Source: an uncultured Mediterraneibacter sp.
GTDB taxonomy: Bacteria; Bacillota; Clostridia; Lachnospirales; Lachnospiraceae
Length of the DNA stretch: 64,000 nt
Assembly (NCBI GenBank): GCA_944381935.1
Contig: CALWMN010000003.1
Coordinates: forward strand, 62,001 to 126,000
Direction of reading: 5' to 3'
Part shown: positions 1 through 64,000 of the stretch, piece after piece
How positions within the stretch are numbered: position 1 is the stretch's first letter
Layout of the letters: each line of letters opens with the position of its first letter
Notes under the pieces: model-generated
Told to the model about the DNA's origin: nothing
The model's database searches: none
The model's input: the letters and a program-made list of their open reading frames with translations, nothing else
Made by a program: the position numbers and the translations under genes

Positions 1-252
1 ATTAAGGTGTGCAAAGCGAACGGTGCAGCGGAATGTAAGAAGGCACTTCTGCTCATGAAGGTGGGAAGACTGCCGGAAGACTTCATCGAAGGTATGGCTT
101 GCGACGGGGGATGCGTCGGCGGGCCGAGCTCCTATAAGGATCAGATGCTGGCGAAGAAGTCAAGGGATACGCTGATCAAAGAAGCGGACGACAGGGGTAT
201 TTACTCTAATTTGAGCAACTATGACGAAGAATCATTCTCTATGCACAGGTAG
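1..252 (+). CDS. [FeFe] hydrogenase, C-terminal end (partial)
   Basis: This is the last 83 codons of an iron-only hydrogenase large subunit, which reduces protons or oxidises H2 at the H-cluster. The start lies off the left edge and the frame is open from base 1. The visible piece holds the third H-cluster signature, MACDGGCVGGP, whose cysteine ligates the cluster, and the following KSRDTLIKEAD helix is typical of the C-terminal domain. The next gene begins 8 bases after the stop. Which hydrogenase group it belongs to cannot be judged from this fragment. Confidence 0.85.
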   Translation: MKVCKANGAAECKKALLLMKVGRLPEDFIEGMACDGGCVGGPSSYKDQMLAKKSRDTLIKEADDRGIYSNLSNYDEESFSMHR

Positions 253-260
253 TTTTTATC

Positions 261-836
261 ATGATGAAATTAGTCAGCAGTAAAAGAGATATTCTAACGA
301 TACCAAATGCGCTGAGCCTGTTCCGATTTATCCTTGCAGGGGCGTTTCTGTGGCTGTATTATGTGGCAGAAATAGAGAACAGGAGATACTGGCTGACAGG
401 AGTGCTGGCGCTCTCAGGGATAACGGACTTCCTGGACGGCAGGATTGCGCGAAAGTGGAATATGGTCAGTGAAGTGGGGAAGATACTGGACCCTGCCGCG
501 GATAAAGTGACACAGTGTGTGCTGATCGTCTGCCTGCTCTCAGAGTATCCGCTGCTGCGCGGGGTGTTTGCCCTTTTCCTTGTGAAGGAGGTATTTGTGG
601 CAGCGGCAGGATACAAAGCAGTGGAAAAGACAGAGCATAATGAAGGCGCCATGTGGTATGGAAAGGTGAATACGGCAGTATTCTATGCTGTGATGATCCT
701 TTTGATCTTCCTGCCGGGGATACCTGATCCGGCAGCCAATGCCCTGATCGGGGTAAGCGGGTGTTTTATGCTGCTGGCATTTGTCCTGTACATCAGAAAA
801 TTCGGGCAGATTTTAAGAGAGAAAAAGAAGAGCTGA
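261..836 (+). CDS. CDP-alcohol phosphatidyltransferase family protein
   Basis: A 191-residue integral membrane enzyme of the CDP-alcohol phosphatidyltransferase family, which moves a phosphatidyl group from CDP-diacylglycerol to an alcohol such as glycerol-3-phosphate in phospholipid synthesis. The active-site motif D-G-x2-A-R-x8-G-x3-D-x3-D is complete in the segment DGRIARKWNMVSEVG followed by KILDPAADK. About four to five hydrophobic segments surround it and the length fits the family. Two ATGs lie at 261 and 264 behind a weak AGGT site. PgsA is the commonest assignment, but the alcohol acceptor cannot be read from the sequence. A strong hairpin terminator follows. Confidence 0.85.
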   Translation: MMKLVSSKRDILTIPNALSLFRFILAGAFLWLYYVAEIENRRYWLTGVLALSGITDFLDGRIARKWNMVSEVGKILDPAADKVTQCVLIVCLLSEYPLLRGVFALFLVKEVFVAAAGYKAVEKTEHNEGAMWYGKVNTAVFYAVMILLIFLPGIPDPAANALIGVSGCFMLLAFVLYIRKFGQILREKKKS

Positions 837-856
837 CCCCGTGTCGGAGCAGTCGA

Positions 857-899
857 AAGGACCCTGTGTGAATGGGAGGACCATTTGCACAGGGTCCTT
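857..899 (+). terminator. strong hairpin after the phosphatidyltransferase
   Basis: A perfect 12-bp stem (AAGGACCCTGTG at 857-868 with CACAGGGTCCTT at 888-899) encloses a nested AATGG/CCATT stem. No long T-run follows, so termination strength is uncertain. Confidence 0.7.
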
Positions 900-1005
900 C
901 AGATTAATAAAACAGAAATACTCTTCAAACAAAACAGAAACAAGCTTTTCTTATGATAAGACCTGTCAACAGACAAAAACGGGATAAGAAAGAGAGGTTT
1001 TTTTC

Positions 1006-2043
1006 ATGGGAAAAACAGTGTATTTAGTGACAGGGGCAGCGGGATTTTTAGGAAGCCATGTCTGCGACGGGCTTCTTAAGCGCGGGGATCATGTGCGGGC
1101 GCTGGTACTGCCCGGGGATAAATCTGTGAAATATATACCGAAAGAAGTGGAGATTACAGAAGGTGATCTCTGCGATACAGAGTCGCTTGAGAGATTTTTT
1201 ACAGTTGAAGGCGGGGATGAGTCGGTCGTGATCCACTGTGCCAGCATGGTGACGACAAATGCTGACTTCAGCCAGAGACTTATGGATGTCAATGTAGGCG
1301 GAACAGAAAATGTGATCGATGCCTGCCTGAATCATCCGGAATGTAAGAAGATGGTATATGTAAGCTCTACGGGCGCCATCCCGGAGCAGCCGAAAGGGAC
1401 TGTGATCCGGGAGGCTTCCCGGTTCACCCCCATTGATGAAAGCCGCCAGGTGGGATGCTATAGCCAGTCCAAAGCGCTGGCGACCCAGGCAGTGCTTGAT
1501 GCATGCAGAAAGAGAGGGTTAAAAGCCTGTGTGGTACACCCAAGCGGAATACTCGGGCCTAAGGACTATGCGGTCAGCGAGACCACAGGTACGGTCATTA
1601 AGATTATGAACGGGAAGATGCCGGTAGGAATGGGAGGATCTTTTAACCTGTGCGATGTGCGCGACCTGGCGCACGGCTGCATCGGTGCGGCGGATAAGGG
1701 CAGGATCGGCGAGTGTTATATCCTTGGGAATAAAGAGGTGACACTCAAAGAAATGTGCAAAATGCTCCATGCCGTCAGCAGATGTAAGACACCATTCTTT
1801 TATGTGCCGGTGGGAATGGCATATAAGCTTGCAGAGCGGATGGAAAAGAAAGCGGAGAAAACCGGAGAAAAACCTCTGATGACGAATTTTGCCGTATATA
1901 ATCTGGCAAGAAACAATCAGTTTGACTATTCTAAGGCTGAGAGAGAGCTGGGATATCATACCAGGCCGTATGAAGAGACTTTAAGGGACGAGGCGCTCTG
2001 GCTGATGGAAGAGGGATACATCGAGAACGTCAACAGGCTTTGA
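1006..2043 (+). CDS. NAD-dependent epimerase/dehydratase (extended SDR)
   Basis: A 345-residue extended short-chain dehydrogenase/reductase. The N-terminal Rossmann motif VTGAAGFLGSH (residues 8-18) binds NAD(P), Asp54 sits in the adenine-side GDL motif, and the catalytic pair Tyr152/Lys156 lies in YSQSK. A Ser-Thr stretch near residues 120-122 (VSSTG) gives the third catalytic position. The family includes dihydroflavonol reductase-like and sugar epimerase enzymes. The substrate cannot be predicted and no sugar-nucleotide genes lie nearby. The start is preceded by AGAGAGG at good spacing. Confidence 0.8.
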   Translation: MGKTVYLVTGAAGFLGSHVCDGLLKRGDHVRALVLPGDKSVKYIPKEVEITEGDLCDTESLERFFTVEGGDESVVIHCASMVTTNADFSQRLMDVNVGGTENVIDACLNHPECKKMVYVSSTGAIPEQPKGTVIREASRFTPIDESRQVGCYSQSKALATQAVLDACRKRGLKACVVHPSGILGPKDYAVSETTGTVIKIMNGKMPVGMGGSFNLCDVRDLAHGCIGAADKGRIGECYILGNKEVTLKEMCKMLHAVSRCKTPFFYVPVGMAYKLAERMEKKAEKTGEKPLMTNFAVYNLARNNQFDYSKAERELGYHTRPYEETLRDEALWLMEEGYIENVNRL

Positions 2044-2058
2044 GGAGGGGAAACTCAG

Positions 2059-2315
2059 ATGAGAAAGGTCTTATACAGGCTCGTGGAACCGGGATATTCA
2101 CTGCCGCAAGAGAGGCAGCTTTTCGGCGGGACTGAAGCCGCGGATCAGGAGGCTGTGCCGGAGCTTTTCGAGGTACAGGCAGTTACCGCAATATGGGATT
2201 TTGTATTTCGCTCACGGCTGTTGTATCGCTTGCTATAGTTTTTGTACTGGAAAAATCGTTGTCAGCGTACAGGAACCATACACCCCGTGAGTCTGCTGTC
2301 CCCAGGAGGGCATAG
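2059..2315 (+). pseudogene. possible frameshifted transporter remnant
   Basis: A strong AGGAGGGG site (2044-2051) and ATG at 2059 open a 59-codon frame ending at 2238. From about 2181 a second frame reads on to a TAG at 2313-2315 and gives a convincing membrane-protein tail: GSYRNMG, then the hydrophobic run ISLTAVVSLAIVFVLE, then a polar tail ending PRRA. This resembles the last transmembrane helix and cytosolic tail of a major-facilitator transporter. I read the locus as a deleted and frameshifted gene. The first 40 residues are not recognised and could be an unrelated small ORF. Confidence 0.35.
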
Positions 2316-2388
2316 AAACTGTGGAAAAGGAACCTGAACTGCGGTATGATAAGAGAGTGAAAAGGGCGGAAGAAAGAAGGGATGAGAT

Positions 2389-3252
2389 ATGTGGCTTTTT
2401 TATGCCATAGGTTCGGCGTTTTTTGCAGGGGTGACTTCGATCCTGGCAAAATGCGGCATCAGAAAGACGGACTCAACCTTGGCGACGGCAGTGAGGACAA
2501 TTGTGGTCCTGGCCTTTTCCTGGATCATGGTATTTGTCGTGGGATCACAGGGGCAGATCAGCAAGATCGGAGGCACTACGCTGCTTTTTCTGGTCCTTTC
2601 CGGAGCCGCGACAGGGGCGTCCTGGCTGTGCTATTTTAAGGCGCTTCAGATTGGCGATGTTAACAAGGTGGTGCCTGTCGACAAGTCCAGTACCGTGCTT
2701 ACTATCATTCTGGCAATGCTCTTTCTGCGGGAAGGTATTTCACTGCCGAAAGCCGCGGCGGTATTGGCGATTGCTGCAGGGATATTCCTGATGATCGAGA
2801 GGAAGGATGTAAAAGAGATGAAGCGCTCAAAAGGAGGGTGGTTTCTCTATGCCGCAGGGGCTGCTCTTTTTGCCAGCCTGACGGCGATCCTGGGGAAGGC
2901 CGGCATTTCCGGGGTGGAGTCCAACCTGGGAACCGCCATCCGCACCTGTGTGGTGCTTGTCATGGCGTGGATCATGGTGTTTGTGACGGGAAAGCAGAGA
3001 GAGGTGCGGAAGATCGGGAAAAAGGAGCTTGTATTCATCTGCTGTTCCGGCATTGCCACAGGGGCATCCTGGCTGTGTTATTACCGGGCACTTCAGGAAG
3101 GACCGGCGAGCGTGGTGGCGCCGGTAGACAGGCTGAGCGTTCTTGTTACGGTGATCTTTTCCTGGTTCGTGTTTGGAGAGAGGCTGGGGAAGAAGGAGAC
3201 TGCCGGACTCGCTCTCCTGACGGCAGGAACTGTGGCGATGGCGCTGCTGTGA
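2389..3252 (+). CDS. EamA/DMT superfamily transporter
   Basis: A 287-residue inner-membrane protein made of two EamA repeats of about 140 residues (1-137 and 148-287), each with five hydrophobic helices. The repeats are visibly related: the first begins WLFYAIGSAFFAGVTSILAK and the second WFLYAAGAALFASLTAILGK, and each later contains TGASWLCY. Members export small metabolites and amino acids, but the substrate here cannot be assigned. The start ATG lies about 6 bases after a GAAGGGATGAG stretch that can serve as ribosome site. No partner gene is evident. Confidence 0.85.
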   Translation: MWLFYAIGSAFFAGVTSILAKCGIRKTDSTLATAVRTIVVLAFSWIMVFVVGSQGQISKIGGTTLLFLVLSGAATGASWLCYFKALQIGDVNKVVPVDKSSTVLTIILAMLFLREGISLPKAAAVLAIAAGIFLMIERKDVKEMKRSKGGWFLYAAGAALFASLTAILGKAGISGVESNLGTAIRTCVVLVMAWIMVFVTGKQREVRKIGKKELVFICCSGIATGASWLCYYRALQEGPASVVAPVDRLSVLVTVIFSWFVFGERLGKKETAGLALLTAGTVAMALL

Positions 3253-3301
3253 CAGTTTTGGCTGAGCGGGGCGGCAATCCTGCTTTCATGGATGTCCGGC
3301 G

Positions 3302-3572
3302 CTACCGGATCAGACTGCTGACGTAAGGCCTCTTCCCGGAGAGCACTTCATTATAAAACGTCTGCTTACAGTCGATATATTCTGCACAAGCCTTCAGTTC
3401 CTCGATGGAATCCAGGAGGGCATTTCTTTTCTCTTCTGTATCGTGGATTCCCCCTGAAGGCACAAGTCCAGATATTCTTTCATCTCCTGGATACTCATAC
3501 CGCATTTTTTAAGCAGGCCAGATCCTTGATCCATTTCATGTCCCGTTCGTCAAAGACGCGCCGGTTGTAACA
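3302..3572 (-). pseudogene. decayed MerR-family regulator
   Basis: On the minus strand the three frames together spell the middle and end of a MerR regulator. The first part reads YNRRVFDERDMKWIKDL, which is the recognition-helix end and wing of MerR proteins. It then shifts to KKCGMSIQEMKEYLDLCLQG, and shifts again to KRNALLDSIEELKACAEYID and the C-terminal end NEVLSGKRPYVSSLIR. At least two frameshifts interrupt it. The first helices of the DNA-binding domain are missing, and the homology stops at a palindrome CCGGTTGtaaCAACCGG (3561-3577). The neighbouring remnant at 3660 was probably its divergently transcribed target. Confidence 0.7.
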
Positions 3573-3659
3573 ACCGGTTGATACAATCACAGTGTGCATT
3601 AAAGAAATACAAAACGCAAGATAAATTCATCCATAAAAGATAAAAGGGAGGATTTAAAA

Positions 3660-3740
3660 ATGAATGAATTGAGACGGCTCTCCGGCTGAAGAACAGGTTC
3701 TTGCTCTCAAAGATGAAATCACGGCTCAGGATGATAAACA
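3660..3740 (+). pseudogene. remnant of the MerR-adjacent target gene
   Basis: A consensus ribosome site (AAGGGAGG, 3644-3651) precedes ATG at 3660, but the frame closes after MNELRRLSG. One frame over, the text continues as AEEQVLALKDEITAQDDKQG before running into the hairpin that ends the next gene. A good start signal with an immediately broken frame indicates a deleted gene of which only the first 30 or so codons survive. Its original product is not recognisable. Confidence 0.4.
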
Positions 3741-3774
3741 GGGGAACTGCCAGCTTAAAGCTGCAGTTCCCCTG
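3739..3774 (-). terminator. hairpin at the end of the LacI-type gene
   Basis: A perfect 12-bp stem (3739-3750 with 3763-3774, CAGGGGAACTGC arm) encloses the stop codon of the regulator in its loop. The T-run on the minus strand is short (TTTAT). Confidence 0.55.
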
Positions 3775-4789
3775 TTGATGCCCTGAATTTCAGTGTGGTT
3801 CTGACGTGCGTAATCCGGTACGGAGTCTCCGGCCTGTCGATCCGGGAGAGAAGCATATCGGCTGCGATGTACCCCATCTGCGAACTGGGGATGTCGACAG
3901 TCGTCAGGTGGGGCTCAATGATCCTTGACTCTGCAGAGTTGTCAAAGCCTGCGACGCGGACATCGTCCGGCACATTTATCCCGTGCTTTTTAAGGGCGCG
4001 GATCAGATCAATTGCAATGAAATCATTTGCGCATACAAATGCGTCAGGGAGCTGGAGATTCTGCGTGACAGCCTCCCTGAGGTTATCCGCATCTGCGAAG
4101 ACGGTCCTGCCGGCAAACCGTGTGGTGCACGGTTCAAGATGATTGACGCTGAGTGCATGAAGGAATCCTTCATATCTCTCGGAGAAGGAGAGGCAGTGCT
4201 CCGGGCTGCCTGCAAAAGCAAGGCGCCGGTATCCGTTTTGCACCAGCGTATCGGTAAGGTGAAAGATGCTCAGATGGTTTTCCATGAGAAGAAAGTCCGC
4301 TTTGATCTGCGTCATATCTGCATCAGCCGCCGTATCAATGAAAAGAAGCGGGATATCCAGGGCGTCCAGCATCTCGATGTATTCCGGGTCGAACATCTCC
4401 AGGCAGAGGATGCCTGCAGTCTTGTCTTTGTTGAATCCCATTGGAAGGCTCAGGGAAGCGATCTCCGTATCCCGCACAGGAAACATGGAGAGGCGGTAAT
4501 GATTCCTGCTGATCTGCTCCTGAAAAGTGTTCAGTGCATAAGTCCCGAAATGTGAGCCGTAAGGCATGTTCTGCGTGATCAGCGCAAGCTCCCGGGTCTC
4601 TGTTTTTACAGACGCGGAAGGCTCTGAGAGGTAGATGACCCTCCGGTATCCCATTTCCGCGGCTTTTTCAAGTATCTTCTGCCGGGTATCCTCGGCAAGT
4701 ATTCCCGTATTATTCAATGCTTTTGATACCGTATTCCTGGAAAGGCCCAAAGCATCTGCAATATCCTGAATCGTGATTTTCTTTTCCAT
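3755..4789 (-). CDS. LacI-family repressor of the fructan locus
   Basis: A 344-residue LacI/GalR regulator. Residues 3-50 are the helix-turn-helix and hinge (ITIQDIADALGLSRNTVSKA); the rest is a periplasmic-binding-protein-like effector domain of usual length. ATG at 4789 is preferred over a TTG six bases upstream because it sits 10 bases from GGAGGT. It is divergent from the ABC permease-binding protein-GH32 operon, so by analogy with SusR of Streptococcus pneumoniae it probably represses that operon until a fructo-oligosaccharide or its phosphate binds. That role is inferred from position. Candidate operators are the repeats at 4854, 4953 and 5057. Confidence 0.85.
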   Translation of the reverse strand: MEKKITIQDIADALGLSRNTVSKALNNTGILAEDTRQKILEKAAEMGYRRVIYLSEPSASVKTETRELALITQNMPYGSHFGTYALNTFQEQISRNHYRLSMFPVRDTEIASLSLPMGFNKDKTAGILCLEMFDPEYIEMLDALDIPLLFIDTAADADMTQIKADFLLMENHLSIFHLTDTLVQNGYRRLAFAGSPEHCLSFSERYEGFLHALSVNHLEPCTTRFAGRTVFADADNLREAVTQNLQLPDAFVCANDFIAIDLIRALKKHGINVPDDVRVAGFDNSAESRIIEPHLTTVDIPSSQMGYIAADMLLSRIDRPETPYRITHVRTTLKFRASTGELQL

Positions 4790-4853
4790 GTGCAATAATA
4801 CCTCCGAATATAGATGGTGTTACATTTACTGTAATGTAATTGTGCGAATTTGT

Positions 4854-5069
4854 CAAATGTAAAAATCGCATAACTGTACAAATGATTGTTTAATTGGAGG
4901 AAATTTTACATAAAACAAATAAAATGTGTGTTTGTAAAATAAAAATGTTATGCAAATGTAAAAATAATATTGACAATATGCACAATGAATGTTACTATTA
5001 TCGCAACAAACAAATCCGCTATGCATAAAAAGATCGATCGTCAAATGCGGATTGTGCAAATGTAAATAT
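4854..5069. promoter_or_regulatory. three CAAATGTAAA repeats, candidate operators
   Basis: The motif CAAATGTAAA(A/T)AT occurs at 4854-4866, 4953-4965 and 5057-5069, and its core in reverse (TTACATTT, TTTTACAT) near 4820 and 4904. One copy abuts the -35 box of the transport operon and another overlaps its ribosome-binding region. Spacing and position suggest binding sites for the divergent LacI-type regulator, although the units are direct repeats, not the usual palindrome. Confidence 0.45.
4970..4998 (+). promoter_or_regulatory. promoter of the fructan operon
   Basis: A consensus -35 TTGACA (4970-4975) is followed after 17 bases by TACTAT (4993-4998). Transcription would start near 5005, about 80 bases before the first permease gene. 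Confidence 0.65.
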
Positions 5070-5085
5070 GGGAGGGATTAGTAAA

Positions 5086-6024
5086 ATGAGTGTTCTCCGT
5101 AAAAAGAGTGCGGTGGCTGCAAGCCAAACGCCGCGGGAAAAGCTGAAATATGTGAAAAAGAACTGGCAGCTGTATGTGTTTTTTCTCCTGCCGGGACTGC
5201 TGCTGACGCTGATCTTCAAGTACGGTCCGATGGGCGGGATTCTGATCGCCTTTGAGGATTACAACGTCATCGAAGGTGTTCTCGGAAGTCCCTGGGTAGG
5301 ACTGGAGTATTTCCGGCGCTTCCTTTCTTCGCCGGATTTCATGAGCTATCTGATGAACACGTTGAAGCTGAGCATATTCGGACTGTTATGGGGATTCCCC
5401 ATTCCGATCATCCTGGCGCTTCTTCTGAACCAGATCCGCAGGACCGGGATCAGGAAGAAGATACAGCTTCTGATCTATGCTCCGAACTTTATCTCGGTTA
5501 TCGTACTCTGCGGTATGGTCCGTATGTTCCTGTCTCCGGTAGGGCCGATCAATTCCCTGCTGGGGATTGACACGAACTGGATGACCATGCCGGAGGCGTT
5601 CCGTACAATCTACATCGCCAGCGGGATCTGGCAGACGGCAGGATGGTCCTCCATCATGTACACGGCGGCTCTTTCCAACGCCAGCAAGGATCTGGAGGAA
5701 GCGGCGATTGTGGACGGCGCCAATATCCTGCAGCAGATCCGGTACGTACAGCTTCCCGCGATCAAGAATATTATCGTGATCCAGTTCATTCTGCAGGCAG
5801 GTAACATCATGAGCATCGGTTTTGAGAAAGCCTATGCGCTGCAGACAGATATGAACCTTCCGGCTTCGGAGATCCTTTCTACATATGTATACAGGCTCGG
5901 TCTTCTGAACGGCGACTATGGATATTCAACAGCGGTCGGTCTTTTCAATTCGGTGATCAATGTGATCCTTCTGATCTTCGTAAACTGGGTTGTGAAGAAG
6001 TTAAACGACGGCGAAGGATTATAA
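5086..6024 (+). CDS. sugar ABC transporter permease (LplB type)
   Basis: A 312-residue membrane subunit of a carbohydrate ABC importer. Six hydrophobic segments are visible, and near residue 210 the EAA loop that docks on the ATPase reads DLEEAAIVDGANILQQIRYV. ATG 5086 is chosen because GGGAGG lies 9 bases before it; an ATG at 5068 overlaps that site. With the following permease, binding protein and GH32 hydrolase it matches the gene set of the pneumococcal Sus fructo-oligosaccharide importer (susT1 position). No ATPase gene is present, so a shared MsmK-type ATPase elsewhere is probably used. Confidence 0.88.
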   Translation: MSVLRKKSAVAASQTPREKLKYVKKNWQLYVFFLLPGLLLTLIFKYGPMGGILIAFEDYNVIEGVLGSPWVGLEYFRRFLSSPDFMSYLMNTLKLSIFGLLWGFPIPIILALLLNQIRRTGIRKKIQLLIYAPNFISVIVLCGMVRMFLSPVGPINSLLGIDTNWMTMPEAFRTIYIASGIWQTAGWSSIMYTAALSNASKDLEEAAIVDGANILQQIRYVQLPAIKNIIVIQFILQAGNIMSIGFEKAYALQTDMNLPASEILSTYVYRLGLLNGDYGYSTAVGLFNSVINVILLIFVNWVVKKLNDGEGL

Positions 6025-6036
6025 AAGGGGGATTTG

Positions 6037-6936
6037 ATGATGGAAACGAGAAGAAAAATGAAACTCGGAACATCCGACAAGATTATTCTCGGCGTCGGAT
6101 ATACACTGCTTGGGCTGTTCGTGCTGGCAGTATTTGTTCCCCTGGTGTATGTCGTTCTGGCTTCTTTTATGGATCCGAACGTGCTGAACAATCAGGGGCT
6201 TAGCTTCAACTTCAGGGACTGGACGCTGGACGCCTACAGGCGGGTGCTGGAAAATGACATGATCTGGCGCGGGTTTGCCAATTCTTTCTTCTACTCGGCT
6301 GCATTTACCGTGATCTCTGTGTTCGTTACACTGCTGGCGGCATATCCGATGTCAAAGAAGGAATTTGTGGGACGGAACTTCTTCAATGTGATCTTTGTGA
6401 TCACAATGTTCTTCGGAGGAGGCATGATCCCTACCTTCATCCTGATCAATAACCTGCATATGGTCAATACGGTTTGGGCGATCCTGCTCCCGGGTGCCTT
6501 CAATGTATGGAACATGATTCTGGCAAGGACCTACTTCCAGTCTATACCGGGAGAACTCAGAGAAGCTTCCTCTCTGGACGGGGCGAGCGAGGTGCAGCAC
6601 TTCTTCAGGATCATGATGCCGGTGTGCAAGCCGATCATTGCAGTGCTGGCGCTCTGGTCTTTCGTAGGAATGTGGAACAGCTATTTTGACGCCATGATCT
6701 ACCTGAACGATGCGAACATGCAGCCTCTGCAGCTTGTGCTCCGCTCCATCCTCGTGCAGAACACGCCCCAGCCGGGCATGATCGCGGATATCCAGAGCAC
6801 GGCGGAGATGGCGAAGGTGGCGGAACTTCTGAAATACGCGACGATCGTTGTATCTAGCCTTCCGCTGCTGATTATGTACCCGTTCTTCCAGAAATATTTT
6901 GACAAGGGAATCATGGTAGGTTCCGTAAAAGGTTAG
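6037..6936 (+). CDS. sugar ABC transporter permease (LplC/AraQ type)
   Basis: The second membrane subunit of the importer, about 299 residues with six transmembrane segments. The EAA loop near residue 180 reads GELREASSLDGASEVQHFF. ATGs lie at 6037 and 6040 behind GGGGGAT; either may be used. It lies 12 bases after the first permease and 14 before the binding-protein gene, so the genes are cotranscribed. The C-terminal end FFQKYFDKGIMVGSVKG is typical of permeases paired with large LplA-like binding proteins. The substrate is inferred from the adjoining GH32 gene. Confidence 0.88.
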   Translation: MMETRRKMKLGTSDKIILGVGYTLLGLFVLAVFVPLVYVVLASFMDPNVLNNQGLSFNFRDWTLDAYRRVLENDMIWRGFANSFFYSAAFTVISVFVTLLAAYPMSKKEFVGRNFFNVIFVITMFFGGGMIPTFILINNLHMVNTVWAILLPGAFNVWNMILARTYFQSIPGELREASSLDGASEVQHFFRIMMPVCKPIIAVLALWSFVGMWNSYFDAMIYLNDANMQPLQLVLRSILVQNTPQPGMIADIQSTAEMAKVAELLKYATIVVSSLPLLIMYPFFQKYFDKGIMVGSVKG

Positions 6937-6950
6937 GAGGCTGAGAAAGG

Positions 6951-8660
6951 ATGAAAAAGAGAATCAAGAGGCTGACCGGACTTGGATTGTCCCTTATATT
7001 AACGCTGTCTCTGTTTGGATGCAGCAGCGGCAATGCGCAGACTGCCGACACAGACCCGGATACTCCCATCGAGGAAGTTACATTCCCGCTGGAAGAGACG
7101 AAAGAGCTTTCCTTTATCACAAGCGCTCCGGCGACGACGACGCAGGAGCCTAATGAGAAGCTGATCTTCCAGAGGCTGGAGGAGCAGACCAATGTACATA
7201 TCGACTGGACCTGCTTTGTGGACGACCAGTTTGCAGATAAGAAAAACCTTGCCCTGGCACAGTTCGGAAACCTTCCGGACGGGCTGTTTACGGCGGGCAT
7301 GAGCGACTATGACCTGCTGCGATATGCGAAACAGGGGATCATCATCCCTCTGGAAAACCTGATCGATAAATATATGCCGAACCTTCAGGCTGTGTTTGAG
7401 AAATACCCGGAGTACCGGACTATGGTCACTGCTCCCGACGGACATATCTACTCCTTCCCCTGGATTGAGCAGCTCGGAGAAGGGAAGGAAGCGATCCAGG
7501 CCATCGGAGACATTCCCTATATTAATAAGAAATGGCTGGATTTCCTGGGGCTTGAGGTTCCGACGACCACAGACGAGCTGGAGCAGGTGCTGATCGCCTT
7601 CCGTGACAATGCGGACGCACTTGAGGAAGAATTTGATATTGAGGGCGATGTGATCCCCATGTCCTTTATCATCAACAACGGCGACCAGGATCCGGCGATC
7701 CTGATCAACGGATTCGGGGAAGGCTACGGGGATACCGGAGACCACTTTGCCGTGACAGACGATGGCGAGGTCATCTATACAACAGTGCAGGAAGGCTACA
7801 AGGAGGGGATCGAGTGGCTCCATTCCCTGGTAGAGCAGGACCTTGTAGATCCCGAAGCATTTACCCAGGAGTGGTCCACCTATGTGGCGAAGGGGAAGAA
7901 CCACAGATACGGCCTTTGCTTTACATGGGATATCGCCAACATCGACAACTATGAAGATTACGTGATGATGCCTGCCCTGGCAGGGCCGGACGGCCTTGTC
8001 AATATCACCAGGCAGAACGGGAGTGAGACGAGCGGATTTGACAGAGGAAGATGCGTCCTGACGACGAGCTGCCGGGATACGGCGCTTGCCGCTGCATGGA
8101 TCGACCAGATGTACGCCCCGCTCCAGTCCGTCCAGAACAACTGGGGAACCTATGGAGAAAAAGGGGCCGACAATATCTTTGAGATGAGCACCAACGCAGA
8201 GGGCGGCGAAATGCTCAAACACCTGGATCTGGGCGATGCATCGCCTGTAGAGGTAAGACAGGCACAGTCCGTAAACGGGCCTCTTGCCGTGCTGAACGAC
8301 TATTATGACGTCTATGTGACACAGCCGGATGATGCAAAGTGGCGCCTGGATAACATGCATGAGACTTACCTGAAAGATATGAACAGCAAATATGTATATC
8401 CGAACGTGTTCATGAGCATCGATGATACCAACAGAGTGTCACAGCTGGATACAGACATTAAAAAATACGCTGAGCAGAAAAAGGCAGACTGGATCTTAAA
8501 CGGCGGCATTGAGGAAGAGTGGGACTCCTATCTCCAGAGGATGGAAGACTACGGACTTTCGGAATATGTTGCCATCAAGCAGAAATACTTTGACCAGTAT
8601 CAGGAGTCCCTGGCAGAGATGGACGAAACTGCATCTGCGGAGGCGTCAACAGGAAATTAA
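6951..8660 (+). CDS. lipoprotein sugar-binding protein (FusA/SusX-like)
   Basis: A 569-residue extracellular solute-binding lipoprotein. Residues 1-23 form a signal peptide, and LSLFGC gives a lipobox with Cys24 as the lipidated residue. A Thr/Asp-rich linker follows. The length is typical of the large binding proteins paired with LplB/LplC permeases, such as SusX/FusA of streptococci, which bind kestose and longer fructo-oligosaccharides. Acidic clusters such as DNADALEEEFDIEGD could hold calcium, as FusA does, but that is a guess. It should deliver a fructan oligomer to the two upstream permeases. Its stop directly abuts the hydrolase start. Confidence 0.85.
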   Translation: MKKRIKRLTGLGLSLILTLSLFGCSSGNAQTADTDPDTPIEEVTFPLEETKELSFITSAPATTTQEPNEKLIFQRLEEQTNVHIDWTCFVDDQFADKKNLALAQFGNLPDGLFTAGMSDYDLLRYAKQGIIIPLENLIDKYMPNLQAVFEKYPEYRTMVTAPDGHIYSFPWIEQLGEGKEAIQAIGDIPYINKKWLDFLGLEVPTTTDELEQVLIAFRDNADALEEEFDIEGDVIPMSFIINNGDQDPAILINGFGEGYGDTGDHFAVTDDGEVIYTTVQEGYKEGIEWLHSLVEQDLVDPEAFTQEWSTYVAKGKNHRYGLCFTWDIANIDNYEDYVMMPALAGPDGLVNITRQNGSETSGFDRGRCVLTTSCRDTALAAAWIDQMYAPLQSVQNNWGTYGEKGADNIFEMSTNAEGGEMLKHLDLGDASPVEVRQAQSVNGPLAVLNDYYDVYVTQPDDAKWRLDNMHETYLKDMNSKYVYPNVFMSIDDTNRVSQLDTDIKKYAEQKKADWILNGGIEEEWDSYLQRMEDYGLSEYVAIKQKYFDQYQESLAEMDETASAEASTGN

Positions 8661-10169
8661 ATGAAAGAAAGGAACAGGTTGAACATGACAAGTCAGACAC
8701 TGCGTGAAGCGAGAAAATACGAGGAAGCTTCTGAAAAAATGATCAGGAAAGAGGAACGCCCGGAGTTCCATCTGTCCACACGTACAGGCTGGATGAACGA
8801 TCCAAATGGTTTCTCATATTATGACGGACAATATCACCTCTTTTATCAATATAATCCCTATGAGACGCACTGGGGATCGATACACTGGGGGCATGCGGTG
8901 AGCAAGGACCTCCTGCATTGGGAATACCTTCCAGCCGCCCTGGCGCCGGACGAGGCGTATGACCGGGACGGATGCTTTTCCGGGAGTGCGGTGACGCTTC
9001 CGGACGGAAGGCAGCTCCTGATGTATACCGGTGTGCTCAGGGAACGGCAGGGGAACGGAGAGTATGCTGATATGCAGACTCAGTGCCTTGCCGTGGGGGA
9101 CGGCGTGGATTACGAGAAGTATGAGATGAATCCGGTACTGGACAGGGCGGATCTGCCGGAGGGAAGCAGCGTGCATGACTTCCGGGATCCGAAGATGTGG
9201 CAGAGAGAAGACGGCACCTACTGCTGTGTTGTCGGGAACCGCCCTGCGGATGGGAGCGGGCAGATCCTGCTGTACACCAGCCCGGACGGATTCCAATGGG
9301 GCTTCAAGAGCGTGCTCGCATCCAACCACAACCGTTTCGGTAAGATGTGGGAGTGCCCGGACTTTTTTAAGCTGGACGGGAAATGGGTCCTTCTTTCCAG
9401 TCCCCAGGATATGCTGCCGGAAGGATTTGAGTATCATAACGGAAACGGGACGCTCTGCCTGATCGGGGAGTACGACGAAGAAACCGGGACATTTACGGAA
9501 GAGCATGACCAGGCGATCGACTATGGGATTGACTTCTATGCAGCTCAGACTGTCCTGGCACCGGACGGACGGCGGGTGATGATCGGCTGGATGCAGAACT
9601 GGGACGCCTGCAGCCTCCGCTCACCGGAAGAGAAGTGGTTCGGACAGATGAGCCTTCCCAGGGAGCTGTCTGTAAAAGACGGCAGGCTTTACCAGAGGCC
9701 AGTAAGAGAACTGGACGAAATGCGGAGAAACAAGGTGGAATACCACAATGTGACTTTCTCCGATGTGATCAGCCTGAACGGGATCCGGGGAAGGAAGGTG
9801 GATATGGAACTGACCCTGCGTCCGGGAGATGGGGAGAAGCTTTACCAGAAGTTCGCCCTGCGTTTTGCCCAGGATGAGAAGTACCAGACAGCGATCAGTT
9901 TCCGTCCCCATGAGTCTGTCCTCAAGGTGGACCGGAAATTCTCCGGTTCCAGGAGGGCAATCATCCACCAGAGGAGAAGCCTGGTAAACAGCGCAAACGG
10001 GGAACTGAAGATGAGAGTGATCCTGGACCGGTTCAGCGTGGAGGTCTTTGTAAACGACGGGGAGCATGTCCTGACGGCGGCCATGTATACGGATCAGTCG
10101 GCGGACGGCATATCCTTCTTCGCAGACGGAACCGTGAATATGGATATAGTAAAATACGACCTGGACTGA
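8661..10169 (+). CDS. GH32 beta-fructosidase (sucrose/fructo-oligosaccharide hydrolase)
   Basis: A 502-residue glycoside hydrolase family 32 enzyme that releases fructose from sucrose or inulin-type oligosaccharides. The three family signatures are present: WMNDPNG with nucleophile Asp47, FRDP with transition-state stabiliser Asp176, and WECPD with acid/base Glu231. The C-terminal third is the usual beta-sandwich. No signal peptide is seen, so it acts in the cytoplasm on imported sugar. ATG 8661 directly follows the binding-protein stop; ATG 8685, behind AAAGGAAC, is an alternative start. It corresponds to susH in the pneumococcal locus. Confidence 0.93.
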   Translation: MKERNRLNMTSQTLREARKYEEASEKMIRKEERPEFHLSTRTGWMNDPNGFSYYDGQYHLFYQYNPYETHWGSIHWGHAVSKDLLHWEYLPAALAPDEAYDRDGCFSGSAVTLPDGRQLLMYTGVLRERQGNGEYADMQTQCLAVGDGVDYEKYEMNPVLDRADLPEGSSVHDFRDPKMWQREDGTYCCVVGNRPADGSGQILLYTSPDGFQWGFKSVLASNHNRFGKMWECPDFFKLDGKWVLLSSPQDMLPEGFEYHNGNGTLCLIGEYDEETGTFTEEHDQAIDYGIDFYAAQTVLAPDGRRVMIGWMQNWDACSLRSPEEKWFGQMSLPRELSVKDGRLYQRPVRELDEMRRNKVEYHNVTFSDVISLNGIRGRKVDMELTLRPGDGEKLYQKFALRFAQDEKYQTAISFRPHESVLKVDRKFSGSRRAIIHQRRSLVNSANGELKMRVILDRFSVEVFVNDGEHVLTAAMYTDQSADGISFFADGTVNMDIVKYDLD

Positions 10170-10381
10170 TCCGGCGGGAAGACAGGACAGGGCCGCCGGG
10201 CAAAAACAATTAAAACGCGGAGCGCTCACTCTGGGGGCATATGGGGCGAAAGTAGTTGCATTGGAGTGAAATAGCGGAACTATTTTCCGGTTCTGTAAAA
10301 AAGTATACAGAAGAGCCTGCGGCTTTCTGGTAAAATAAGCGGGAAAAGAGATGCAGACAGGCGGTTATCGGCGGGTGGATC

Positions 10382-11059
10382 TTAGGGCTGTAATGTTTCT
10401 GCGGAGCAGTATGCCTCCAGTGCCTTCTGGTCCGTGATCTCGATCCATCCGCGGTGGGGAAGGATGATCTTTTCCTTCCGGAGCCTGCCGAGGTTGCGGG
10501 CGGCATTTACCCGGGTTACGGTAAGGATCTCCGCGATATTTTCCTGTGTCAGGCCGACTCTGCCGCTCTTTCCTGCGGGAGAGTTCTGGGAGAAGAGATA
10601 GAGGAGATTACATAGCTTGATGAAAGAGTTATTATAGTCCTGATGCGCGCTTTCGTACAGGAGCAGATTGATATATGCCGCATACCAGTCCAGGGTGCAG
10701 AGCATCAGTTCCCTGTTTGCGGGAAGCATCTGAAGGAAGGCTTCGTTTGTAAAACAAAGCGTTTCCATGTCCGTGATGGCGGTGGTGATGATCGACTGCT
10801 CGATCTTGAAAGCGGACCGGTGACAGCCGGGAAAAACGGTGCCGCCGCTGTGGAAGGAGCAGATTTTGCGGAAACCGTCCTCGTGTTCCAGGGTGGTCAG
10901 GGCGGCCCCTGAAATGATATAGTGGACCTGGGTTATGGTTTCACCGCGGTTCCACAGAAGCTCATCCTTCTGGAATGTTTTTCTGGTATGGGGCTGTGTG
11001 AGAAAATACTCATAGAACTCCTTGTAGTCATCGGAAAAATAATACCGGGGAATCAGCAT
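10382..11059 (-). CDS. Crp/Fnr-family transcription regulator
   Basis: A 225-residue regulator with an N-terminal cyclic-nucleotide-binding-type beta barrel (about residues 20-130) and a C-terminal winged helix, where the recognition region reads LTQENIAEILTVTRVNAARNL. The cysteines are not arranged like those of an Fnr [4Fe-4S] sensor. The start at 11059 sits 6 bases after AGGAGG. It is divergent from the TIGR04076 gene, whose expression it may control. The signal is unknown; many clostridial members of this type respond to redox or to small molecules rather than cAMP. Confidence 0.85.
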   Translation of the reverse strand: MLIPRYYFSDDYKEFYEYFLTQPHTRKTFQKDELLWNRGETITQVHYIISGAALTTLEHEDGFRKICSFHSGGTVFPGCHRSAFKIEQSIITTAITDMETLCFTNEAFLQMLPANRELMLCTLDWYAAYINLLLYESAHQDYNNSFIKLCNLLYLFSQNSPAGKSGRVGLTQENIAEILTVTRVNAARNLGRLRKEKIILPHRGWIEITDQKALEAYCSAETLQP

Positions 11060-11142
11060 ACCGGAACCTCCTGTCGTCAGATGACATCATCATAGCACAG
11101 AAGAAAGCCAACTTCAATGAAGCGGAAAGGAAAGAGAATACC

Positions 11143-11487
11143 ATGAAGAAATGTAAAATCACTGTTTTGAAAACCACGCTGGATAAAGAGCTTGCAGAGG
11201 AGTACGGGGTTCCCGGACTGGGAGCCTGTCCGATGATGAAGGAAGGTCAGGTCTTTTATGCGGATTACGCAAAGCCGGAGGGATTCTGCGACGAGGCGTG
11301 GAAAGCGGTCTACCAGTACGTGTTTGCGCTCTCCCACGGCGCCGGGGAAGGCTTGTTCTACTACGGCGACTGGATCAGAAAACCGGGGGTTGCCATTTGC
11401 AGCTGTAATGACGGTCTGCGCCCGGTGATCTTTAAGATCGAGGCGACAGACGAAGAAGCGGAGATAGATTATACCCCTGTAAGATAG
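11143..11487 (+). CDS. TIGR04076 family protein
   Basis: A 114-residue cytosolic protein of the uncharacterised TIGR04076 family, common in strict anaerobes. It carries several cysteines (LGACPM near residue 29, ICSCNDG near residue 87) and the family-typical end GLRPVIFKIEATDEE. The start follows GGAAAGGAAAG. It faces away from the Crp/Fnr-type gene across an 83-base gap, an arrangement suggesting the regulator governs it. The paired cysteines hint at metal or redox chemistry, but no function is established. Confidence 0.75.
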   Translation: MKKCKITVLKTTLDKELAEEYGVPGLGACPMMKEGQVFYADYAKPEGFCDEAWKAVYQYVFALSHGAGEGLFYYGDWIRKPGVAICSCNDGLRPVIFKIEATDEEAEIDYTPVR

Positions 11488-11510
11488 AGAGATATGTCTT
11501 TCAGACAGAG

Positions 11511-11556
11511 AACGGGAATCCGGCAGCCGATTTTGGCAGCCGGGTTCCCGTTTTCC
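11511..11556. terminator. bidirectional terminator
   Basis: An 18-bp stem with one or two mismatches (11511-11528 with 11535-11552, AACGGGAATCCGGCAGCC arm) is followed by TTTT on the plus strand. It separates the convergent TIGR04076 and aldehyde dehydrogenase genes and could serve both. Confidence 0.75.
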
Positions 11557-11575
11557 TGTCCTTTGATTCCGCCTT

Positions 11576-12955
11576 TTATTTCAGGAAGAAACGGACCATT
11601 TCCTCATATATTCTTCGATAAGGCTGATAGCGCATCGGCAGATCGATCCACGTCTTTTTATCTACGATGCTCTTATAATGGGTGAAGGTATCAAACCCGG
11701 CTTTTCCGTGATAAGCGCCCATTCCGCTTTCCCCGAACCCTCCGAATCCCATCTCCGTGGTGGCAAGATGGATGACAGTGTCGTTGATGCAGCCTCCGCC
11801 GAATCCGCATCGCGCAGTGACCTTCCTGGCGGCAGACTTATCAGAGGTGAAGAAGTAAAGGGCAAGCGGATGGGGCAGGGCGTTGATATTGCGGATCACT
11901 TCATCCAGACTGTCAAACACAAGGACCGGCATGATGGGGCCGAAGATCTCTTCCTGCATGACAGCATCGGAAAAAGTCACATTATCCATGACGGTAGGCT
12001 CGATCCGAAGTGTATTCCGGTCATAGCTTCCGCCGTACACGGTTTTTGCCTTGTCGATCAGCCCTGTAATCCGGTCGAAATGCTTTTCGTTGATGATTTT
12101 ACCGTAATCGGGATTGAGAAGCGGCTGTCTGCCATACTGCTTTCGGATCTGCTTTTTTACCTCCTGTATCAGCCTGTCCCGGACCGACCGGTGGCAGTAG
12201 ACATAGTCCGGCGCGACGCAGGTCTGGCCGCAGTTTAAGTATTTCCCGAAGACGATGCGCCTTGCCGCAAGCCTGATATCTGCAGTCTGATCCACAATGC
12301 AGGGGCTTTTCCCGCCCAGTTCCAGGGTGACGGGCGTCAGGTGGTCTGCCGCATTTCGCATGACTTCTTTGCCCACAGACTGGCTGCCGGTGAAAAAGAT
12401 ATAGTCGAAATGCTCTCTTAGAAGGCAGGCGTTTTCCGCGCGTCCTCCGGTCACTGCCGCCACATACTGAGGCTCGAAGCACTTTGAAAGGATGTGAAGG
12501 ATCACCTTGCTGGTGCAGGGCGAGTAGGCGCTGGGTTTTACCACCGCGGTATTCCCGGCTGCCAGCGCGTCCACCAGCGGCGAGAGGGTCAGCATGAAGG
12601 GGTAATTCCACGGGCTCATGATCAGGGCCACGCCGTAGGGCGACGGCTTCTGGCCGCTCCGGGAATGAAACTGCGCGAGGGGCGTGCGCACCCTTTTTAC
12701 CGCCGCTAAACGGCGGATGTGCCTTAGCATGTAGCGGATCTCTTCCAGGACCAGACCGATCTCACACATATAACCTTCAAATCTGCTTTTTCCCAGATCC
12801 TTCTGGAGCGCGTGAAGGATCGCGCCTTCACCAGCAGAGATGGCTGCGTAAAGCCTGCGAAGTGCACGGATACGCGTGTTGACCGGGAGCGTGGCTCCGG
12901 TCTGGAAATATTTCCTCTGCCGGATGACAATATTTTTGATTTCCTGCTCCGTCAT
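11576..12955 (-). CDS. aldehyde dehydrogenase (class 3 / YwdH-like)
   Basis: A 459-residue NAD(P)-dependent aldehyde dehydrogenase that oxidises aldehydes to carboxylates. The catalytic Cys lies in NCGQTCVAPDY and the general-base Glu in LELGGKSP. The short length, absence of an N-terminal extension and C-terminal GAYHGKAGFDTFTHYKSI match the class-3 fatty-aldehyde type (YwdH, AldH). ATG 12955 is chosen because AAGGAGGAA precedes it; an upstream in-frame start at 13024 has no ribosome site. The gene stands alone, facing away from the aldo/keto reductase. Confidence 0.9.
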   Translation of the reverse strand: MTEQEIKNIVIRQRKYFQTGATLPVNTRIRALRRLYAAISAGEGAILHALQKDLGKSRFEGYMCEIGLVLEEIRYMLRHIRRLAAVKRVRTPLAQFHSRSGQKPSPYGVALIMSPWNYPFMLTLSPLVDALAAGNTAVVKPSAYSPCTSKVILHILSKCFEPQYVAAVTGGRAENACLLREHFDYIFFTGSQSVGKEVMRNAADHLTPVTLELGGKSPCIVDQTADIRLAARRIVFGKYLNCGQTCVAPDYVYCHRSVRDRLIQEVKKQIRKQYGRQPLLNPDYGKIINEKHFDRITGLIDKAKTVYGGSYDRNTLRIEPTVMDNVTFSDAVMQEEIFGPIMPVLVFDSLDEVIRNINALPHPLALYFFTSDKSAARKVTARCGFGGGCINDTVIHLATTEMGFGGFGESGMGAYHGKAGFDTFTHYKSIVDKKTWIDLPMRYQPYRRIYEEMVRFFLK

Positions 12956-13181
12956 ATCTGATTCCTCCTTCCCGGATGGAAATCCTGTTGGGAAAATAGT
13001 AGCAATTGATCCGCGGCTTGTCAATAAAGACAGGAACCGGAACAGGCAGAGAATAATTGTAGCTGCCCCTGAAACGTGATATAATGGGAAACGGTATTAA
13101 ATCAGGGACAGAAAAAGCCAAACGTGCCGCCAAGATGCTGCACCGGCTTCCTGAAAACAGGAACGGAAAGGAAGTAAGGAT

Positions 13182-14330
13182 ATGGAATACAGGGGGTTGG
13201 GAAAAACGGGACTTATGGTCAGTGAGATCGGAATGGGATGCGAGGGATTTGCGGAGGATGAATGTCGCAATACAAAGCGGCTCTTCGATGAGGCGCAGCT
13301 CCAGGGGATCAATTATTTTGACCTCTACGCGTCCGACCCGAGGGTGAGGGCAAGCGTGGGTGAGGCGCTTAAGGGCAGACGGGAGAAGTTTATCATCCAG
13401 TCCCATGTCTGTTCGGTCTGGAAAGACGGGCAGTACAAGAGATCCCGGGACATTGGGGAAGTGAAGGAGGGAGTGGAGGAAATGATGGCCCTGCTCGGGA
13501 CAGACTACATAGATGTGGGGATGATCCACTATGTAGACTCCATGAAGGACTGGAAAGAGGTTGCGGAAGGTCCGGTTCTTTCCTATGTAAAAGAGCTGAA
13601 AGAAAAAGGGGCGATCCGGCATATCGGACTGAGCAGCCACAATCCCGACGTTGCGCTGGAAGCGGTAAAAAGCGGGGATATAGAGGTCCTGATGTTCAGT
13701 GTCAATCCCTGCTATGACCTGCAGCCTGCAAGCGAGGATGTAGAAGAGCTGTGGGCAGAGAAAAATTATGAGAAACATCTGGTAAATATGGAACCGAAGC
13801 GCCAGGAGCTCTATGAGACATGCCAGCGGCTTGGGGTGGGGATCACCGTTATGAAAGCGTTCGGAGGGGGAGATCTTCTGGATGAGAAGCTCTCACCGGC
13901 GGGAAAAGCCCTCACAGTAAACCAGTGTATTCACTATGCCCTCACCCGCCCTGCCGTCGCGACTGTCCTTGCCGGCGCCCACAGTGTAGAGCAGCTCCGG
14001 GCAAGCGTTGCCTATGAGGATGCATCAGAGGAAGAAAGGGACTATGCTCCGGCGCTCTCTTCCTTCCCGAATATAAGCTGGGAGGGGCACTGCATGTATT
14101 GCAGCCATTGCGCCCCCTGTCCGAAGAAAATAGACGTAGCTTCTGTGACGAAGTTTTTAAACCTTGCAAAAGCCCAGGGAACTGTGCCGGAGACCGTGAG
14201 GGAGCATTATGAAGTTTTGCCCCATCATGCGGGAGAGTGTATCCGCTGCGGGGCCTGTGAGACAAGATGCCCGTTCGGGGTGCCGGTGATAGACAATATG
14301 GAAGAGGCAAAAGCATTGTTTGGGAAATAA
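13182..14330 (+). CDS. aldo/keto reductase with C-terminal [4Fe-4S] domain
   Basis: A 382-residue protein with an N-terminal aldo/keto reductase barrel (about residues 1-285; GLGKTGLMVSEIGMG) and a C-terminal ferredoxin-like part with two cysteine groups, CMYCSHCAPCP near residue 305 and CIRCGACETRCP near residue 351. Conserved GLSSHNP and VLMFSVNP segments bind cofactor. The usual Tyr and Lys of the catalytic tetrad are not obvious (YFDLYASDP; FIIQSHV), which I recall as typical for this ferredoxin-fused subgroup, so its chemistry may differ from classic reductases. It has its own ribosome site (GGAAAGGAAG). Confidence 0.85.
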   Translation: MEYRGLGKTGLMVSEIGMGCEGFAEDECRNTKRLFDEAQLQGINYFDLYASDPRVRASVGEALKGRREKFIIQSHVCSVWKDGQYKRSRDIGEVKEGVEEMMALLGTDYIDVGMIHYVDSMKDWKEVAEGPVLSYVKELKEKGAIRHIGLSSHNPDVALEAVKSGDIEVLMFSVNPCYDLQPASEDVEELWAEKNYEKHLVNMEPKRQELYETCQRLGVGITVMKAFGGGDLLDEKLSPAGKALTVNQCIHYALTRPAVATVLAGAHSVEQLRASVAYEDASEEERDYAPALSSFPNISWEGHCMYCSHCAPCPKKIDVASVTKFLNLAKAQGTVPETVREHYEVLPHHAGECIRCGACETRCPFGVPVIDNMEEAKALFGK

Positions 14331-14426
14331 TTCTGCAAAAATGCATGAAATGGCATTCAGAATTTCAAAATTGAAGCTATAAAATGGCAAAAAACGGAAT
14401 TTCTCAACAAAAAATGCAGGAAAGCA

Positions 14427-14455
14427 TTGACGAACTATCAGAAGTTATATAAAAT
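14427..14455 (+). promoter_or_regulatory. promoter of the aminotransferase gene
   Basis: TTGACG (14427-14432) and TAAAAT (14450-14455) are separated by 17 bases; an overlapping TATAAA lies 2 bases upstream. The gene starts 56 bases further on. Confidence 0.55.
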
Positions 14456-14510
14456 AACACACAGTGAGCAAAAAGTAAGATTAAGATGAAGAAAGTGGAG
14501 GAGTCCTGCA

Positions 14511-15797
14511 ATGACTGCGTACAAAGATTTAAGTAAGGAAGAGTTACTGGAACTGAGAAGCGGCCTGAATGCCCGGTTTGAGGAAGTGAAGGCAAAAGGC
14601 CTGAAGCTTGATATGTCCCGTGGAAAGCCGTCCGCGGAGCAGCTTGATCTGTCAATGGGGATGATGGATGTGCTGCACAGCGGAGTTGACCTGACCTGTG
14701 AAGACGGGGTTGACTGCAGAAACTACGGCGGTCTTGACGGAATCGCCGAGGCGAAACAGCTTCTCGCAGATATGATGGAAGTTCCGAAGGACAATGTCAT
14801 CATCTTCGGAAACTCAAGTTTGAATGTTATGTACGATACTGTGGCGCGTGCCATGACACACGGTATTCTGGGCAGCACACCGTGGTGCAAACTGGACAGG
14901 GTGAAATTTCTCTGTCCGGTCCCGGGATATGACAGACATTTTTCAATCACAGAGTTTTTCGGGATCGAGATGATCAATATCCCGATGACGCCCGAGGGAC
15001 CTGATATGGATCTGGTTGAGAAATATGTGAGCGAAGATCCGGCAGTAAAAGGGATCTGGTGTGTTCCGAAATACTCCAATCCTCAGGGAATCACTTACTC
15101 GGATGAGACGGTATACCGTTTTGCCAATCTGAAGCCTGCAGCGGAGGACTTCAGGATCTTCTGGGATAACGCATACTGTGTGCACCATCTGTATGAGGAT
15201 AAGCAGGACTACCTGACCGAGCTTCTGATGGAATGTAAGAAAGCCGGAAACCCGGATATGGTATATAAATTCGCCTCCACATCGAAGATCTGCTTCCCGG
15301 GGTCAGGGGTTGCAGCGCTTGCGGCATCCGAGGCAAATTTAAATGAGATCAGGGATATGATGAAAGTGCAGACAATCGGGCATGATAAAGTGAATCAGCT
15401 CCGCCATGTACGCTTTTTCAAGGATATCCACGGCATTGTGGAGCACATGAAGAAGCATGCCAATATTATGCGGCCGAAATTCGAGGCAGTTATCGATGGC
15501 CTTGAAAAGGAGCTTGGCGGCCTGGAGATCGGTTCCTGGATCAAACCTCTGGGAGGATATTTTATCTCCTTCGATTCCCTGGACGGCTGCGCGAAAGCGA
15601 TCGTGGCAAAGGCAAAAGAAGCGGGGCTTGTGATGACAGGCGCTGGTGCGACCTATCCGTATGGCAATGATCCGCATGACAGCAATATCCGTATTGCCCC
15701 GTCTTACCCGACGCCGGAGGAACTCTCTGTCGCGACAGACATCTTCGTGCTGAGCGTAAAGCTGGTAAGTATTGATAAAATTCTGGAAAATAAATAG
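14511..15797 (+). CDS. class I/II aminotransferase (class Ic aspartate aminotransferase type)
   Basis: A 428-residue PLP-dependent transaminase of the Aminotran_MocR (PF12897) group, which includes aspartate aminotransferases of actinobacteria and clostridia. The PLP lysine lies in FASTSKICFPGSG near residue 258, and NPQGITYSDE and WDNAYCVHHL form the cofactor-binding and aspartate regions. There is no DNA-binding domain, so despite the Pfam name it is an enzyme and not a regulator. GTGGAGG lies 7 bases before the ATG. It has its own promoter and terminator and is monocistronic. The preferred amino donor is not certain. Confidence 0.85.
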   Translation: MTAYKDLSKEELLELRSGLNARFEEVKAKGLKLDMSRGKPSAEQLDLSMGMMDVLHSGVDLTCEDGVDCRNYGGLDGIAEAKQLLADMMEVPKDNVIIFGNSSLNVMYDTVARAMTHGILGSTPWCKLDRVKFLCPVPGYDRHFSITEFFGIEMINIPMTPEGPDMDLVEKYVSEDPAVKGIWCVPKYSNPQGITYSDETVYRFANLKPAAEDFRIFWDNAYCVHHLYEDKQDYLTELLMECKKAGNPDMVYKFASTSKICFPGSGVAALAASEANLNEIRDMMKVQTIGHDKVNQLRHVRFFKDIHGIVEHMKKHANIMRPKFEAVIDGLEKELGGLEIGSWIKPLGGYFISFDSLDGCAKAIVAKAKEAGLVMTGAGATYPYGNDPHDSNIRIAPSYPTPEELSVATDIFVLSVKLVSIDKILENK

Positions 15798-15808
15798 TCG
15801 TATTTGTT

Positions 15809-15855
15809 AAAAAGCGGGTCCGCCGGAATATCCATCCGGAGCGGGCCCGCTTTTT
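15809..15855 (+). terminator. intrinsic terminator of the aminotransferase gene
   Basis: A GC-rich stem (AAAAAGCGGGTCCGC arm paired with GCGGGCCCGCTTTTT) ends in TTTTT. Its mirrored A-run lets it also serve the convergent exporter gene. Confidence 0.85.
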
Positions 15856-15860
15856 CGTTC

Positions 15861-16868
15861 TTATAAAAGCCCCATCATATGCTGCATCGCGAGGCTTACC
15901 AGTGCGATCCCGACCCAGCAGCAAAATCCAGTGAAGATCGGTTTCCCGCCGGTTCTGACCAGCTTGACAATATTGGTATTCAGCCCGATCGCTGCCATAG
16001 CCATAACAATGAGAAATTTGCTCAGGTCTTTGAGCGGGGCAGTGATGCCGGAAGGAAGCTGAAATACAGTTGTCACAACAGATGCAAGGACAAAAAATAA
16101 GACAAAGAACGGGAAAGATTTTTTCAGGCTGAAAGAAGAACCTTCAGAAGATTTCTCTTTCCTGCCCCTGTAAATGGCGAGGACAAGTGTGATCGGTATG
16201 ATCGCAAGGGTCCTCGTCATTTTTACGATGGCGGCAGATTCCAGCGTGTTGCTTCCGTGGATTCCGTCCCATGCCGTTGCGGCGGCAGTGACGGAAGAGG
16301 TGTCATTGATTGCCGTTCCGGCAAACAGTCCGAACCCTTCGTTGCTGAGTCCCAGGATGCCTCCAAGAGTCGGAAAGATCAGGGCGGCAAGCACATTGAA
16401 CAGAAAGATGACGGAGATGGACTGGGCCACTTCTTCGTCCGAGGCATCGATCACGGGAGCGGTGGCGGCAATGGCGCTGCCTCCGCATATGGATGAGCCG
16501 ACTCCTACAAGGATCGCGTTGTTTGTCCGAAGCTTCAATGCTTTATACAGGATGAATGCAATGACAAGAGAGGTTGTGATGGTAGAAATTATAATGGGAA
16601 GGGATTGCTTTCCCTTTGCGAGGATCTCCGTCAGATTCATTCCGAATCCCAGAAAGACAACGGCAGCCTGCAGGACCTTCTTGGAAGTATAATTGATCCC
16701 TGCCAGGAATGGCTCCTTCTTCTGAAGGATCAGCGTCAGGACCATCCCGATGAGTATGGCGAATACGGGACCTCCGATCACAGGAAAGAATACGCCAAGG
16801 AACCAGGAAGGCAGCGCGATTACCAGGCAAAGGAGCAGTCCTGCTCCATTTTTCTTCAAAAAGTTCAT
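15861..16868 (-). CDS. YeiH-family putative sulfate/sulfonate exporter
   Basis: A 335-residue integral membrane protein of the YeiH/PSE family (PF03601) with about ten hydrophobic helices. Characteristic segments are [19 protein letters not shown] and [16 protein letters not shown]. The family is annotated as putative sulfate exporters. In Escherichia coli yeiH is controlled by the LysR regulator YeiE, and here too a LysR gene lies divergently upstream. AGGAAATG precedes the start. The transported ion has not been shown directly for most members. Confidence 0.88.
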
Positions 16869-17128
16869 AACATTTCCTCCATTATCTTACAAAATTTACT
16901 GATTTTACCGGCAAAAACAATAGTATCATAAAAAATATATAAAATAAAATTATATATCTTTATTTTATCATAAAAATATGTTATGATAATTGCAGGGAGT
17001 AGTTCAGTATAGATTTGGGCGTGAGTTTGCGGGCGAACTCCGCCCATTTTGCTTATGTGTGCCTCCTGACAGGGCACGCATTTCAGAGGCAGCGCAGGAG
17101 CATGTCTGCCGGGAAAGGGGGATGCTGT

Positions 17129-18004
17129 ATGCTTGATTTCAGGATGGAGACGTTTCTTACGGTATGCCGTTATATGAATTTTACAAGGGCCTCGGAAAAG
17201 CTGAATATCACGCAGCCTGCGGTCTCACAGCATATCCGGTTTCTGGAGAGGCATTACAATGCGAAGCTATTCCGCTATGAGGGGAAGAAGCTGTATCTTA
17301 CCGGAGCGGGGGAGATACTGCGCAATGCATCCCTTACCATGATGCACGATGAGCTTTCTATCCAGAATGAGATGCAGAGGTCAAAAGGGGAACGGGAAGT
17401 CCGGTTCGGCGCTACCCGCACAGTGGGGGATGCTCTGATGGGACAGATCCTGGAGAAATATCTGAGAAGATACCCGGATGCCAGAATCCATATGGAAGTG
17501 GAGAACACCCAGGAGCTCTTGAGGCGTCTGGATGAAGGCGGGATAGACTTTGCGCTTGTAGAAGGCTTTTTCAAGAGGAGTGAGTACGATTTTCAGAAGT
17601 ATTCAGATGAAAATTATATTGCGGTCTGCAGCCCCGGCTATAGGTTCTCAGCTGAACCGGACCGTATTGAGAATCTTTTTCATGAAAGGCTCCTTCTGCG
17701 GGAAGAAGGCTCGGGCACGAGAGAAGTGCTGGAACGTTGGCTGGACGCACAGAATCTCAGTATCCATGACTTTGACAGGGTGACAGAAGCCGGGAGCCTG
17801 CAGACGATTAAGGAGTTGACAAAAGCAGGATGTGGTATTACATTTTTATATGAGGTCGCAGTGAGCAGCGAGCTCAAGAGCGGGGCTTTAAAGAAGATCC
17901 CGTTGCAGGATTTCCATATTTCCCACGAGTTTGCCTTCATCTGGAGGCGAGGCAGCATCTACGCAGACCGCTACAGGGAACTGTTCGGCAGGTTCTCTGC
18001 ATGA
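17129..18004 (+). CDS. LysR-family regulator (YeiE-like position)
   Basis: A 291-residue LysR regulator. Residues 1-60 form the winged helix (MNFTRASEKLNITQPAVSQHIRFLE) and the rest is the two-lobed effector domain. The start at 17129 follows AAAGGGGG; longer in-frame starts at 17015 and 17102 lack a site at proper spacing and would add an unrelated N-terminus. It is divergent from the YeiH exporter, the same pairing as yeiE-yeiH of enterobacteria, where the regulator responds to sulfite. The AT-rich region between (16880-17000) is the likely control region. Confidence 0.85.
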   Translation: MLDFRMETFLTVCRYMNFTRASEKLNITQPAVSQHIRFLERHYNAKLFRYEGKKLYLTGAGEILRNASLTMMHDELSIQNEMQRSKGEREVRFGATRTVGDALMGQILEKYLRRYPDARIHMEVENTQELLRRLDEGGIDFALVEGFFKRSEYDFQKYSDENYIAVCSPGYRFSAEPDRIENLFHERLLLREEGSGTREVLERWLDAQNLSIHDFDRVTEAGSLQTIKELTKAGCGITFLYEVAVSSELKSGALKKIPLQDFHISHEFAFIWRRGSIYADRYRELFGRFSA

Positions 18005-18073
18005 CAGGGATTGCTGTAAATGACGGGGGATACGGACTGCGGCTATCAAGAGAGAAGGAAGTGACAGATTCAG

Positions 18074-18820
18074 ATGTTGCAGGTAAAGCATTTATCATAT
18101 GATGTTTTAGAAGAGGGAAAGCAGTCTGAGATCATACGCGACGTCAGCTTTACGGTAAATGACGGGGAGATGATGGTGATTACAGGACCCAACGGCGGCG
18201 GGAAATCGACCCTTGCCAAGCTTCTTATGGGGATCAACAAGCCGACGGAGGGCAGGATTCTGCTCGACGGTCAGGATATCACGGATTTTTCGATTGATGA
18301 GCGCGCAAAGGCAGGGATTGGATTTGCCTTCCAGCAGCCGCCGCGTTTTAAAGGGATGACGGTCAGGAGGCTTTTGTCACTGGCGGCGGGGAAGCCGCTT
18401 GACGAGAAGACGTGCTGCGGACTGCTAAGCAGCGTCGGATTGTGCGCGATGGAATATATTGACAGAGAGGCGGATGCCACGCTCTCGGGCGGCGAGATGA
18501 AGAGGATCGAGATCGCAACTGTCCTTGCCGGACGCCATGAACTCTGTGTGTTTGACGAGCCGGAGGCGGGAATTGACCTGTGGAGCTTTTCTATGCTGAT
18601 CAAGCGGTTTGAACAGATCCACAAGGAGAAGAAGGAGAGCCTGATCCTGATTTCCCACCAGGAGAGGATCATAAGGATGGCGGACAGGATCATGGTCATC
18701 ACTGACGGACAGGTGGAGTCCATAGGCGAGGCGGATGAGATCATGCCGTCCCTTTTCGGACAGGAACTGGATTCCTGTGAGTGCAGAAGGCAAAAGGGAG
18801 GTGAGCTCTATGGAGCTTAA
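18074..18820 (+). CDS. smsC: SmsC, ATPase of minimal SUF-like iron-sulfur system
   Basis: A 248-residue soluble ABC ATPase of the SufC type that drives iron-sulfur cluster assembly on its SufB-like partner. Walker A is GPNGGGKST (residues 36-44), the signature LSGGEMKRIEIA carries the methionine-lysine version typical of SufC, and Walker B is CVFDEPEAGID. It overlaps the next gene by 11 bases, so the two are translationally coupled. No SufS, SufU, SufD or SufA gene is adjacent. The two-gene arrangement matches the ancestral SMS system known from anaerobes. The alternative name sufC would also be acceptable. Confidence 0.88.
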   Translation: MLQVKHLSYDVLEEGKQSEIIRDVSFTVNDGEMMVITGPNGGGKSTLAKLLMGINKPTEGRILLDGQDITDFSIDERAKAGIGFAFQQPPRFKGMTVRRLLSLAAGKPLDEKTCCGLLSSVGLCAMEYIDREADATLSGGEMKRIEIATVLAGRHELCVFDEPEAGIDLWSFSMLIKRFEQIHKEKKESLILISHQERIIRMADRIMVITDGQVESIGEADEIMPSLFGQELDSCECRRQKGGELYGA

Positions 18821-19763
18821 AGAATCTGTGAAAACGGGGCAGATAGAACTGGATAAGGTGACAGAGGACGTGCTCAAAGTGATCGATTCCTATGGCTTTA
18901 AGCAGGAGGGGGCGTATAACCTGCGCCTGAATGGGATGGCAGTATGCCATGGCGACAGCCGCCATATCAATATTGTAAAGAAGGAGGACAAGCCGGGCAT
19001 TGACATCCATATCAGCGGCGATGCAAAGAACGAGCAGGTCCACATTCCGGTTGTCATGTCTGAAGAGGGCGTGGATATCGTCTACAATGACTTTTACATT
19101 GAGGACGGGGCAGACGTCACGATTATCGCGGGATGCGGCATACACGGGGAAGGATGCAGCGAGACAAGGCATGACGGAATCCATGCGTTTCATGTCGGGA
19201 AAAATGCGAATGTAAAATACGTAGAGAACCATTATGCAGAAGGAAACGGCACAGGCAAAAAGGTGCTCAACCCAGTGACCAAGATCTATGTTGGGGAAAA
19301 CTCCGTGTTCACTCTGGAGACGACGCAGATCAGAGGCGTTGATTCGACGGAGAGGGAGAATTATATTGAACTGGGCGAGAACGCGAAGCTGTTTGTGACA
19401 GAAAAGCTGATGACAGACGACGGTCAGACGGCTGTCTCCAATATGGACGTGGAATTAAATGGGGAGAACAGTTCTGCTAGGATTGTCTCACGCTCTGTGG
19501 GGAAAGGAACCTCCAAACAGGTTTTCCATCCGAAGGCAATCGGAAACAACAGCTGCCACGCCCATGTCCAGTGTGATTCCATTATAATGGACCAGGCGGA
19601 GATCAGCTCCATCCCGGAGATTGACGCCAGGCATGTGGATGCCCAGATCATTCATGAGGCGGCGATCGGAAGGATTAACGATGAGCAGCTCGTGAAGCTG
19701 AGGACATTCGGAATGACGGAAGAAGAGGCTGAGTCAGTCATCATAGAAAGCTTTTTGAAATAA
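18810..19763 (+). CDS. smsB: SmsB, SufB/D-like scaffold of the minimal system
   Basis: A 317-residue SufB/SufD-family beta-helix protein, the scaffold on which SmsC builds Fe-S clusters. It is much shorter than classical SufB (about 465 residues) and lacks its long N-terminal region, as expected for SmsB. Recognisable family parts are CGIHGEGCSETRHDGIHAFH, with possible metal-ligand cysteines, the YVENHYAEGNG stretch, and the C-terminal GRINDEQLVKLRTFGMTEEEAES helix pair that binds the ATPase. The start at 18810 overlaps smsC and is preceded by GGGAGGTGAG. With one B-type gene it would form a homodimer with two SmsC. Confidence 0.88.
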   Translation: MELKESVKTGQIELDKVTEDVLKVIDSYGFKQEGAYNLRLNGMAVCHGDSRHINIVKKEDKPGIDIHISGDAKNEQVHIPVVMSEEGVDIVYNDFYIEDGADVTIIAGCGIHGEGCSETRHDGIHAFHVGKNANVKYVENHYAEGNGTGKKVLNPVTKIYVGENSVFTLETTQIRGVDSTERENYIELGENAKLFVTEKLMTDDGQTAVSNMDVELNGENSSARIVSRSVGKGTSKQVFHPKAIGNNSCHAHVQCDSIIMDQAEISSIPEIDARHVDAQIIHEAAIGRINDEQLVKLRTFGMTEEEAESVIIESFLK

Positions 19764-19767
19764 GGAA

Positions 19768-19825
19768 AACCTCATGGGAAAACCGGGCTTTTGTGCAGGC
19801 TCCGGCTTCTCATGAGGCTTTTTTA
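19768..19825 (+). terminator. terminator after smsCB
   Basis: CCTCATG pairs with CATGAGG around an inner CCGG/CCGG stem and is followed by TTTTTTATTT on the plus strand. Confidence 0.7.
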
Positions 19826-20290
19826 TTTGCACACATCAATCCATCCTTTTGCCCGGGAATACTGTTCCAGTTCCCCGCAGGTCATTTCTACTGCCGAGTT
19901 CGAGCTTCCTGCCGCAGGGAACACCGTATCGAATCTCTTCATGGATATATCCAGGTAAACTACGGCAGAGTCTGGATTCCCAAACGGGCATACTCCTCCG
20001 ATGGCATGTCCGGTCATATTCTCTACGTCATCCGGGACGAGCATTTTTGCCTTCATTCCGAAAAAGTGTTTGAATTTACTGTTGTCAATTTTCATATCTC
20101 CTGCCGTTACAATCAGAATGGCGGCGTCTTTTTCTTTTGTGTAGAAAGAGAGCGTCTTGGCGATTCTTGCGGGTTCTGTCCCGACCGCCTGGGCTGCCAG
20201 CTCGACAGTCGCGCTGGAAACAGGAAATTCAAGTATTTCTTTGTTAATATTATTTGCCCTGAAATATTCTTTTACAATATCAACAGACAT
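19823..20290 (-). CDS. YbaK/EbsC family aminoacyl-tRNA deacylase
   Basis: A 155-residue single-domain protein of the YbaK/ProX editing family, which hydrolyses mischarged Cys- or Ala-tRNA(Pro). The full domain is present, with the conserved KTLSFYTKEKD segment, the GDMKIDNSKFK lysine region and the GHAIGGVCPFG loop that closes over the substrate. The length is that of stand-alone YbaK-like proteins. It is convergent with smsB and alone in its transcription unit. The exact tRNA specificity is not evident. Confidence 0.88.
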   Translation of the reverse strand: MSVDIVKEYFRANNINKEILEFPVSSATVELAAQAVGTEPARIAKTLSFYTKEKDAAILIVTAGDMKIDNSKFKHFFGMKAKMLVPDDVENMTGHAIGGVCPFGNPDSAVVYLDISMKRFDTVFPAAGSSNSAVEMTCGELEQYSRAKGWIDVCK

Positions 20291-20723
20291 CTTGATCCCT
20301 TCTTTCTTGTCAATCTATCGCATCGCCGGTATAAAAAATCCGACTCTGCCATTATAGCAATTTGAAGACAAAAAAACAATCTGTTTCAGATGATTTCGTA
20401 GCTTCACTGTCTTCCTTATCTGGCTGCCGCAAAGCCAGGCGTGTCAATAATATTGATTTTATCGGGATCTCGTGGTAACATAAGTTCCGGACAATTTAAT
20501 AATAAGTTTTCCCGGGCGGGGAGCGCCGTCCGGGTTTTAACTGTACACCAGAGCATTATACAGCTTATCGGAAATCTGAGGTTATTTCTGACGGAAACGT
20601 ACAAAAACAATATGCGAGGGAATCCGTGTTCCGGAGTGAGAGGATGCCAGTGAGCATCGACCGTCAGTGCAGCCGCATCCCGGTTGACGGATAGCGGGCG
20701 GCACGTGTACAGGAGGTTATGTG
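20291..20723 (+). other. gene-free leader region of the thiamine salvage operon
   Basis: No protein gene is supported here. The distal part (about 20600-20710) is GC-rich and can fold: GGATGC near 20642 pairs with GCATCC near 20684. The text shows no match to the TPP riboswitch core (no CTGAGA with ACCTGAT and GGATAAT). The GGGAATCCG...CCGGAG stretch faintly resembles a cobalamin-riboswitch core but lacks the rest. A structured leader controlling the operon is possible; its class is unknown. Confidence 0.3.
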
Positions 20724-21254
20724 ATGAAAAATGTCAACGTAAGAAAACTTGCCCTTGCGGGCATACTTGTTGCAGTGGGGATTGTCTGTTCCCCGTTGTC
20801 CATTCCCGTGGGAGCGTCAAAATGCGCTCCGATCCAGCATTTTATCAATATACTGGGCGGCGTGTTTTTGGGACCGGGGTATGCAGTCGGCATGGCGTTT
20901 GTTACGAGCCTTCTCAGAAACCTGATGGGAACGGGAACGCTTCTTGCATTTCCCGGTTCTATGTGCGGAGCATTTTTGTGCGGTATTTTATATAAGTACG
21001 GAAAGCACCTGCCGCTGGCTTATCTGGGAGAGCTGTTCGGAACATCTGTCATTGGCGGAATTTTAAGTTATCCGGTCGCTACGCTTATTATGGGAAGCGA
21101 GAGTGCCCTGTTTGGATTCGTATTTCCGTTTTTCGTGTCAAGCTGCGGCGGAACGATCATAGCGGCAGTGCTTGTAACAGCGATGAAAAGAGCAAAAATA
21201 TTCGACGCCTATCTGGGGAATTTAAGGATAATGCCAAAAGGAGAGGTGAAATAG
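20724..21254 (+). CDS. thiW: ThiW, thiazole ECF transporter S component
   Basis: A 176-residue membrane protein of the ThiW family, the substrate-binding S component of an energy-coupling-factor importer thought to take up hydroxyethylthiazole. The N-terminal LALAGILVAVGIVCSPLSIPVGASKCAPIQH is split by the helix break typical of this family, and five to six hydrophobic segments follow. The shared ECF ATPases and T component must be encoded elsewhere. AGGAGG lies 7 bases before ATG 20724 (an overlapping GTG precedes it). It leads the thiM-thiE-thiD operon, which fits thiazole salvage. Confidence 0.9.
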   Translation: MKNVNVRKLALAGILVAVGIVCSPLSIPVGASKCAPIQHFINILGGVFLGPGYAVGMAFVTSLLRNLMGTGTLLAFPGSMCGAFLCGILYKYGKHLPLAYLGELFGTSVIGGILSYPVATLIMGSESALFGFVFPFFVSSCGGTIIAAVLVTAMKRAKIFDAYLGNLRIMPKGEVK

Positions 21255-21255
21255 G

Positions 21256-22074
21256 ATGAAAGAATGTCTTGGCAATGTAAGAAACCGGGTGCCTCTGGTG
21301 CACAATATTACAAACTATGTGACAGTCAATGATGTGGCAAACGCTCTCCTTGCCTGCGGCGGGAGCCCGATCATGTCCGATGAGGCGGAGGATGTGGAGG
21401 ACATCACCTCGATCTGCGGCGGACTGAACATCAACATCGGGACGCTGCATAAGACCAGTATAGAAGGCATGTTCCGGGCCGGGAGAAAAGCAAACGAACT
21501 GGGGCACCCTGTTCTGCTTGACCCGGTAGGGGCGGGAGCCAGCGCCCTTCGGACGGACACAGCTCTTGAACTGATGAGAGAACTGAGGCTGACGGTGATC
21601 CGTGGAAATATATCCGAGATCAAGACTCTGGCGCTGGGAAGCGGGACGACCAAAGGCGTAGATGCGGATGTGGCAGATGCAGTCACGGAGGAGACGCTTG
21701 ACGACGCGGTGGCGTTTGTCAGAGAATTTGCGAAAAGTGCAGGATGCATCATTGCCGTCACAGGGGCAACAGACCTGGTGTCAGACGGTGAGCGCTGTTA
21801 TGTGATCCGAAACGGACGCCCCGAGATGGGGAAGATAACCGGGACGGGATGCCAGCTCTCGGGCATCATGACCGCATATGCTGCGGCGAATCCTGGCCGG
21901 CTGACAGAGGCCTGCGCTGCGGCAGTCTGTGTGATGGGACTGGCAGGAGAGATTGGCTGGAGCCGGATGCAGGAGGGCGATGGGAACGCCACTTACAGGA
22001 ACAGGATCATAGATGCCATCTATAATATGACGGGAGAGGAGCTTGAGAGAGGAGCAAGATATGAATTGCGATAG
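21256..22074 (+). CDS. thiM: hydroxyethylthiazole kinase ThiM
   Basis: A 272-residue ribokinase-like enzyme that phosphorylates 4-methyl-5-(2-hydroxyethyl)thiazole in thiamine salvage. Diagnostic regions are VPLVHNITNYVTVNDVAN at the N-terminus, LDPVGAGAS, and the anion-hole motif GTGCQLSG with the catalytic cysteine. The length is normal. It follows thiW by one base and overlaps thiE by 14 bases. Together they indicate use of imported thiazole rather than de novo synthesis, since no thiG, thiH or thiS gene is seen nearby. Confidence 0.96.
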   Translation: MKECLGNVRNRVPLVHNITNYVTVNDVANALLACGGSPIMSDEAEDVEDITSICGGLNINIGTLHKTSIEGMFRAGRKANELGHPVLLDPVGAGASALRTDTALELMRELRLTVIRGNISEIKTLALGSGTTKGVDADVADAVTEETLDDAVAFVREFAKSAGCIIAVTGATDLVSDGERCYVIRNGRPEMGKITGTGCQLSGIMTAYAAANPGRLTEACAAAVCVMGLAGEIGWSRMQEGDGNATYRNRIIDAIYNMTGEELERGARYELR

Positions 22075-22702
22075 AAACGATTTGCTGCTTTATGCTGTGA
22101 CAGACAGAAGCTGGCTTGACGGGCAGAGCCTTTCCAGCCAGGTTGAGAGCGCATTGAAGGGCGGGGCGACTTGCATCCAGCTTAGGGAAAAGGAGCTGGA
22201 TGAAGAGGCATTTCTTGCAGAAGCGATAGAAATCAGAAAATTGTGCAGAAAATATGAGGTGCCCTTTGTCGTCAATGATAATGTGGAGATTGCCCTGGAT
22301 GCCGGTGCGGACGGCGTCCATGTAGGGCAGGGCGATATGGAGGCGGCAGATGTGAGGAAAAGGCTCGGACCGGATAAGGTCATCGGGGTATCTGCCCAGA
22401 CTGTTGAGCAGGCGCTCAGGGCGCAGGAGCATGGCGCGGATTACCTCGGCGTCGGGGCTGTATTCCCCACAGGGTCAAAGGCAGACGCGGTGGAGGTGGG
22501 ACCGGATACGCTCCGTGCAATATGCCGGGCGGTTGATATCCCGGTCATTGCCATCGGAGGGATAGGCAGAGACAATGTGGCTGCCCTTAAGGGAAGCGGA
22601 ATATGCGGAGTCGCTGTGATCAGCGCGATATTCGCGCAGAAGGATATCCGGGCTGCAACGGCCGGCTTAAGAGAGAGCGTGGAGAAAATGCTGGAAGCAT
22701 AG
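22061..22702 (+). CDS. thiE: thiamine-phosphate synthase ThiE
   Basis: A 213-residue TIM-barrel enzyme joining thiazole phosphate with HMP pyrophosphate to give thiamine phosphate. Signature parts are LYAVTDRSWL, CIQLREKELDEEAF (substrate phosphate binding), VVNDNVEIALDAGADGVHVGQGD, and the phosphate loop VIAIGGIGRDN. ATG 22061 behind GAGAGGAGC is chosen; an upstream in-frame TTG lacks a site. It overlaps thiM by 14 bases, indicating translational coupling. Confidence 0.96.
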   Translation: MNCDRNDLLLYAVTDRSWLDGQSLSSQVESALKGGATCIQLREKELDEEAFLAEAIEIRKLCRKYEVPFVVNDNVEIALDAGADGVHVGQGDMEAADVRKRLGPDKVIGVSAQTVEQALRAQEHGADYLGVGAVFPTGSKADAVEVGPDTLRAICRAVDIPVIAIGGIGRDNVAALKGSGICGVAVISAIFAQKDIRAATAGLRESVEKMLEA

Positions 22703-22722
22703 AAGCATAAAGGTGAGGGGAT

Positions 22723-23391
22723 ATGATCAAAGGAGTTATATTTGACGTAGACGGTGTTCTTTTAAATTCCATGCCGGTGTGGGAAAACCTGGGGGAACTC
22801 TATCTGAGTAAGCTCGGGATCGAGGCGGAGAAAAACCTGAGCGAAATACTTTTCACAATGAGTATGGATGAGGCGGCACAGTATCTGATAGAACGCTATG
22901 GACTTAACAAGAGTGTCCAGGAGGTTACGGAAGGGGTCGCAAAGGAAGTGAGAGGGTTCTATTCCGAAAGAGTTCCCATCAAAGAAGGAGTGAGGGAGTA
23001 TCTCAATGAATTTCGGGAACGGAAGGTCCCTATGGTGATTGCGACTTCAGGCGACCGGGAAAATGCAGAGTCAGCGCTGAAAAGGCTGAAGGTGCTTCCC
23101 TTTTTTCAGGGAATCTTTACCTGCTCGGAAATAGGAAGCGGGAAGAACCAGCCTGACATTTATTTTGCGGCGGCGCTCCAGATGGATACAGATCCGGAGG
23201 AAACATGGGTATTTGAAGATGCATACCATGCGATCAGGACTGCAAAAGACGCAGGATTTAAGACTGTGGCTGTCTACGACAGGTCGAGCGACAAAGATCT
23301 TGCCCAGATATGGAATACAGCGGATATTTATCTGCCGGAATTTCGTGATTTTTCATTATTCTGGAAAAGAGCAGCACAGGGAAAGGAATGA
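22723..23391 (+). CDS. HAD-family phosphatase in the thi operon
   Basis: A 222-residue haloacid dehalogenase phosphatase of the beta-phosphoglucomutase/PGP type. Motif I is FDVDGVLLNS with nucleophile and acid/base aspartates, motif II is MVIATSGD, and motif IV is VFEDAYHAI. A helical cap lies at about residues 15-85. It sits between thiE and thiD, overlapping thiD by 4 bases (ATGA), so it is part of the thiamine operon. A phosphatase acting on thiamine phosphate or a damaged thiamine intermediate is plausible from context. That role is inference only. Confidence 0.8.
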   Translation: MIKGVIFDVDGVLLNSMPVWENLGELYLSKLGIEAEKNLSEILFTMSMDEAAQYLIERYGLNKSVQEVTEGVAKEVRGFYSERVPIKEGVREYLNEFRERKVPMVIATSGDRENAESALKRLKVLPFFQGIFTCSEIGSGKNQPDIYFAAALQMDTDPEETWVFEDAYHAIRTAKDAGFKTVAVYDRSSDKDLAQIWNTADIYLPEFRDFSLFWKRAAQGKE

Positions 23392-24206
23392 GAAGACAGA
23401 TGAGAACAGCATTGACGATTGCCGGGAGCGATTCCAGCGGAGGAGCCGGGATTCAGGCGGATATTAAAACCATGACTGCAAACGGGGTGTATGCCATGAG
23501 CGCTATCACTGCCCTTACTGCGCAGAACACAACCGGTGTTGCGGACATTATGGAGGTGACGCCGGACTTTCTGAAAGAACAGCTTGACTGCATTTTCACG
23601 GATATACGCCCCCATGCAGTGAAGATCGGGATGGTGTCCTCGGCGGGGCTGATTGCTGCCATTGCTGAAAAGCTGGCAGAATATCACGCGGAAAATATCG
23701 TGGTCGATCCTGTCATGGTGGCGACAAGCGGAGCAAAGCTGATCAGTGACGATGCGGTTGCCACGTTAAAGGAAGAACTGCTTCCCGCCGCCGATATCCT
23801 TACGCCGAATATTCCAGAAGCGGAGGTGCTCTCCGGTCTTACCATACAGACTCCTGAGGATATGGCAAAGGCGGCGGAGGCGATCAGCAGCCGGTATCAC
23901 TGCGCTGTCCTCGTAAAAGGCGGCCACCATTTAAACGATGCAAACGACCTTTTCTTCCGGGATGGAGACTGCCGGTGGTTTTACGGAAAACGGATCGATA
24001 ACCCGAATACACATGGCACAGGCTGCACGCTCTCAAGTGCGATCGCTTCCAATCTCGCAAAAGGGTTCTCGGCAGAGGAGGCTGTCAGGAGGGCAAAAGA
24101 CTATATATCGGGAGCCCTGGGGGCCATGTTGGATCTTGGGAAAGGAAGCGGCCCGATGGACCATACGTTTGATATAAAGAGCGAATTTATGCGGATGCAA
24201 CCGTAA
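23388..24206 (+). CDS. thiD: HMP/HMP-P kinase ThiD
   Basis: A 272-residue bifunctional kinase that phosphorylates hydroxymethylpyrimidine and its monophosphate. Diagnostic segments are TIAGSDSSGGAGIQADIKTM at the N-terminus, VVDPVMVATSGAKL, the TPNIPEAEVL helix, VLVKGGHH and the catalytic THGTGCTLSSAIA. The start overlaps the HAD gene stop as ATGA. It completes an operon that can make thiamine phosphate from imported thiazole and pyrimidine. Confidence 0.95.
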   Translation: MRRQMRTALTIAGSDSSGGAGIQADIKTMTANGVYAMSAITALTAQNTTGVADIMEVTPDFLKEQLDCIFTDIRPHAVKIGMVSSAGLIAAIAEKLAEYHAENIVVDPVMVATSGAKLISDDAVATLKEELLPAADILTPNIPEAEVLSGLTIQTPEDMAKAAEAISSRYHCAVLVKGGHHLNDANDLFFRDGDCRWFYGKRIDNPNTHGTGCTLSSAIASNLAKGFSAEEAVRRAKDYISGALGAMLDLGKGSGPMDHTFDIKSEFMRMQP

Positions 24207-24370
24207 GTTTACGTAATTTTCTTCAAATGTAACATCAAAGATGCTTGTGTTTGATCATGTTTTTCTTATAATCGGGGCGGGATGGATGAAGGAGAGAACG
24301 TTCATCCCCTGACCGGTCTGAAACACGACAGGATTTAACAGAAAATACAGGAGTGAAAAGCGATACGCAG

Positions 24371-24406
24371 GAGGGGAGCCGCACTGAGATAAGTGCAGCT
24401 CCCCTC
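24371..24406. terminator. hairpin between thiD and the aldehyde dehydrogenase gene
   Basis: GAGGGGAGCCGCACT (24371-24385) pairs with AGTGCAGCTCCCCTC (24392-24406) with one mismatch. There is no long T-run on either strand. It lies between convergent genes. The remaining bases 24207-24370 hold nothing I recognise. Confidence 0.55.
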
Positions 24407-24438
24407 CCCGGCTTTGCCGGATAATACGCGGATCAGGC

Positions 24439-25926
24439 TTATTTTACCGGGTAGAATCCGGTGGGAGCCTCACCGAGATTGATCATGATATTTTTCATCT
24501 GTGTATAGTGTTCCAGGATCACTTTGTGGGTTTCTCGTCCGATCCCGGAAGCCTTGTATCCGCCGAACGGGGCTCCTTCCGGTATGGAATTATATGTATT
24601 GACCCACATACGTCCGGTCTCAATGCCCCGTGCAACCCGGAGCGCCCTGTTGATGTCTCTTGTCCAGACAGCGCCTCCCAGCCCGTACTCACTTTCATTG
24701 GCAAGCCGGATCACTTCATCTTCTGTCCGGAATTTCAGAATACATGCCACCGGCCCGAAAATCTCTTCCTGTGCGACCCGCATATCATTGCTTACATTTC
24801 CGAGAAGAGTAGGACGGATAAAGCACCCATTTTCAAGACCGCCGTCTGTAATCTGATATCCGCCGCAGAGCAGCTTTGCGCCTTCTTCTTTTCCTATTTC
24901 TACATATTGCAGGATCTTCTTCATCTGCCCCTTATTGATCTGGGAGCCCATCTGTGTGTCCTCCTCCCAGGGCAGTCCGACCTTTACCTGATTGAAACGC
25001 TTTACTGCGTCTTCCACGAAACGGTCATAGATCTCTTCCTGTACGAATACGCGGGAGCCTGCACAGCACACCTGTCCCTGGTTGAAGAGAATCCCCATCT
25101 GAAGACCGTCCATTGCCATCTCCCAGTCGCAGTCCTCGAAGAAAATATTCGCAGATTTCCCGCCCAGCTCAAGGGTGGATGGAATCAGCCTTTCCGCCGC
25201 CGCAAGGGCAACGCTGCGCCCTACTTCTGTCGAGCCTGTGAACGCCAGTTTGCGGAATCCTTTGTGTTCAAGCATATATTGTCCGGATTTGGAGCCGGCG
25301 CCTGTGATGACATTGAAAACGCCTGCCGGGATCACATCCTGGATCAGCCTTGCCAGCTCCAGTACGCTCAGCGGCGTCGTGCTGGAAGTCTTAAAGACTG
25401 TGCAGCAGCCGCTTGCCAGTACGGGGGCGAGCTTCCATGCGGCCATGAGGAACGGGAAGTTCCAGGGCACGATCTGCCCGACAACACCGATCGGCTCGCG
25501 CAGGATCAGGCTGAGCGTGTCGCTTCCGAGTATCGTCGCGCTCCCTTCCTCAGCCATGATGCATCCGGCAAAGTAGCGGAAGTGCTGTGCCGACAGCGGG
25601 ATATCCACTGCCATAGTCTCCCGGATCGGTTTGCCGTTGTCAAGAGATTCTACCATTGCGAGAAACTCTGTGTTTTCATCAATGATGTCTGCAATTTTGT
25701 TCAGGATGGCTGCGCGCTCATTCACTGTCACATTTTTCCAGGAAGCAAAGGCATCCCAGGCTGCCGTTACAGCAGCGTCGACATCTTCCCTTGTAGCCTC
25801 GGCGCACTGCGCAAGAACCCGCCCGTCCGCCGGGCAGGTTGTTGTAAAAACAGCCCCGTCAGAAGCGTCCTGCCATTTGCCGCCGATGAATAACTGATAT
25901 CTGTCCTGAAGTTTCACGTCTTTCAT
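24439..25926 (-). CDS. NAD-dependent aldehyde dehydrogenase (betaine/acetaldehyde type)
   Basis: A 495-residue class 1/2 aldehyde dehydrogenase. The catalytic Cys lies in FNQGQVCCAGSR, the base Glu in LELGGKSANIF, and the NAD-binding region shows GQIVPWNFPF and FTGSTEVGR. A C-terminal TQMKNIMINLGEAPTGFYPVK closes the protein. The start at 25926 follows AAAGGAGG; an upstream start would add about 13 unrelated residues. The neighbouring AraC-type gene on the same strand upstream may regulate it. Substrate is not predictable: AldA, BetB and acetaldehyde enzymes all share these motifs. Confidence 0.9.
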   Translation of the reverse strand: MKDVKLQDRYQLFIGGKWQDASDGAVFTTTCPADGRVLAQCAEATREDVDAAVTAAWDAFASWKNVTVNERAAILNKIADIIDENTEFLAMVESLDNGKPIRETMAVDIPLSAQHFRYFAGCIMAEEGSATILGSDTLSLILREPIGVVGQIVPWNFPFLMAAWKLAPVLASGCCTVFKTSSTTPLSVLELARLIQDVIPAGVFNVITGAGSKSGQYMLEHKGFRKLAFTGSTEVGRSVALAAAERLIPSTLELGGKSANIFFEDCDWEMAMDGLQMGILFNQGQVCCAGSRVFVQEEIYDRFVEDAVKRFNQVKVGLPWEEDTQMGSQINKGQMKKILQYVEIGKEEGAKLLCGGYQITDGGLENGCFIRPTLLGNVSNDMRVAQEEIFGPVACILKFRTEDEVIRLANESEYGLGGAVWTRDINRALRVARGIETGRMWVNTYNSIPEGAPFGGYKASGIGRETHKVILEHYTQMKNIMINLGEAPTGFYPVK

Positions 25927-26036
25927 AAAAATCCTCCTTTCATCACCTGGTCTTGCATTTGCCATAAACAGATGCCCCGTGTGTTTATGATTTCATTATA
26001 AAATGAGTATGTAAAATGTCAATAAAAAATAAAATT

Positions 26037-26951
26037 TTAACAATCAATATTTGTGTAAAATGACGAAAATGCAGAGCCGGAAAATGCTTTGGGGGTCATG
26101 CCATATTTCTTCTTGAACTCCCGGTAAAAGTAGGACAGATTGGAAAAACCGGAAGAAAATGCGGCGTCCATGATGGAGGCTTCACCTTGCGCAAGCAGTC
26201 CCGCAGCCTTTTCCAGACGCAGGTTCCTGATGTATTCCAGGCATGATATCCCCATATATTTTTTAAAGAAGCGCATAAAGTGGTATTCGCTGAAGTAACA
26301 GATCCCTGCAAGCTCAGAGATCGTCAGGTCTTCGGTGAAATGCCCGCCGATATATTCCAGGACGAGCTTAAGTTTGGAAGTATGTTCATTTTGCAGCGCG
26401 GGACGTAAGCCGGCTTCAGTCCGATACGGCAGCAGTGCGCTGACTGTTTCAAGGAGCCGTGCCTTAAACAGAAGTTCATATCCGGGCGCCTTCTGCTCGT
26501 ATGCGGCGTCCATAGACCTGAAAAGAGAAAGGAGCTCCCCGTGTGCCGGGTGATCCTTTCCGATATGGAAGGGGAGCAGGAGGGTCTGGCTCGCGATCGG
26601 CGTGAGATATCGTACCGAACAGATATCCGCGGAATTTGCCCCGAGAAAATTCATGTGGAAGACAAACGCCGCAGATTCCATCTGCTCTCCGGGAGAAACA
26701 CGGATGGAGTGAAGGGCGGCAGGCGGAAGGAAAAGGATATCGTTCTCCTCTGCCATGCAGGTTTCGGGCATGACCTGATAAGTGCATCGCCCCTTTGTGA
26801 TCAGGGTCAGTTCCGCCTCGTCGTGCCAGTGGGTACCTACGGCAGGATAAGGTTCGGAAAGCAAGGTTGTATATTTTTTGACAGGAAAAATATGTTCCCC
26901 GTGCTGTGCCTGTTCTTTCTGTTCCGGGGAGAGCGTCGGCGCCGTATGCAT
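26037..26951 (-). CDS. AraC-family regulator
   Basis: A 304-residue AraC regulator. The N-terminal cupin-like part (about residues 30-120; THWHDEAELTLITKG) is a sensor for small ligands and the C-terminal 100 residues hold two helix-turn-helix motifs (LTISELAGICYFSEYHFMRF and SIMDAAFSSGFSNLSYFYRE). AGGAGG lies 7 bases before ATG 26951. It is divergent from the GH13 glucosidase and upstream of the aldehyde dehydrogenase on the same strand, so either could be its target. The sugar gene is the more usual partner. Confidence 0.88.
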   Translation of the reverse strand: MHTAPTLSPEQKEQAQHGEHIFPVKKYTTLLSEPYPAVGTHWHDEAELTLITKGRCTYQVMPETCMAEENDILFLPPAALHSIRVSPGEQMESAAFVFHMNFLGANSADICSVRYLTPIASQTLLLPFHIGKDHPAHGELLSLFRSMDAAYEQKAPGYELLFKARLLETVSALLPYRTEAGLRPALQNEHTSKLKLVLEYIGGHFTEDLTISELAGICYFSEYHFMRFFKKYMGISCLEYIRNLRLEKAAGLLAQGEASIMDAAFSSGFSNLSYFYREFKKKYGMTPKAFSGSAFSSFYTNIDC

Positions 26952-27093
26952 ATGGAAACCTCCTGGATGACTGCTTTGAGCAGGATTGTACATAAAATAT
27001 GAAAATATAGTGCAAGATTTTTCTTATTCTTATTTTTATAATAACAGCATCATACAAAGATAGCAATGTTCTGAAGAAAAAGGAGACGGCAAA

Positions 27094-28788
27094 ATGAAGA
27101 AAAAATGGTGGCATGACAAAGTGGCGTATCAGATTTACCCGAAGAGTTTTCTGGATTCAAACGGCGACGGGATCGGTGACCTGAGGGGGATCATCTCAAA
27201 ACTGGATTATCTTAAGGAGCTGGGGATCGATATCATCTGGCTGTCCCCGATCTATCAGTCCCCCTTTGTAGACCAGGGATATGATATTTCGGACTATTAT
27301 AAAATAGCGGAAGAGTTCGGCACAATGGAGGAGTTTGATGAGCTTCTGGCAGAGGCGAAGAAACGGGGCATGTACATCCTGATGGATCTTGTTGTAAACC
27401 ACTGTTCAGATAAACATGAGTGGTTCCAGAAAGCGCTCTCAGACCCGGAGGGAGAGTATGCGGATTACTTTTATTTTGTCAGGGGGAAGGACGGAAAAGC
27501 ACCGAGCAACTACCGCTCCTATTTTGGGGGAAGTACATGGGAGCCTGTGCCGGGAACGGACAAATACTATCTTCACATGTTTGCGAAGGAGCAGCCCGAC
27601 CTGAACTGGGAGAATCCGAAGCTGAGGGAAGAGATTTATAAGATGATTAACTGGTGGCTGGAGAAGGGGCTTGCAGGCTTCCGGATTGATGCGATCATCA
27701 ACATCAAGAAAGACTTGAATTTCCCCTCCTTCGCGCCTGACGGTCCCGACGGGCTTGCCACATGTGTCAAGATGGTAGAGGAAGTCCAGGGGGTCGGAGA
27801 GCTTCTGGAGGATATGAAGCATGCGACATTTGAGAAATATGACGCATTTACGGTTGCGGAAGTGTTTAACATGAAGGACGATGAACTCAGGGAGTTCATA
27901 GGGGATGACGGGCATTTCTCAACCATGTTTGACTTCAGCGCCCATGAACTTACATTCGGGGAACACGGGTGGTATGACAGCAGGCATGTGGAGTTCAAAG
28001 AATGGAGAGATACGATATTTGCCTCCCAGCAGGAGGTGCAGGACATCGGCTTTCAGGCAAATATCATTGAAAACCATGATGAGCCAAGAGGTGCGAGCCG
28101 CTTTCTGCCTGCATATGCGCAGAATGAAGCGGGCAAGAAGATGCTTGCCACGACCTCGCTTTTGCTTCGCGGAATCCCGTTTATCTATCAGGGCCAGGAA
28201 ATCGGGATGACAAACTGCCGGATGGCAGATATCTCCGAGTACGATGACATCAGCACCAAGGACCAGTACCAGGAAGCATTGAACGCAGGATATACGGCGG
28301 AACAGGCCTTGCAGTGCTGCTATGAGAACAGCAGGGACAACGCGCGCACGCCAATGCAGTGGTCCAAAGGCAAAAATGCCGGGTTTTCCAGCGGTACGGC
28401 ATGGCTGTCCCTGAACCCGAACTATACGCAGATCAATGTGGAAGAGCAGGCAGAGAGGCCGGATTCTGTGCTGTCTTACTACAGGGAGCTGATCGCCCTT
28501 CGCAAGTCCCCGGAATACAGGGAGACGTTTACCTATGGAAGATTCATTCCGGCATATGAGGAAGAGGAACGTGTTTTCGCCTACAGACGTGTGTCAGAGG
28601 AAAGCGGGCAGGATATTCTTGTGGCGGCAAATTACGGGATGGAGCCGTGCACTCTTACGCTTGAAGGGACAGGCGGGAAGATACTGCTCTCAAATATGGG
28701 CAGGGAGAAGACAGAGGAGAATGAGGGGAACGGACAGAAGAGCCTTACGCTTGACAGCTGTGAAGCAGCCGTGATACTGCTGCAATAG
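27094..28788 (+). CDS. GH13 alpha-glucosidase (oligo-1,6-glucosidase type)
   Basis: A 564-residue cytosolic alpha-amylase-family enzyme of the oligo-1,6-glucosidase/sucrase-isomaltase-like subgroup. The N-terminus WWHDKVAYQIYPKSFLDSNG is characteristic. Conserved region I is DLVVNHCS, region II GFRIDAI with the nucleophile Asp, region III TVAEV with the acid/base Glu, and region IV ENHDEPR with the stabiliser Asp. The start follows AAAAGGAGACGG. It acts on imported isomaltose- or sucrose-like alpha-glucosides and faces the AraC-type gene across a 142-base control region. Confidence 0.93.
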   Translation: MKKKWWHDKVAYQIYPKSFLDSNGDGIGDLRGIISKLDYLKELGIDIIWLSPIYQSPFVDQGYDISDYYKIAEEFGTMEEFDELLAEAKKRGMYILMDLVVNHCSDKHEWFQKALSDPEGEYADYFYFVRGKDGKAPSNYRSYFGGSTWEPVPGTDKYYLHMFAKEQPDLNWENPKLREEIYKMINWWLEKGLAGFRIDAIINIKKDLNFPSFAPDGPDGLATCVKMVEEVQGVGELLEDMKHATFEKYDAFTVAEVFNMKDDELREFIGDDGHFSTMFDFSAHELTFGEHGWYDSRHVEFKEWRDTIFASQQEVQDIGFQANIIENHDEPRGASRFLPAYAQNEAGKKMLATTSLLLRGIPFIYQGQEIGMTNCRMADISEYDDISTKDQYQEALNAGYTAEQALQCCYENSRDNARTPMQWSKGKNAGFSSGTAWLSLNPNYTQINVEEQAERPDSVLSYYRELIALRKSPEYRETFTYGRFIPAYEEEERVFAYRRVSEESGQDILVAANYGMEPCTLTLEGTGGKILLSNMGREKTEENEGNGQKSLTLDSCEAAVILLQ

Positions 28789-28887
28789 CGGAATTTCTAC
28801 TTGTACATCATCCTCCACGTGATATAATATGGAGTAAGCACATATTATATCAGCCTGCCTGGCAGGGAGACATGTGGAGGGATGGAT

Positions 28888-29295
28888 ATGCTGACAAATG
28901 AGAAACTGAGAGATCTGGTTGTAAAGTTCGATCTCCCGTATAACCATAATATTGTCCCCGGACATACAAAAGCGAAGATAAGTTGGATTCTGCCTGTCGG
29001 AACCGTGAATATCACGGCGTTTGAACAGGCGGAATCCTTCTTTGTCTATTTTGCGGAGGAAGGGATCGGGATCTTTCCGGTGGAAGGAGACTGGAATGCG
29101 TCGGATCCTCTTATGCTTGACTGGGACGAGATACAGGAATTTGAGATGAAAGAAGGATTTTTTGCAGAAAATGAGATGCATCTGAAATCAGGAGACTTTG
29201 AACTGCGGCTTAAGATATCCAAAAGGGTAGTCAACAATCCGTGGGTAAAAGAGAATAATATATTTCTTGAAAGTGTGAACTATTACTGTAAATAA
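28888..29295 (+). CDS. hypothetical protein, predicted beta-rich
   Basis: A 135-residue cytosolic protein with no signal peptide or membrane segment. Its alternating pattern (GIGIFPVEGDW, FELRLKISKRV, FLESVNYYCK) suggests a PH-like or GRAM-like beta barrel, similar to small YvbH/DUF-type domains, but I do not recognise a named family. ATG 28888 is favoured by GTGGAGG at 7 bases. It has a likely promoter of its own (TTGTAC, 16 bases, TATAAT ending near 28830). It precedes the antiporter gene by about 50 bases. Confidence 0.6.
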   Translation: MLTNEKLRDLVVKFDLPYNHNIVPGHTKAKISWILPVGTVNITAFEQAESFFVYFAEEGIGIFPVEGDWNASDPLMLDWDEIQEFEMKEGFFAENEMHLKSGDFELRLKISKRVVNNPWVKENNIFLESVNYYCK

Positions 29296-29343
29296 AATAG
29301 AAGATCTGTGTGGAAAGAAAAAGGAATTGAGAGGAAATGTGAA

Positions 29344-30870
29344 ATGGACAGCTCTGTTTTTATCGGGACGTGATGGGCGCTTGTGCCGCCCCTGCTTGCA
29401 ATCGTTCTCGCGCTTGTCACAAAAGAAGTGTACAGCTCTCTGTTTATCGGGGTGGCAGTAGGTGCGGTTCTCTACAGCGGGTTTCATCCGTGGAACTCTT
29501 TTGTCAATTTTTTTGAGATTATGAAGAGCAGCATGAACCTGAATATTCTGATCTTTGATGTGCTTCTTGGCATGATCATCGTGCTGATGGCAAAGTCCGG
29601 CGGCTCTTCCGCCTATGGGAAGTGGGCAGGGAGTAAGATCAAGTCAAAGAAAAGTGCGCTCCTTGCGACGACGGGGCTGGGGATTCTTATTTTTGTGGAC
29701 GACTACTTCAACTGCCTGACAGTAGGCTCCGTTATGCGGCCTGTCACAGACAGATACAAAGTTTCCAGGGCAAAGCTGGCGTACATCATCGATGCCACGG
29801 CAGCTCCGGTCTGTATTATTGCCCCCATCTCAAGCTGGGCAGCGGCAGTAAATTCCTATGTCCCGGACGATGCGGGCATCAGCGGTTTCCAGCTTTTCCT
29901 GCGCACGATTCCCTATAACCTGTATGCGATTTTGACCATTGCGATGGTTCTGTTCATCTCCATCACGGCGTTTGACTTCGGCCTGATGAAAAAGCACGAG
30001 GACAATGCCGCGAAGGGGGATCTTTTCACAAGCGGGGCAGAAGAATTTGAACAGATCTCAGAGGATGAGGTGAACCCCAACGGAAAAGTGATGGATCTTG
30101 TCCTGCCTGTAGCGGTGCTGATCGTAACTGCTGTAGGGGCGATGATCTATACCGGATACCTGGGCGGGGCGACGGATATCGTGACGGCGTTTTCAGGGTG
30201 TGACGCGGAGACAAGCCTGATCTTTGCCACAATGGTGACGATCCTGTTCATGCTGGTGCTATATCTGCCGAGAAAAGTTGTGTCATTTAAAGCGTTTATG
30301 GACAGCCTGGTGGAAGGGTTCAAACTGATGATCCCGGCAGTGATGATCCTGATCTTTGCCTGGTCATTAAAGGGCGTGGGCGACGCCCTCGGACTTGCGG
30401 ATTTTGTGGGACATCTGGTGGGAGACAATGCCTCTGCAAGCATTTTCATCCCGGCAGTCATGTTTCTTGCAGCCGTATTCCTGTCATTTTCCACGGGGAC
30501 TTCCTGGGGAACCTTTGCAATCCTTGTGCCGATCGCTACCGCACTGTTTTCGGGCGGAAGCAATCTCGAGATGATGATTGTGTCTGTATCTGCCGTTCTG
30601 GCAGGAGCGGTATGCGGAGACCATGTCTCCCCGATTTCTGACACGACCGTCATGTCCTCAGCGGGGGCACAGAGCAACCATATGAACCATGTTTCTACCC
30701 AGATGCAGTATGCGGCGATCGTCGCTGCCATTTCCTTTATCGGCTATCTGCTGGCAGGGATTGTGCAGATCTGGTGGGTGGTCCTGGGATTCGGGCTGAT
30801 CCTTCTGTTCGCAGTGCTGACCATCATGAGAAAAGTGCTGGGAGGCAAAGAGGAAAAGACAAATGCGTAA
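29344..30870 (+). CDS. NhaC-family Na+/H+ antiporter with in-frame TGA at codon 10
   Basis: A sodium/proton antiporter of the NhaC family with about twelve hydrophobic helices and the conserved GDHVSPISDTTVMSSAGA motif near the C-terminus. The natural start is ATG 29344 behind GAGAGG. Codon 10 (29371-29373) is TGA, where relatives have the first of two tryptophans (GT-W-WALVPP). After it the frame is open for 499 codons without damage. The only later start is GTG 29383, which has no ribosome site and would delete the first 13 residues. This is a recent nonsense mutation, a read-through case or a base-calling error. The next gene overlaps the stop by 8 bases. Confidence 0.85.
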
Positions 30871-31465
30871 GATTGAGGCGCCGTATATCGACCAGAGCAA
30901 AAAGTATCCGACCGGCTGTGAGAGTGTGTCCGCCGTGATGCTTTTGAGGTTTCTGGGATATGATATTACGGTGGATGAGTTTATCGGGCGATATCTGGAT
31001 CAGGCGGATTTTGAGGAGCGTGATGGGGAGCAGTATGGACCGGACCCGCGGAAATCTTTCTGCGGGAGTCCTTATGACGCAGACGCTTTTGGCTGTTATG
31101 CTCCCGTGATCGTCAATGCACTGAACAAAGTGTTGGGAGAGGAGTACGAGGCAGTGGACGAAAGCGGCGTTTCCCTTTGCGGCCTGTCGGCCCGGTATCT
31201 TGACAGGGGGATGCCGGTTATTGTCTGGGCATGCATTAATATGCGCGAACCGGTCATCGGGCCAAAGTGGAAGCTTCTTGACTCCGGCAGGACGTTTACA
31301 TGGATATCAAATGAACACTGTATGCTTATGACGGGATATGACGGGGAAGACTATTATTTTAACGATCCCTATGAGAATAACGGCTGTGTCCATTACCCGA
31401 AGACGCTTGCGGAGGACCGCCACCGAGCGCAGCATATGCAGGCAGTGGGAATAAAGAGAAAATAG
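30863..31465 (+). CDS. C39-like cysteine peptidase family protein
   Basis: A 200-residue papain-like protein of the Peptidase_C39_2 (PF13529) type. The predicted nucleophile is Cys19 in YPTGCESVSAVMLLRFLGY, and the catalytic His and Asp lie in NEHCMLMTGYDGEDYYFNDPYEN. No signal peptide is visible, so it would be cytosolic unless exported in another way. It overlaps the antiporter gene by 8 bases and is cotranscribed. Members process peptides or act on cell-wall-linked substrates; the target is unknown. Confidence 0.75.
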   Translation: MRKIEAPYIDQSKKYPTGCESVSAVMLLRFLGYDITVDEFIGRYLDQADFEERDGEQYGPDPRKSFCGSPYDADAFGCYAPVIVNALNKVLGEEYEAVDESGVSLCGLSARYLDRGMPVIVWACINMREPVIGPKWKLLDSGRTFTWISNEHCMLMTGYDGEDYYFNDPYENNGCVHYPKTLAEDRHRAQHMQAVGIKRK

Positions 31466-31484
31466 GATTCGCCCGGATCATGGA

Positions 31485-31520
31485 AAGAGGGACGCGTTCA
31501 GCACGGAACGCGTCCCTCTT
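31485..31520. terminator. hairpin between the C39-like gene and asnA
   Basis: A perfect 15-bp stem, AAGAGGGACGCGTTC (31485-31499) with its complement at 31506-31520, lies between convergent genes. There is no strong T-run. Confidence 0.7.
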
Positions 31521-31557
31521 ATGATATCTGAGGAAGAAGGTGGTTAAAAAAGTTTGT

Positions 31558-32568
31558 CTATAAAAGATGGACGCCGCCTTCTTTTGCACTGGATACGACA
31601 TCTTCCGGCCAGAGAGAAGACTGCACTTCCCCGATGTGCGCTTTTCTGAGATAGTACATACAGATGCGGGACTGGCCGATTCCGCCGCCGACCGTATAAG
31701 GAAGTTCACCGTTTAGCAGCGATTTCTGAAACGGAAGCTCTGCCCGCTCTTCACACCCGGCAATCTTAAGCTGTCTGGAAAGAGATTCCTCATCCACACG
31801 GATCCCCATGGAAGAAAGCTCAAGTCCCATGTCAAGTACGGGATAGTATACGATGATGTCGCCGTTTAAATCCCAGTCGTCATAGTCAGGTGCGCGCCCG
31901 TCGTGCTTTTCCCCGGAGGCGAGAACTTTCCCGATCTGAGAGATAAAGACGGCGCCTTTGGCCCTGGCGATCCGGTTTTCCCTCTCCTTGGGCGTGCAGC
32001 CGGGATAGAGGTCTTCCAGCTCCTGGGATGTGATGAAGAAGATCTCATCGGGGAGAAGAGGCTCGATGTAATTATATCTTCTGGATATGTAGTCCTCGGT
32101 ATCTTTCAGGGCGCTGTATACCTTGCGCACCGTGTATTCCAGAGTCTCTGTATTCCTCTCTTCCCTGGAAATGATTTTTTCCCAGTCCCACTGGTCCACA
32201 TACAGGGAGTGGATATTGTCCGTATCTTCGTCCCTGCGTATAGCGCTCATATCCGTGTAGAGCCCCTCGCCTGAGTGAAACCCGTAGTTCTTCAGCGCAT
32301 AGCGTTTCCATTTTGCAAGGGAATGGACGATCTCTGCAGCGGCGTCGTCCTGCTCTTTGATTCCAAAGGATACCGGGCGTTCCACACCGTTCAGGTTGTC
32401 GTTCATCCCTGTTTCGGGACGGACAAACAACGGGGCGGAGACGCGGGTTAAATGGAGGGATTTTGCCAGTGCGCGCTCAAAATGATCTTTTACTTCCTTG
32501 ATGGCGACCTCTGTCTCACGGATCGTGAGAGGAGAGGAGTATCCTTCAGGAATTTTCAACTGTCCCAT
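31558..32568 (-). CDS. asnA: aspartate-ammonia ligase AsnA
   Basis: A 336-residue ammonia-dependent asparagine synthetase, which makes asparagine from aspartate, ammonia and ATP and resembles class II tRNA synthetases. Signature regions are RVSAPLFVRPETGMNDNLNG near residue 45, VDQWDWEK, and the C-terminal GGGIGQSRICMYYLRKAHIGE. The length is exactly that of the family. The start is preceded by AAAAGGAG. Its upstream side is the AT-rich region that also carries the oppositely oriented candidate RNA. Confidence 0.97.
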   Translation of the reverse strand: MGQLKIPEGYSSPLTIRETEVAIKEVKDHFERALAKSLHLTRVSAPLFVRPETGMNDNLNGVERPVSFGIKEQDDAAAEIVHSLAKWKRYALKNYGFHSGEGLYTDMSAIRRDEDTDNIHSLYVDQWDWEKIISREERNTETLEYTVRKVYSALKDTEDYISRRYNYIEPLLPDEIFFITSQELEDLYPGCTPKERENRIARAKGAVFISQIGKVLASGEKHDGRAPDYDDWDLNGDIIVYYPVLDMGLELSSMGIRVDEESLSRQLKIAGCEERAELPFQKSLLNGELPYTVGGGIGQSRICMYYLRKAHIGEVQSSLWPEDVVSSAKEGGVHLL

Positions 32569-32728
32569 AAAAATAACTCCTTTTTATATACAATTTAGAC
32601 ATTTCTATTCTATTTTAATGGGAGCAGGATCAGAAGTCAACTGCTGTCATCAAGATCAGGATGCTGGAAATTCCAATCAAAATTAACTGAAAATAAAATA
32701 ATATTCAATAAAAAAACTAAAAATAATA

Positions 32729-32757
32729 TTGACAAAAACAAAGTTAAGAGTTATTAT
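32729..32757 (+). promoter_or_regulatory. near-consensus promoter driving a gene-free region
   Basis: TTGACA (32729-32734), 17 bases, TATTAT (32752-32757). No ORF of credible size follows for more than 450 bases, so the transcript is non-coding or a very long leader. Confidence 0.7.
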
Positions 32758-32763
32758 TTAGAT

Positions 32764-33145
32764 AACAAATAAAACTGAATGAACAATCAATTGAAAAAGA
32801 ATATAAGGAATAGCCGAAAGGTTAAAAGATATTCTTCTTTAAAAGATAATTCAAAGAGGTTTTATTCACCTGTTAGATATCGCGATTGGGAAAAGGGTAA
32901 TCGGATATAGAGAAATATCATAATGACGAGAAAGTTATGAGAGAAGCAAAATCTATATCATATGGGAGATTATCAGAGAACCAAAGTCTGACAGGAATCT
33001 AAGAACAGGAGGTACGGACCGCCGGGAACATAAGTTGATCTATCAAAAAAGATAGAAAGAAGAGGAAAAAAGAATGATAGAAATATCAGGGTGAAGATGG
33101 ATGTTAATCAAAAGAAATTGATTGGCATCCATCTTCTTGTCATAT
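32764..33145 (+). ncRNA. candidate structured non-coding RNA (about 380 nt)
   Basis: An AT-rich gene-free stretch that folds into a series of local hairpins. They are: AAGAATAT 32797-32804 with 32829-32836, enclosing TAGCC-GAAA-GGTTA; CGATT 32883-32887 with AATCG; TCATAA 32918-32923 with TTATGA; AGATT/AATCT 32967-33000, enclosing TCAGA/TCTGA; CTATC-aaaaaa-GATAG at 33040-33055; and TGATA-GAAA-TATCA at 33075-33088. It ends with an 11-bp stem GAAGATGGATG 33093-33103 with 33126-33136, followed by TTGT. Two loops are GAAA tetraloops. A near-consensus promoter lies just upstream. It matches no tRNA, tmRNA, RNase P, SRP or riboswitch core I know. The raiA-motif class or a long leader of the next membrane-protein gene are possible. 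Confidence 0.55.
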
Positions 33146-33233
33146 AGAAAAAAAGTTGATAGAATATACGAGGAACTGCATCTTGATGTAAGATGTAAAA
33201 CAGGGGAGATTATAAGGGACAAAGGTGATGTAT

Positions 33234-33989
33234 ATGGATATGGACAGGATACTGGAACAGATAAAGGATTTCGATCTCAACAGGGCGATTGCACGGCTGG
33301 AGGAAGAAGGGCATGTTCTGACACAGACGGAATGGATTGTCTTGCTTGTCCTGGCGGCTGCGGGTCTGTTATTCTGTTTTTTCGGGTTGAAGACCGCCCG
33401 GTTCTGGGCAGGGGTTATCGGACTTGCACTTGGAGCGGCAGCCGGGATGGCGGCGGCATATTTCCTTGGCATTGACACGGCGTACATATGGATACCGGGA
33501 GTGGTTCTGGGGATCGCACTGGCCGTCCTGGGGGCGGTGCTGCGCCGGTTCGGGGCGCTGCTGACAGTATGGGCCTGCGTGGCGGCAGCCGGCATATATC
33601 TTATCAAGCCTCCGACCTGGACAATGGCAGGAATCTGCATCGGGGCAGGTTTTGTGGCAGGGCTGATTGCACTGAAGTTTACGGTCGGACTGACCATACT
33701 TGGCACAGCCGTGTGCGGAGGTGTCCTCTCAGGGACTGCAGCCTGCTTTCTCTTTGGAAATGCGGGGACGGTGATACATGTTGCAGCCTGCGCGCTGCTC
33801 TTTGCAGCGGGACTGCTCGTACAGCTTCTCCTGGAATCCAGAAAGAGGAAAAGACAGAGTTTGAAAAAAGCGGAAGAGATCCGGGAGACGCAGTCCACTG
33901 CAAATGAAGTGGAAAGGGCGAGGGAGCTGGCAGAAAACCTGGATAAAATTGAGGAAGAAACGGAAGGAAGAGAAAATCCGGAAGACTGA
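33234..33989 (+). CDS. DUF4203-like membrane protein
   Basis: A 251-residue membrane protein with about seven closely packed, glycine- and alanine-rich hydrophobic helices (residues 35-205) and a charged C-terminal tail of about 45 residues rich in Lys, Arg and Glu that probably forms a cytosolic coiled coil. The pattern resembles DUF4203/TMEM198-type proteins of unknown function. ATG 33234 is preferred because AAGGTGAT lies just upstream; ATG 33228 and GTG 33225 overlap that site. It is the first gene after the candidate structured RNA. Confidence 0.65.
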   Translation: MDMDRILEQIKDFDLNRAIARLEEEGHVLTQTEWIVLLVLAAAGLLFCFFGLKTARFWAGVIGLALGAAAGMAAAYFLGIDTAYIWIPGVVLGIALAVLGAVLRRFGALLTVWACVAAAGIYLIKPPTWTMAGICIGAGFVAGLIALKFTVGLTILGTAVCGGVLSGTAACFLFGNAGTVIHVAACALLFAAGLLVQLLLESRKRKRQSLKKAEEIRETQSTANEVERARELAENLDKIEEETEGRENPED

Positions 33990-34063
33990 GTTCGTTTTAT
34001 TGCACACCTGTTCTGATATGATGCCCACAGTTCAGATCATATCAGAGAAAGGTGTGTTTTATT

Positions 34064-34249
34064 ATGTATATCAGGAAATCAGTTCTCAATGCAGCAGTGG
34101 CAACGGCAGGATTTTTGATCCTGGCAGTTCTGGCAGGAATGTACTGTTTTACAGAACTTAATATTCCGGTTCCGGTTTACGCTGCCGCGTGGATTTTATG
34201 CCTGTTCGGAATGTCATCGGCGGTTACAAGAATTTCATCCAGGCAGTAA
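34064..34249 (+). CDS. small two-helix membrane protein
   Basis: A 61-residue hydrophobic protein with two predicted transmembrane helices, AAVATAGFLILAVLAGMYCF and VYAAAWILCLFGM, and a short basic tail. ATG 34064 follows AGAAAGGTGTG. An upstream inverted repeat (TTCTGATATGAT/ATCATATCAGA, about 34012-34046) may terminate the previous gene. I do not recognise a family; coding status rests on the start signal and membrane-helix composition. Confidence 0.5.
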   Translation: MYIRKSVLNAAVATAGFLILAVLAGMYCFTELNIPVPVYAAAWILCLFGMSSAVTRISSRQ

Positions 34250-34298
34250 AGGATTTACGGGAGTGCAATTGATTCCGTGAAAAGTCCGTGTCCTGCAG

Positions 34299-34327
34299 TT
34301 GTCAGAAAATGGTCGAAGCGCTATAAT
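34299..34327 (+). promoter_or_regulatory. promoter of the PHP gene
   Basis: TTGTCA (34299-34304), 17 bases, TATAAT (34322-34327), followed by the start codon 58 bases on. Confidence 0.6.
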
Positions 34328-34384
34328 AGGAGTAGTAATATCGATAATTCGACAGACAAATATAGCAGAAAAGGGGACATGTGT

Positions 34385-35200
34385 ATGAAAATTGATATGC
34401 ACTGCCATGTGAAGGAAGGTTCCATAGACAGCAAAGTGGGACTGGAAGAATATATCACACTTCTGAAGCAGCAGGGATTTCAGGGGATGGTCATCACAGA
34501 CCACGACACGTATAACGGCTATCGCTACTGGAAAGAGAACATAAAAGGAAAGAAGCATACGGATTTTGTTGTACTCAAGGGCATCGAATATGATACCAGG
34601 GATGCCGGGCACATTCTGGTCATCATGCCGGAGGGCGTCAAGATGAGGCTGCTGGAAATGAGAGGGATGCCGCTGGCGCTTCTCATAGACCTTGTACATC
34701 GGAACGGGGGAGTGCTCGGACCGGCACACCCGTGCGGGGAGAAATACATGAGCTTTACGAACGCAAGACGATATTATCTGTCACCGGAAATCGTGAAACG
34801 GTTTGACTTCATCGAAGCTTTTAACAGCTGTGAATCCGCAGAGTCAAATGAGAGTGCGAGAAAGCTTGCAAAGAAGTATGGCAAGATCACAACGGGAGGA
34901 AGTGATTCCCATAAGCCGGACTGTGTGGGCAGGGGGTATACGATCCTTCCGGAGCCTGTGACCTGCGAGACGGAGCTGATCTCCCTGATCCATAAAAAGA
35001 CGCCTCTCGTGGCAAACGGTGTGCTGTATGAGAAGACGACAAAGGAGAAGATCGGCAAGGTGAACAAGCTGCTGGTATATTCCTTCTGGGTATACAATAA
35101 GAGCGGCGAACTGATCAAGCGTCATGGCAGAAACAAGAAAATGGAGGAAGAGCACCCCTTTGATCCCATTGACCCGATTGAACTGTACTACCATTCCTGA
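34385..35200 (+). CDS. PHP-domain metal-dependent hydrolase
   Basis: A 271-residue protein with the polymerase-and-histidinol-phosphatase fold. The metal ligands are visible in order: DMHCH near residue 4, TDHDTYNGY near residue 39, the Glu of LKGIEYD near residue 63, GPAHP near residue 116, and GGSDSH near residue 172. Members hydrolyse phosphoesters such as nucleoside bisphosphates or act on DNA ends. The substrate here is unknown. ATG 34385 is preferred over 34379 because AAGGGGAC is then correctly spaced. It is monocistronic, with its own promoter and terminator. Confidence 0.85.
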   Translation: MKIDMHCHVKEGSIDSKVGLEEYITLLKQQGFQGMVITDHDTYNGYRYWKENIKGKKHTDFVVLKGIEYDTRDAGHILVIMPEGVKMRLLEMRGMPLALLIDLVHRNGGVLGPAHPCGEKYMSFTNARRYYLSPEIVKRFDFIEAFNSCESAESNESARKLAKKYGKITTGGSDSHKPDCVGRGYTILPEPVTCETELISLIHKKTPLVANGVLYEKTTKEKIGKVNKLLVYSFWVYNKSGELIKRHGRNKKMEEEHPFDPIDPIELYYHS

Positions 35201-35215
35201 TAAGAAAAAGTTGGA

Positions 35216-35246
35216 AAGAACCGGCGTGCCTGTCACGCCGGTTCTT
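35216..35246. terminator. bidirectional terminator
   Basis: A perfect 13-bp stem AAGAACCGGCGTG (35216-35228) with CACGCCGGTTCTT (35234-35246) separates the PHP gene and the convergent symporter gene. Confidence 0.8.
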
Positions 35247-35253
35247 GACTGTT

Positions 35254-36618
35254 CTATTTTTTCCCATATTTTCCGGCTATCCCGATTACGACTCCGCTCA
35301 GTGCCCAGAGCGCCAGGGCATTTGGAATTACCATCAGACCGTTAAAGAAATCTGACAGTGACCATACAAAGTCAACCTTCAGTGTGGACCCCACCACGAC
35401 AAATGCAACGACAAGCAGGGAGTAGACGGTTGTGGCTTTGAAACCAAACAGATATTCGATATTGACTTTTCCAAAAAAGTGCCAGCCCAGGATTGTGGAA
35501 AAAGCAAAGAAGAACAGGCAGACGGCGACAAAGATATCTCCGAAGCCCCCAAAACTTGTGGAAAAAGCCGCTTGCGTCAATGCGGTTCCCGTCTTTCCGC
35601 TGTCCAAAACACCTGTCGTCAGGATGGAAAATACAGTCAGGTTCAGGATGATAAATGTGTCGATGAAAACACTGATCATTGCGGCAAGTCCCTGCCGGTG
35701 TGGATTTTCAACTGCTGCCCGGGCATGTGCGTGAGGGGTGGATCCCATGCCGGCTTCGTTTGAGAAAAGTCCTCTCGCAACGCCGAACCGAATCGCTTCC
35801 CGTACCGCGATACCGGCTCCTGCCCCAAGTACTGCCTCCGGGTTAAAAGCGCCGACAAAGATCATGCGAAACGCATTTGGAAGGGCATCGATATGAAGGA
35901 AGATCAGGATAAGGCTTCCGACAATATAGATGCCTGCCATGAGCGGCACGAGCTTTTCGACGACAGAGGCCAGCCTGTTTACACCGCCCAGGAAAATAAA
36001 AGCAGTGATGACGGCAAGAATGATGCCGAACACGATCTGCGGAATTTCGATGTTGCGTGCCTGAAACACTTCGTAGAAAGCGCTTCCGATGGAATTGGAC
36101 TGCACCATATTCCCGGTGAAACCAAGTGCGATGATGATAAGAACGGCAAAAATCCCGGCGAGGATCCTGCCCGCTTTTCCCTGAAACGCCGCGCGGATAT
36201 AGTAGACCGGCCCTCCAGTCACCTCGTTGTTTTTCTTCGTTTTATACTGCTGGGCAAGAGTGGCCTCGGCATAGATGGTAGACATTCCGAAGAAGGCACT
36301 GAGCCACATCCAAAAGATTGCTCCCGGACCTCCGCCGATTAGCGCGGTTGCAGCGCCGGCAAGATTGCCGGTTCCGACCTGGGCGGCGATGGCAGTGGCA
36401 ACCGACTGGAATGAAGTCATTTCCCCTTCCTTCCGTTTGTCCCCTTTCAGTGAAAAATTTCCGAAGACCTGATGCCAGCCCTCCCTGAATTTTCTGATCT
36501 GGATAAATTTCAGGCGGATGGTATAGTAGATCCCCGTGCCGCACAAGATGATGATGAGCAGCACATTCCACAGGAAATCACTCGCCCGTGTTACAAGTTC
36601 TGTTAAAGCATCCATCAT
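35254..36618 (-). CDS. sodium:alanine/glycine symporter (AGCS family)
   Basis: A 454-residue sodium-coupled amino-acid symporter. Family signatures are QVGTGNLAGAATALIGGGPGAIFWMW near residue 80 and the GVARGLFSNEAGMGSTPHAHA stretch near residue 285. About ten to eleven hydrophobic helices are seen. AGGAGG lies before two ATGs at 36618 and 36615. A glycine riboswitch with its own terminator lies directly upstream on this strand, so glycine sensed in the cell controls expression and glycine is probably a substrate. Confidence 0.94.
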   Translation of the reverse strand: MMDALTELVTRASDFLWNVLLIIILCGTGIYYTIRLKFIQIRKFREGWHQVFGNFSLKGDKRKEGEMTSFQSVATAIAAQVGTGNLAGAATALIGGGPGAIFWMWLSAFFGMSTIYAEATLAQQYKTKKNNEVTGGPVYYIRAAFQGKAGRILAGIFAVLIIIALGFTGNMVQSNSIGSAFYEVFQARNIEIPQIVFGIILAVITAFIFLGGVNRLASVVEKLVPLMAGIYIVGSLILIFLHIDALPNAFRMIFVGAFNPEAVLGAGAGIAVREAIRFGVARGLFSNEAGMGSTPHAHARAAVENPHRQGLAAMISVFIDTFIILNLTVFSILTTGVLDSGKTGTALTQAAFSTSFGGFGDIFVAVCLFFFAFSTILGWHFFGKVNIEYLFGFKATTVYSLLVVAFVVVGSTLKVDFVWSLSDFFNGLMVIPNALALWALSGVVIGIAGKYGKK

Positions 36619-36659
36619 AAAACCTCCTCATTTTCCTTTGTAACGTTCTCTGATCCCAT

Positions 36660-36880
36660 AGAAAAAGACCGGCGCCAGATGGCCCAGTCTCTAAAATGAA
36701 CATACTGCATATTTCCATTATGGATGCCTGACAGCATCCTCCTTATCATGAAGTTGATATGCCCTGTCCTTTTGCCTGAGAGATCGGACGGCAGAATCTT
36801 CCGCCCTTACACCTTCGGCGCCCGTATTTCAGAGACTCTCCAGAGTTTCATCACATTTATCCGTATGCGGTGAGCAAATC
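36660..36880 (-). promoter_or_regulatory. glycine riboswitch with transcription terminator
   Basis: Read on the minus strand, 36860-36761 holds the glycine aptamer core: CTGGAGAG, then GCGCCGAAGG, then CTCAGGCAAAAGGACAGGGC at 36780-36761. One aptamer is evident; no second core follows. About 70 bases downstream lies an intrinsic terminator, GAGACTGGGCC with GGCGCCGGTC and a run of five T (36692-36661), the probable expression platform. A GGATGC/GCATCC stem between them may be the alternative pairing. It controls the AGCS symporter. Confidence 0.88.
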
Positions 36881-36989
36881 CATCCTAACACAACAGGTAG
36901 TTGTTTTCAAGATTAAATATCGGGAAGGGGAAAATTCCTGCAAAAAAGCAGAAAGGATGCGGGGGAATTGCGGGAAATAAAAAAAACAG

Positions 36990-37018
36990 TTGAAATTTCC
37001 TCAAAAAGAGGATATAAT
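36990..37018 (+). promoter_or_regulatory. tRNA-Thr promoter
   Basis: TTGAAA (36990-36995), 17 bases, TATAAT (37013-37018); the tRNA begins 33 bases later. Confidence 0.65.
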
Positions 37019-37050
37019 AACAAAGGTTCGTCTGGAAAGACAGATCCGAT

Positions 37051-37123
37051 GCCGGAATAGCTCAGTCGGTAGAGCACTTCACTCGTAATGAAGGGGTCGT
37101 CAGTTCAAGTCTGATTTCCGGCT
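37051..37123 (+). tRNA. tRNA-Thr (anticodon CGT)
   Basis: A complete 73-base tRNA. The acceptor stem GCCGGAA pairs with TTCCGGC with discriminator T. The D arm has GCTCAGTCGGTAGAGC, the anticodon stem CTTCA/TGAAG encloses loop CTCGTAA with anticodon CGT, reading ACG, and the T arm carries GTTCAAG. CCA is not encoded. It has its own promoter and terminator. Confidence 0.95.
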
Positions 37124-37136
37124 TATATTGAGAAAT

Positions 37137-37167
37137 AGGAAGTTCTTTATACGGACTTCCTTTTTTG
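37137..37167 (+). terminator. terminator after tRNA-Thr
   Basis: AGGAAGTTC pairs with GGACTTCCT (one G-U pair) and is followed by six T residues. Confidence 0.85.
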
Positions 37168-37316
37168 CTATTGCGATGAGCCGGAGGCCGGCCCGCCCCG
37201 GAATCCCTGCCGGTCGCTTGCTGTCCCGGAATGCTTCCTTTGGGCTTCCGGTAAGCTGCATAAAACCGGCAGCGGCTCGGGGGATGGCAGACAAACGGTT
37301 GAAGGAGGGTGTTCAG

Positions 37317-37718
37317 ATGAAACCGGCAGAAGAAATTGTGGAACTATTTGGAAAGGATCGTTTTGCCACGGATAACGGGGCAGTGATCGAGGAGGTGGAC
37401 GATCATTATGCGAAATGCAGCCTGCGTCTTACAGCCCGGCACAGAAATGCAATGGGAGCTGTGATGGGAGGCGTTTATTTTACCTTGGCAGACTTCGCAT
37501 TTGCAGTGGCGTCGAACTGGCAGGAAGTGGGGACAGTGTCCCTCAACTCAGAGATCGCGTATCTGGGAGCTGCCCGGGGAGAGGGCCTTACCGCTGAAGC
37601 GGTCTGCGTCAAGAACGGGAAGACGACGAGTTATTACCGGATTGAGGTAAAGGATGATATGGGAAATCTTGCGGCTGTGGTAAATACGACAGGGTACAGA
37701 AAAGTGCAGTCAAATTGA
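37317..37718 (+). CDS. PaaI-type hotdog-fold thioesterase
   Basis: A 133-residue acyl-CoA thioesterase of the hotdog fold. The family motif HRNAMGAVMGGVYFTLADFAFAVA includes the catalytic acidic residue on the long helix, and the SLNSEIAYLGAARGEGLTAEA strand pair completes the fold. The length is typical of single-domain PaaI/YdiI proteins that act as tetramers. AAGGAGGGT precedes ATG 37317; a longer upstream reading has no support. The acyl-CoA substrate is unknown. Confidence 0.88.
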   Translation: MKPAEEIVELFGKDRFATDNGAVIEEVDDHYAKCSLRLTARHRNAMGAVMGGVYFTLADFAFAVASNWQEVGTVSLNSEIAYLGAARGEGLTAEAVCVKNGKTTSYYRIEVKDDMGNLAAVVNTTGYRKVQSN

Positions 37719-37741
37719 TTCAGGAGAAAAGGAGAACAGAA

Positions 37742-38893
37742 ATGGAAAAATCAAAAGTATACTTCAGTGATCTGAGAGCGCTTCCGGGAACGAATGTACC
37801 GGAAAAACTGAAAAAACTGATCAAAAAAGCAGGGATAGGCGAGATTGACTTTGAGAAAAAAATGACAGCCATCAAAATCCACTTTGGGGAGCCGGGCAAT
37901 CTGTCCTTCCTGCGGCCAAACTATGCGAAGGCAGTTGCAGACGTTGTAAAGGAGCTCGGCGGGCGTCCTTTCCTTACAGACTGCAATACTCTTTACGTGG
38001 GAAGAAGAAAAGACGCGCTGGAGCATCTGGGTGCGGCTTATGAAAATGGGTTCAATATCCTGTCCACCGGATGCCATATTTTGATCGGGGACGGACTGAA
38101 AGGAACAGACGATGTATCTGTGCCGGTAAAGGGAGGGGAACTGGTAAAAGAAGCTAAGATCGGCAGAGCGGTTATGGACGCGGATATCTTTATCAGCTTA
38201 AGCCACTTTAAGGGACATGAGATAGCAGGATTCGGCGGCTGCATCAAGAATATTGGCATGGGCTGCGGCAGCCGTGCAGGGAAAATGGAGCAGCACAACA
38301 GCGGAAAGCCGTCTGTTGATACAGAACAGTGCACAGGCTGCCGTGTCTGTTCCAGGAACTGCGCCCACGGTGCGATCACGTTCCCTGAGAAAAAGGCAAG
38401 CATTAACCACGAGAAGTGCGTAGGCTGCGGCAGATGCCTGGGGGCCTGCAATTTTGACGCAATCTACAATGAAAATCCGTCTGCGGCAAAAGAGCTGAAT
38501 ATGAAGATGGCAGAGTATACGAAGGCAGTGGTGGACGGACGTCCCTGCTTCCACATCAGCCTGGTAATCGATGTATCGCCTTACTGCGACTGTCATGGGG
38601 AAAATGATGTCCCCATCCTGCCGGACGTCGGAATGTTTGCGAGCTTTGACCCTGTGGCGCTGGACCAGGCATGCGCTGATGCATGTAACGCGCAGAAACC
38701 GTTGCCGGGCAGCCTGCTGGATGAACATATGCATGCACATGGCTTTTGTGACCATCATGACCATTTCGTCAATACGACGCCGGAGAGTGAATGGGAGACC
38801 TGCCTGGAGCATGCCGAGAAGATCGGCCTGGGAACCAGGGAGTATGAGCTGATCGGAGTAGACGGGTCTGTTGATTTTCTGCAGAAACAGTAA
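37742..38893 (+). CDS. DUF362-domain ferredoxin protein
   Basis: A 383-residue cytosolic protein with an N-terminal DUF362 domain (VYFSDLRA..., KIHFGEPGN, ISLSHFKGHEIAGFGGCIKNIGMG) and two ferredoxin-type cluster motifs, CTGCRVCSRNC near residue 199 and CVGCGRCLGAC near residue 228. C-terminal histidines (DEHMHAHGFCDHHDH) could bind metal. Such proteins are widespread in anaerobes and presumed to carry electrons, but no reaction is established. AAAAGGAG precedes ATG 37742. The stop of the thioesterase gene lies 24 bases upstream, so the two may be cotranscribed. Confidence 0.85.
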   Translation: MEKSKVYFSDLRALPGTNVPEKLKKLIKKAGIGEIDFEKKMTAIKIHFGEPGNLSFLRPNYAKAVADVVKELGGRPFLTDCNTLYVGRRKDALEHLGAAYENGFNILSTGCHILIGDGLKGTDDVSVPVKGGELVKEAKIGRAVMDADIFISLSHFKGHEIAGFGGCIKNIGMGCGSRAGKMEQHNSGKPSVDTEQCTGCRVCSRNCAHGAITFPEKKASINHEKCVGCGRCLGACNFDAIYNENPSAAKELNMKMAEYTKAVVDGRPCFHISLVIDVSPYCDCHGENDVPILPDVGMFASFDPVALDQACADACNAQKPLPGSLLDEHMHAHGFCDHHDHFVNTTPESEWETCLEHAEKIGLGTREYELIGVDGSVDFLQKQ

Positions 38894-38940
38894 TACGGGA
38901 GTTTCAGGTTGAAAGAAGAGAGGAAGAGAGGATTGCAACA

Positions 38941-40311
38941 ATGAAGAGAGAAAGTTTTGGCTCCAGGATCGGCTTTATCCTGATTTCGGCAGGATGTGCC
39001 ATCGGTCTGGGGAATGTATGGAGATTTCCGTATATCACCGGACAGTATGGGGGAGCGGCATTCGTGCTGATTTATCTGGTATGCCTGGTGATCCTGGGAC
39101 TGCCGATCATGGTCATGGAGTTCTCGGTGGGACGTGCGGCAAGATCCAGTATCGCGCTGGCATTCGACAAGCTTGAGCCGGAACATACAAAATGGCACTG
39201 GTATAAATATTTTGGAATGGCAGGGAATTATCTGCTGATGATGTTCTACACGACAATAGGCGGATGGCTGCTTCTGTATCTGTTTAAAATGGCAGCCGGA
39301 AGCTTTGAGGGGATGGATACCGGGCAGATCCAGGGTGAATTTGGCAAGCTGATGGGACAGCCGGTTCTTATGGCTGTGTGTATGGTTGTTGTCGTGGTAA
39401 TGTGCTTTGGCATCTGCAGCATGGGACTACAGAAAGGTGTGGAAGGGATCACAAAGGTTATGATGGTGCTGCTCCTGGCGCTGCTGATCATCCTTGCAGT
39501 GCGGTCGATCACTCTCCCGGGAGCGGAGGCGGGCCTTGAGTTCTATCTCCTGCCTGATTTTGGGAAGATGAAGGAAGCCGGGGTCATGGAAGTTGTATCT
39601 GCGGCTATGGGACAGTCCTTCTTTACGCTAAGCCTGGGCATTGGAGCAATGGCAATTTTCGGAAGCTATATCGATAAGAGGAGGGCGCTGACAGGAGAGG
39701 CGGTCTGCATTACAGTGCTGGATACAAGCGTTGCGCTCATTTCCGGGTTGATCATTTTCCCGGCAAGCTTTGCCTTTGGGGTGAATCCGGACAGCGGGCC
39801 GAATCTTATCTTCATTACACTGCCGAATATTTTCAATTCCATGACGGGAGGCAGAGTATGGGGAGCGATTTTCTTCCTGTGCATGTTTTTTGCGGCGGCG
39901 TCAACGATCATCGCCGTATTTGAAAATATCATCGCGTTTGCTATGGATCTCACGGGCTGCTCACGAGGAAAGGCGGTTACAGTCAACCTGATTGCAATCA
40001 TCCTGCTTTCAATGCCCTGCGTGCTGGGATACAACGTGTGGAGCGGATTTGCGCCTCTGGGGGAAGGGACCGCGATCCTTGATCTGGAGGATTTCATTGT
40101 CAGCAATAACCTGCTTCCTCTCGGAAGCCTTGTCTATGTCCTTTTCTGTACGACAAGATACGGCTGGGGATGGAAGAACTTTCTGGCAGAGGCGAATACG
40201 GGAGATGGCCTGAAGTTCCCCAAATGGGTGAGGCTCTATGTAACTTTTGGAGTTCCACTGATCGTATTGTTTCTCTTTATACAGGGGTACTGGTCTAAAT
40301 TTGCAGGCTGA
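38941..40311 (+). CDS. neurotransmitter:sodium symporter family transporter
   Basis: A 456-residue NSS (SLC6-like) sodium-dependent transporter. The unwound first helix is clear, SAGCAIGLGNVWRFPYITGQYGGAAFVLIYL, which in LeuT binds substrate and sodium. Eleven to twelve helices follow. Bacterial members with about 450 residues carry tryptophan, tyrosine or other amino acids; the substrate here is not assignable. GAAGAGAGG precedes the start. It lies 47 bases after the DUF362 gene and is followed by a strong terminator. Confidence 0.93.
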   Translation: MKRESFGSRIGFILISAGCAIGLGNVWRFPYITGQYGGAAFVLIYLVCLVILGLPIMVMEFSVGRAARSSIALAFDKLEPEHTKWHWYKYFGMAGNYLLMMFYTTIGGWLLLYLFKMAAGSFEGMDTGQIQGEFGKLMGQPVLMAVCMVVVVVMCFGICSMGLQKGVEGITKVMMVLLLALLIILAVRSITLPGAEAGLEFYLLPDFGKMKEAGVMEVVSAAMGQSFFTLSLGIGAMAIFGSYIDKRRALTGEAVCITVLDTSVALISGLIIFPASFAFGVNPDSGPNLIFITLPNIFNSMTGGRVWGAIFFLCMFFAAASTIIAVFENIIAFAMDLTGCSRGKAVTVNLIAIILLSMPCVLGYNVWSGFAPLGEGTAILDLEDFIVSNNLLPLGSLVYVLFCTTRYGWGWKNFLAEANTGDGLKFPKWVRLYVTFGVPLIVLFLFIQGYWSKFAG

Positions 40312-40324
40312 TTCGCAGGAAAAA

Positions 40325-40359
40325 AAGAGGCGGTTCCTCGTTTTGAGGGACTGCCTCTT
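40325..40359. terminator. bidirectional terminator
   Basis: AAGAGGCGGTTCCTC (40325-40339) pairs with GAGGGACTGCCTCTT (40345-40359) with one or two mismatches, between convergent genes. Confidence 0.75.
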
Positions 40360-40374
40360 ATGTGATTGCTGTAA

Positions 40375-42138
40375 TTACTTTAAAATCCCCAACGCCATGT
40401 CGCGGAAAATCCCGGGGCGTTCGTTTAACTCACGGAAGGTCCCTCTCTCTACAATCTGCCCGCTATTCATCACAAGGATCTCATCGCAGTTCTGTAAAGT
40501 TGACAGCCTGTGGGCAATGGACAGGATGGTCGTCCCACACTCTTCTTTCATTTTCTCGATCTCTGCCTGAATAAGTTTTTCTGATGTATTATCCAGTGCT
40601 GAAGTTGCCTCATCCAGGATCAAAATCTTAGGTTTCCTCAAAAAAACACGTGCCAGGGCGATCCGCTGCCTTTGTCCTCCCGACAGGTTTTTTCCGCCTT
40701 CTGAAAGCATAAACTGGTAGCCCCCCGGAAGCCGTTCAATGTCGGGAGCGATATTCGCCTTTCTTGCGGCCTCTTTTACTTCGTCTAAGCTGACCTCCCC
40801 TTCGATCCCATAGCATATGTTATGATACACAGTGCCTGCGATCAGGAACGGAGACTGGGGAACAACCGCGACATAAAACGCCAGAGTTTTTCGGGATAAT
40901 TCACACAGGTTTATTCCTCCTAGCATAATATCCCCTTCCGCCTGTTCCAATTTGTCAATGACCTTGACCAATGTGGATTTCCCACATCCGCTTGGACCGG
41001 CAATGCCGATGAATTTCCCGCCCGGAATGGAAAGGCTTACATCTTTCAGGATCATCTGCTCTGGTTTTTCTGGATAGGAGAAGCTGATGTTATCCATCTG
41101 AATATCGTTATATGTTAACTCAGGATTCATAGAACCTGCCTGGCCCTGATAGGAAAAGTCCAGCGGGATATCCACCATTCGGAAATAGTCAGAAGCCAGG
41201 ACAGTACATTCTGAAAATTCATCCAGGATCCGGTGGAGTTCACGTAATGGTCCGGTTAATTGAGTGAAGCACAGATATGCCGTCAATACGGTGCCTACGG
41301 TAATGATGTTCCGGGAAGCCAGGAACACGGAGATACCGATCACAACAACACTGAACACAGCTTCATTGATAAATTTCAGGCAGTCATAGAATGCCATTGC
41401 TTTATGATGCCGCATTTCCTTTTTCCGGAGCTGCTCGGAGCAGGACTGTATCCGTTCGCCTTCTGTCTGTGCGCTGTCCAGTGTGCGGATGGTTTCGATG
41501 CCTCCCAGCAATTCCACCATTGTACCGTCCAGATCTGCTTTTGTTTCCATCAGTTCTACACGGATTCCTTTCTGAGTACTGATCTGGCGGAATACGATAA
41601 AGGTACCGACAGGGATCACCAGGATGACCATACAGGCAACGGCTGCCGGAAGCTGCAGAAAAATCGTCACGATCGCGGCTGCCCCTGTAGTCAGGGCAGG
41701 GGCGAAGTCCATGAACAAAAGCTTGATCAGCTTTACTGTTCCTTCCAGGCTTCGGTTCAGCCGTCCATGAATGTTGCCTGTCATATGGCTCCTGAAATAA
41801 GACAGCGGCGCAAGCAGCAGGGATACCGCTGCCTTTTGCCGCGCTTTTTTCTCGGTCTGGGTTGCGGTATCCTCCACGATCAGGCGTCGAACCACTTTAA
41901 TCACTTCATTTACAATGCTTACAAGAAGTATGGCAAGAAGGGTTGGGACAACAGATAGAAAATCGGCCGGGGTCCCTGCCAAAATGCTGTCAGTGAGGTA
42001 CCCTACTGCAAGTGGGGTGAACTGGCTTAAAACAGCCGATATGCCCAGAATAATTAAAATTATAAAAAAACCCATTTTCTGTTTTGCCGGAAGCAGGTTA
42101 AAGATTTTTTTCCAAATTACTTTTGAATTTCTCTGCAT
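40375..42138 (-). CDS. ABC exporter, fused membrane and ATPase domains
   Basis: A 587-residue half-transporter of the type I exporter fold. Six membrane helices occupy residues 20-310 and the nucleotide-binding domain residues 345-585. Walker A is GPSGCGKST, the signature LSGGQRQRIALARVFL and Walker B ILILDEATSALD. It would act as a homodimer, since no partner half is adjacent. Substrates of such MsbA/LmrA-like pumps include drugs, lipids and peptides. It lies 82 bases downstream of the broken permease tail, possibly once in the same transcription unit. Confidence 0.9.
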   Translation of the reverse strand: MQRNSKVIWKKIFNLLPAKQKMGFFIILIILGISAVLSQFTPLAVGYLTDSILAGTPADFLSVVPTLLAILLVSIVNEVIKVVRRLIVEDTATQTEKKARQKAAVSLLLAPLSYFRSHMTGNIHGRLNRSLEGTVKLIKLLFMDFAPALTTGAAAIVTIFLQLPAAVACMVILVIPVGTFIVFRQISTQKGIRVELMETKADLDGTMVELLGGIETIRTLDSAQTEGERIQSCSEQLRKKEMRHHKAMAFYDCLKFINEAVFSVVVIGISVFLASRNIITVGTVLTAYLCFTQLTGPLRELHRILDEFSECTVLASDYFRMVDIPLDFSYQGQAGSMNPELTYNDIQMDNISFSYPEKPEQMILKDVSLSIPGGKFIGIAGPSGCGKSTLVKVIDKLEQAEGDIMLGGINLCELSRKTLAFYVAVVPQSPFLIAGTVYHNICYGIEGEVSLDEVKEAARKANIAPDIERLPGGYQFMLSEGGKNLSGGQRQRIALARVFLRKPKILILDEATSALDNTSEKLIQAEIEKMKEECGTTILSIAHRLSTLQNCDEILVMNSGQIVERGTFRELNERPGIFRDMALGILK

Positions 42139-42220
42139 GGTGTATCATACCTCACTTATGCAATGATCATATCAACAATAATACACCAGCTTTATGCAGT
42201 TGAAAATATTTTTTTAGGAG

Positions 42221-42326
42221 TCATCCTCTTTTTTTGTATGATTTTTCCAAGGCTCCGATCACGGCATACAGCACCATCGCCATGACACACAGCAAGAGGA
42301 TAGACATGAGCAGCCAGTTCATCTTG
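42221..42326 (-). pseudogene. C-terminal end of the split ABC permease
   Basis: On the minus strand from the element boundary the sequence reads FKMNWLLMSILLLCVMAMVL then YAVIGALEKSYKKRG and a TGA stop (42221-42223). This is the last transmembrane helix and basic tail of a SsuC/TauC-type permease, the piece missing from the truncated permease at 46871-47587. It has no start signal of its own. If the 4,569-bp insertion is removed, it joins codon 230 of the upstream part in frame as QV-FKMNW, giving 265 residues, normal for the family. Confidence 0.88.
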
Positions 42327-42344
42327 AAGAGGCGTGCAGGCATT
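42311..42344 (+). other. left attachment site (attL) of the recombinase element
   Basis: The host half (CAGCCAGTTCATCTTG) is followed by core AA at 42327-42328 and the element arm GAGGCGTGCAGGCATT (42329-42344). The arm is the mirror of the right-end arm at 46880-46895 in 14 of 16 positions, and similarity continues outward to a shared GATATC. Confidence 0.85.
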
Positions 42345-42404
42345 CTGATATCATATGATATCTATGATTTTCTTATCATTGATACGGCAGCATCTTTTGC
42401 TGTG

Positions 42405-44162
42405 CTATGTGCTGGAAACCTGCCTGATTTTAAATCGTCCGATCTCTGAACGAATATTTTCCGCATCCCCAAGCAGCTGCTGTGTAGCTGCGGTAGTCTC
42501 CTCGCTGGATGCAGCGTTTTGTGACACAATGGCAGAGATACGGGTTATCTCATCTCCAATCTTGCTGATATGTTCCTGCTGGTCCTGGGATGCAGTGGCA
42601 ATTTCCTTCATTACCTGAGTGATCTGGGATGACTTGGAGACGATTTCATCAAATGTATGCTTGGCCTTGTCAGCCAGTTTATTTCCCTGCATCGATTTCT
42701 GAATCATCGTTTCAATAATATTCCGGCTCTGCTCCGCAGCTTCGGCGGATTTTGCTGCCAGATTTCCCACTTCATCTGCCACAACGGCAAATCCCTTTCC
42801 TGAAATTCCTGCACGCGCTGCCTCTACTGCCGCATTGAGCGCCAGAATATTAGTCTGGAAGGCGATATCATCAATGGATTTCATAACAGAGGCTACCTGC
42901 TCCGAGGAAGAATTGATATCGCGGACCGCATCCCCCAGGGTTGTCATGTGATCTTTTCCTTCCTGCACTGCCTGTTCCATACCTGCAATCTCATCAAAGG
43001 CATGCCTGGAACGTCCTGCATTCTGGATAGCCAGTTTATTTGCCTCTTTTGCGTAGCCGGAAAGATCCTCCACTGCCGAAGACTGGGTACAGCAGCTGTC
43101 GGCCAGAGCCTGGCTGGCTGTGGATATGTTTGCCGCCTCGCTTGCCACAGACTTTGATATCTGTGAGAGCTGAGAGAATACATTATTGTTCTGGCATACA
43201 AGATAACTAAGGCTTTTGCCCAGTCTGTCGCCCTGTGAGCGCACTCTGGAAGTAACTGTGAAATCACCGTCTGCAATCTGCTCGATTGTATCTGAATTTT
43301 CCCTTGTGGCATTCACCATTATCTGGAACGAGTCCATCATCCGGTTTATCTCCGTTGTGCTACCCTTCCAAAGATCTCCACTTTCTATATCCAGGTTATC
43401 GATTCCGGTTGAGATCTCTTTGAGCCAATTCGACATCTTCAGAATCGGCTCTGATATCTTGCTGGAGAGCCGATGGCCAATCAGCAGCGAAACGGCAATC
43501 GCCCCTATGCCAATCAGCAGCAGTATAGCTTGTGTGATGAGAGCCATAGTCCTGGCCTTTTCCCTTGTATTTTCGGCGATTCCCTGCAGCCGGCTGCTGA
43601 TTGCATCCAACCCTTCACCAATGGTCACTACCTTCGGTTTAAATTCACTTGTATAACGAGTATAGGCCGCTTCCTTGTCTGTTCGGCTTAATTCCGTAAG
43701 CTCGGCAGCCTGCAGGTGAATCTCCTCGTGAGGCCCTATGATCCCATTAAGGCTTTCGGCAATCTGGGGATCGCTCATAAGCTCGGCGCCGGCACCGTTG
43801 ATCCATTGGCCGAGCGCACATGTTTCAGGATCAAGGCTCCCTGCAAAATCGGCGCCGGTGGTGATAGAATCACTGAGCTGCTCCAGCCATTTGTAATGTG
43901 CCGCAATGACAGACTGTGCTTCCTGCTGTTGATCCTGGTATAATGCGACATCTTCATATTCCCGACGTATTATAGTCATCATTAAAGCGGAAATAACAAC
44001 GAGAAGAAGCACGATACCGGAAAAAAGGAAATATCCTTTAAATATCTGATTCTGGATTGTCTTTTCCTGACGCTTTTTAGCGTGATATTTTTCCTCGCGG
44101 CTGCTATGATTTTCTTTTGGCATATTATGTTTCTTTCTTCCTTTTGCTGCTATTTGAAACAC
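42405..44162 (-). CDS. methyl-accepting chemotaxis protein with CZB-like sensor
   Basis: A 585-residue chemoreceptor encoded inside the mobile element. Helix TM1 spans about residues 43-65 and TM2 208-229. The extracytoplasmic sensor between them contains HYKW (His89), CALGQW (Cys115) and PHEEIH (His145, His149), the His-Cys-His-His arrangement of CZB zinc-binding domains. A HAMP-like region and a coiled-coil signalling domain follow, with the CheA/CheW-binding tip [23 protein letters not shown] 44162 has AAGGA at 6 bases; ATG 44123 is an alternative start. It probably signals to a host CheA; methylation-helix glutamates are present. The stop lies 61 bases from the left arm. Confidence 0.9.
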
Positions 44163-44455
44163 ATCCTTTCCTTTTTCCCTGCTTTTGCAGTCTGCCTCGG
44201 ATTATTGCCGTATAATATAGCTTGGTCTTCGGCATTTTTCGATATTTTCTTTATATTTTACCTTTCTTTTCATAGAAATGTCAACAATAGGAAGCATTTA
44301 TATTTACAAATTAAATTTTGAGAAGGATACCGAAGAACAGAGGGAGAAATTATATTTGCATTTATTGTAGAATAAAGGCATACAAATAATGTAAAAAGAC
44401 GGAACAGCATGGCATGCCCCAAAATGGGAAAATCAAGAAGGAAAGGGATGAAAAT

Positions 44456-44575
44456 ATGCTGTGGGAGAAGATAATTATGATAAAGCTTGCTGAACTTCTC
44501 TCCCGGGAGAATCTGATCAGCCCGGATGAGCAGGTGCGGTTCGTCCGGGAGGTCCGGGAAGGTGAGAAAGGCTGA
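44456..44575 (+). CDS. small ORF coupled to the recombinase
   Basis: A 39-residue ORF beginning MLWEKIIMIKLAELLSRENL and ending EVREGEKG. GGAAAGGG lies about 9 bases upstream, and its stop overlaps the recombinase start as TGATG, so the two are translationally coupled. Short ORFs of this kind often precede recombinase genes in Lachnospiraceae mobile elements. A role as regulator or directionality aid is possible but not shown. Confidence 0.6.
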   Translation: MLWEKIIMIKLAELLSRENLISPDEQVRFVREVREGEKG

Positions 44576-46413
44576 TGTTTCGTGCGGTCATATATGCCCG
44601 GTGCAGTACGGAGGAAGAGAGGCAGATAGACGCCCTGAAAAAACAGGTGGAGGAAGCTAAGGCCTGTGTGGGGGAAAATGGCTGGATTCTGGTGGACGCT
44701 TATGTGGAGAGCCGCTCGGGGACATCAACAAAGGGCAGGATGGAATACAACCGTCTCTATGGGGACCTGCTCTGCGATAAGTTCGATATCATTGTAATCA
44801 AATCCCAGGACAGACTCATGCGCAATACAAAAGACTGGTATCTCTTTGTTGACCGTATGTGTGCGGAGCAGAAGCGGCTATATATCTATATTGAGAGGAA
44901 ATTCTACACGGCAGACGATGCCCTGATCACCGGGATCAAGGCGATCCTGGCAGAGGAATACAGCAGGGAACTAAGTAAGAAGATTAACAACTCCCACAGG
45001 AACCGCCAGAAAAATAACGGAACTGTAATTCTGACATCCAATACATACGGTTATCGTAAGCTTCCAGATAAAAGTGTCGTCCTGGATGAAGAGGAGGCAA
45101 AGATCAAGCGGCTCATGTACGAATTGTGCGCTGCAGGTTTTGGCAGCAGGATGATTTCAAAGATCCTTCAAAACGACGGGATTTATAACCGGAACGGCAA
45201 ACCGTTTACAGATTCTGCAATCCTAAGAATCCTCCGCAATCCTTTAAATAAAGGGACCGCCGTAATGAACCGGACACACTTTGATTTTGAGACAAAGAAG
45301 ACAATAAGAGTGCCGGAAGAAGAGCGGTTTGTGTACGAAAATAAAGTGCCAAGAACCGTATCGGATGAGTTATGGGAACTGGCGAACCAGGAGATTGACA
45401 AAAGAGCGGCGGGTGTTCATGGAAAGAACGGGGAGAAAAGGGGAAAATATAAGGGGAAATCTCACCTGAGCGGTAAGATATACTGTGGCCTGTGCGGAGC
45501 ACCCTACTACAGGAGAACAAGAAAGCGATACCGGGATGGGGAAACTGTTTACGAATGGAAATGCAGACGGTATCTGGAGACGGGACGCAGCCGCAGGGTA
45601 TCGGACAGACCGCGGGTGAGAAAAGCAGAGTCGGAAAGCGTGGAAGGCTGTGACAATATTCATCTGGATGAAGGGATGCTGTATCAGTTCCTGGAGCAGG
45701 TATGCAGGGAGCATTATCAGGTTGACAGGGATCAGATTGTCCGGGATATGATGCGGGTGCTGCGGTGTTCTCTAAGAGATAAAGATTACGAGCCGGAAAT
45801 CAAGAGGGCAAACAGGGAGAGAGACAGGCTAAGAGGACAGATGAGCCGCCTGGCAGATAAACTCCTGGATGGAGTCATTTCAGATGAAACTTACAGGGGA
45901 AAACAGAACGACTTGGAAAAAAAGCAGGAGGAATTATGTGGAAAACTCTCAGATTTAGAGAGGAAAAAGGGGAAGGGCAATACGGTGGAGAAACGGCTTG
46001 GGAATATCGAAAGATTTCTTTTGGAAGGACCGGCTGTTGAAAAAGCCGCAGTGACCGGAATGCTGGAAGATATCGAAAAAATACTTATATATCCCGGTTA
46101 TATGGAACTTCAATTTGGAATGTTCAGCACTGCCGTAACCGCAATGCCCGGAACTTCGGAAGAGGCAGAAAGAAAGACGCTTAGAATCGAGTATGGCAAT
46201 CTGTTTAATTACAGGGAAAGGAAACGGAAAGAGAGGGAACGGGTTGTGGATATGATCCGGGACAATCCGAAGATTACGGCAAAAATGATAGCCGCCCGAT
46301 CAGGATGCAGTCTGTCCGGGGCAAACTATAAGCTGAAAGCTTTAAAAAGAGAGGGAAGAATTAAATTTGTCGGAAGAGGCGGAAAAGGAGAGTGGAAAAT
46401 TTTAAGGGAATAA
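44575..46413 (+). CDS. large serine recombinase with C-terminal winged helix
   Basis: A 612-residue site-specific recombinase. The N-terminal resolvase domain (residues 3-150) has catalytic Ser11 in YARCSTEEE and arginines in SQDRLMRNT. The recombinase domain follows (about 160-270), then a zinc ribbon starting CGLCGAP near residue 303 and a long charged coiled coil (residues 405-475). The last 55 residues form a separate winged-helix motif, VVDMIRDNPKITAKMIAARS with a basic wing GRIKFVGRGG, unusual for this family. It is the only recombinase in the element and presumably made the insertion, cutting at AA within the mirrored arms. Confidence 0.93.
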   Translation: MFRAVIYARCSTEEERQIDALKKQVEEAKACVGENGWILVDAYVESRSGTSTKGRMEYNRLYGDLLCDKFDIIVIKSQDRLMRNTKDWYLFVDRMCAEQKRLYIYIERKFYTADDALITGIKAILAEEYSRELSKKINNSHRNRQKNNGTVILTSNTYGYRKLPDKSVVLDEEEAKIKRLMYELCAAGFGSRMISKILQNDGIYNRNGKPFTDSAILRILRNPLNKGTAVMNRTHFDFETKKTIRVPEEERFVYENKVPRTVSDELWELANQEIDKRAAGVHGKNGEKRGKYKGKSHLSGKIYCGLCGAPYYRRTRKRYRDGETVYEWKCRRYLETGRSRRVSDRPRVRKAESESVEGCDNIHLDEGMLYQFLEQVCREHYQVDRDQIVRDMMRVLRCSLRDKDYEPEIKRANRERDRLRGQMSRLADKLLDGVISDETYRGKQNDLEKKQEELCGKLSDLERKKGKGNTVEKRLGNIERFLLEGPAVEKAAVTGMLEDIEKILIYPGYMELQFGMFSTAVTAMPGTSEEAERKTLRIEYGNLFNYRERKRKERERVVDMIRDNPKITAKMIAARSGCSLSGANYKLKALKREGRIKFVGRGGKGEWKILRE

Positions 46414-46495
46414 CCGACAGTCGCGAAGATTGCCGGTTTCTCCTGCCGACATAAATTTGGAAAAGAATAGAGAAGGACAAAGGAATATGATATAA

Positions 46496-46810
46496 TTAAA
46501 AAACGATCAGGAAGATATACAAAAAGGATTGAACGCTTGCCAGGAGGCTGCCCGGATCGACAGAGAGTTCTGCTTAAAAATGCGGATTGCAGATTATATC
46601 TTAAATAACAATGGCCGCCATGAGCAGAACTGGGGATTCTTTATGGATAATGCCAGTGGCAAAATAACAGGTTATTGTCCTTTGTTCGACCACGACCATG
46701 CTTTTGTGAATTATGGCAATGTGATGTCTTAGACAACGGAATTAAAGGCAAATGGGTTTCATGTAAGTCGTCAGGCCGAAGAGCTGGTTTTAAAATATGC
46801 AGATGCATAA
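46496..46810 (+). pseudogene. broken HipA-like kinase C-terminal fragment
   Basis: An open frame from 46496 reads RIADYILNNNGRHEQNWGFF, which corresponds to the catalytic loop of HipA-type kinases (N-x-DRHxxN), but with Gly in place of the catalytic Asp. It continues PLFDHDHAF, matching the metal-binding region, then meets TAG at 46730, after which 25 more in-frame residues follow to TAA at 46808. There is no start codon with a ribosome site. The N-terminal two thirds are absent. It is a decayed toxin-kinase or Fic/HipA-like gene captured at the right end of the element. Confidence 0.65.
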
Positions 46811-46870
46811 TAATACAGTGAGGACATGCCCAAAATCATGTCCTTGCCGTATTTTACAGACGATATCACA

Positions 46871-47587
46871 TCATAACCAAATGCCTGCACAGCTCAACAC
46901 CTGGCTTGAATAGATGATCAGATATCCCAGTCCGCTCCGCGCTGCCAGAAATTCTCCGATTACCACACCTACAAGGCACAGCCCGATATTTACTTTCATG
47001 TTACTTATTATAGAGGGAATGGAACCGGGCAGAACGACTTTGGTCAGAACATGCCTTCGGTTTCCATGCAGCGTATAGATCAGTTTGATCTTCTCCTGGT
47101 CTACAGAAGTGAAGCTTGTGTACAGATTCATGATACTGCCGAAGAGGGCGACTGACATTCCGGCGACGATGATAGTAGTCGGAGTAGCTCCAAGCCAGAC
47201 GATGAGCAGAGGCGCCAGGGCAGATTTCGGGAGGCTGTTCAGCACGACAAGGTAAGGCTCCATAATTTCTGAGAGCCTGCGGCTGCACCAGAGAAGAACT
47301 GCGGCGAGTATACTGACAAGTGTGACCAGAAGAAAGCTGGCGATTGTCTCGTACAGTGTGATCCAGATATGGAGGAAAATGGAGCGGTCCAGCACCATCT
47401 CCCAGAAACACAGAACAATTCTTGACGGACTGCTGAAAATGAAAGAATCAATTATGCCCGTGTCGGCGCAGAGCTCCCACAGGCAGAGAAAACAGACAAG
47501 GATCATGATCCGTGCGATGCGGACAGTGAGGTGCCGCCGTTTCAGAGAGCGGAGGAACAGATCCTGCTCACGGGAGATTTTGTTCAT
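46871..47587 (-). pseudogene. ABC permease (SsuC/TauC type), truncated by insertion
   Basis: This is the first 230 codons of a nitrate/taurine-type permease, plus 8 codons read into the mobile element before a TGA. Five hydrophobic helices are visible and the EAA-like loop near residue 165 reads LYTSFTSVDQEKIKLIYTLHG. The final helix and tail lie 4.5 kb away at 42221-42326. The start overlaps the ATPase gene by 20 bases. The protein as encoded lacks its sixth helix and is probably inactive. Substrate classes for the family include taurine, sulfonates, nitrate and thiamine precursors. Confidence 0.9.
46880..46912 (+). other. right attachment site (attR) of the recombinase element
   Basis: The element arm AATGCCTGCACAGCTC (46880-46895) is followed by core AA (46896-46897) and the host half CACCTGGCTTGAATA. 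On the minus strand the host half encodes YSSQV, the last native residues of the upstream permease part. Confidence 0.85.
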
Positions 47588-48347
47588 CGTGATTCAACTC
47601 CTTCCAGATTTTATTGAAATATGTTTTAAATTCCGGCGCATTTCTGCGGTTCATAGGCGTATCCTTTTCCAGAGAAAAGGATACGGGGACAATACAGGAG
47701 ATAGACGCCGGCCGTTTTGTCAGGACAATGGTCCGGTCTGAGAGGCTGACAGCTTCGGATAAATCATGTGTCACCAGAAGCGCTGTCTTGCCGGAACGGC
47801 GGATGATCTGCCCGATATCATCACTGACTGTGAGCCTGGTCTGATAGTCCAGGGCGGAGAATGGTTCATCGAGCAGGAGCAGTTCGGGATCGAGCAGGAG
47901 GGTCCGTATCAGTGCCGCCCTCTGTCTCATGCCTCCGGAGAGCTCAGAGGGCCTGGAACTGGCGAACTGTTTCAATCCATACTGCTCAAGGAGCGCATCT
48001 GCTTTTGCCTTCGTATGGCTGTTCAGCCTGCCGCCAATCTCAAGACCGAGTATGACGTTTTTGTATACGCTGCGCCACTCAAAGAGATGGTCATGCTGAA
48101 GCATATATCCGATGTTTGGTGAATTATCCGTAAGAGGTCTTCCGTTTAGCAGGATTTCCCCTGCCTCCGGCTCCATGAGCCCGCATATAAGAGAAAGCAG
48201 CGTAGATTTGCCGCATCCCGAGGGACCTACTACGGCTGTAAATTCTCCGGGAGTCAGGGCAAAAGAAATATCGGACAGGGCTTTTGTTTCCCCATCCGGT
48301 GTATGGTAAGAATAACGGATATTTTTTAATTCCAGAATAGGTTCCAT
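47568..48347 (-). CDS. ABC transporter ATPase (SsuB/TauB type)
   Basis: A 259-residue nucleotide-binding subunit. Walker A is GPSGCGKST near residue 40, signature LSGGMRQRAALIRTLL, and Walker B LLLLDEPFSALD. It is the partner of the downstream split permease, overlapping it by 20 bases. No substrate-binding protein gene is found on either side of the locus, so it may lie elsewhere or be lost. With the permease broken, this ATPase is an orphan. The start at 48347 has a weak site (GGAAGTGAC). Confidence 0.9.
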   Translation of the reverse strand: MEPILELKNIRYSYHTPDGETKALSDISFALTPGEFTAVVGPSGCGKSTLLSLICGLMEPEAGEILLNGRPLTDNSPNIGYMLQHDHLFEWRSVYKNVILGLEIGGRLNSHTKAKADALLEQYGLKQFASSRPSELSGGMRQRAALIRTLLLDPELLLLDEPFSALDYQTRLTVSDDIGQIIRRSGKTALLVTHDLSEAVSLSDRTIVLTKRPASISCIVPVSFSLEKDTPMNRRNAPEFKTYFNKIWKELNHDEQNLP

Positions 48348-48448
48348 ATAGTCACTTCCATCCGTAAGGTATCTCTATAGTTTAATGTATGAAAAAAGAA
48401 GTTTTACGTGCAGAACGCGCAGGAAATTCAAAGGGGGAGAGAAACCGC

Positions 48449-49078
48449 ATGATTAATATTAATTACCAGAAGGAGCTTGAAAAGCTGTTAGATGAGATTG
48501 AAAGGAGCGCAGAAGCGCCGTCGCTTCTGCTGCATAGCTGCTGTGCGCCGTGCAGCAGCTATGTACTGGAATACCTGTCAAAGTATTTCAGGATTACCAT
48601 TTTTTACTATAATCCCAATATCTACCCGGAGAATGAGTACTGGAAGCGGATTGACGAGCAGAAGAAGCTTTTGGGAGAAATGGAGTTTACGCATCCTGTT
48701 TCGTTTTTGGCAGGGGATTATGAGAAGGAGCGTTTCTATGAGATGGCGGCAGGAATGGAGGATCTAAAGGAGGGAGGCGCAAGATGTATGAAGTGTTATG
48801 AGATGCGTCTTTTGGAGGCGGCGAAGAAAGCTGCGGAAGGCGGGTTCGATTATTTCACGACGACGCTGAGCATCAGTCCGATGAAAAACGCACAGAAGCT
48901 AAACGAGATCGGGCAGAGTGCAGGCAGAAAATACGGTGTGAAATATCTTGCGTCGGATTTCAAGAAAAAGAACGGATACAAACGCTCAATTGAGCTGTCA
49001 AAAGAGTATGGGCTGTACCGGCAGGATTACTGCGGATGTGAATTTTCTTTTGTCCGGAGGCGCAGAGAGGAGTTGTGA
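48449..49078 (+). CDS. queH: epoxyqueuosine reductase QueH
   Basis: A 209-residue protein of the QueH (DUF208) family, which reduces epoxyqueuosine in tRNA to queuosine, replacing QueG in many Firmicutes. The cluster and metal cysteines are LLHSCCAPCSSY near residue 28 and the C-terminal QDYCGCEFS. A further CMKCYEMRL and FTTTLSISP region are family-typical. ATG 48449 is chosen, with AAGGGGGAG upstream. It is divergent from the ABC ATPase gene and appears monocistronic. Confidence 0.93.
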   Translation: MININYQKELEKLLDEIERSAEAPSLLLHSCCAPCSSYVLEYLSKYFRITIFYYNPNIYPENEYWKRIDEQKKLLGEMEFTHPVSFLAGDYEKERFYEMAAGMEDLKEGGARCMKCYEMRLLEAAKKAAEGGFDYFTTTLSISPMKNAQKLNEIGQSAGRKYGVKYLASDFKKKNGYKRSIELSKEYGLYRQDYCGCEFSFVRRRREEL

Positions 49079-49204
49079 TTTATTCATCACTTTTCAGTTT
49101 GCAGTAGACATTCAGGACTTCACTGTGATAAACTAAGTGGATAATGCAGAATTGTTTAGGAAACCATACTGCATGAAGAATCGGTTTAGAAAAGAGGGAA
49201 TGAG

Positions 49205-50608
49205 ATGGCACAGTTATGGGGCGGCCGTTTTACAAAAGAAACGGATCAACTTGTTTATAATTTCAACGCTTCGATCTCTTTTGACCAGCGCTTCTACAGA
49301 CAGGATATAGAAGGAAGCATTGCCCATGTCGACATGCTGGAGAGGCAGGGGATTCTGACGGGGGAAGAGAAGACACAGATCACAGAAGGACTCAGGGGTA
49401 TCCTGCATGATGTGGAAGAGGGAACCCTTGAGATCACAGATGAGTATGAGGATATCCACAGCTTTGTGGAAGCAAATCTGATTGAGCGGATCGGGGATGC
49501 AGGAAAGAAACTCCACACCGGAAGAAGCAGGAACGACCAGGTCGCGCTGGATATGAAGCTGTACACACGTGACGAGATCACAGAGCTTGACGGACTTCTA
49601 AGAGAGCTTCTGGAAGTGCTCCTGAAACTGATGAAGGAGAACCTGGATACGTACATGCCGGGGTTTACCCATCTGCAGAAGGCACAGCCGGTCACGCTTG
49701 CCCATCATCTGGGTGCATATTTTGAGATGTTTAAGCGGGACCGTTCAAGAATGAAAGATATTTATAAGAGAATGAACTATTGCCCGCTCGGCGCAGGAGC
49801 GCTTGCGGGGACGACTTATCCGCTGGACAGGGAGTATACTGCCAGGCTTCTCGGGTTTGACGGGCCGACACTCAACAGCATGGATTCCGTGTCGGACCGG
49901 GACTATCTGATCGAGCTGCTCTCGGCGATGTCCACGGTGATGATGCATCTGAGCAGATTCTCTGAGGAGATCATCATCTGGAACAGCAACGAATATCAGT
50001 TCATTGACCTCGACGATGCATACAGTACGGGAAGCAGCATTATGCCGCAGAAAAAGAATCCGGATATTGCGGAGTTGGTCCGCGGCAAGACGGGAAGAGT
50101 GTATGGGGCGCTGACGTCCCTGCTGACCACGATGAAAGGGCTGCCCCTGGCATATAATAAGGATATGCAGGAGGACAAGGAGCTTGTATTCGACGCAATC
50201 GATACGACGAAGGGATGCCTTGCACTGTTTACGGGGATGATCCAAACGATGAAGTTCAATCGTAACAGAATGGAGGACAGTGCAAAGCACGGCTTTACCA
50301 ATGCGACGGATGCAGCGGACTATCTTGTCAACCACGGCGTGCCGTTCAGGGATGCCCACGGGATTGTGGGAAGGCTTGTGCTGTACTGCATTGAGAAGAA
50401 CATTGCGCTGGATGATATGACGCTGGAAGAGTTCAAATCGGTCTCACCGGTATTTGAGGGAGATATCTACGATGCGATCAGCATGAAGACCTGCGTGGAT
50501 GCAAGAAACACGGTGGGGGCGCCGGGAGAGTCGGCTATGGAAAACGTGATCGCCCTGGAGGAGGAATACCTTCGGACTGAAGCGGCTTTAAAGCAGAATA
50601 AGCGATAA
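49205..50608 (+). CDS. argH: argininosuccinate lyase ArgH
   Basis: A 467-residue member of the fumarase/aspartase superfamily that cleaves argininosuccinate to arginine and fumarate. Signature segments are LWGGRF at the N-terminus, [27 protein letters not shown]-like [18 protein letters not shown], and the mobile catalytic loop [12 protein letters not shown]. The length is exact for the family. AAGAGGGAATG precedes the ATG. No argG is adjacent in the window. Confidence 0.97.
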
Positions 50609-50654
50609 AAAGGGAAAATTTACTTTAGAGAAGAGAAGGAAAAGGAGAAAAAAG

Positions 50655-51740
50655 ATGGAACAGAAATTGAAGGCAGGAATACTTGGGGCAACAGGAATGG
50701 TGGGGCAGAGATTTATCTCCCTGCTGGAGAACCACCCCTGGTTTGAGGTTGTGACAGTGGCGGCAAGCCCGCGCTCGGCAGGCAAAACTTATGAGGAGGC
50801 GGTGGGGGACCGCTGGAAAATGGACACTCCCATGCCGGAGGCAGTCAAGAAGCTTGTGGTGCTCAATGTAAATGAGGTGGAAAAGGTGGCTTCTACCGTT
50901 GATTTTGTATTCAGCGCGGTGGACATGACAAAGGATGAGATCAAGGCAATCGAGGAGGCATATGCAAAAACAGAGACACCGGTCGTATCGAACAACAGCG
51001 CCCACCGCTGGACGCCGGACGTTCCGATGGTTGTGCCGGAGATTAACTCGGCGCATTTTGACGTCATCCCGGATCAGAAGAAGAGGCTCGGGACAACGCG
51101 CGGATTTATCGCCGTGAAACCGAACTGTTCGATCCAGAGCTATGCCCCGTGCCTTGCCGCATGGGAGGAGTTTGGACCGAAAGAGCTTGTCGTGACGACC
51201 TATCAGGCAATCTCGGGCGCCGGGAAGACGTTTAAGGACTGGCCCGAGATGGAGGGGAATATCATTCCGTTTATCGGCGGAGAGGAAGAGAAGAGCGAGC
51301 AAGAGCCGCTCCGGGTGCTGGGCAGAGTGGAGAACGGCGAGATCGTGAAGGCACAGCTCCCGAAGATCACATGCCAGTGCGTGCGGGTTCCGGTGCTCAA
51401 CGGCCATACGGCAGCGGTTTTCATTAATTTTGAGAAGAAGCCGACAAGGGAGCAGCTCATCGAGAAGCTTGTGGATTTTAAGGGCTTCCCGCAGGAGGCA
51501 GGACTTCCCAGCGCCCCGGAGCAGTTCATCCAGTATCTTGAGGATGACAACCGTCCGCAGGTAACGCTGGATGTGGATTATGAAAAAGGAATGGGCGTAT
51601 CGATCGGACGTCTGAGAGAGGATACGATGTTTGACTTTAAGTTCATCGGACTGTCTCATAACACGGTAAGGGGAGCGGCAGGCGGCGCCGTACTGTGTGC
51701 AGAGGCGCTGACGGCAAAGGGATATATTGCAAAAAAGTAA
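50655..51740 (+). CDS. asd: aspartate-semialdehyde dehydrogenase (archaeal/fungal-type)
   Basis: A 361-residue NADPH-dependent enzyme making aspartate semialdehyde for the lysine, threonine and methionine pathways. The Rossmann motif is GATGMVGQRFI, the catalytic Cys lies in VKPNCSIQS and a substrate His in NGHTAAV. Length, the PNCSIQ motif and the SEQEPLRVLG stretch resemble the archaeal/fungal subgroup rather than the E. coli type. It follows argH by 46 bases and precedes leuCD by 40; thrC lies 3.3 kb on, giving an amino-acid biosynthesis cluster. Confidence 0.95.
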   Translation: MEQKLKAGILGATGMVGQRFISLLENHPWFEVVTVAASPRSAGKTYEEAVGDRWKMDTPMPEAVKKLVVLNVNEVEKVASTVDFVFSAVDMTKDEIKAIEEAYAKTETPVVSNNSAHRWTPDVPMVVPEINSAHFDVIPDQKKRLGTTRGFIAVKPNCSIQSYAPCLAAWEEFGPKELVVTTYQAISGAGKTFKDWPEMEGNIIPFIGGEEEKSEQEPLRVLGRVENGEIVKAQLPKITCQCVRVPVLNGHTAAVFINFEKKPTREQLIEKLVDFKGFPQEAGLPSAPEQFIQYLEDDNRPQVTLDVDYEKGMGVSIGRLREDTMFDFKFIGLSHNTVRGAAGGAVLCAEALTAKGYIAKK

Positions 51741-51780
51741 AATCTGACAGACAGATCATATGATAAGGAGGCTGATTCCT

Positions 51781-53055
51781 ATGGGAATGACAATGACACA
51801 GAAAATACTGGCTGCCCATGCAGGCGTCGATTCTGTTGAGGCAGGGCAGCTTATTGAGGCGAAGCTTGACGTGGTCATGGCAAATGACATCACCGGTCCA
51901 ATGGCTCTGCCGATTATCAGGCAGATGTCGGATCATGTCTTTGACAGGGATAAGGTTGTGTTCGTGCCGGATCATTTTACGCCGAACAAAGACATCAAGT
52001 CAGCAGAAAACTCCAAGGCGATCCGGGAGTATGCAAAGGAACAGGGACTGACCTGGTATTTTGAGCAGGGGAAGTCGGGGGTGGAGCATGCGATCCTACC
52101 GGAGGCAGGTGTTGTGACTGCGGGAGAGTGCATCATCGGCGCGGATTCCCACACCTGTACATACGGCGCTCTGGGAGCGTTTTCCACCGGGATGGGGACA
52201 ACGGACGTGGCGACAGGAATGGCGACAGGTGAAATCTGGTTTAAGGTTCCCAGCGCGATTAAGTTTGTCCTGACCGGAAAGCCGGGGAAATATGTGAGTG
52301 GAAAAGATATCATCATCCATATCATCGGGAAGATCGGAGTGGATGGAGCGCTCTATAAATCTATGGAATTTACCGGAGACGGAATTGCAAACCTGTCAAT
52401 GGACGACAGGTTTACGATCGCCAATATGGCGATTGAGGCGGGGGCGAAAAACGGGATTTTCCCGGTGGATGAAAAGACGGAAGCCTATATAAAGGAACAT
52501 TCCAAGAAGCCCTATGCCATCTATGAGGCCGACGCGGACGCCCAGTATGACGAAGTGATTGACATTGATCTTTCTCAGGTGCGTCCGACAGTGGCATTTC
52601 CCCATCTTCCGGGAAATGCGAAGACGATTGATGAAGTGGAGGCAATGGAGCCGATCAAGATCGACCAGGTGGTCATCGGGTCCTGTACGAACGGGCGGAT
52701 GGAGGATATGAGGAAAGCGGCAGCCATCCTGAAAGGGCGGACGGTTCATCCAGACGTCCGCGTTATGGTTGTCCCGGCGACACAGAAGATCTATAAACAG
52801 TGTATTGAGGAAGGGCTTCTCGAGATCTTTGTAGATGCGGGATGTGCGGTCAATACCCCAAGCTGCGGTCCGTGTATGGGCGGGCATATGGGCGTTATGG
52901 CGGCAGGAGAAAAATGCGTCTCTACTACGAACAGAAATTTTGTGGGCCGGATGGGGCATGTGGATTCCCTGATCTATCTGGCGTCACCGGAAGTGGCTGC
53001 GGCAAGCGCGATTGCCGGATATATTGCAAATCCAGAGAAAGTAGGTGAGGCATAA
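51781..53055 (+). CDS. leuC: 3-isopropylmalate dehydratase large subunit LeuC
   Basis: A 424-residue aconitase-superfamily subunit that binds the [4Fe-4S] cluster and interconverts 2- and 3-isopropylmalate in leucine synthesis. Cluster cysteines are in VIGSCTNGR near residue 299 and [12 protein letters not shown] near residue 359. Its length (shorter than E. coli LeuC) marks the archaeal/clostridial type. ATG 51781 follows AAGGAGG at 9 bases; an earlier ATG at 51760 overlaps that site. leuD begins directly after its stop. Confidence 0.95.
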
Positions 53056-53547
53056 ATGAAAGCAAAAGGACATGTTTTTAAATATGGCGATAATGTGGAT
53101 ACAGACGTGATCATTCCTGCAAGATACTTGAATTCATTTGACGCGCAGGAGCTTGCGGGCCATGCGATGGCGGATATCGACCCGGATTTTGTCAAGAAGG
53201 TGCAGCCGGGGGACATCATCGTGGCAAACAAGAATTTTGGCTGCGGTTCGTCAAGAGAGCATGCGCCTCTCTGCCTGAAGGCGGCGGGTGTGGGATGCAT
53301 TATCGCAGAGACTTTTGCCAGGATCTTCTACCGCAATGCGATCAACATCGGACTTCCGATTATCGAATGTCCGGAGGCGGCAGCAGGAATAGAGGCAGGG
53401 GATGAAGTGGAAGTTGACTTTGACAGCGGCAGGATATATAACCTTACAAAGGGAACGGAATTTCAGGGACAGGCTTTCCCGGAGTTCATGCAGAAGCTGA
53501 TCGCAGCGGGCGGTCTTGTCAACTATACGAACAGTAAGAAAAAATAA
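53056..53547 (+). CDS. leuD: 3-isopropylmalate dehydratase small subunit LeuD
   Basis: A 163-residue swivel-domain subunit that completes the LeuCD active site. Signature parts are [19 protein letters not shown] at the N-terminus and the substrate-binding [21 protein letters not shown]. The length is typical of the clostridial/archaeal small subunit. It starts one codon after the leuC stop, so synthesis is coupled. Confidence 0.96.
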
Positions 53548-53650
53548 TGAGCATAAGCAGGAAAAGGGATGCCCCGGCGGCACCCCTTTTCAGTATACCC
53601 GGGATTTCTCCGGGAAGAAGGCTGAAGGCTCAGGGATAAGGAGAGCAGGT

Positions 53651-54937
53651 ATGGGGAATGGACATGAGAAAGGGAGGGCAGTGGCATTACTGCCGATAGG
53701 CGTTTTTCTGGTTATATTTCTTGGAGCGGGTATTGTTTTCGGAGATTTTTATGCGATGCCTGCGATCGTAGCGTTCCTGATTGCATTATTCGTGGCTTTC
53801 ATGCAGAACCGGGAACTCAAATTTGAAGAAAAGATCAAAGTGATTGCAAGGGGAGCGGGTGAGGAAAACATCATCACCATGAGCCTGATCTTTCTGAGTG
53901 CGGGAGGCTTCTCGGGAGCTGTGACAGCTGCGGGAGGCGTGGACAGCACAGTGAATCTGGGACTGTCTCTTATTCCGGCGCAGTTTGCCGTGTCAGGACT
54001 TTTTGTTATCGGCTGCTTTATCTCGGTGTCAATGGGTACGTCGATGGGAACGATTGCGGCGCTGGCTCCCATTGCAGCTGGCATCAGTGAAAAGACAGGC
54101 TTTTCTATGGCAGTGTGCATCGCGGCGGTTGTGTGCGGCGCCATGTTTGGAGATAACCTTTCCATGATATCGGACACTACGATCGCTGCGGTCAAGACCC
54201 AGGGATGCGAGATGCGGGATAAATTCAAGGCGAATTTTCTGATTGTCCTTCCGGCGGCAGTTATCACAGTCTTCTATTTCTGGGCGGTTACAGGAAATGT
54301 GAATTACAGCCTGCCGGAAAATCTGGAATACAATCTGTGGGAAGTGATCCCATATCTGGTCGTCCTGATCGGGGCACTCATCGGGATCAATGTGTTCCTT
54401 GTGCTTGTGGGCGGGACCGTGATCTCTCTGGCTGTCGGAGTGGCAGGAGGGAATATTCCTCTCCCGGAAATGTTTACCGTGGTTGGAGAAGGCGTTACAT
54501 CCATGTATGACATTACGGTTATTTCTATTATCGTGGCGTGCATTGTGTCTCTTGTCAGGGAGTATGGAGGGATACAGTTTATCCTGAATCTGATCAAGAG
54601 CAGGATTCGGGGAAAGAAGGGGGCGGAGGCAGGGATTGCCCTTCTTGCGCTTTTCGTTGACCTGTGTACCGCGAACAATACGGTGGCGATCGTGATGGCA
54701 GGTCCGATCGCGAAAGAGATCAGCACGGAGTACGGGGTCGATCCGAAGCGCTCCGCTTCGATGCTGGATATTTATACATCGGTGGGGCAGGGACTGATTC
54801 CCTATGGGGCCCAGCTTTTATCCGCTGCGACGCTGACGGCTCTGACGCCTTTTGAGATAATCCCCTATCTTGTATATCCGGTCCTGATGGCAGCCTGCGG
54901 CTTTCTGTCCATCTTCCTGAGAAGACGGGGCGGGTGA
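53651..54937 (+). CDS. NhaC-like Na+/H+ antiporter family protein
   Basis: A 428-residue membrane protein with about eleven hydrophobic helices and two family motifs: SMGTSMGTIAALAPIAAG and GAMFGDNLSMISDTTIAAVKTQG. These match the NhaC superfamily, with the repeated GD-N-SDTT signature. GGAGAGCAGGT precedes ATG 53651. A longer in-frame reading back to 53516 would overlap leuD and has no site. The genes around it are amino-acid biosynthetic, so a role in amino- or organic-acid exchange is possible for this branch. Confidence 0.85.
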   Translation: MGNGHEKGRAVALLPIGVFLVIFLGAGIVFGDFYAMPAIVAFLIALFVAFMQNRELKFEEKIKVIARGAGEENIITMSLIFLSAGGFSGAVTAAGGVDSTVNLGLSLIPAQFAVSGLFVIGCFISVSMGTSMGTIAALAPIAAGISEKTGFSMAVCIAAVVCGAMFGDNLSMISDTTIAAVKTQGCEMRDKFKANFLIVLPAAVITVFYFWAVTGNVNYSLPENLEYNLWEVIPYLVVLIGALIGINVFLVLVGGTVISLAVGVAGGNIPLPEMFTVVGEGVTSMYDITVISIIVACIVSLVREYGGIQFILNLIKSRIRGKKGAEAGIALLALFVDLCTANNTVAIVMAGPIAKEISTEYGVDPKRSASMLDIYTSVGQGLIPYGAQLLSAATLTALTPFEIIPYLVYPVLMAACGFLSIFLRRRGG

Positions 54938-55035
54938 AAGCGGCGGCAGAGACGCCTGTGCTATGGTTGCATGGACGATGGAAACTATGCTATAATTCAG
55001 GACAGTAAACTGTAAAAGAAAAAGAGGGTAGAAGA

Positions 55036-56523
55036 ATGAATCTATTATACAAAAGTACGCGCAGTGCAGACAGGAAAGTGACAGCATCCGAGGCGATTCT
55101 CAAAGGACTTGCGGAGGATGGAGGACTGTTCGTCCCGGAGTCTGTCCCGAAACTGGATGTCTCGATGGAGGATCTGAAGAACAGGTCATATCAGGAAACG
55201 GCATATGCTGTGATGAAGCAGTTTCTGACGGATTTTACGGAAGAAGAATTGAAACACTGTATTAGCAGCGCCTATGACGATAAATTTGACACGGAAGTGA
55301 TCGCGCCGCTCGTAAAGGTAGGCGACACCTATCATCTTGAGCTTTTCCACGGAGCAACGATTGCGTTTAAGGATATGGCGCTCTCTATTCTTCCGCATCT
55401 TCTGACGACAGCGGCAAAGAAGAATAATGTGACGAAGGAGATCGTCATTCTGGCTGCCACGTCAGGGGATACGGGAAAGGCTGCCCTGGCAGGATTTGCT
55501 GACGTGCCGGGTACGAAGATCATAGTCTTTTATCCCAAGGGCGGGGTGAGCCGCGTGCAGGAACTGCAGATGATAACCCAGAAAGGGGACAACACAGCGG
55601 TTGTGGCAATTCACGGAAACTTTGACAACGCACAGAGCGGCGTAAAGGCTCTGTTTGAGGACAAAGAACTGGAAAAGCGCCTGGACGGGGCGGGATATCA
55701 GTTCTCTTCTGCCAATTCGATTAATATCGGACGGCTCGTTCCGCAGGTCGCCTATTATGTCTACGCATATGCGAAGCTGCTGGAAAACGGGGAGATCGAA
55801 GACGGCGAAGAAATCAACGTTGCGGTTCCGACAGGGAATTTCGGAAATATCCTTGCGGCCTACTATGCGAAGCAGATGGGGGTGCCGATCGCAAAGCTGA
55901 TCTGCGCCTCCAATGAAAACAAGGTACTCTTTGACTTCTTCCGTACGGGTGTCTATGACAGGAACAGGGACTTCATTCTGACGTCTTCCCCATCAATGGA
56001 CATTCTGATCTCAAGCAATCTGGAACGCCTGATCTACACGGTTGCGGGACAGGATTCCGGGAAGAACGCGGAGCTTATGCGTCAGCTGAAGGAGAAAGGC
56101 ACATATGAGATCACTCCTGATATGAAGGAAAAGCTTGCTGATTTTGTCGGCGGCTTTGCGACAGAGGAGGAGACAAGGGAGGCGATCCACGACACATATG
56201 AGCGGACTGGCTATGTGATGGATACGCATACGGCAGTGGCTTCCTATGTATGCGCTGATTATCGGAAACGCTCAGGCGACAGCAGGAAATGCCTTGTTGT
56301 CTCCACTGCAAGCCCTTATAAATTTGCCAGGAGCGTGATGACGGCAATCGACCCCGGATATGAGGGGATGGACGAACTGGCACTGATCGATGAGCTGCAT
56401 AAAGTCTCGGGAATGGCAGTACCGGCTGCGATTGAAGAGATAAGAAAGGCGGATATCCGGCATACGAGAGAGTGTGATGCGGACAGGATGGAAGAGACGG
56501 TACGGGAGATTCTTGGCGTATAA
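55036..56523 (+). CDS. thrC: threonine synthase ThrC
   Basis: A 495-residue PLP enzyme converting O-phosphohomoserine to threonine. The N-terminal LYKSTRSADRKVTASEAILKG and the PLP lysine region LFHGATIAFKDMALS identify the long (yeast/E. coli-like) class. Phosphate-binding ATSGDTGKAALAGF and VPTGNFGNILAAYYAKQMG are intact. A promoter-like TTGCAT, 18 bases, TATAAT (ending near 54996) and AGAGGGTAG precede the start. It complements asd upstream in the aspartate-family pathway. Confidence 0.96.
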   Translation: MNLLYKSTRSADRKVTASEAILKGLAEDGGLFVPESVPKLDVSMEDLKNRSYQETAYAVMKQFLTDFTEEELKHCISSAYDDKFDTEVIAPLVKVGDTYHLELFHGATIAFKDMALSILPHLLTTAAKKNNVTKEIVILAATSGDTGKAALAGFADVPGTKIIVFYPKGGVSRVQELQMITQKGDNTAVVAIHGNFDNAQSGVKALFEDKELEKRLDGAGYQFSSANSINIGRLVPQVAYYVYAYAKLLENGEIEDGEEINVAVPTGNFGNILAAYYAKQMGVPIAKLICASNENKVLFDFFRTGVYDRNRDFILTSSPSMDILISSNLERLIYTVAGQDSGKNAELMRQLKEKGTYEITPDMKEKLADFVGGFATEEETREAIHDTYERTGYVMDTHTAVASYVCADYRKRSGDSRKCLVVSTASPYKFARSVMTAIDPGYEGMDELALIDELHKVSGMAVPAAIEEIRKADIRHTRECDADRMEETVREILGV

Positions 56524-56537
56524 AGGAGATGGGATTC

Positions 56538-56885
56538 ATGGACAACAGTATGTGGGGATTCGTAGGTTTTATCATACTCTTCTGCGGAGTCTATATCCTT
56601 GTTTCGTATGTTAATATGATAAAAAAAGGCGAGATCAACGCCTCTATTCTTCTGGGAAGGGATTATGCTTATAAAAAATGCAAAGATAAAGAGGCCTACA
56701 TAAAAAAGGCAGGGCCGGCCCTTCTTGTCCTGGGGGCCGCCTGCCTGCTATACGGGGGACTGGATGTGGTGCACTGCTTTGTGTACAGTATGCCCCTGGC
56801 GGATGCGGCGGGAATGGTTATATTTTTCATCGCGTTAGTCTGGTTTGCCTTTTATACGGGGAAACTGAGAAGGCAGTACTTTTAA
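56538..56885 (+). CDS. small membrane protein of unknown function
   Basis: A 115-residue protein with three predicted transmembrane helices (residues 4-24, 60-80, 88-108) and a positively charged loop between the first two (MIKKGEINASILLGRDYAYK). ATG 56538 is favoured because AAAGGAG is then 10 bases upstream; ATG 56529 overlaps it. It starts 14 bases after thrC and precedes cdd by 18, so it is probably in their operon. It vaguely resembles DUF3784-type proteins, with no known function. Confidence 0.6.
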   Translation: MDNSMWGFVGFIILFCGVYILVSYVNMIKKGEINASILLGRDYAYKKCKDKEAYIKKAGPALLVLGAACLLYGGLDVVHCFVYSMPLADAAGMVIFFIALVWFAFYTGKLRRQYF

Positions 56886-56903
56886 GGACCGGAGGTGTCA
56901 GGG

Positions 56904-57296
56904 ATGGATGTGGAAGAACTGATCGGAGAGGCTTTTAAGGCAAGGGAAAAGTCTTACAGCCCGTATTCCCATTTTCAGGTCGGGGCAGCGCTTTTAAGCT
57001 GTGACGGCAGGATCTTTACCGGATGCAATATAGAAAACCGGGCATATGGTCCGACCAACTGTGCGGAGCGGACAGCGTTTTTTAAGGCGGTATCCGAGGG
57101 ATGCCGGGATTTTGCCGCAATTGCGGTTGTCGGCGGCGGGGAAGGAAAACCCCCTGCCTGGTGTTATCCCTGCGGCGTGTGCCGGCAGGTGATGGCAGAA
57201 TTCTGCACACCGGATTCCTTTAAAATTATCTGTGCCCGTTCCGGGAAAGAGTACAGAATCTATACGCTGGGGGAGCTGCTGCCGGAAATGTTTTAG
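56904..57296 (+). CDS. cdd: cytidine deaminase
   Basis: A 130-residue zinc enzyme deaminating cytidine to uridine in pyrimidine salvage. The zinc site is complete: TNCAERTAF with Cys and the proton-shuttling Glu, and PCGVCRQVMAEF with two Cys ligands, the three-Cys form of tetrameric bacterial enzymes. The N-terminal SYSPYSHFQVGAALL is conserved. GGAGGTG lies 7 bases before ATG 56904. A terminator follows 35 bases after the stop. Confidence 0.96.
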   Translation: MDVEELIGEAFKAREKSYSPYSHFQVGAALLSCDGRIFTGCNIENRAYGPTNCAERTAFFKAVSEGCRDFAAIAVVGGGEGKPPAWCYPCGVCRQVMAEFCTPDSFKIICARSGKEYRIYTLGELLPEMF

Positions 57297-57331
57297 GAAA
57301 GATAAATATTTAACAATAATGAAAAATCTAT

Positions 57332-57367
57332 AAAATGCAGGAATGAAAAATAAATCCTGCATTTTTT
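57332..57367 (+). terminator. terminator after cdd
   Basis: AAAATGCAGGA pairs with TCCTGCATTTT and is followed by T residues, a classical intrinsic terminator. Confidence 0.85.
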
Positions 57368-57465
57368 CTGTTTTGAAGTCCATGTTTGCAGGGATAAAAG
57401 AGAAATTTGTGAATTTTAAATATTTAGAACTTTCACAGGTTAGAAAAGTTTGGGAAAAGTTATAG

Positions 57466-57494
57466 TTGCTTTTTTAGGATTTATTCTGTATAAT
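57466..57494 (+). promoter_or_regulatory. pckA promoter
   Basis: TTGCTT (57466-57471), 17 bases, TATAAT (57489-57494), giving a leader of about 80 bases. The rest of 57368-57465 is AT-rich with no recognisable feature. Confidence 0.65.
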
Positions 57495-57579
57495 GTGAAC
57501 ATATTGGGGATCAAATGCTGTTTCAGTTTATTTGACCATCAAGTACTATAGAAAATAGAAAGAGAGAGGTTGACACAGT

Positions 57580-59184
57580 ATGGCAAATATCAATTTAAGT
57601 CAGTACGGTATCACGGGAACTACAGAAATCGTTTATAATCCTTCTTACGAGATGCTTTATGAAGAAGAGCTGAAACCAGAACTGGAAGGATACGAGAAGG
57701 GCCAGGAAAGCGAACTTGGGGCAGTGAATGTTATGACCGGTATCTACACAGGACGTTCCCCGAAAGACAAATATATCGTGATGGATGAGAACTCAAAAGA
57801 TACTGTATGGTGGACTTCAGACGAGTATAAGAATGACAACCATCCGGCTACACAGGAGGCATGGGACGCTGTAAAAGAGCTTGCGATTAAAGAACTCTCC
57901 AACAAGAGGCTTTTCGTTGTCGATGCATTCTGCGGAGCGAACAAGGACACCCGCATGGCGATCCGTTTCATCGTGGAAGTTGCATGGCAGGCACACTTTG
58001 TTACAAATATGTTTATCCGTCCGACAGCAGAGGAACTCGAGAACTTTGAGCCGGACTTCGTTGTTTACAACGCTTCCAAGGCGAAAGTAGAGAATTATAA
58101 GGAGCTGGGTCTTCGTTCTGAGACGGCGGTAATGTTCAACATCACAAGCCGCGAGCAGGTTATCGCCAATACATGGTACGGCGGAGAGATGAAGAAGGGT
58201 ATGTTCTCCATGATGAACTACTATCTGCCGCTTAAGGGAATCGCTTCCATGCACTGCTCTGCAAACACAGATATGAACGGCGAGAACACAGCGATTTTCT
58301 TCGGCCTTTCCGGAACAGGCAAGACAACCCTCTCTACAGACCCGAAGAGACTTTTGATCGGAGACGATGAGCACGGCTGGGACGACAACGGCGTATTCAA
58401 CTTCGAGGGCGGATGCTATGCGAAGGTAATTGACCTTGACAAAGAATCTGAGCCGGATATCTACAATGCGATCAAGAGAAATGCTCTTCTTGAGAACGTT
58501 ACTCTGGATGCAGAGGGACATATTGACTTTACAGATAAGAGCGTGACAGAGAATACACGTGTATCTTATCCGATCGATCACATCGAGAAGATCGTTCGTC
58601 CGGTATCAGCAGCACCGGCAGCGAAGAATGTAATCTTCCTGTCGGCAGACGCGTTCGGAGTGCTTCCTCCGGTATCCGTGCTGACGCCTGAACAGACAGA
58701 GTATTACTTCCTGTCAGGATTTACGGCAAAACTTGCAGGAACAGAGCGCGGCATCACAGAGCCGACCCCGACGTTCTCCGCATGCTTCGGACAGGCTTTC
58801 CTGGAGCTGCATCCGACAAAATATGCAGAGGAACTTGTAAAGAGGATGAAAGAGAGCGGAGCAAAAGCTTACCTCGTAAATACAGGCTGGAATGGAACAG
58901 GAAAACGTATCTCTATCAAAGATACACGCGGTATCATCGATGCAATCCTGAACGGTTCAATCCTGACAGCTCCGACAAAGAAGATCCCGTATTTCAACTT
59001 TGAAGTTCCGACAGAGCTTCCGGGAGTTGATCCGGCGATCCTCGACCCGAGAGACACATATGCTGACGCTTCCGAGTGGGAGGAGAAAGCAAAGGATCTT
59101 GCACAGCGTTTTGTGAAGAACTTCAAGAAATACGAGAGCAATGAGCTTGGAAAAGCACTTGTTGCAGCAGGCCCTCAGGCGTAA
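57580..59184 (+). CDS. pckA: phosphoenolpyruvate carboxykinase (ATP)
   Basis: A 534-residue ATP-type carboxykinase interconverting oxaloacetate and PEP. The kinase P-loop [11 protein letters not shown], the metal-binding [22 protein letters not shown], and the N-terminal [15 protein letters not shown] are all present. Codon choice is noticeably more uniform than in neighbours, suggesting high expression. In anaerobes it often runs in the carboxylating direction, fixing CO2 during fermentation. AGAGAGAGG precedes the start. The gene has its own promoter and terminator. Confidence 0.98.
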
Positions 59185-59200
59185 TAGAACAATGGATATA

Positions 59201-59236
59201 AAAAGAAACGGTATGGATAACCATGCCGTTTCTTTT
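59201..59236 (+). terminator. terminator after pckA
   Basis: A perfect 16-bp stem AAAAGAAACGGTATGG with loop ATAA, with one G-T type mismatch position, ends in TTTTATA. Confidence 0.85.
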
Positions 59237-59297
59237 ATACTTGCTTCTGTCTTTTTCTGTGTGGTTGGAGAGAAACTGATAATCCGGGACAGATATC

Positions 59298-60080
59298 TTA
59301 CAGGAAAATATCAGCCTTCTTGTCACTCTGACAGATTTTCATGAGCTTCCTCTCCAGCATACGCATCTTTATGGAGGATACGCTCCTTGCATTCTGCCTG
59401 CAGAAACGGACGCATCTGAGACATCCGATACATTTCTGATGGTCCGTTTTTTTGGGGCTTTTCAGAGAGATCGCCCCTGCCGGACATGATTTTGCACACG
59501 CTTTGCACTCAGTGCACAGGCTGACGTCGGCTTTTGGGAACAGGGAGTTCTGCATATATTTCCGGTAAGGGGTATTGCCGGGGACCCGGATATCAAACTG
59601 GTCAAAGGAATCGGACTTCCGGATACGGCGCTTCAGCTCGATCCCGAACTCGGAGATGACTTTCAAGTCAGCCTTGTTCGGACGCCTTGAACCGATCATC
59701 GGGACAAGGGAATGTTCTGTCGGAAAAGCCGCCGCCCCAATGACCTGAAAGCCGTTACCCGTAACGATATCTTTCAGCTCAAGAAGTGCGTCTTCATATT
59801 CGCGGCAGCCATATGTTGCGATCAGTGCCGCAGGAGTACTGTCTCCTGTGACGGCTGTGAGGTACTCTGCAAAGAGCGCAGGTACGCGTCCGCCGTAGAC
59901 AGGGATGGCAAAGATTGCGAAATCATTCGGGGCAAATTTGAGTACAGGTTTCTTTTCTTTATAAACTGAAAAATCAAAAGATACAGATTTCAGGTCGATA
60001 TTGCGCGCTGTTTCCATCATGACCCGTCTGGTCGTTCCAGTCGGACTGAAATATACCAGTTTTAATTCATTCATTTTCAT
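59298..60080 (-). CDS. EFR1-type flavodoxin-ferredoxin fusion
   Basis: A 260-residue electron-transfer protein. The N-terminal flavodoxin-like domain (residues 1-160) has the FMN phosphate loop YFSPTGTTRRV, and the C-terminal part carries two ferredoxin motifs, CTECKACAKSCP near residue 193 and CIGCLRCVRFC near residue 220. This EFR1 family arrangement is common in clostridia, with unknown partners. AAAGGAG precedes the start. It is convergent with pckA and monocistronic. Confidence 0.88.
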   Translation of the reverse strand: MKMNELKLVYFSPTGTTRRVMMETARNIDLKSVSFDFSVYKEKKPVLKFAPNDFAIFAIPVYGGRVPALFAEYLTAVTGDSTPAALIATYGCREYEDALLELKDIVTGNGFQVIGAAAFPTEHSLVPMIGSRRPNKADLKVISEFGIELKRRIRKSDSFDQFDIRVPGNTPYRKYMQNSLFPKADVSLCTECKACAKSCPAGAISLKSPKKTDHQKCIGCLRCVRFCRQNARSVSSIKMRMLERKLMKICQSDKKADIFL

Positions 60081-60198
60081 AAAGCAAAAACTCCTTTGTA
60101 TGTAGAATCAGCATATGCGAATAATGCCATAGTGTAACTATACCATATTGAAGATTAAAATGCACGCAGCATGTTCCGGGAATGGTAAAAAGAATCAG

Positions 60199-60227
60199 TT
60201 GTAAAACAGACGCATTTGGAGTATAAT
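60199..60227 (+). promoter_or_regulatory. promoter of the candidate 6S RNA
   Basis: TTGTAA (60199-60204), 17 bases, TATAAT (60222-60227), with no ORF following for 300 bases. Confidence 0.7.
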
Positions 60228-60233
60228 ACCTGT

Positions 60234-60467
60234 AGGATCAATAAAAGAGTTAACCTGGAATGTACGACAACCCTGTCATTTTGAACCTACATTACTTTAA
60301 AAGGGATTCTTATATTTCTGTAATATGTCAGGCCTCCGACTTGCAGTGGAAGACAGAAAAGCAGATGCGGTTGCCCACCTAGCTGTGGCTAGGAGTCAAA
60401 ATACAGGACCGGCATTTTGGGGGAACTACTAAAGATAAGGGCGGTCGTTTTGTGCGGCCGCTTTTTC
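60234..60467 (+). ncRNA. ssrS: candidate 6S RNA
   Basis: A gene-free transcript between a near-consensus promoter and an intrinsic terminator (GCGGTCG/CGGCCGC then TTTTT, 60441-60466). Its length (about 190-230) and layout suit 6S RNA, which binds RNA polymerase. Long-range complementarity is visible (CAACC near 60270 with GGTTG near 60371) around a large, less paired centre (TTTGAACCTACATTACTTT). A CCTAGC/GCTAGG hairpin lies near 60382. The assignment rests on general resemblance to Firmicutes 6S RNAs; another small RNA is possible. Confidence 0.55.
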
Positions 60468-60529
60468 AGTCGGAAAAAGGATAACGGGAAAAAAAGAGAA
60501 GTTATCAGGACAGTTTCAGGAGCTTTGTT

Positions 60530-61390
60530 ATGGAAGAAAAAGGCGGATTCAGGAGAAAGATTTATAAGATCATTGAGATGGTAAACTCACATCACACGGG
60601 TGCCTACGCGGCTCAGGCAGCCTATTTTTTTGTGCTGTCCCTGATTCCGATCCTGCTTTTGCTTCTGACGATGGTGCAGTTTACCCCGTTGACGATGAAT
60701 GATGTGATGGAAGCGGTACTGCAGGTGTTCCCCTCGACGGTGACGCCCTTGATACGTTCCATCGTAGTACAGGTTTACACACAGTCCGGCGGCGTCATCC
60801 CTGTCTCGGTCGTGATCGCGCTGTGGTCGGCAGGGAAAGGCGTACTGTCGGTTACTTCCGGGCTGAACTGCATCTATGCGAACACTGAGACAAGAAATTA
60901 TATCTATCTGCGCGTGCGCGCGTCGCTGTATACGGTGCTTTTCCTTCTGGCAATCATGCTGTCCCTGGTGCTTTCTGTCTTTGGAAACAGCATCAGTGTC
61001 ATGCTGTACGAATATGTCCCATTCCTGAATAGAGTCGTGGATTTTATCATACGGATCCGGACGCTGGTATCGCTCGTCGTTCTGACTTTGTTCTGGGACC
61101 TGGTCTATAAGTTCCTTCCAAACCGCGGGGAAAGGGGGAAGACTACGCTTAGGAAGCAGCTTCCGGGAGCGCTTTTTACGGCATGCGGATGGCTGATGAT
61201 TTCTTTTATCTTTTCCATGTACCTGGATATTTTTACCGGCTTTTCCAGCATGTACGGAAGCCTGACGACGATTATACTTATCATGCTGTGGCTGTACGGT
61301 TGCATGTATATTATCCTGCTTGGCGGGGAGGTGAACTCAATCCTGGAAGAATTTGTTCCGGACAGAAAAAAGAGGAGACTGCGGGGTTGA
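60530..61390 (+). CDS. YihY/virulence factor BrkB family membrane protein
   Basis: A 286-residue inner-membrane protein with six predicted helices. Family markers are AYAAQAAYFFVLSLIPILLLL at the N-terminus, the WSAGKGVLSVTSGLNCIY segment, and LWLYGCMYIILLGGEVNSIL near the end. It was once misnamed RNase BN; the true function is unknown. A weak site precedes ATG 60530. The promoter of the pheST operon overlaps its stop codon. Confidence 0.88.
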   Translation: MEEKGGFRRKIYKIIEMVNSHHTGAYAAQAAYFFVLSLIPILLLLLTMVQFTPLTMNDVMEAVLQVFPSTVTPLIRSIVVQVYTQSGGVIPVSVVIALWSAGKGVLSVTSGLNCIYANTETRNYIYLRVRASLYTVLFLLAIMLSLVLSVFGNSISVMLYEYVPFLNRVVDFIIRIRTLVSLVVLTLFWDLVYKFLPNRGERGKTTLRKQLPGALFTACGWLMISFIFSMYLDIFTGFSSMYGSLTTIILIMLWLYGCMYIILLGGEVNSILEEFVPDRKKRRLRG

Positions 61391-61414
61391 CAAAAGGAAA
61401 ACGTATGTTAAAAT
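61387..61414 (+). promoter_or_regulatory. pheST promoter
   Basis: TTGACA (61387-61392), 16 bases, TAAAAT (61409-61414), overlapping the stop of the upstream gene. Confidence 0.6.
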
Positions 61415-61420
61415 GAAGTA

Positions 61421-61692
61421 GTGATTCAGCAATTGACCAGTATATACAGCAAAATGCCAAGATCGTGTAAAGTAGAGATCCATTTTCCGGCAGAGATAGA
61501 GAATCATCGGCTGCAAGTTCTCTTTGGTTCAGATGGTGATCGAATTTCCCACGTGAGCAGCGCTCTTGAAAGACAGTAGAGAGCGCCGTAGATTGTACGT
61601 TACACAAACCGAGTGCCCGCAGTTGTCCTGCGGGAATCAGGGTGGTACCGCGAGTTTAAGGCCTCGTCCCTATTGGGGACGGGGCCTTTTTT
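61421..61692 (+). promoter_or_regulatory. T-box leader, phenylalanine-specific
   Basis: The conserved T-box sequence AGGGTGGTACCGCG lies at 61639-61652; its TGGT bulge would pair with the 3' end of uncharged tRNA-Phe. The specifier codon TTC (61546-61548) lies in GAATTTCCC of stem I. A terminator GGCCTCGTCCC/GGGGACGGGGCC with six T (61660-61692) can alternate with the antiterminator. The leader switches on pheST when phenylalanyl-tRNA is scarce. Confidence 0.93.
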
Positions 61693-61721
61693 GGCACTGG
61701 CAGTGAAAGGAGTAAGAGAAA

Positions 61722-62741
61722 ATGAAAGAAAAACTGGAACAGATCAAAGCGGAGGCAATCGCGCAGATTCAGGCTGCCGAAGTTCCTGAAAAACTGAATG
61801 ATGTCCGTGTAAAGTTCCTCGGCAAGAAAGGCGAACTGACCGCTGTGTTAAAGGGGATGAAGGACGTTGCCCCCGAAGACCGTCCCAGGGTCGGGCAGAT
61901 GGTAAATGACGCAAGGGCAGCCATAGAGGCGCTTCTGGAGGAATCAAGAGCAAAGATGGAAAACGCCATCCGGGAGCAGAAAATGAAAGAGGAGGTCATC
62001 GATGTTACCCTGCCCTCCAAAAAGAACATTATGGGGCACAGGCATCCGAATACAATCGCGCTGGAAGAGGTGGAGCGCATTTTCATCGGAATGGGATATG
62101 AAGTCGTGGAGGGACCGGAGGTTGAGTATGATGAGTATAACTTCGAGAAGCTGAACATTCCGGCGGACCATCCGGCGAAGGATGAACAGGATACCTTCTA
62201 TATCAACAAAGATATTGTGCTCAGGACACAGACTTCCCCGGTGCAGGCGCGTGTGATGGAGCAGGGGAAACTCCCCATCCGCATGATCGCCCCGGGAAGA
62301 GTGTTCCGCTCAGATGAGGTTGATGCCACACATTCCCCCTCCTTCCACCAGATCGAGGGGCTGGTTATTGACAGGCAGATCTCATTCGCAGACCTGAAGG
62401 GGACGCTGGAAGTCTTCGCAAAGGAACTGTTCGGAACGGAGACGCGGACAAAATTCCGCCCACATCACTTCCCGTTTACGGAGCCCAGCGCGGAGATGGA
62501 TGTGAGCTGCTTTAAATGTGGCGGAAAGGGATGCCGTTTCTGCAAGGGATCCGGTTGGATCGAGATTTTGGGATGTGGTATGGTGCATCCACATGTCCTG
62601 GAAATGTGCGGAATCGACCCGGAGGAGTACAATGGATTTGCATTCGGCGTTGGGCTTGAACGTATCGCGCTCCTGAAATATGAGATCGATGACATGAGGC
62701 TTCTCTATGAAAATGATATCCGCTTCCTGGAGCAGTTCTGA
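61722..62741 (+). CDS. pheS: phenylalanyl-tRNA synthetase alpha subunit
   Basis: A 339-residue class II synthetase subunit. The N-terminal coiled coil (residues 1-85) binds tRNA. Motif 2 contains HSPSFHQIEGLVID and motif 3 GFAFGVGLERIALLKYEI; RTQTSPVQAR lies in the ATP site. CFKCGGKGCRFCKGSGWIEI is the normal cysteine-containing insertion. GAAAGGAG precedes the start, and the T-box leader upstream controls it. Confidence 0.98.
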   Translation: MKEKLEQIKAEAIAQIQAAEVPEKLNDVRVKFLGKKGELTAVLKGMKDVAPEDRPRVGQMVNDARAAIEALLEESRAKMENAIREQKMKEEVIDVTLPSKKNIMGHRHPNTIALEEVERIFIGMGYEVVEGPEVEYDEYNFEKLNIPADHPAKDEQDTFYINKDIVLRTQTSPVQARVMEQGKLPIRMIAPGRVFRSDEVDATHSPSFHQIEGLVIDRQISFADLKGTLEVFAKELFGTETRTKFRPHHFPFTEPSAEMDVSCFKCGGKGCRFCKGSGWIEILGCGMVHPHVLEMCGIDPEEYNGFAFGVGLERIALLKYEIDDMRLLYENDIRFLEQF

Positions 62742-62840
62742 CATACAGAAAAACTGCACAGGGGGAGGGATACCGGAAGCAGAAGGAAAGACCGGTTACA
62801 CGACGAGACAGAATAGATAGGAAGGAAAGGATATAAAAGG

Positions 62841-64000
62841 ATGAATACTTCATTATCATGGATTAAAGCATACGTTCCGGACCTGGATGTGAGTGCGCAG
62901 GAATATACAGATGCAATGACACTTTCTGGAACGAAGGTAGAAGGATATGAAAAACTGGACAAAGATCTGGACAAGATCGTGATCGGACAGATTAAAAAGA
63001 TAGAGAAGCACCCGGATGCGGACAAGCTGATCGTCTGCCAGGTAGACGTCGGGACAGAGACGGTTCAGATCGTCACAGGAGCCCCAAATGTAAAAGAAGG
63101 CGATAAAATCCCGGTTGTCCTGGACGGCGGACGCGTCGCGGGTGGGCATGAGCCGGGACAGAAAGTGGCAGGCGGAATCAAGATCAAGAAAGGGAAGCTC
63201 CGCGGTGTGGAGAGCAATGGAATGATGTGCTCCATCGAGGAACTTGGAACGACAAGAGAAATGTACCCGGAGGCTCCAGAGTACGGCATCTATATCTTCC
63301 CGGAGGATGCAGCGGTCGGAGAGAGTGCGGTCAAAGCACTGGGACTGGATGATGCGATCTTTGAATACGAAATCACCTCCAACCGCGTGGATTGCTTCAG
63401 CGTGATCGGGATTGCCAGGGAGGCGGCTGCAACCTTCAGGAAAGAGTTCAGGCCTCCGGTTGTGACGCCCACAGGAAATGACGAGGACGTCAACGGCTAC
63501 ATCAAAGTTACCGTTGAGAATCCAGAACTCTGCCCCCGCTACTGCGCCAGGGTGGTAAAAAATATCAAGATCGGGCCTTCCCCGAAGTGGATGCAGAGAA
63601 GGCTGGCGTCCGTCGGCATCCGTCCGATCAACAACCTTGTCGATATTACAAACTATGTGATGGAAGAGTATGGGCAGCCGATGCACGCCTATGACCTGGA
63701 CACGATCGCCGGCCATCATATTATCGTGAGAAACGCGAAAAACGGGGATAAATTCACCACCCTTGACGGGCAGGAGCGTGACCTGGATGAGGATGTGATC
63801 ATGATCTGCGACGGAGAGAAGGAAGTCGGGATCGGAGGCATCATGGGCGGTGAGAACTCCATGATCACGGACGACGTCAAGACGATGCTTTTTGAGGCGG
63901 CGTGCTTCGACGGTGTAAATATCAGGAAATCAAGCAAGCGCATCGGCCTGAGGACAGACGCTTCTGCAAAATTTGAGAAAGGTCTTGACCCCAACAATGC
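62841..64000 (+). CDS. pheT: phenylalanyl-tRNA synthetase beta subunit (partial)
   Basis: The first 386 codons of the beta subunit; the frame is open to the right edge. It begins MNTSLSWIKAYVPDLDVSAQ, followed by the EMAP-like tRNA-binding domain (residues 40-150; KIEKHPDADKLIVCQVDVG) and the B3/4 editing region with YEITSNRVDCFSVIGIAREAA and TNYVMEEYGQPMHAYDLD. GGAAAGGATATAAAAGG precedes ATG 62841. It is the second gene of the T-box-controlled operon, 99 bases after pheS. Confidence 0.97.
   Translation, partial: MNTSLSWIKAYVPDLDVSAQEYTDAMTLSGTKVEGYEKLDKDLDKIVIGQIKKIEKHPDADKLIVCQVDVGTETVQIVTGAPNVKEGDKIPVVLDGGRVAGGHEPGQKVAGGIKIKKGKLRGVESNGMMCSIEELGTTREMYPEAPEYGIYIFPEDAAVGESAVKALGLDDAIFEYEITSNRVDCFSVIGIAREAAATFRKEFRPPVVTPTGNDEDVNGYIKVTVENPELCPRYCARVVKNIKIGPSPKWMQRRLASVGIRPINNLVDITNYVMEEYGQPMHAYDLDTIAGHHIIVRNAKNGDKFTTLDGQERDLDEDVIMICDGEKEVGIGGIMGGENSMITDDVKTMLFEAACFDGVNIRKSSKRIGLRTDASAKFEKGLDPNN

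Follow-up and report, generated by a model that had tools for sequence, protein, structure and literature searches.

The 64,000-nucleotide stretch of DNA analyzed here (the window; bases 62001 to 126000 of contig C3 in the 3.04-Mb genome G000) contains a 4,569-bp element, which occupies positions 42329 to 46897 as a single core-to-core unit. We interpret it, with a probability of about 0.94, as an integrated mobile cassette that was inserted by its own large serine recombinase and thereby split an ABC permease gene. The two parts of this gene lie on the reverse strand on either side of the element. The permease head (codons 1 to 230; 46898 to 47587) reads 8 codons into the element before a stop at 46871, and the displaced tail (codons 231 to 265 plus the stop) is found at 42221 to 42328. 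Joining the flanks gives a protein of 265 residues with SSQV-FKMNW in frame across the junction, so the first-pass annotation's proposal that removal of the element rebuilds the permease holds. The gene for the ATP-binding subunit of the interrupted transporter (47568 to 48347, reverse strand; PF00005, E = 3.3e-36) is also present. The same annotation had called the permease SsuC/TauC-type; it matches PF00528 but falls far under the curated cut-offs for SsuC, TauC, and SaoP, and "SsuC/TauC-like" is as far as its identity can be taken. The GC content of the element is 46.1%, compared with 49.5% and 50.4% in the 4.5 kb on each side.

The ends of the element can be placed to the base. AA dinucleotides (TT in the sense of the permease) stand at 42327 to 42328 and at 46896 to 46897, spaced by the 4,569 bp that had been claimed from the letters alone. 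Beside the crossover, attB and attP have only this AA in common (TT on the permease strand): on that strand attB reads CAGGTG-TT-CAAGATG, and the element contributes CCTC-TT-GAGCTG. Because TT alone is common at the junction, the crossover is fixed to two bases, and a common core of 2 bp is the expectation for crossover by a serine recombinase. The two attP arms of the element (42329 to 42362 and 46862 to 46895, both given on the forward strand) mirror each other as initially described, with 27 of 34 positions complementary overall and 14 of the innermost 16 by inspection. Chance mirroring was rejected, as 0 of 100,000 shuffles of one arm reached 27. The ingredients of att sites of the large-serine-integrase type, namely, a 2-bp core, a mirrored attP, and an attB in empty relatives, are all present. 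A scan of viral contigs for exact copies of the attP junction gave 0 matches.

Other kinds of target were considered and rejected. There is no tRNA between 38000 and 52000, and an RNA-regulated transporter was ruled out because no Rfam family reached its gathering score in the vicinity of the permease, both in the window and in six fetched loci with an intact permease. An element-encoded substitute for the lost permease end was also rejected: by eye, the codons that elements append to the head are short or not membrane-like, and they vary among elements.

Relatives were represented by 58 genomes of the genus, one genome per species, 51 of which hold the permease at 69% identity or more. In full-length alignments the permease is intact through the junction in 26 genus genomes and also in G060, from another genus of the same family, giving 27 uninterrupted loci in 27 genomes; the empty sites that the insertion model predicts do exist. 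In sixteen further genus genomes the open frame runs to 264 codons or more, judged by frame length only, which by itself is weak proof of intactness (the permease of G011 is split yet reads 270), and the permease of one genus genome is cut by a contig edge. The gene is split after codon 230 with TT in 8 of the 58 genomes (G000, G011, G033, G049, G051, G052, G055, and G056). A recombinase of the element family (E of 1e-60 or better) was found in 6 of the 58, lying on the contig of the split permease in five of the six genomes and on a small separate contig in G033; the five other genus recombinases are 57 to 79% identical to that of the window. The displaced tail aligns to the same permease gene and not to another, and relatives of the element (the first-pass annotation had suggested looking for other copies) were found as same-site insertions with a TT core throughout the readable ends.

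To place the recombinase in a family, an alignment of the six recombinases was scanned against a set of 84,980 species, each represented by one genome, yielding 70 loci; L143 (65 residues matched, spurious) and L151 to L153 (300 bases or less) were dropped from the family counts. Sixty-eight recombinases form one group (SH-aLRT of 99 in a quick tree), hosted nearly always by Lachnospiraceae-like genomes, and the other 67 are 41 to 79% identical to the window's in their best segments. A permease piece lies near the recombinase in 63 of the 68 clade loci. None was counted in L076, L086, L095, L099, and L117, whose contigs span 3.1 to 12.3 kb; L117 has a 25-codon permease match at the contig edge that was scored as "none found." In contrast, the nine relatives outside the clade (L130, L138, and L144 to L150; 6 distinct sequences) have no permease piece, even in L130, L144, and L147, where 10 kb is visible on each side. 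This difference between clade and outsiders indicates that one clade has one address. Recruitment to the clade used the recombinase as bait and took in no more than 10 kb of flank, so five members are not assignable to the site and long elements are under-counted.

The readable loci, including the window, comprise 58 permease heads and 38 tails, with a TT core in 58/58 and 38/38, respectively. TT also lies within the Phe codon 231, and its conservation on the tail side therefore proves little alone. As we read the alignments, the telling part is the exact head-side breakpoint: all 58 heads break at the same base, with unrelated sequence starting right after TT. Among the 33 elements with both ends visible, arm mirroring averages 20.0 of 34 positions (range, 10 to 27), versus 13.8 when arms are mispaired and 9.2 when they are shuffled.

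The recombinase (612 amino acids; 44575 to 46413, forward strand) carries the domains PF00239 (Resolvase N-terminal), PF07508 (Recombinase), and PF13408 (zinc-ribbon), all above cut-off. The catalytic serine of large serine recombinases sits in an RxS motif; R9-C10-S11 and the zinc-type cysteines C304, C307, C330, and C359 are invariant in 6/6 recombinases. Its longest match to a solved structure, over residues 17 to 498, is the SPbeta integrase (YokA/SprA; PDB 9dxh and 9dxd), with 3g13, a shorter recombinase chain, giving a slightly better E-value. Foldseek likewise ranks SPbeta first, followed by PhiC31 integrases, at low TM-scores (~0.2) obtained with a model whose domain packing is poor. 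The last 65 residues are predicted as helix-helix-helix-strand-strand, a block with pLDDT of 72 to 90 within a structure model of only fair quality elsewhere (mean, 66.7; pTM, 0.37). This C-terminal winged helix (approximately residues 546 to 609) matches HTH_24 (E = 7.6e-5), and its profile matches 66 of 68 clade members (not L110 or L123) and 0 of 9 recombinases outside. It lies outside the part matched to the SPbeta integrase, which also differs in being phage-borne.

The recombinase gene is preceded by a 39-codon gene (44456 to 44575, forward strand), a candidate directionality factor whose stop overlaps the recombinase start (TGATG); the same frame is open from an upstream ATG (44414) as well. 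A profile of this micro-protein (~40 residues), made from 12 copies that match by construction, detects it upstream of the recombinase in 63 of the 68 loci of the clade, in 0 of 9 loci beyond it, and in 0 of 16 controls, for which the sequence preceding the longest open frame was taken at 16 unrelated-recombinase loci. The distance from its stop to the recombinase start is at most ~56 nt in 55 of these 63 loci and more than 60 nt in 8. The profile search of clade loci did not find it in L093, L107, L110, L131, and L133, and L110 occupies the site while lacking both the winged helix and the micro-protein. The micro-protein is under purifying selection (pN of 0.138 versus pS of 0.505 over 22 pairs), and scans of four copies gave neither a Pfam nor a PHROGs match below 0.05. 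Small size is common among known directionality factors of serine integrases; SprB, for example, has 58 residues. From linkage and coding constraint, we give even odds that the micro-protein is the recombinase directionality factor, the alternatives being a leader peptide or an accessory subunit.

These features suggest the following scheme. The recombinase would join a circular attP, with its mirrored arms around AA, to attB at permease codons 230 and 231; this joining would generate attL and attR and split the permease gene. Integration would presumably be accomplished by the recombinase alone, and the ~40-residue upstream protein, with the even chance given above, would turn the reaction to excision. 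The C-terminal winged helix may add DNA binding or self-regulation, and passage from cell to cell would probably ride on other elements or on DNA uptake.

Comparisons between loci bear on how the elements have spread. The recombinases of L108 and L140 are 92% identical and their permease heads 77%, and among L124, L126, and L127 the synonymous distances are 0.05 to 0.27 for the recombinase versus 0.15 to 0.81 for the host (0.27 versus 0.76 for recombinase and permease head in L126/L127). Conversely, the heads of L077, L078, and L081 are 94 to 95% identical with recombinases at 75 to 77%, and those of L128 and L129 are 93% identical with recombinases at 51%. Near-identical recombinases in unlike hosts, differing elements in like hosts, and the empty sites together show gain, loss, and replacement among hosts. 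Recombinase and permease identities nevertheless correlate at 0.65 over 1,596 pairs, and the two are equally diverged in L114/L132, L115/L118, and L074/L094, indicating that related hosts tend to carry related elements and that much of the history is host-bound. A viral home was rejected, since the seven long viral-contig matches are 38 to 45% identical and all fall outside the clade; three more matches (32 to 65% over 83 to 93 residues at contig ends) were left unplaced. A plasmid home was rejected as well, with a best plasmid match of 36%.

The alternative that survives best treats the element as a reversible switch: as with skin or gin, excision driven by a cue (growth phase, sporulation, or nutrient) would rebuild the permease and so serve as gene control. 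We regard this as unlikely. In its favor, all 58 readable heads and all 38 readable tails are stop-free, as are nine additional tails that lie elsewhere in eight clade members' genomes. Displaced tails have a pooled dN/dS of 0.09 and intact ones of 0.15, but with synonymous sites near saturation the low tail value largely reflects time before insertion. Six same-clade tail pairs were compared individually. Recombinase and head have diverged to equal degrees in L114/L132 (synonymous p of 0.22 and 0.26) and in L115/L118 (0.64 and 0.62), and the displaced tails of these pairs, with pS of 0.44 and 0.71, respectively, are strongly constrained: they carry 7.2 nonsynonymous changes over 142 sites where ~82 would be expected at the synonymous rate. 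Displaced tails have no start of their own and are untranslatable in that state; if inheritance in place applies to these elements, selection acted on the tail during its displacement, and the tail was hence rebuilt at times. However, the members of each pair have little sequence in common beyond the recombinase, with differing cargo and lengths, so that separate insertions by host-bound relatives stay as likely as inheritance in place, and the constraint could predate insertion. As for the other pairs, the element of L126/L127 is younger than the host split, L083/L084 are too close to tell, and L080/L085 and L125/L136 are saturated. Also against the switch, G004 has an intact permease, then ~1 kb of other DNA, and then another tail behind an arm of the usual element type, as if repaired another way; in G152, a single contig bears three tail-like pieces. 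Scars of this kind suggest other routes, too, by which hosts regain the permease. The wider picture of a gut Lachnospiraceae cassette clade with one dedicated address, its own winged-helix module, and a ~40-residue directionality co-product, in which occupancy switches back and forth, the transporter is rebuilt on exit, and tail selection is the trace of this, is in our view doubtful as a whole.

The window element might instead be a decayed prophage or conjugative element left with its integrase and one passenger gene. Bigger same-site elements, of ~26.5 kb in G055 (encoding RecT, YqaJ, and a HerA-like ATPase) and ~18 kb in L080, lend this idea something, as does MT836003.1, the best phage record, which was deposited as an unverified phage clone and has the same split permease and a partial recombinase (59% over 45% of the query, residues 2 to 277 only, the match stopping just before the tail). 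The permease on that scaffold is bacterial, however, which makes its phage label doubtful; MT836003.1 is probably bacterial DNA with a shortened family member and was left out of the counts. Moreover, the 33 elements delimited at both ends measure 2,549 to 11,137 bp, a range bounded by the 10-kb flanks, and mostly carry multi-gene cargo. This cargo comprises 146 mechanically called ORFs of at least 90 codons, with matches to 103 Pfam families at 1e-5, led by AMP-binding enzymes, ABC transporters, and response regulators (6 ORFs each) and then by AAA_21 and the PD-(D/E)XK nuclease family (5 ORFs each); 3 ORFs encode parts of pyruvate-ferredoxin oxidoreductase. The 25 commonest Pfam families, the 25 commonest of 53 PHROGs, and the Pfam matches of ten G055 proteins include no capsid, terminase, or relaxase family. 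The window element itself is without structural phage genes, and no transfer gene was recognized in it. Decay is thus improbable, more so than the switch.

That there was no insertion, the permease being naturally two genes or the split an assembly error, is next to impossible given the intact permease in congeners and the head broken at the same base in 57 other loci, even with a sample of one genome per species, and thus one strain of this one.

With the mobile-cassette reading preferred, the nearest known systems in life-style would be the staphylococcal and enterococcal cassette chromosomes (SCC and ECC), and the element appears to operate in the manner of an SCC-type cassette, with a single fixed address. 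SCC/ECC elements integrate at the end of rlmH, have very variable cargo, and are not known to carry transfer genes of their own. The likeness lies in a large serine recombinase (Ccr), a fixed chromosomal address, and variable cargo, and the best NCBIfam match of the window's recombinase is CcrB, at 79.4 bits against a cut-off of 900. Unlike SCC/ECC, the address here is an ABC permease, the gene is split and not restored, and a single recombinase with a winged helix follows an upstream micro-protein. A second comparison is gin in gerE of Bacillus cereus, an element that is not a phage and in which a serine recombinase interrupts a coding gene at an inverted-repeat att site, with the directionality factor GirX beside the recombinase GirC (PMC5595907). 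These features resemble those seen here, where the directionality factor is a candidate; gin, however, is 28.6 kb, has three recombinases, and is excised in sporulation according to the same text, whereas the present element is 4.6 kb with one recombinase. Families of diverse recombinases with one common conserved in-gene site, in a prolyl isomerase, also resemble the present clade and are described by Durrant et al. 2022 (PMC10083194), the main text of which does not contain "permease," "transporter," or "Lachnospir." In the literature searched, outside subscription journals, preprints, and supplements, this permease was nowhere described as an address. Single-address in-gene recombinase families and elements that split genes and leave are already known; the clade-specific architecture may prove a variant.

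A natural attB/attP pair fixed to the base, together with 68 same-target recombinases, makes a clean, testable system. The tightly linked micro-protein offers a candidate directionality factor, and finding such factors for new recombinases is named as a future direction by Durrant et al. 2022 (PMC10083194). The family also points to a common docking site at which gut Lachnospiraceae gain sensors, transporters, enzyme operons, and defence-like genes. PADLOC models matched in the cargo include AriA, mad3, and AbiLi, as single-model matches and not as called systems.

The first-pass annotation had described the window element as carrying almost nothing but a chemoreceptor. The receptor is there and is, with the recombinase, one of two long genes, but the element also holds the coupled 39-codon gene and a 67-codon fragment (46529 to 46732, forward strand) with weak PI3/PI4-kinase similarity (PF00454, E = 5.7e-4, below cut-off) that looks HipA-like by eye and is probably a remnant. 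The receptor (42405 to 44162, reverse strand) is a methyl-accepting chemotaxis protein (PF00015, E = 1e-37) with a zinc-binding CZB domain (PF13682, E = 1.2e-8); its listed start is GTG, with an ATG at residue 14, and it matched no PADLOC model. Orthologues occur in the congeners G039 (82%), G012 (80%), and G041 (77%), two of them adjoining another chemoreceptor, and the 9 to 14 kb fetched around these three held no element-family recombinase. The receptor is probably passenger cargo taken from a chromosomal gene of the genus. As G000 gave four other MCP matches as well as four to CheW, the receptor could plausibly join a working array.

In the genome G004, an intact permease gene and a terminator are followed by two short genes, an element arm, and an extra copy of the permease tail, i.e., codons 231 to 265 (locus L050, positions 266 to 1506). 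By eye, the two short genes are nucleotidyltransferase-like and HEPN-like, and the second tail is identical to the first copy at 100 of 105 bases. As read from the sequence, this arrangement suggests a scar left by an earlier insertion or, alternatively, a repair event. A single contig of G152 carries three permease-tail-like pieces (L190, 3069 to 12154) at a spacing of 3.4 to 5.5 kb, an arrangement that can be likened to composite cassette arrays.

The split permease is present in MT836003.1 (L193, 7785 to 10898), a human fecal sequence whose database entry labels it an unverified phage clone. Its head and tail lie ~2.3 kb apart, and the recombinase match is limited to residues 2 to 277; this record is probably bacterial DNA carrying a shortened element.

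Elements in three species (L109, L119, and L133) carry same-sized cargo genes in one order, and they probably account for the ferredoxin oxidoreductase and sodium:solute symporter matches, which occur three times each in the Pfam tally of cargo. The 26.5-kb element of G055 (L061/L062) encodes the recombination proteins RecT and YqaJ, as well as an AAA ATPase with OLD-like matches.

A HerA-like ATPase gene, with the family assignment made in G055 only, lies directly upstream of the recombinase gene in six loci (L074, L086, L089, L103, L106, and L141). In the split-permease genomes G033, G055, and G056, it is accompanied by an upstream partner gene of 386 to 596 codons, and this is perhaps a transfer or partition module. 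Within the window, a short fragment at 46529 to 46732 is weakly similar to PI3/PI4 kinases and HipA-like by eye, and weak pieces resembling it occur in two other loci (L084 and L092).
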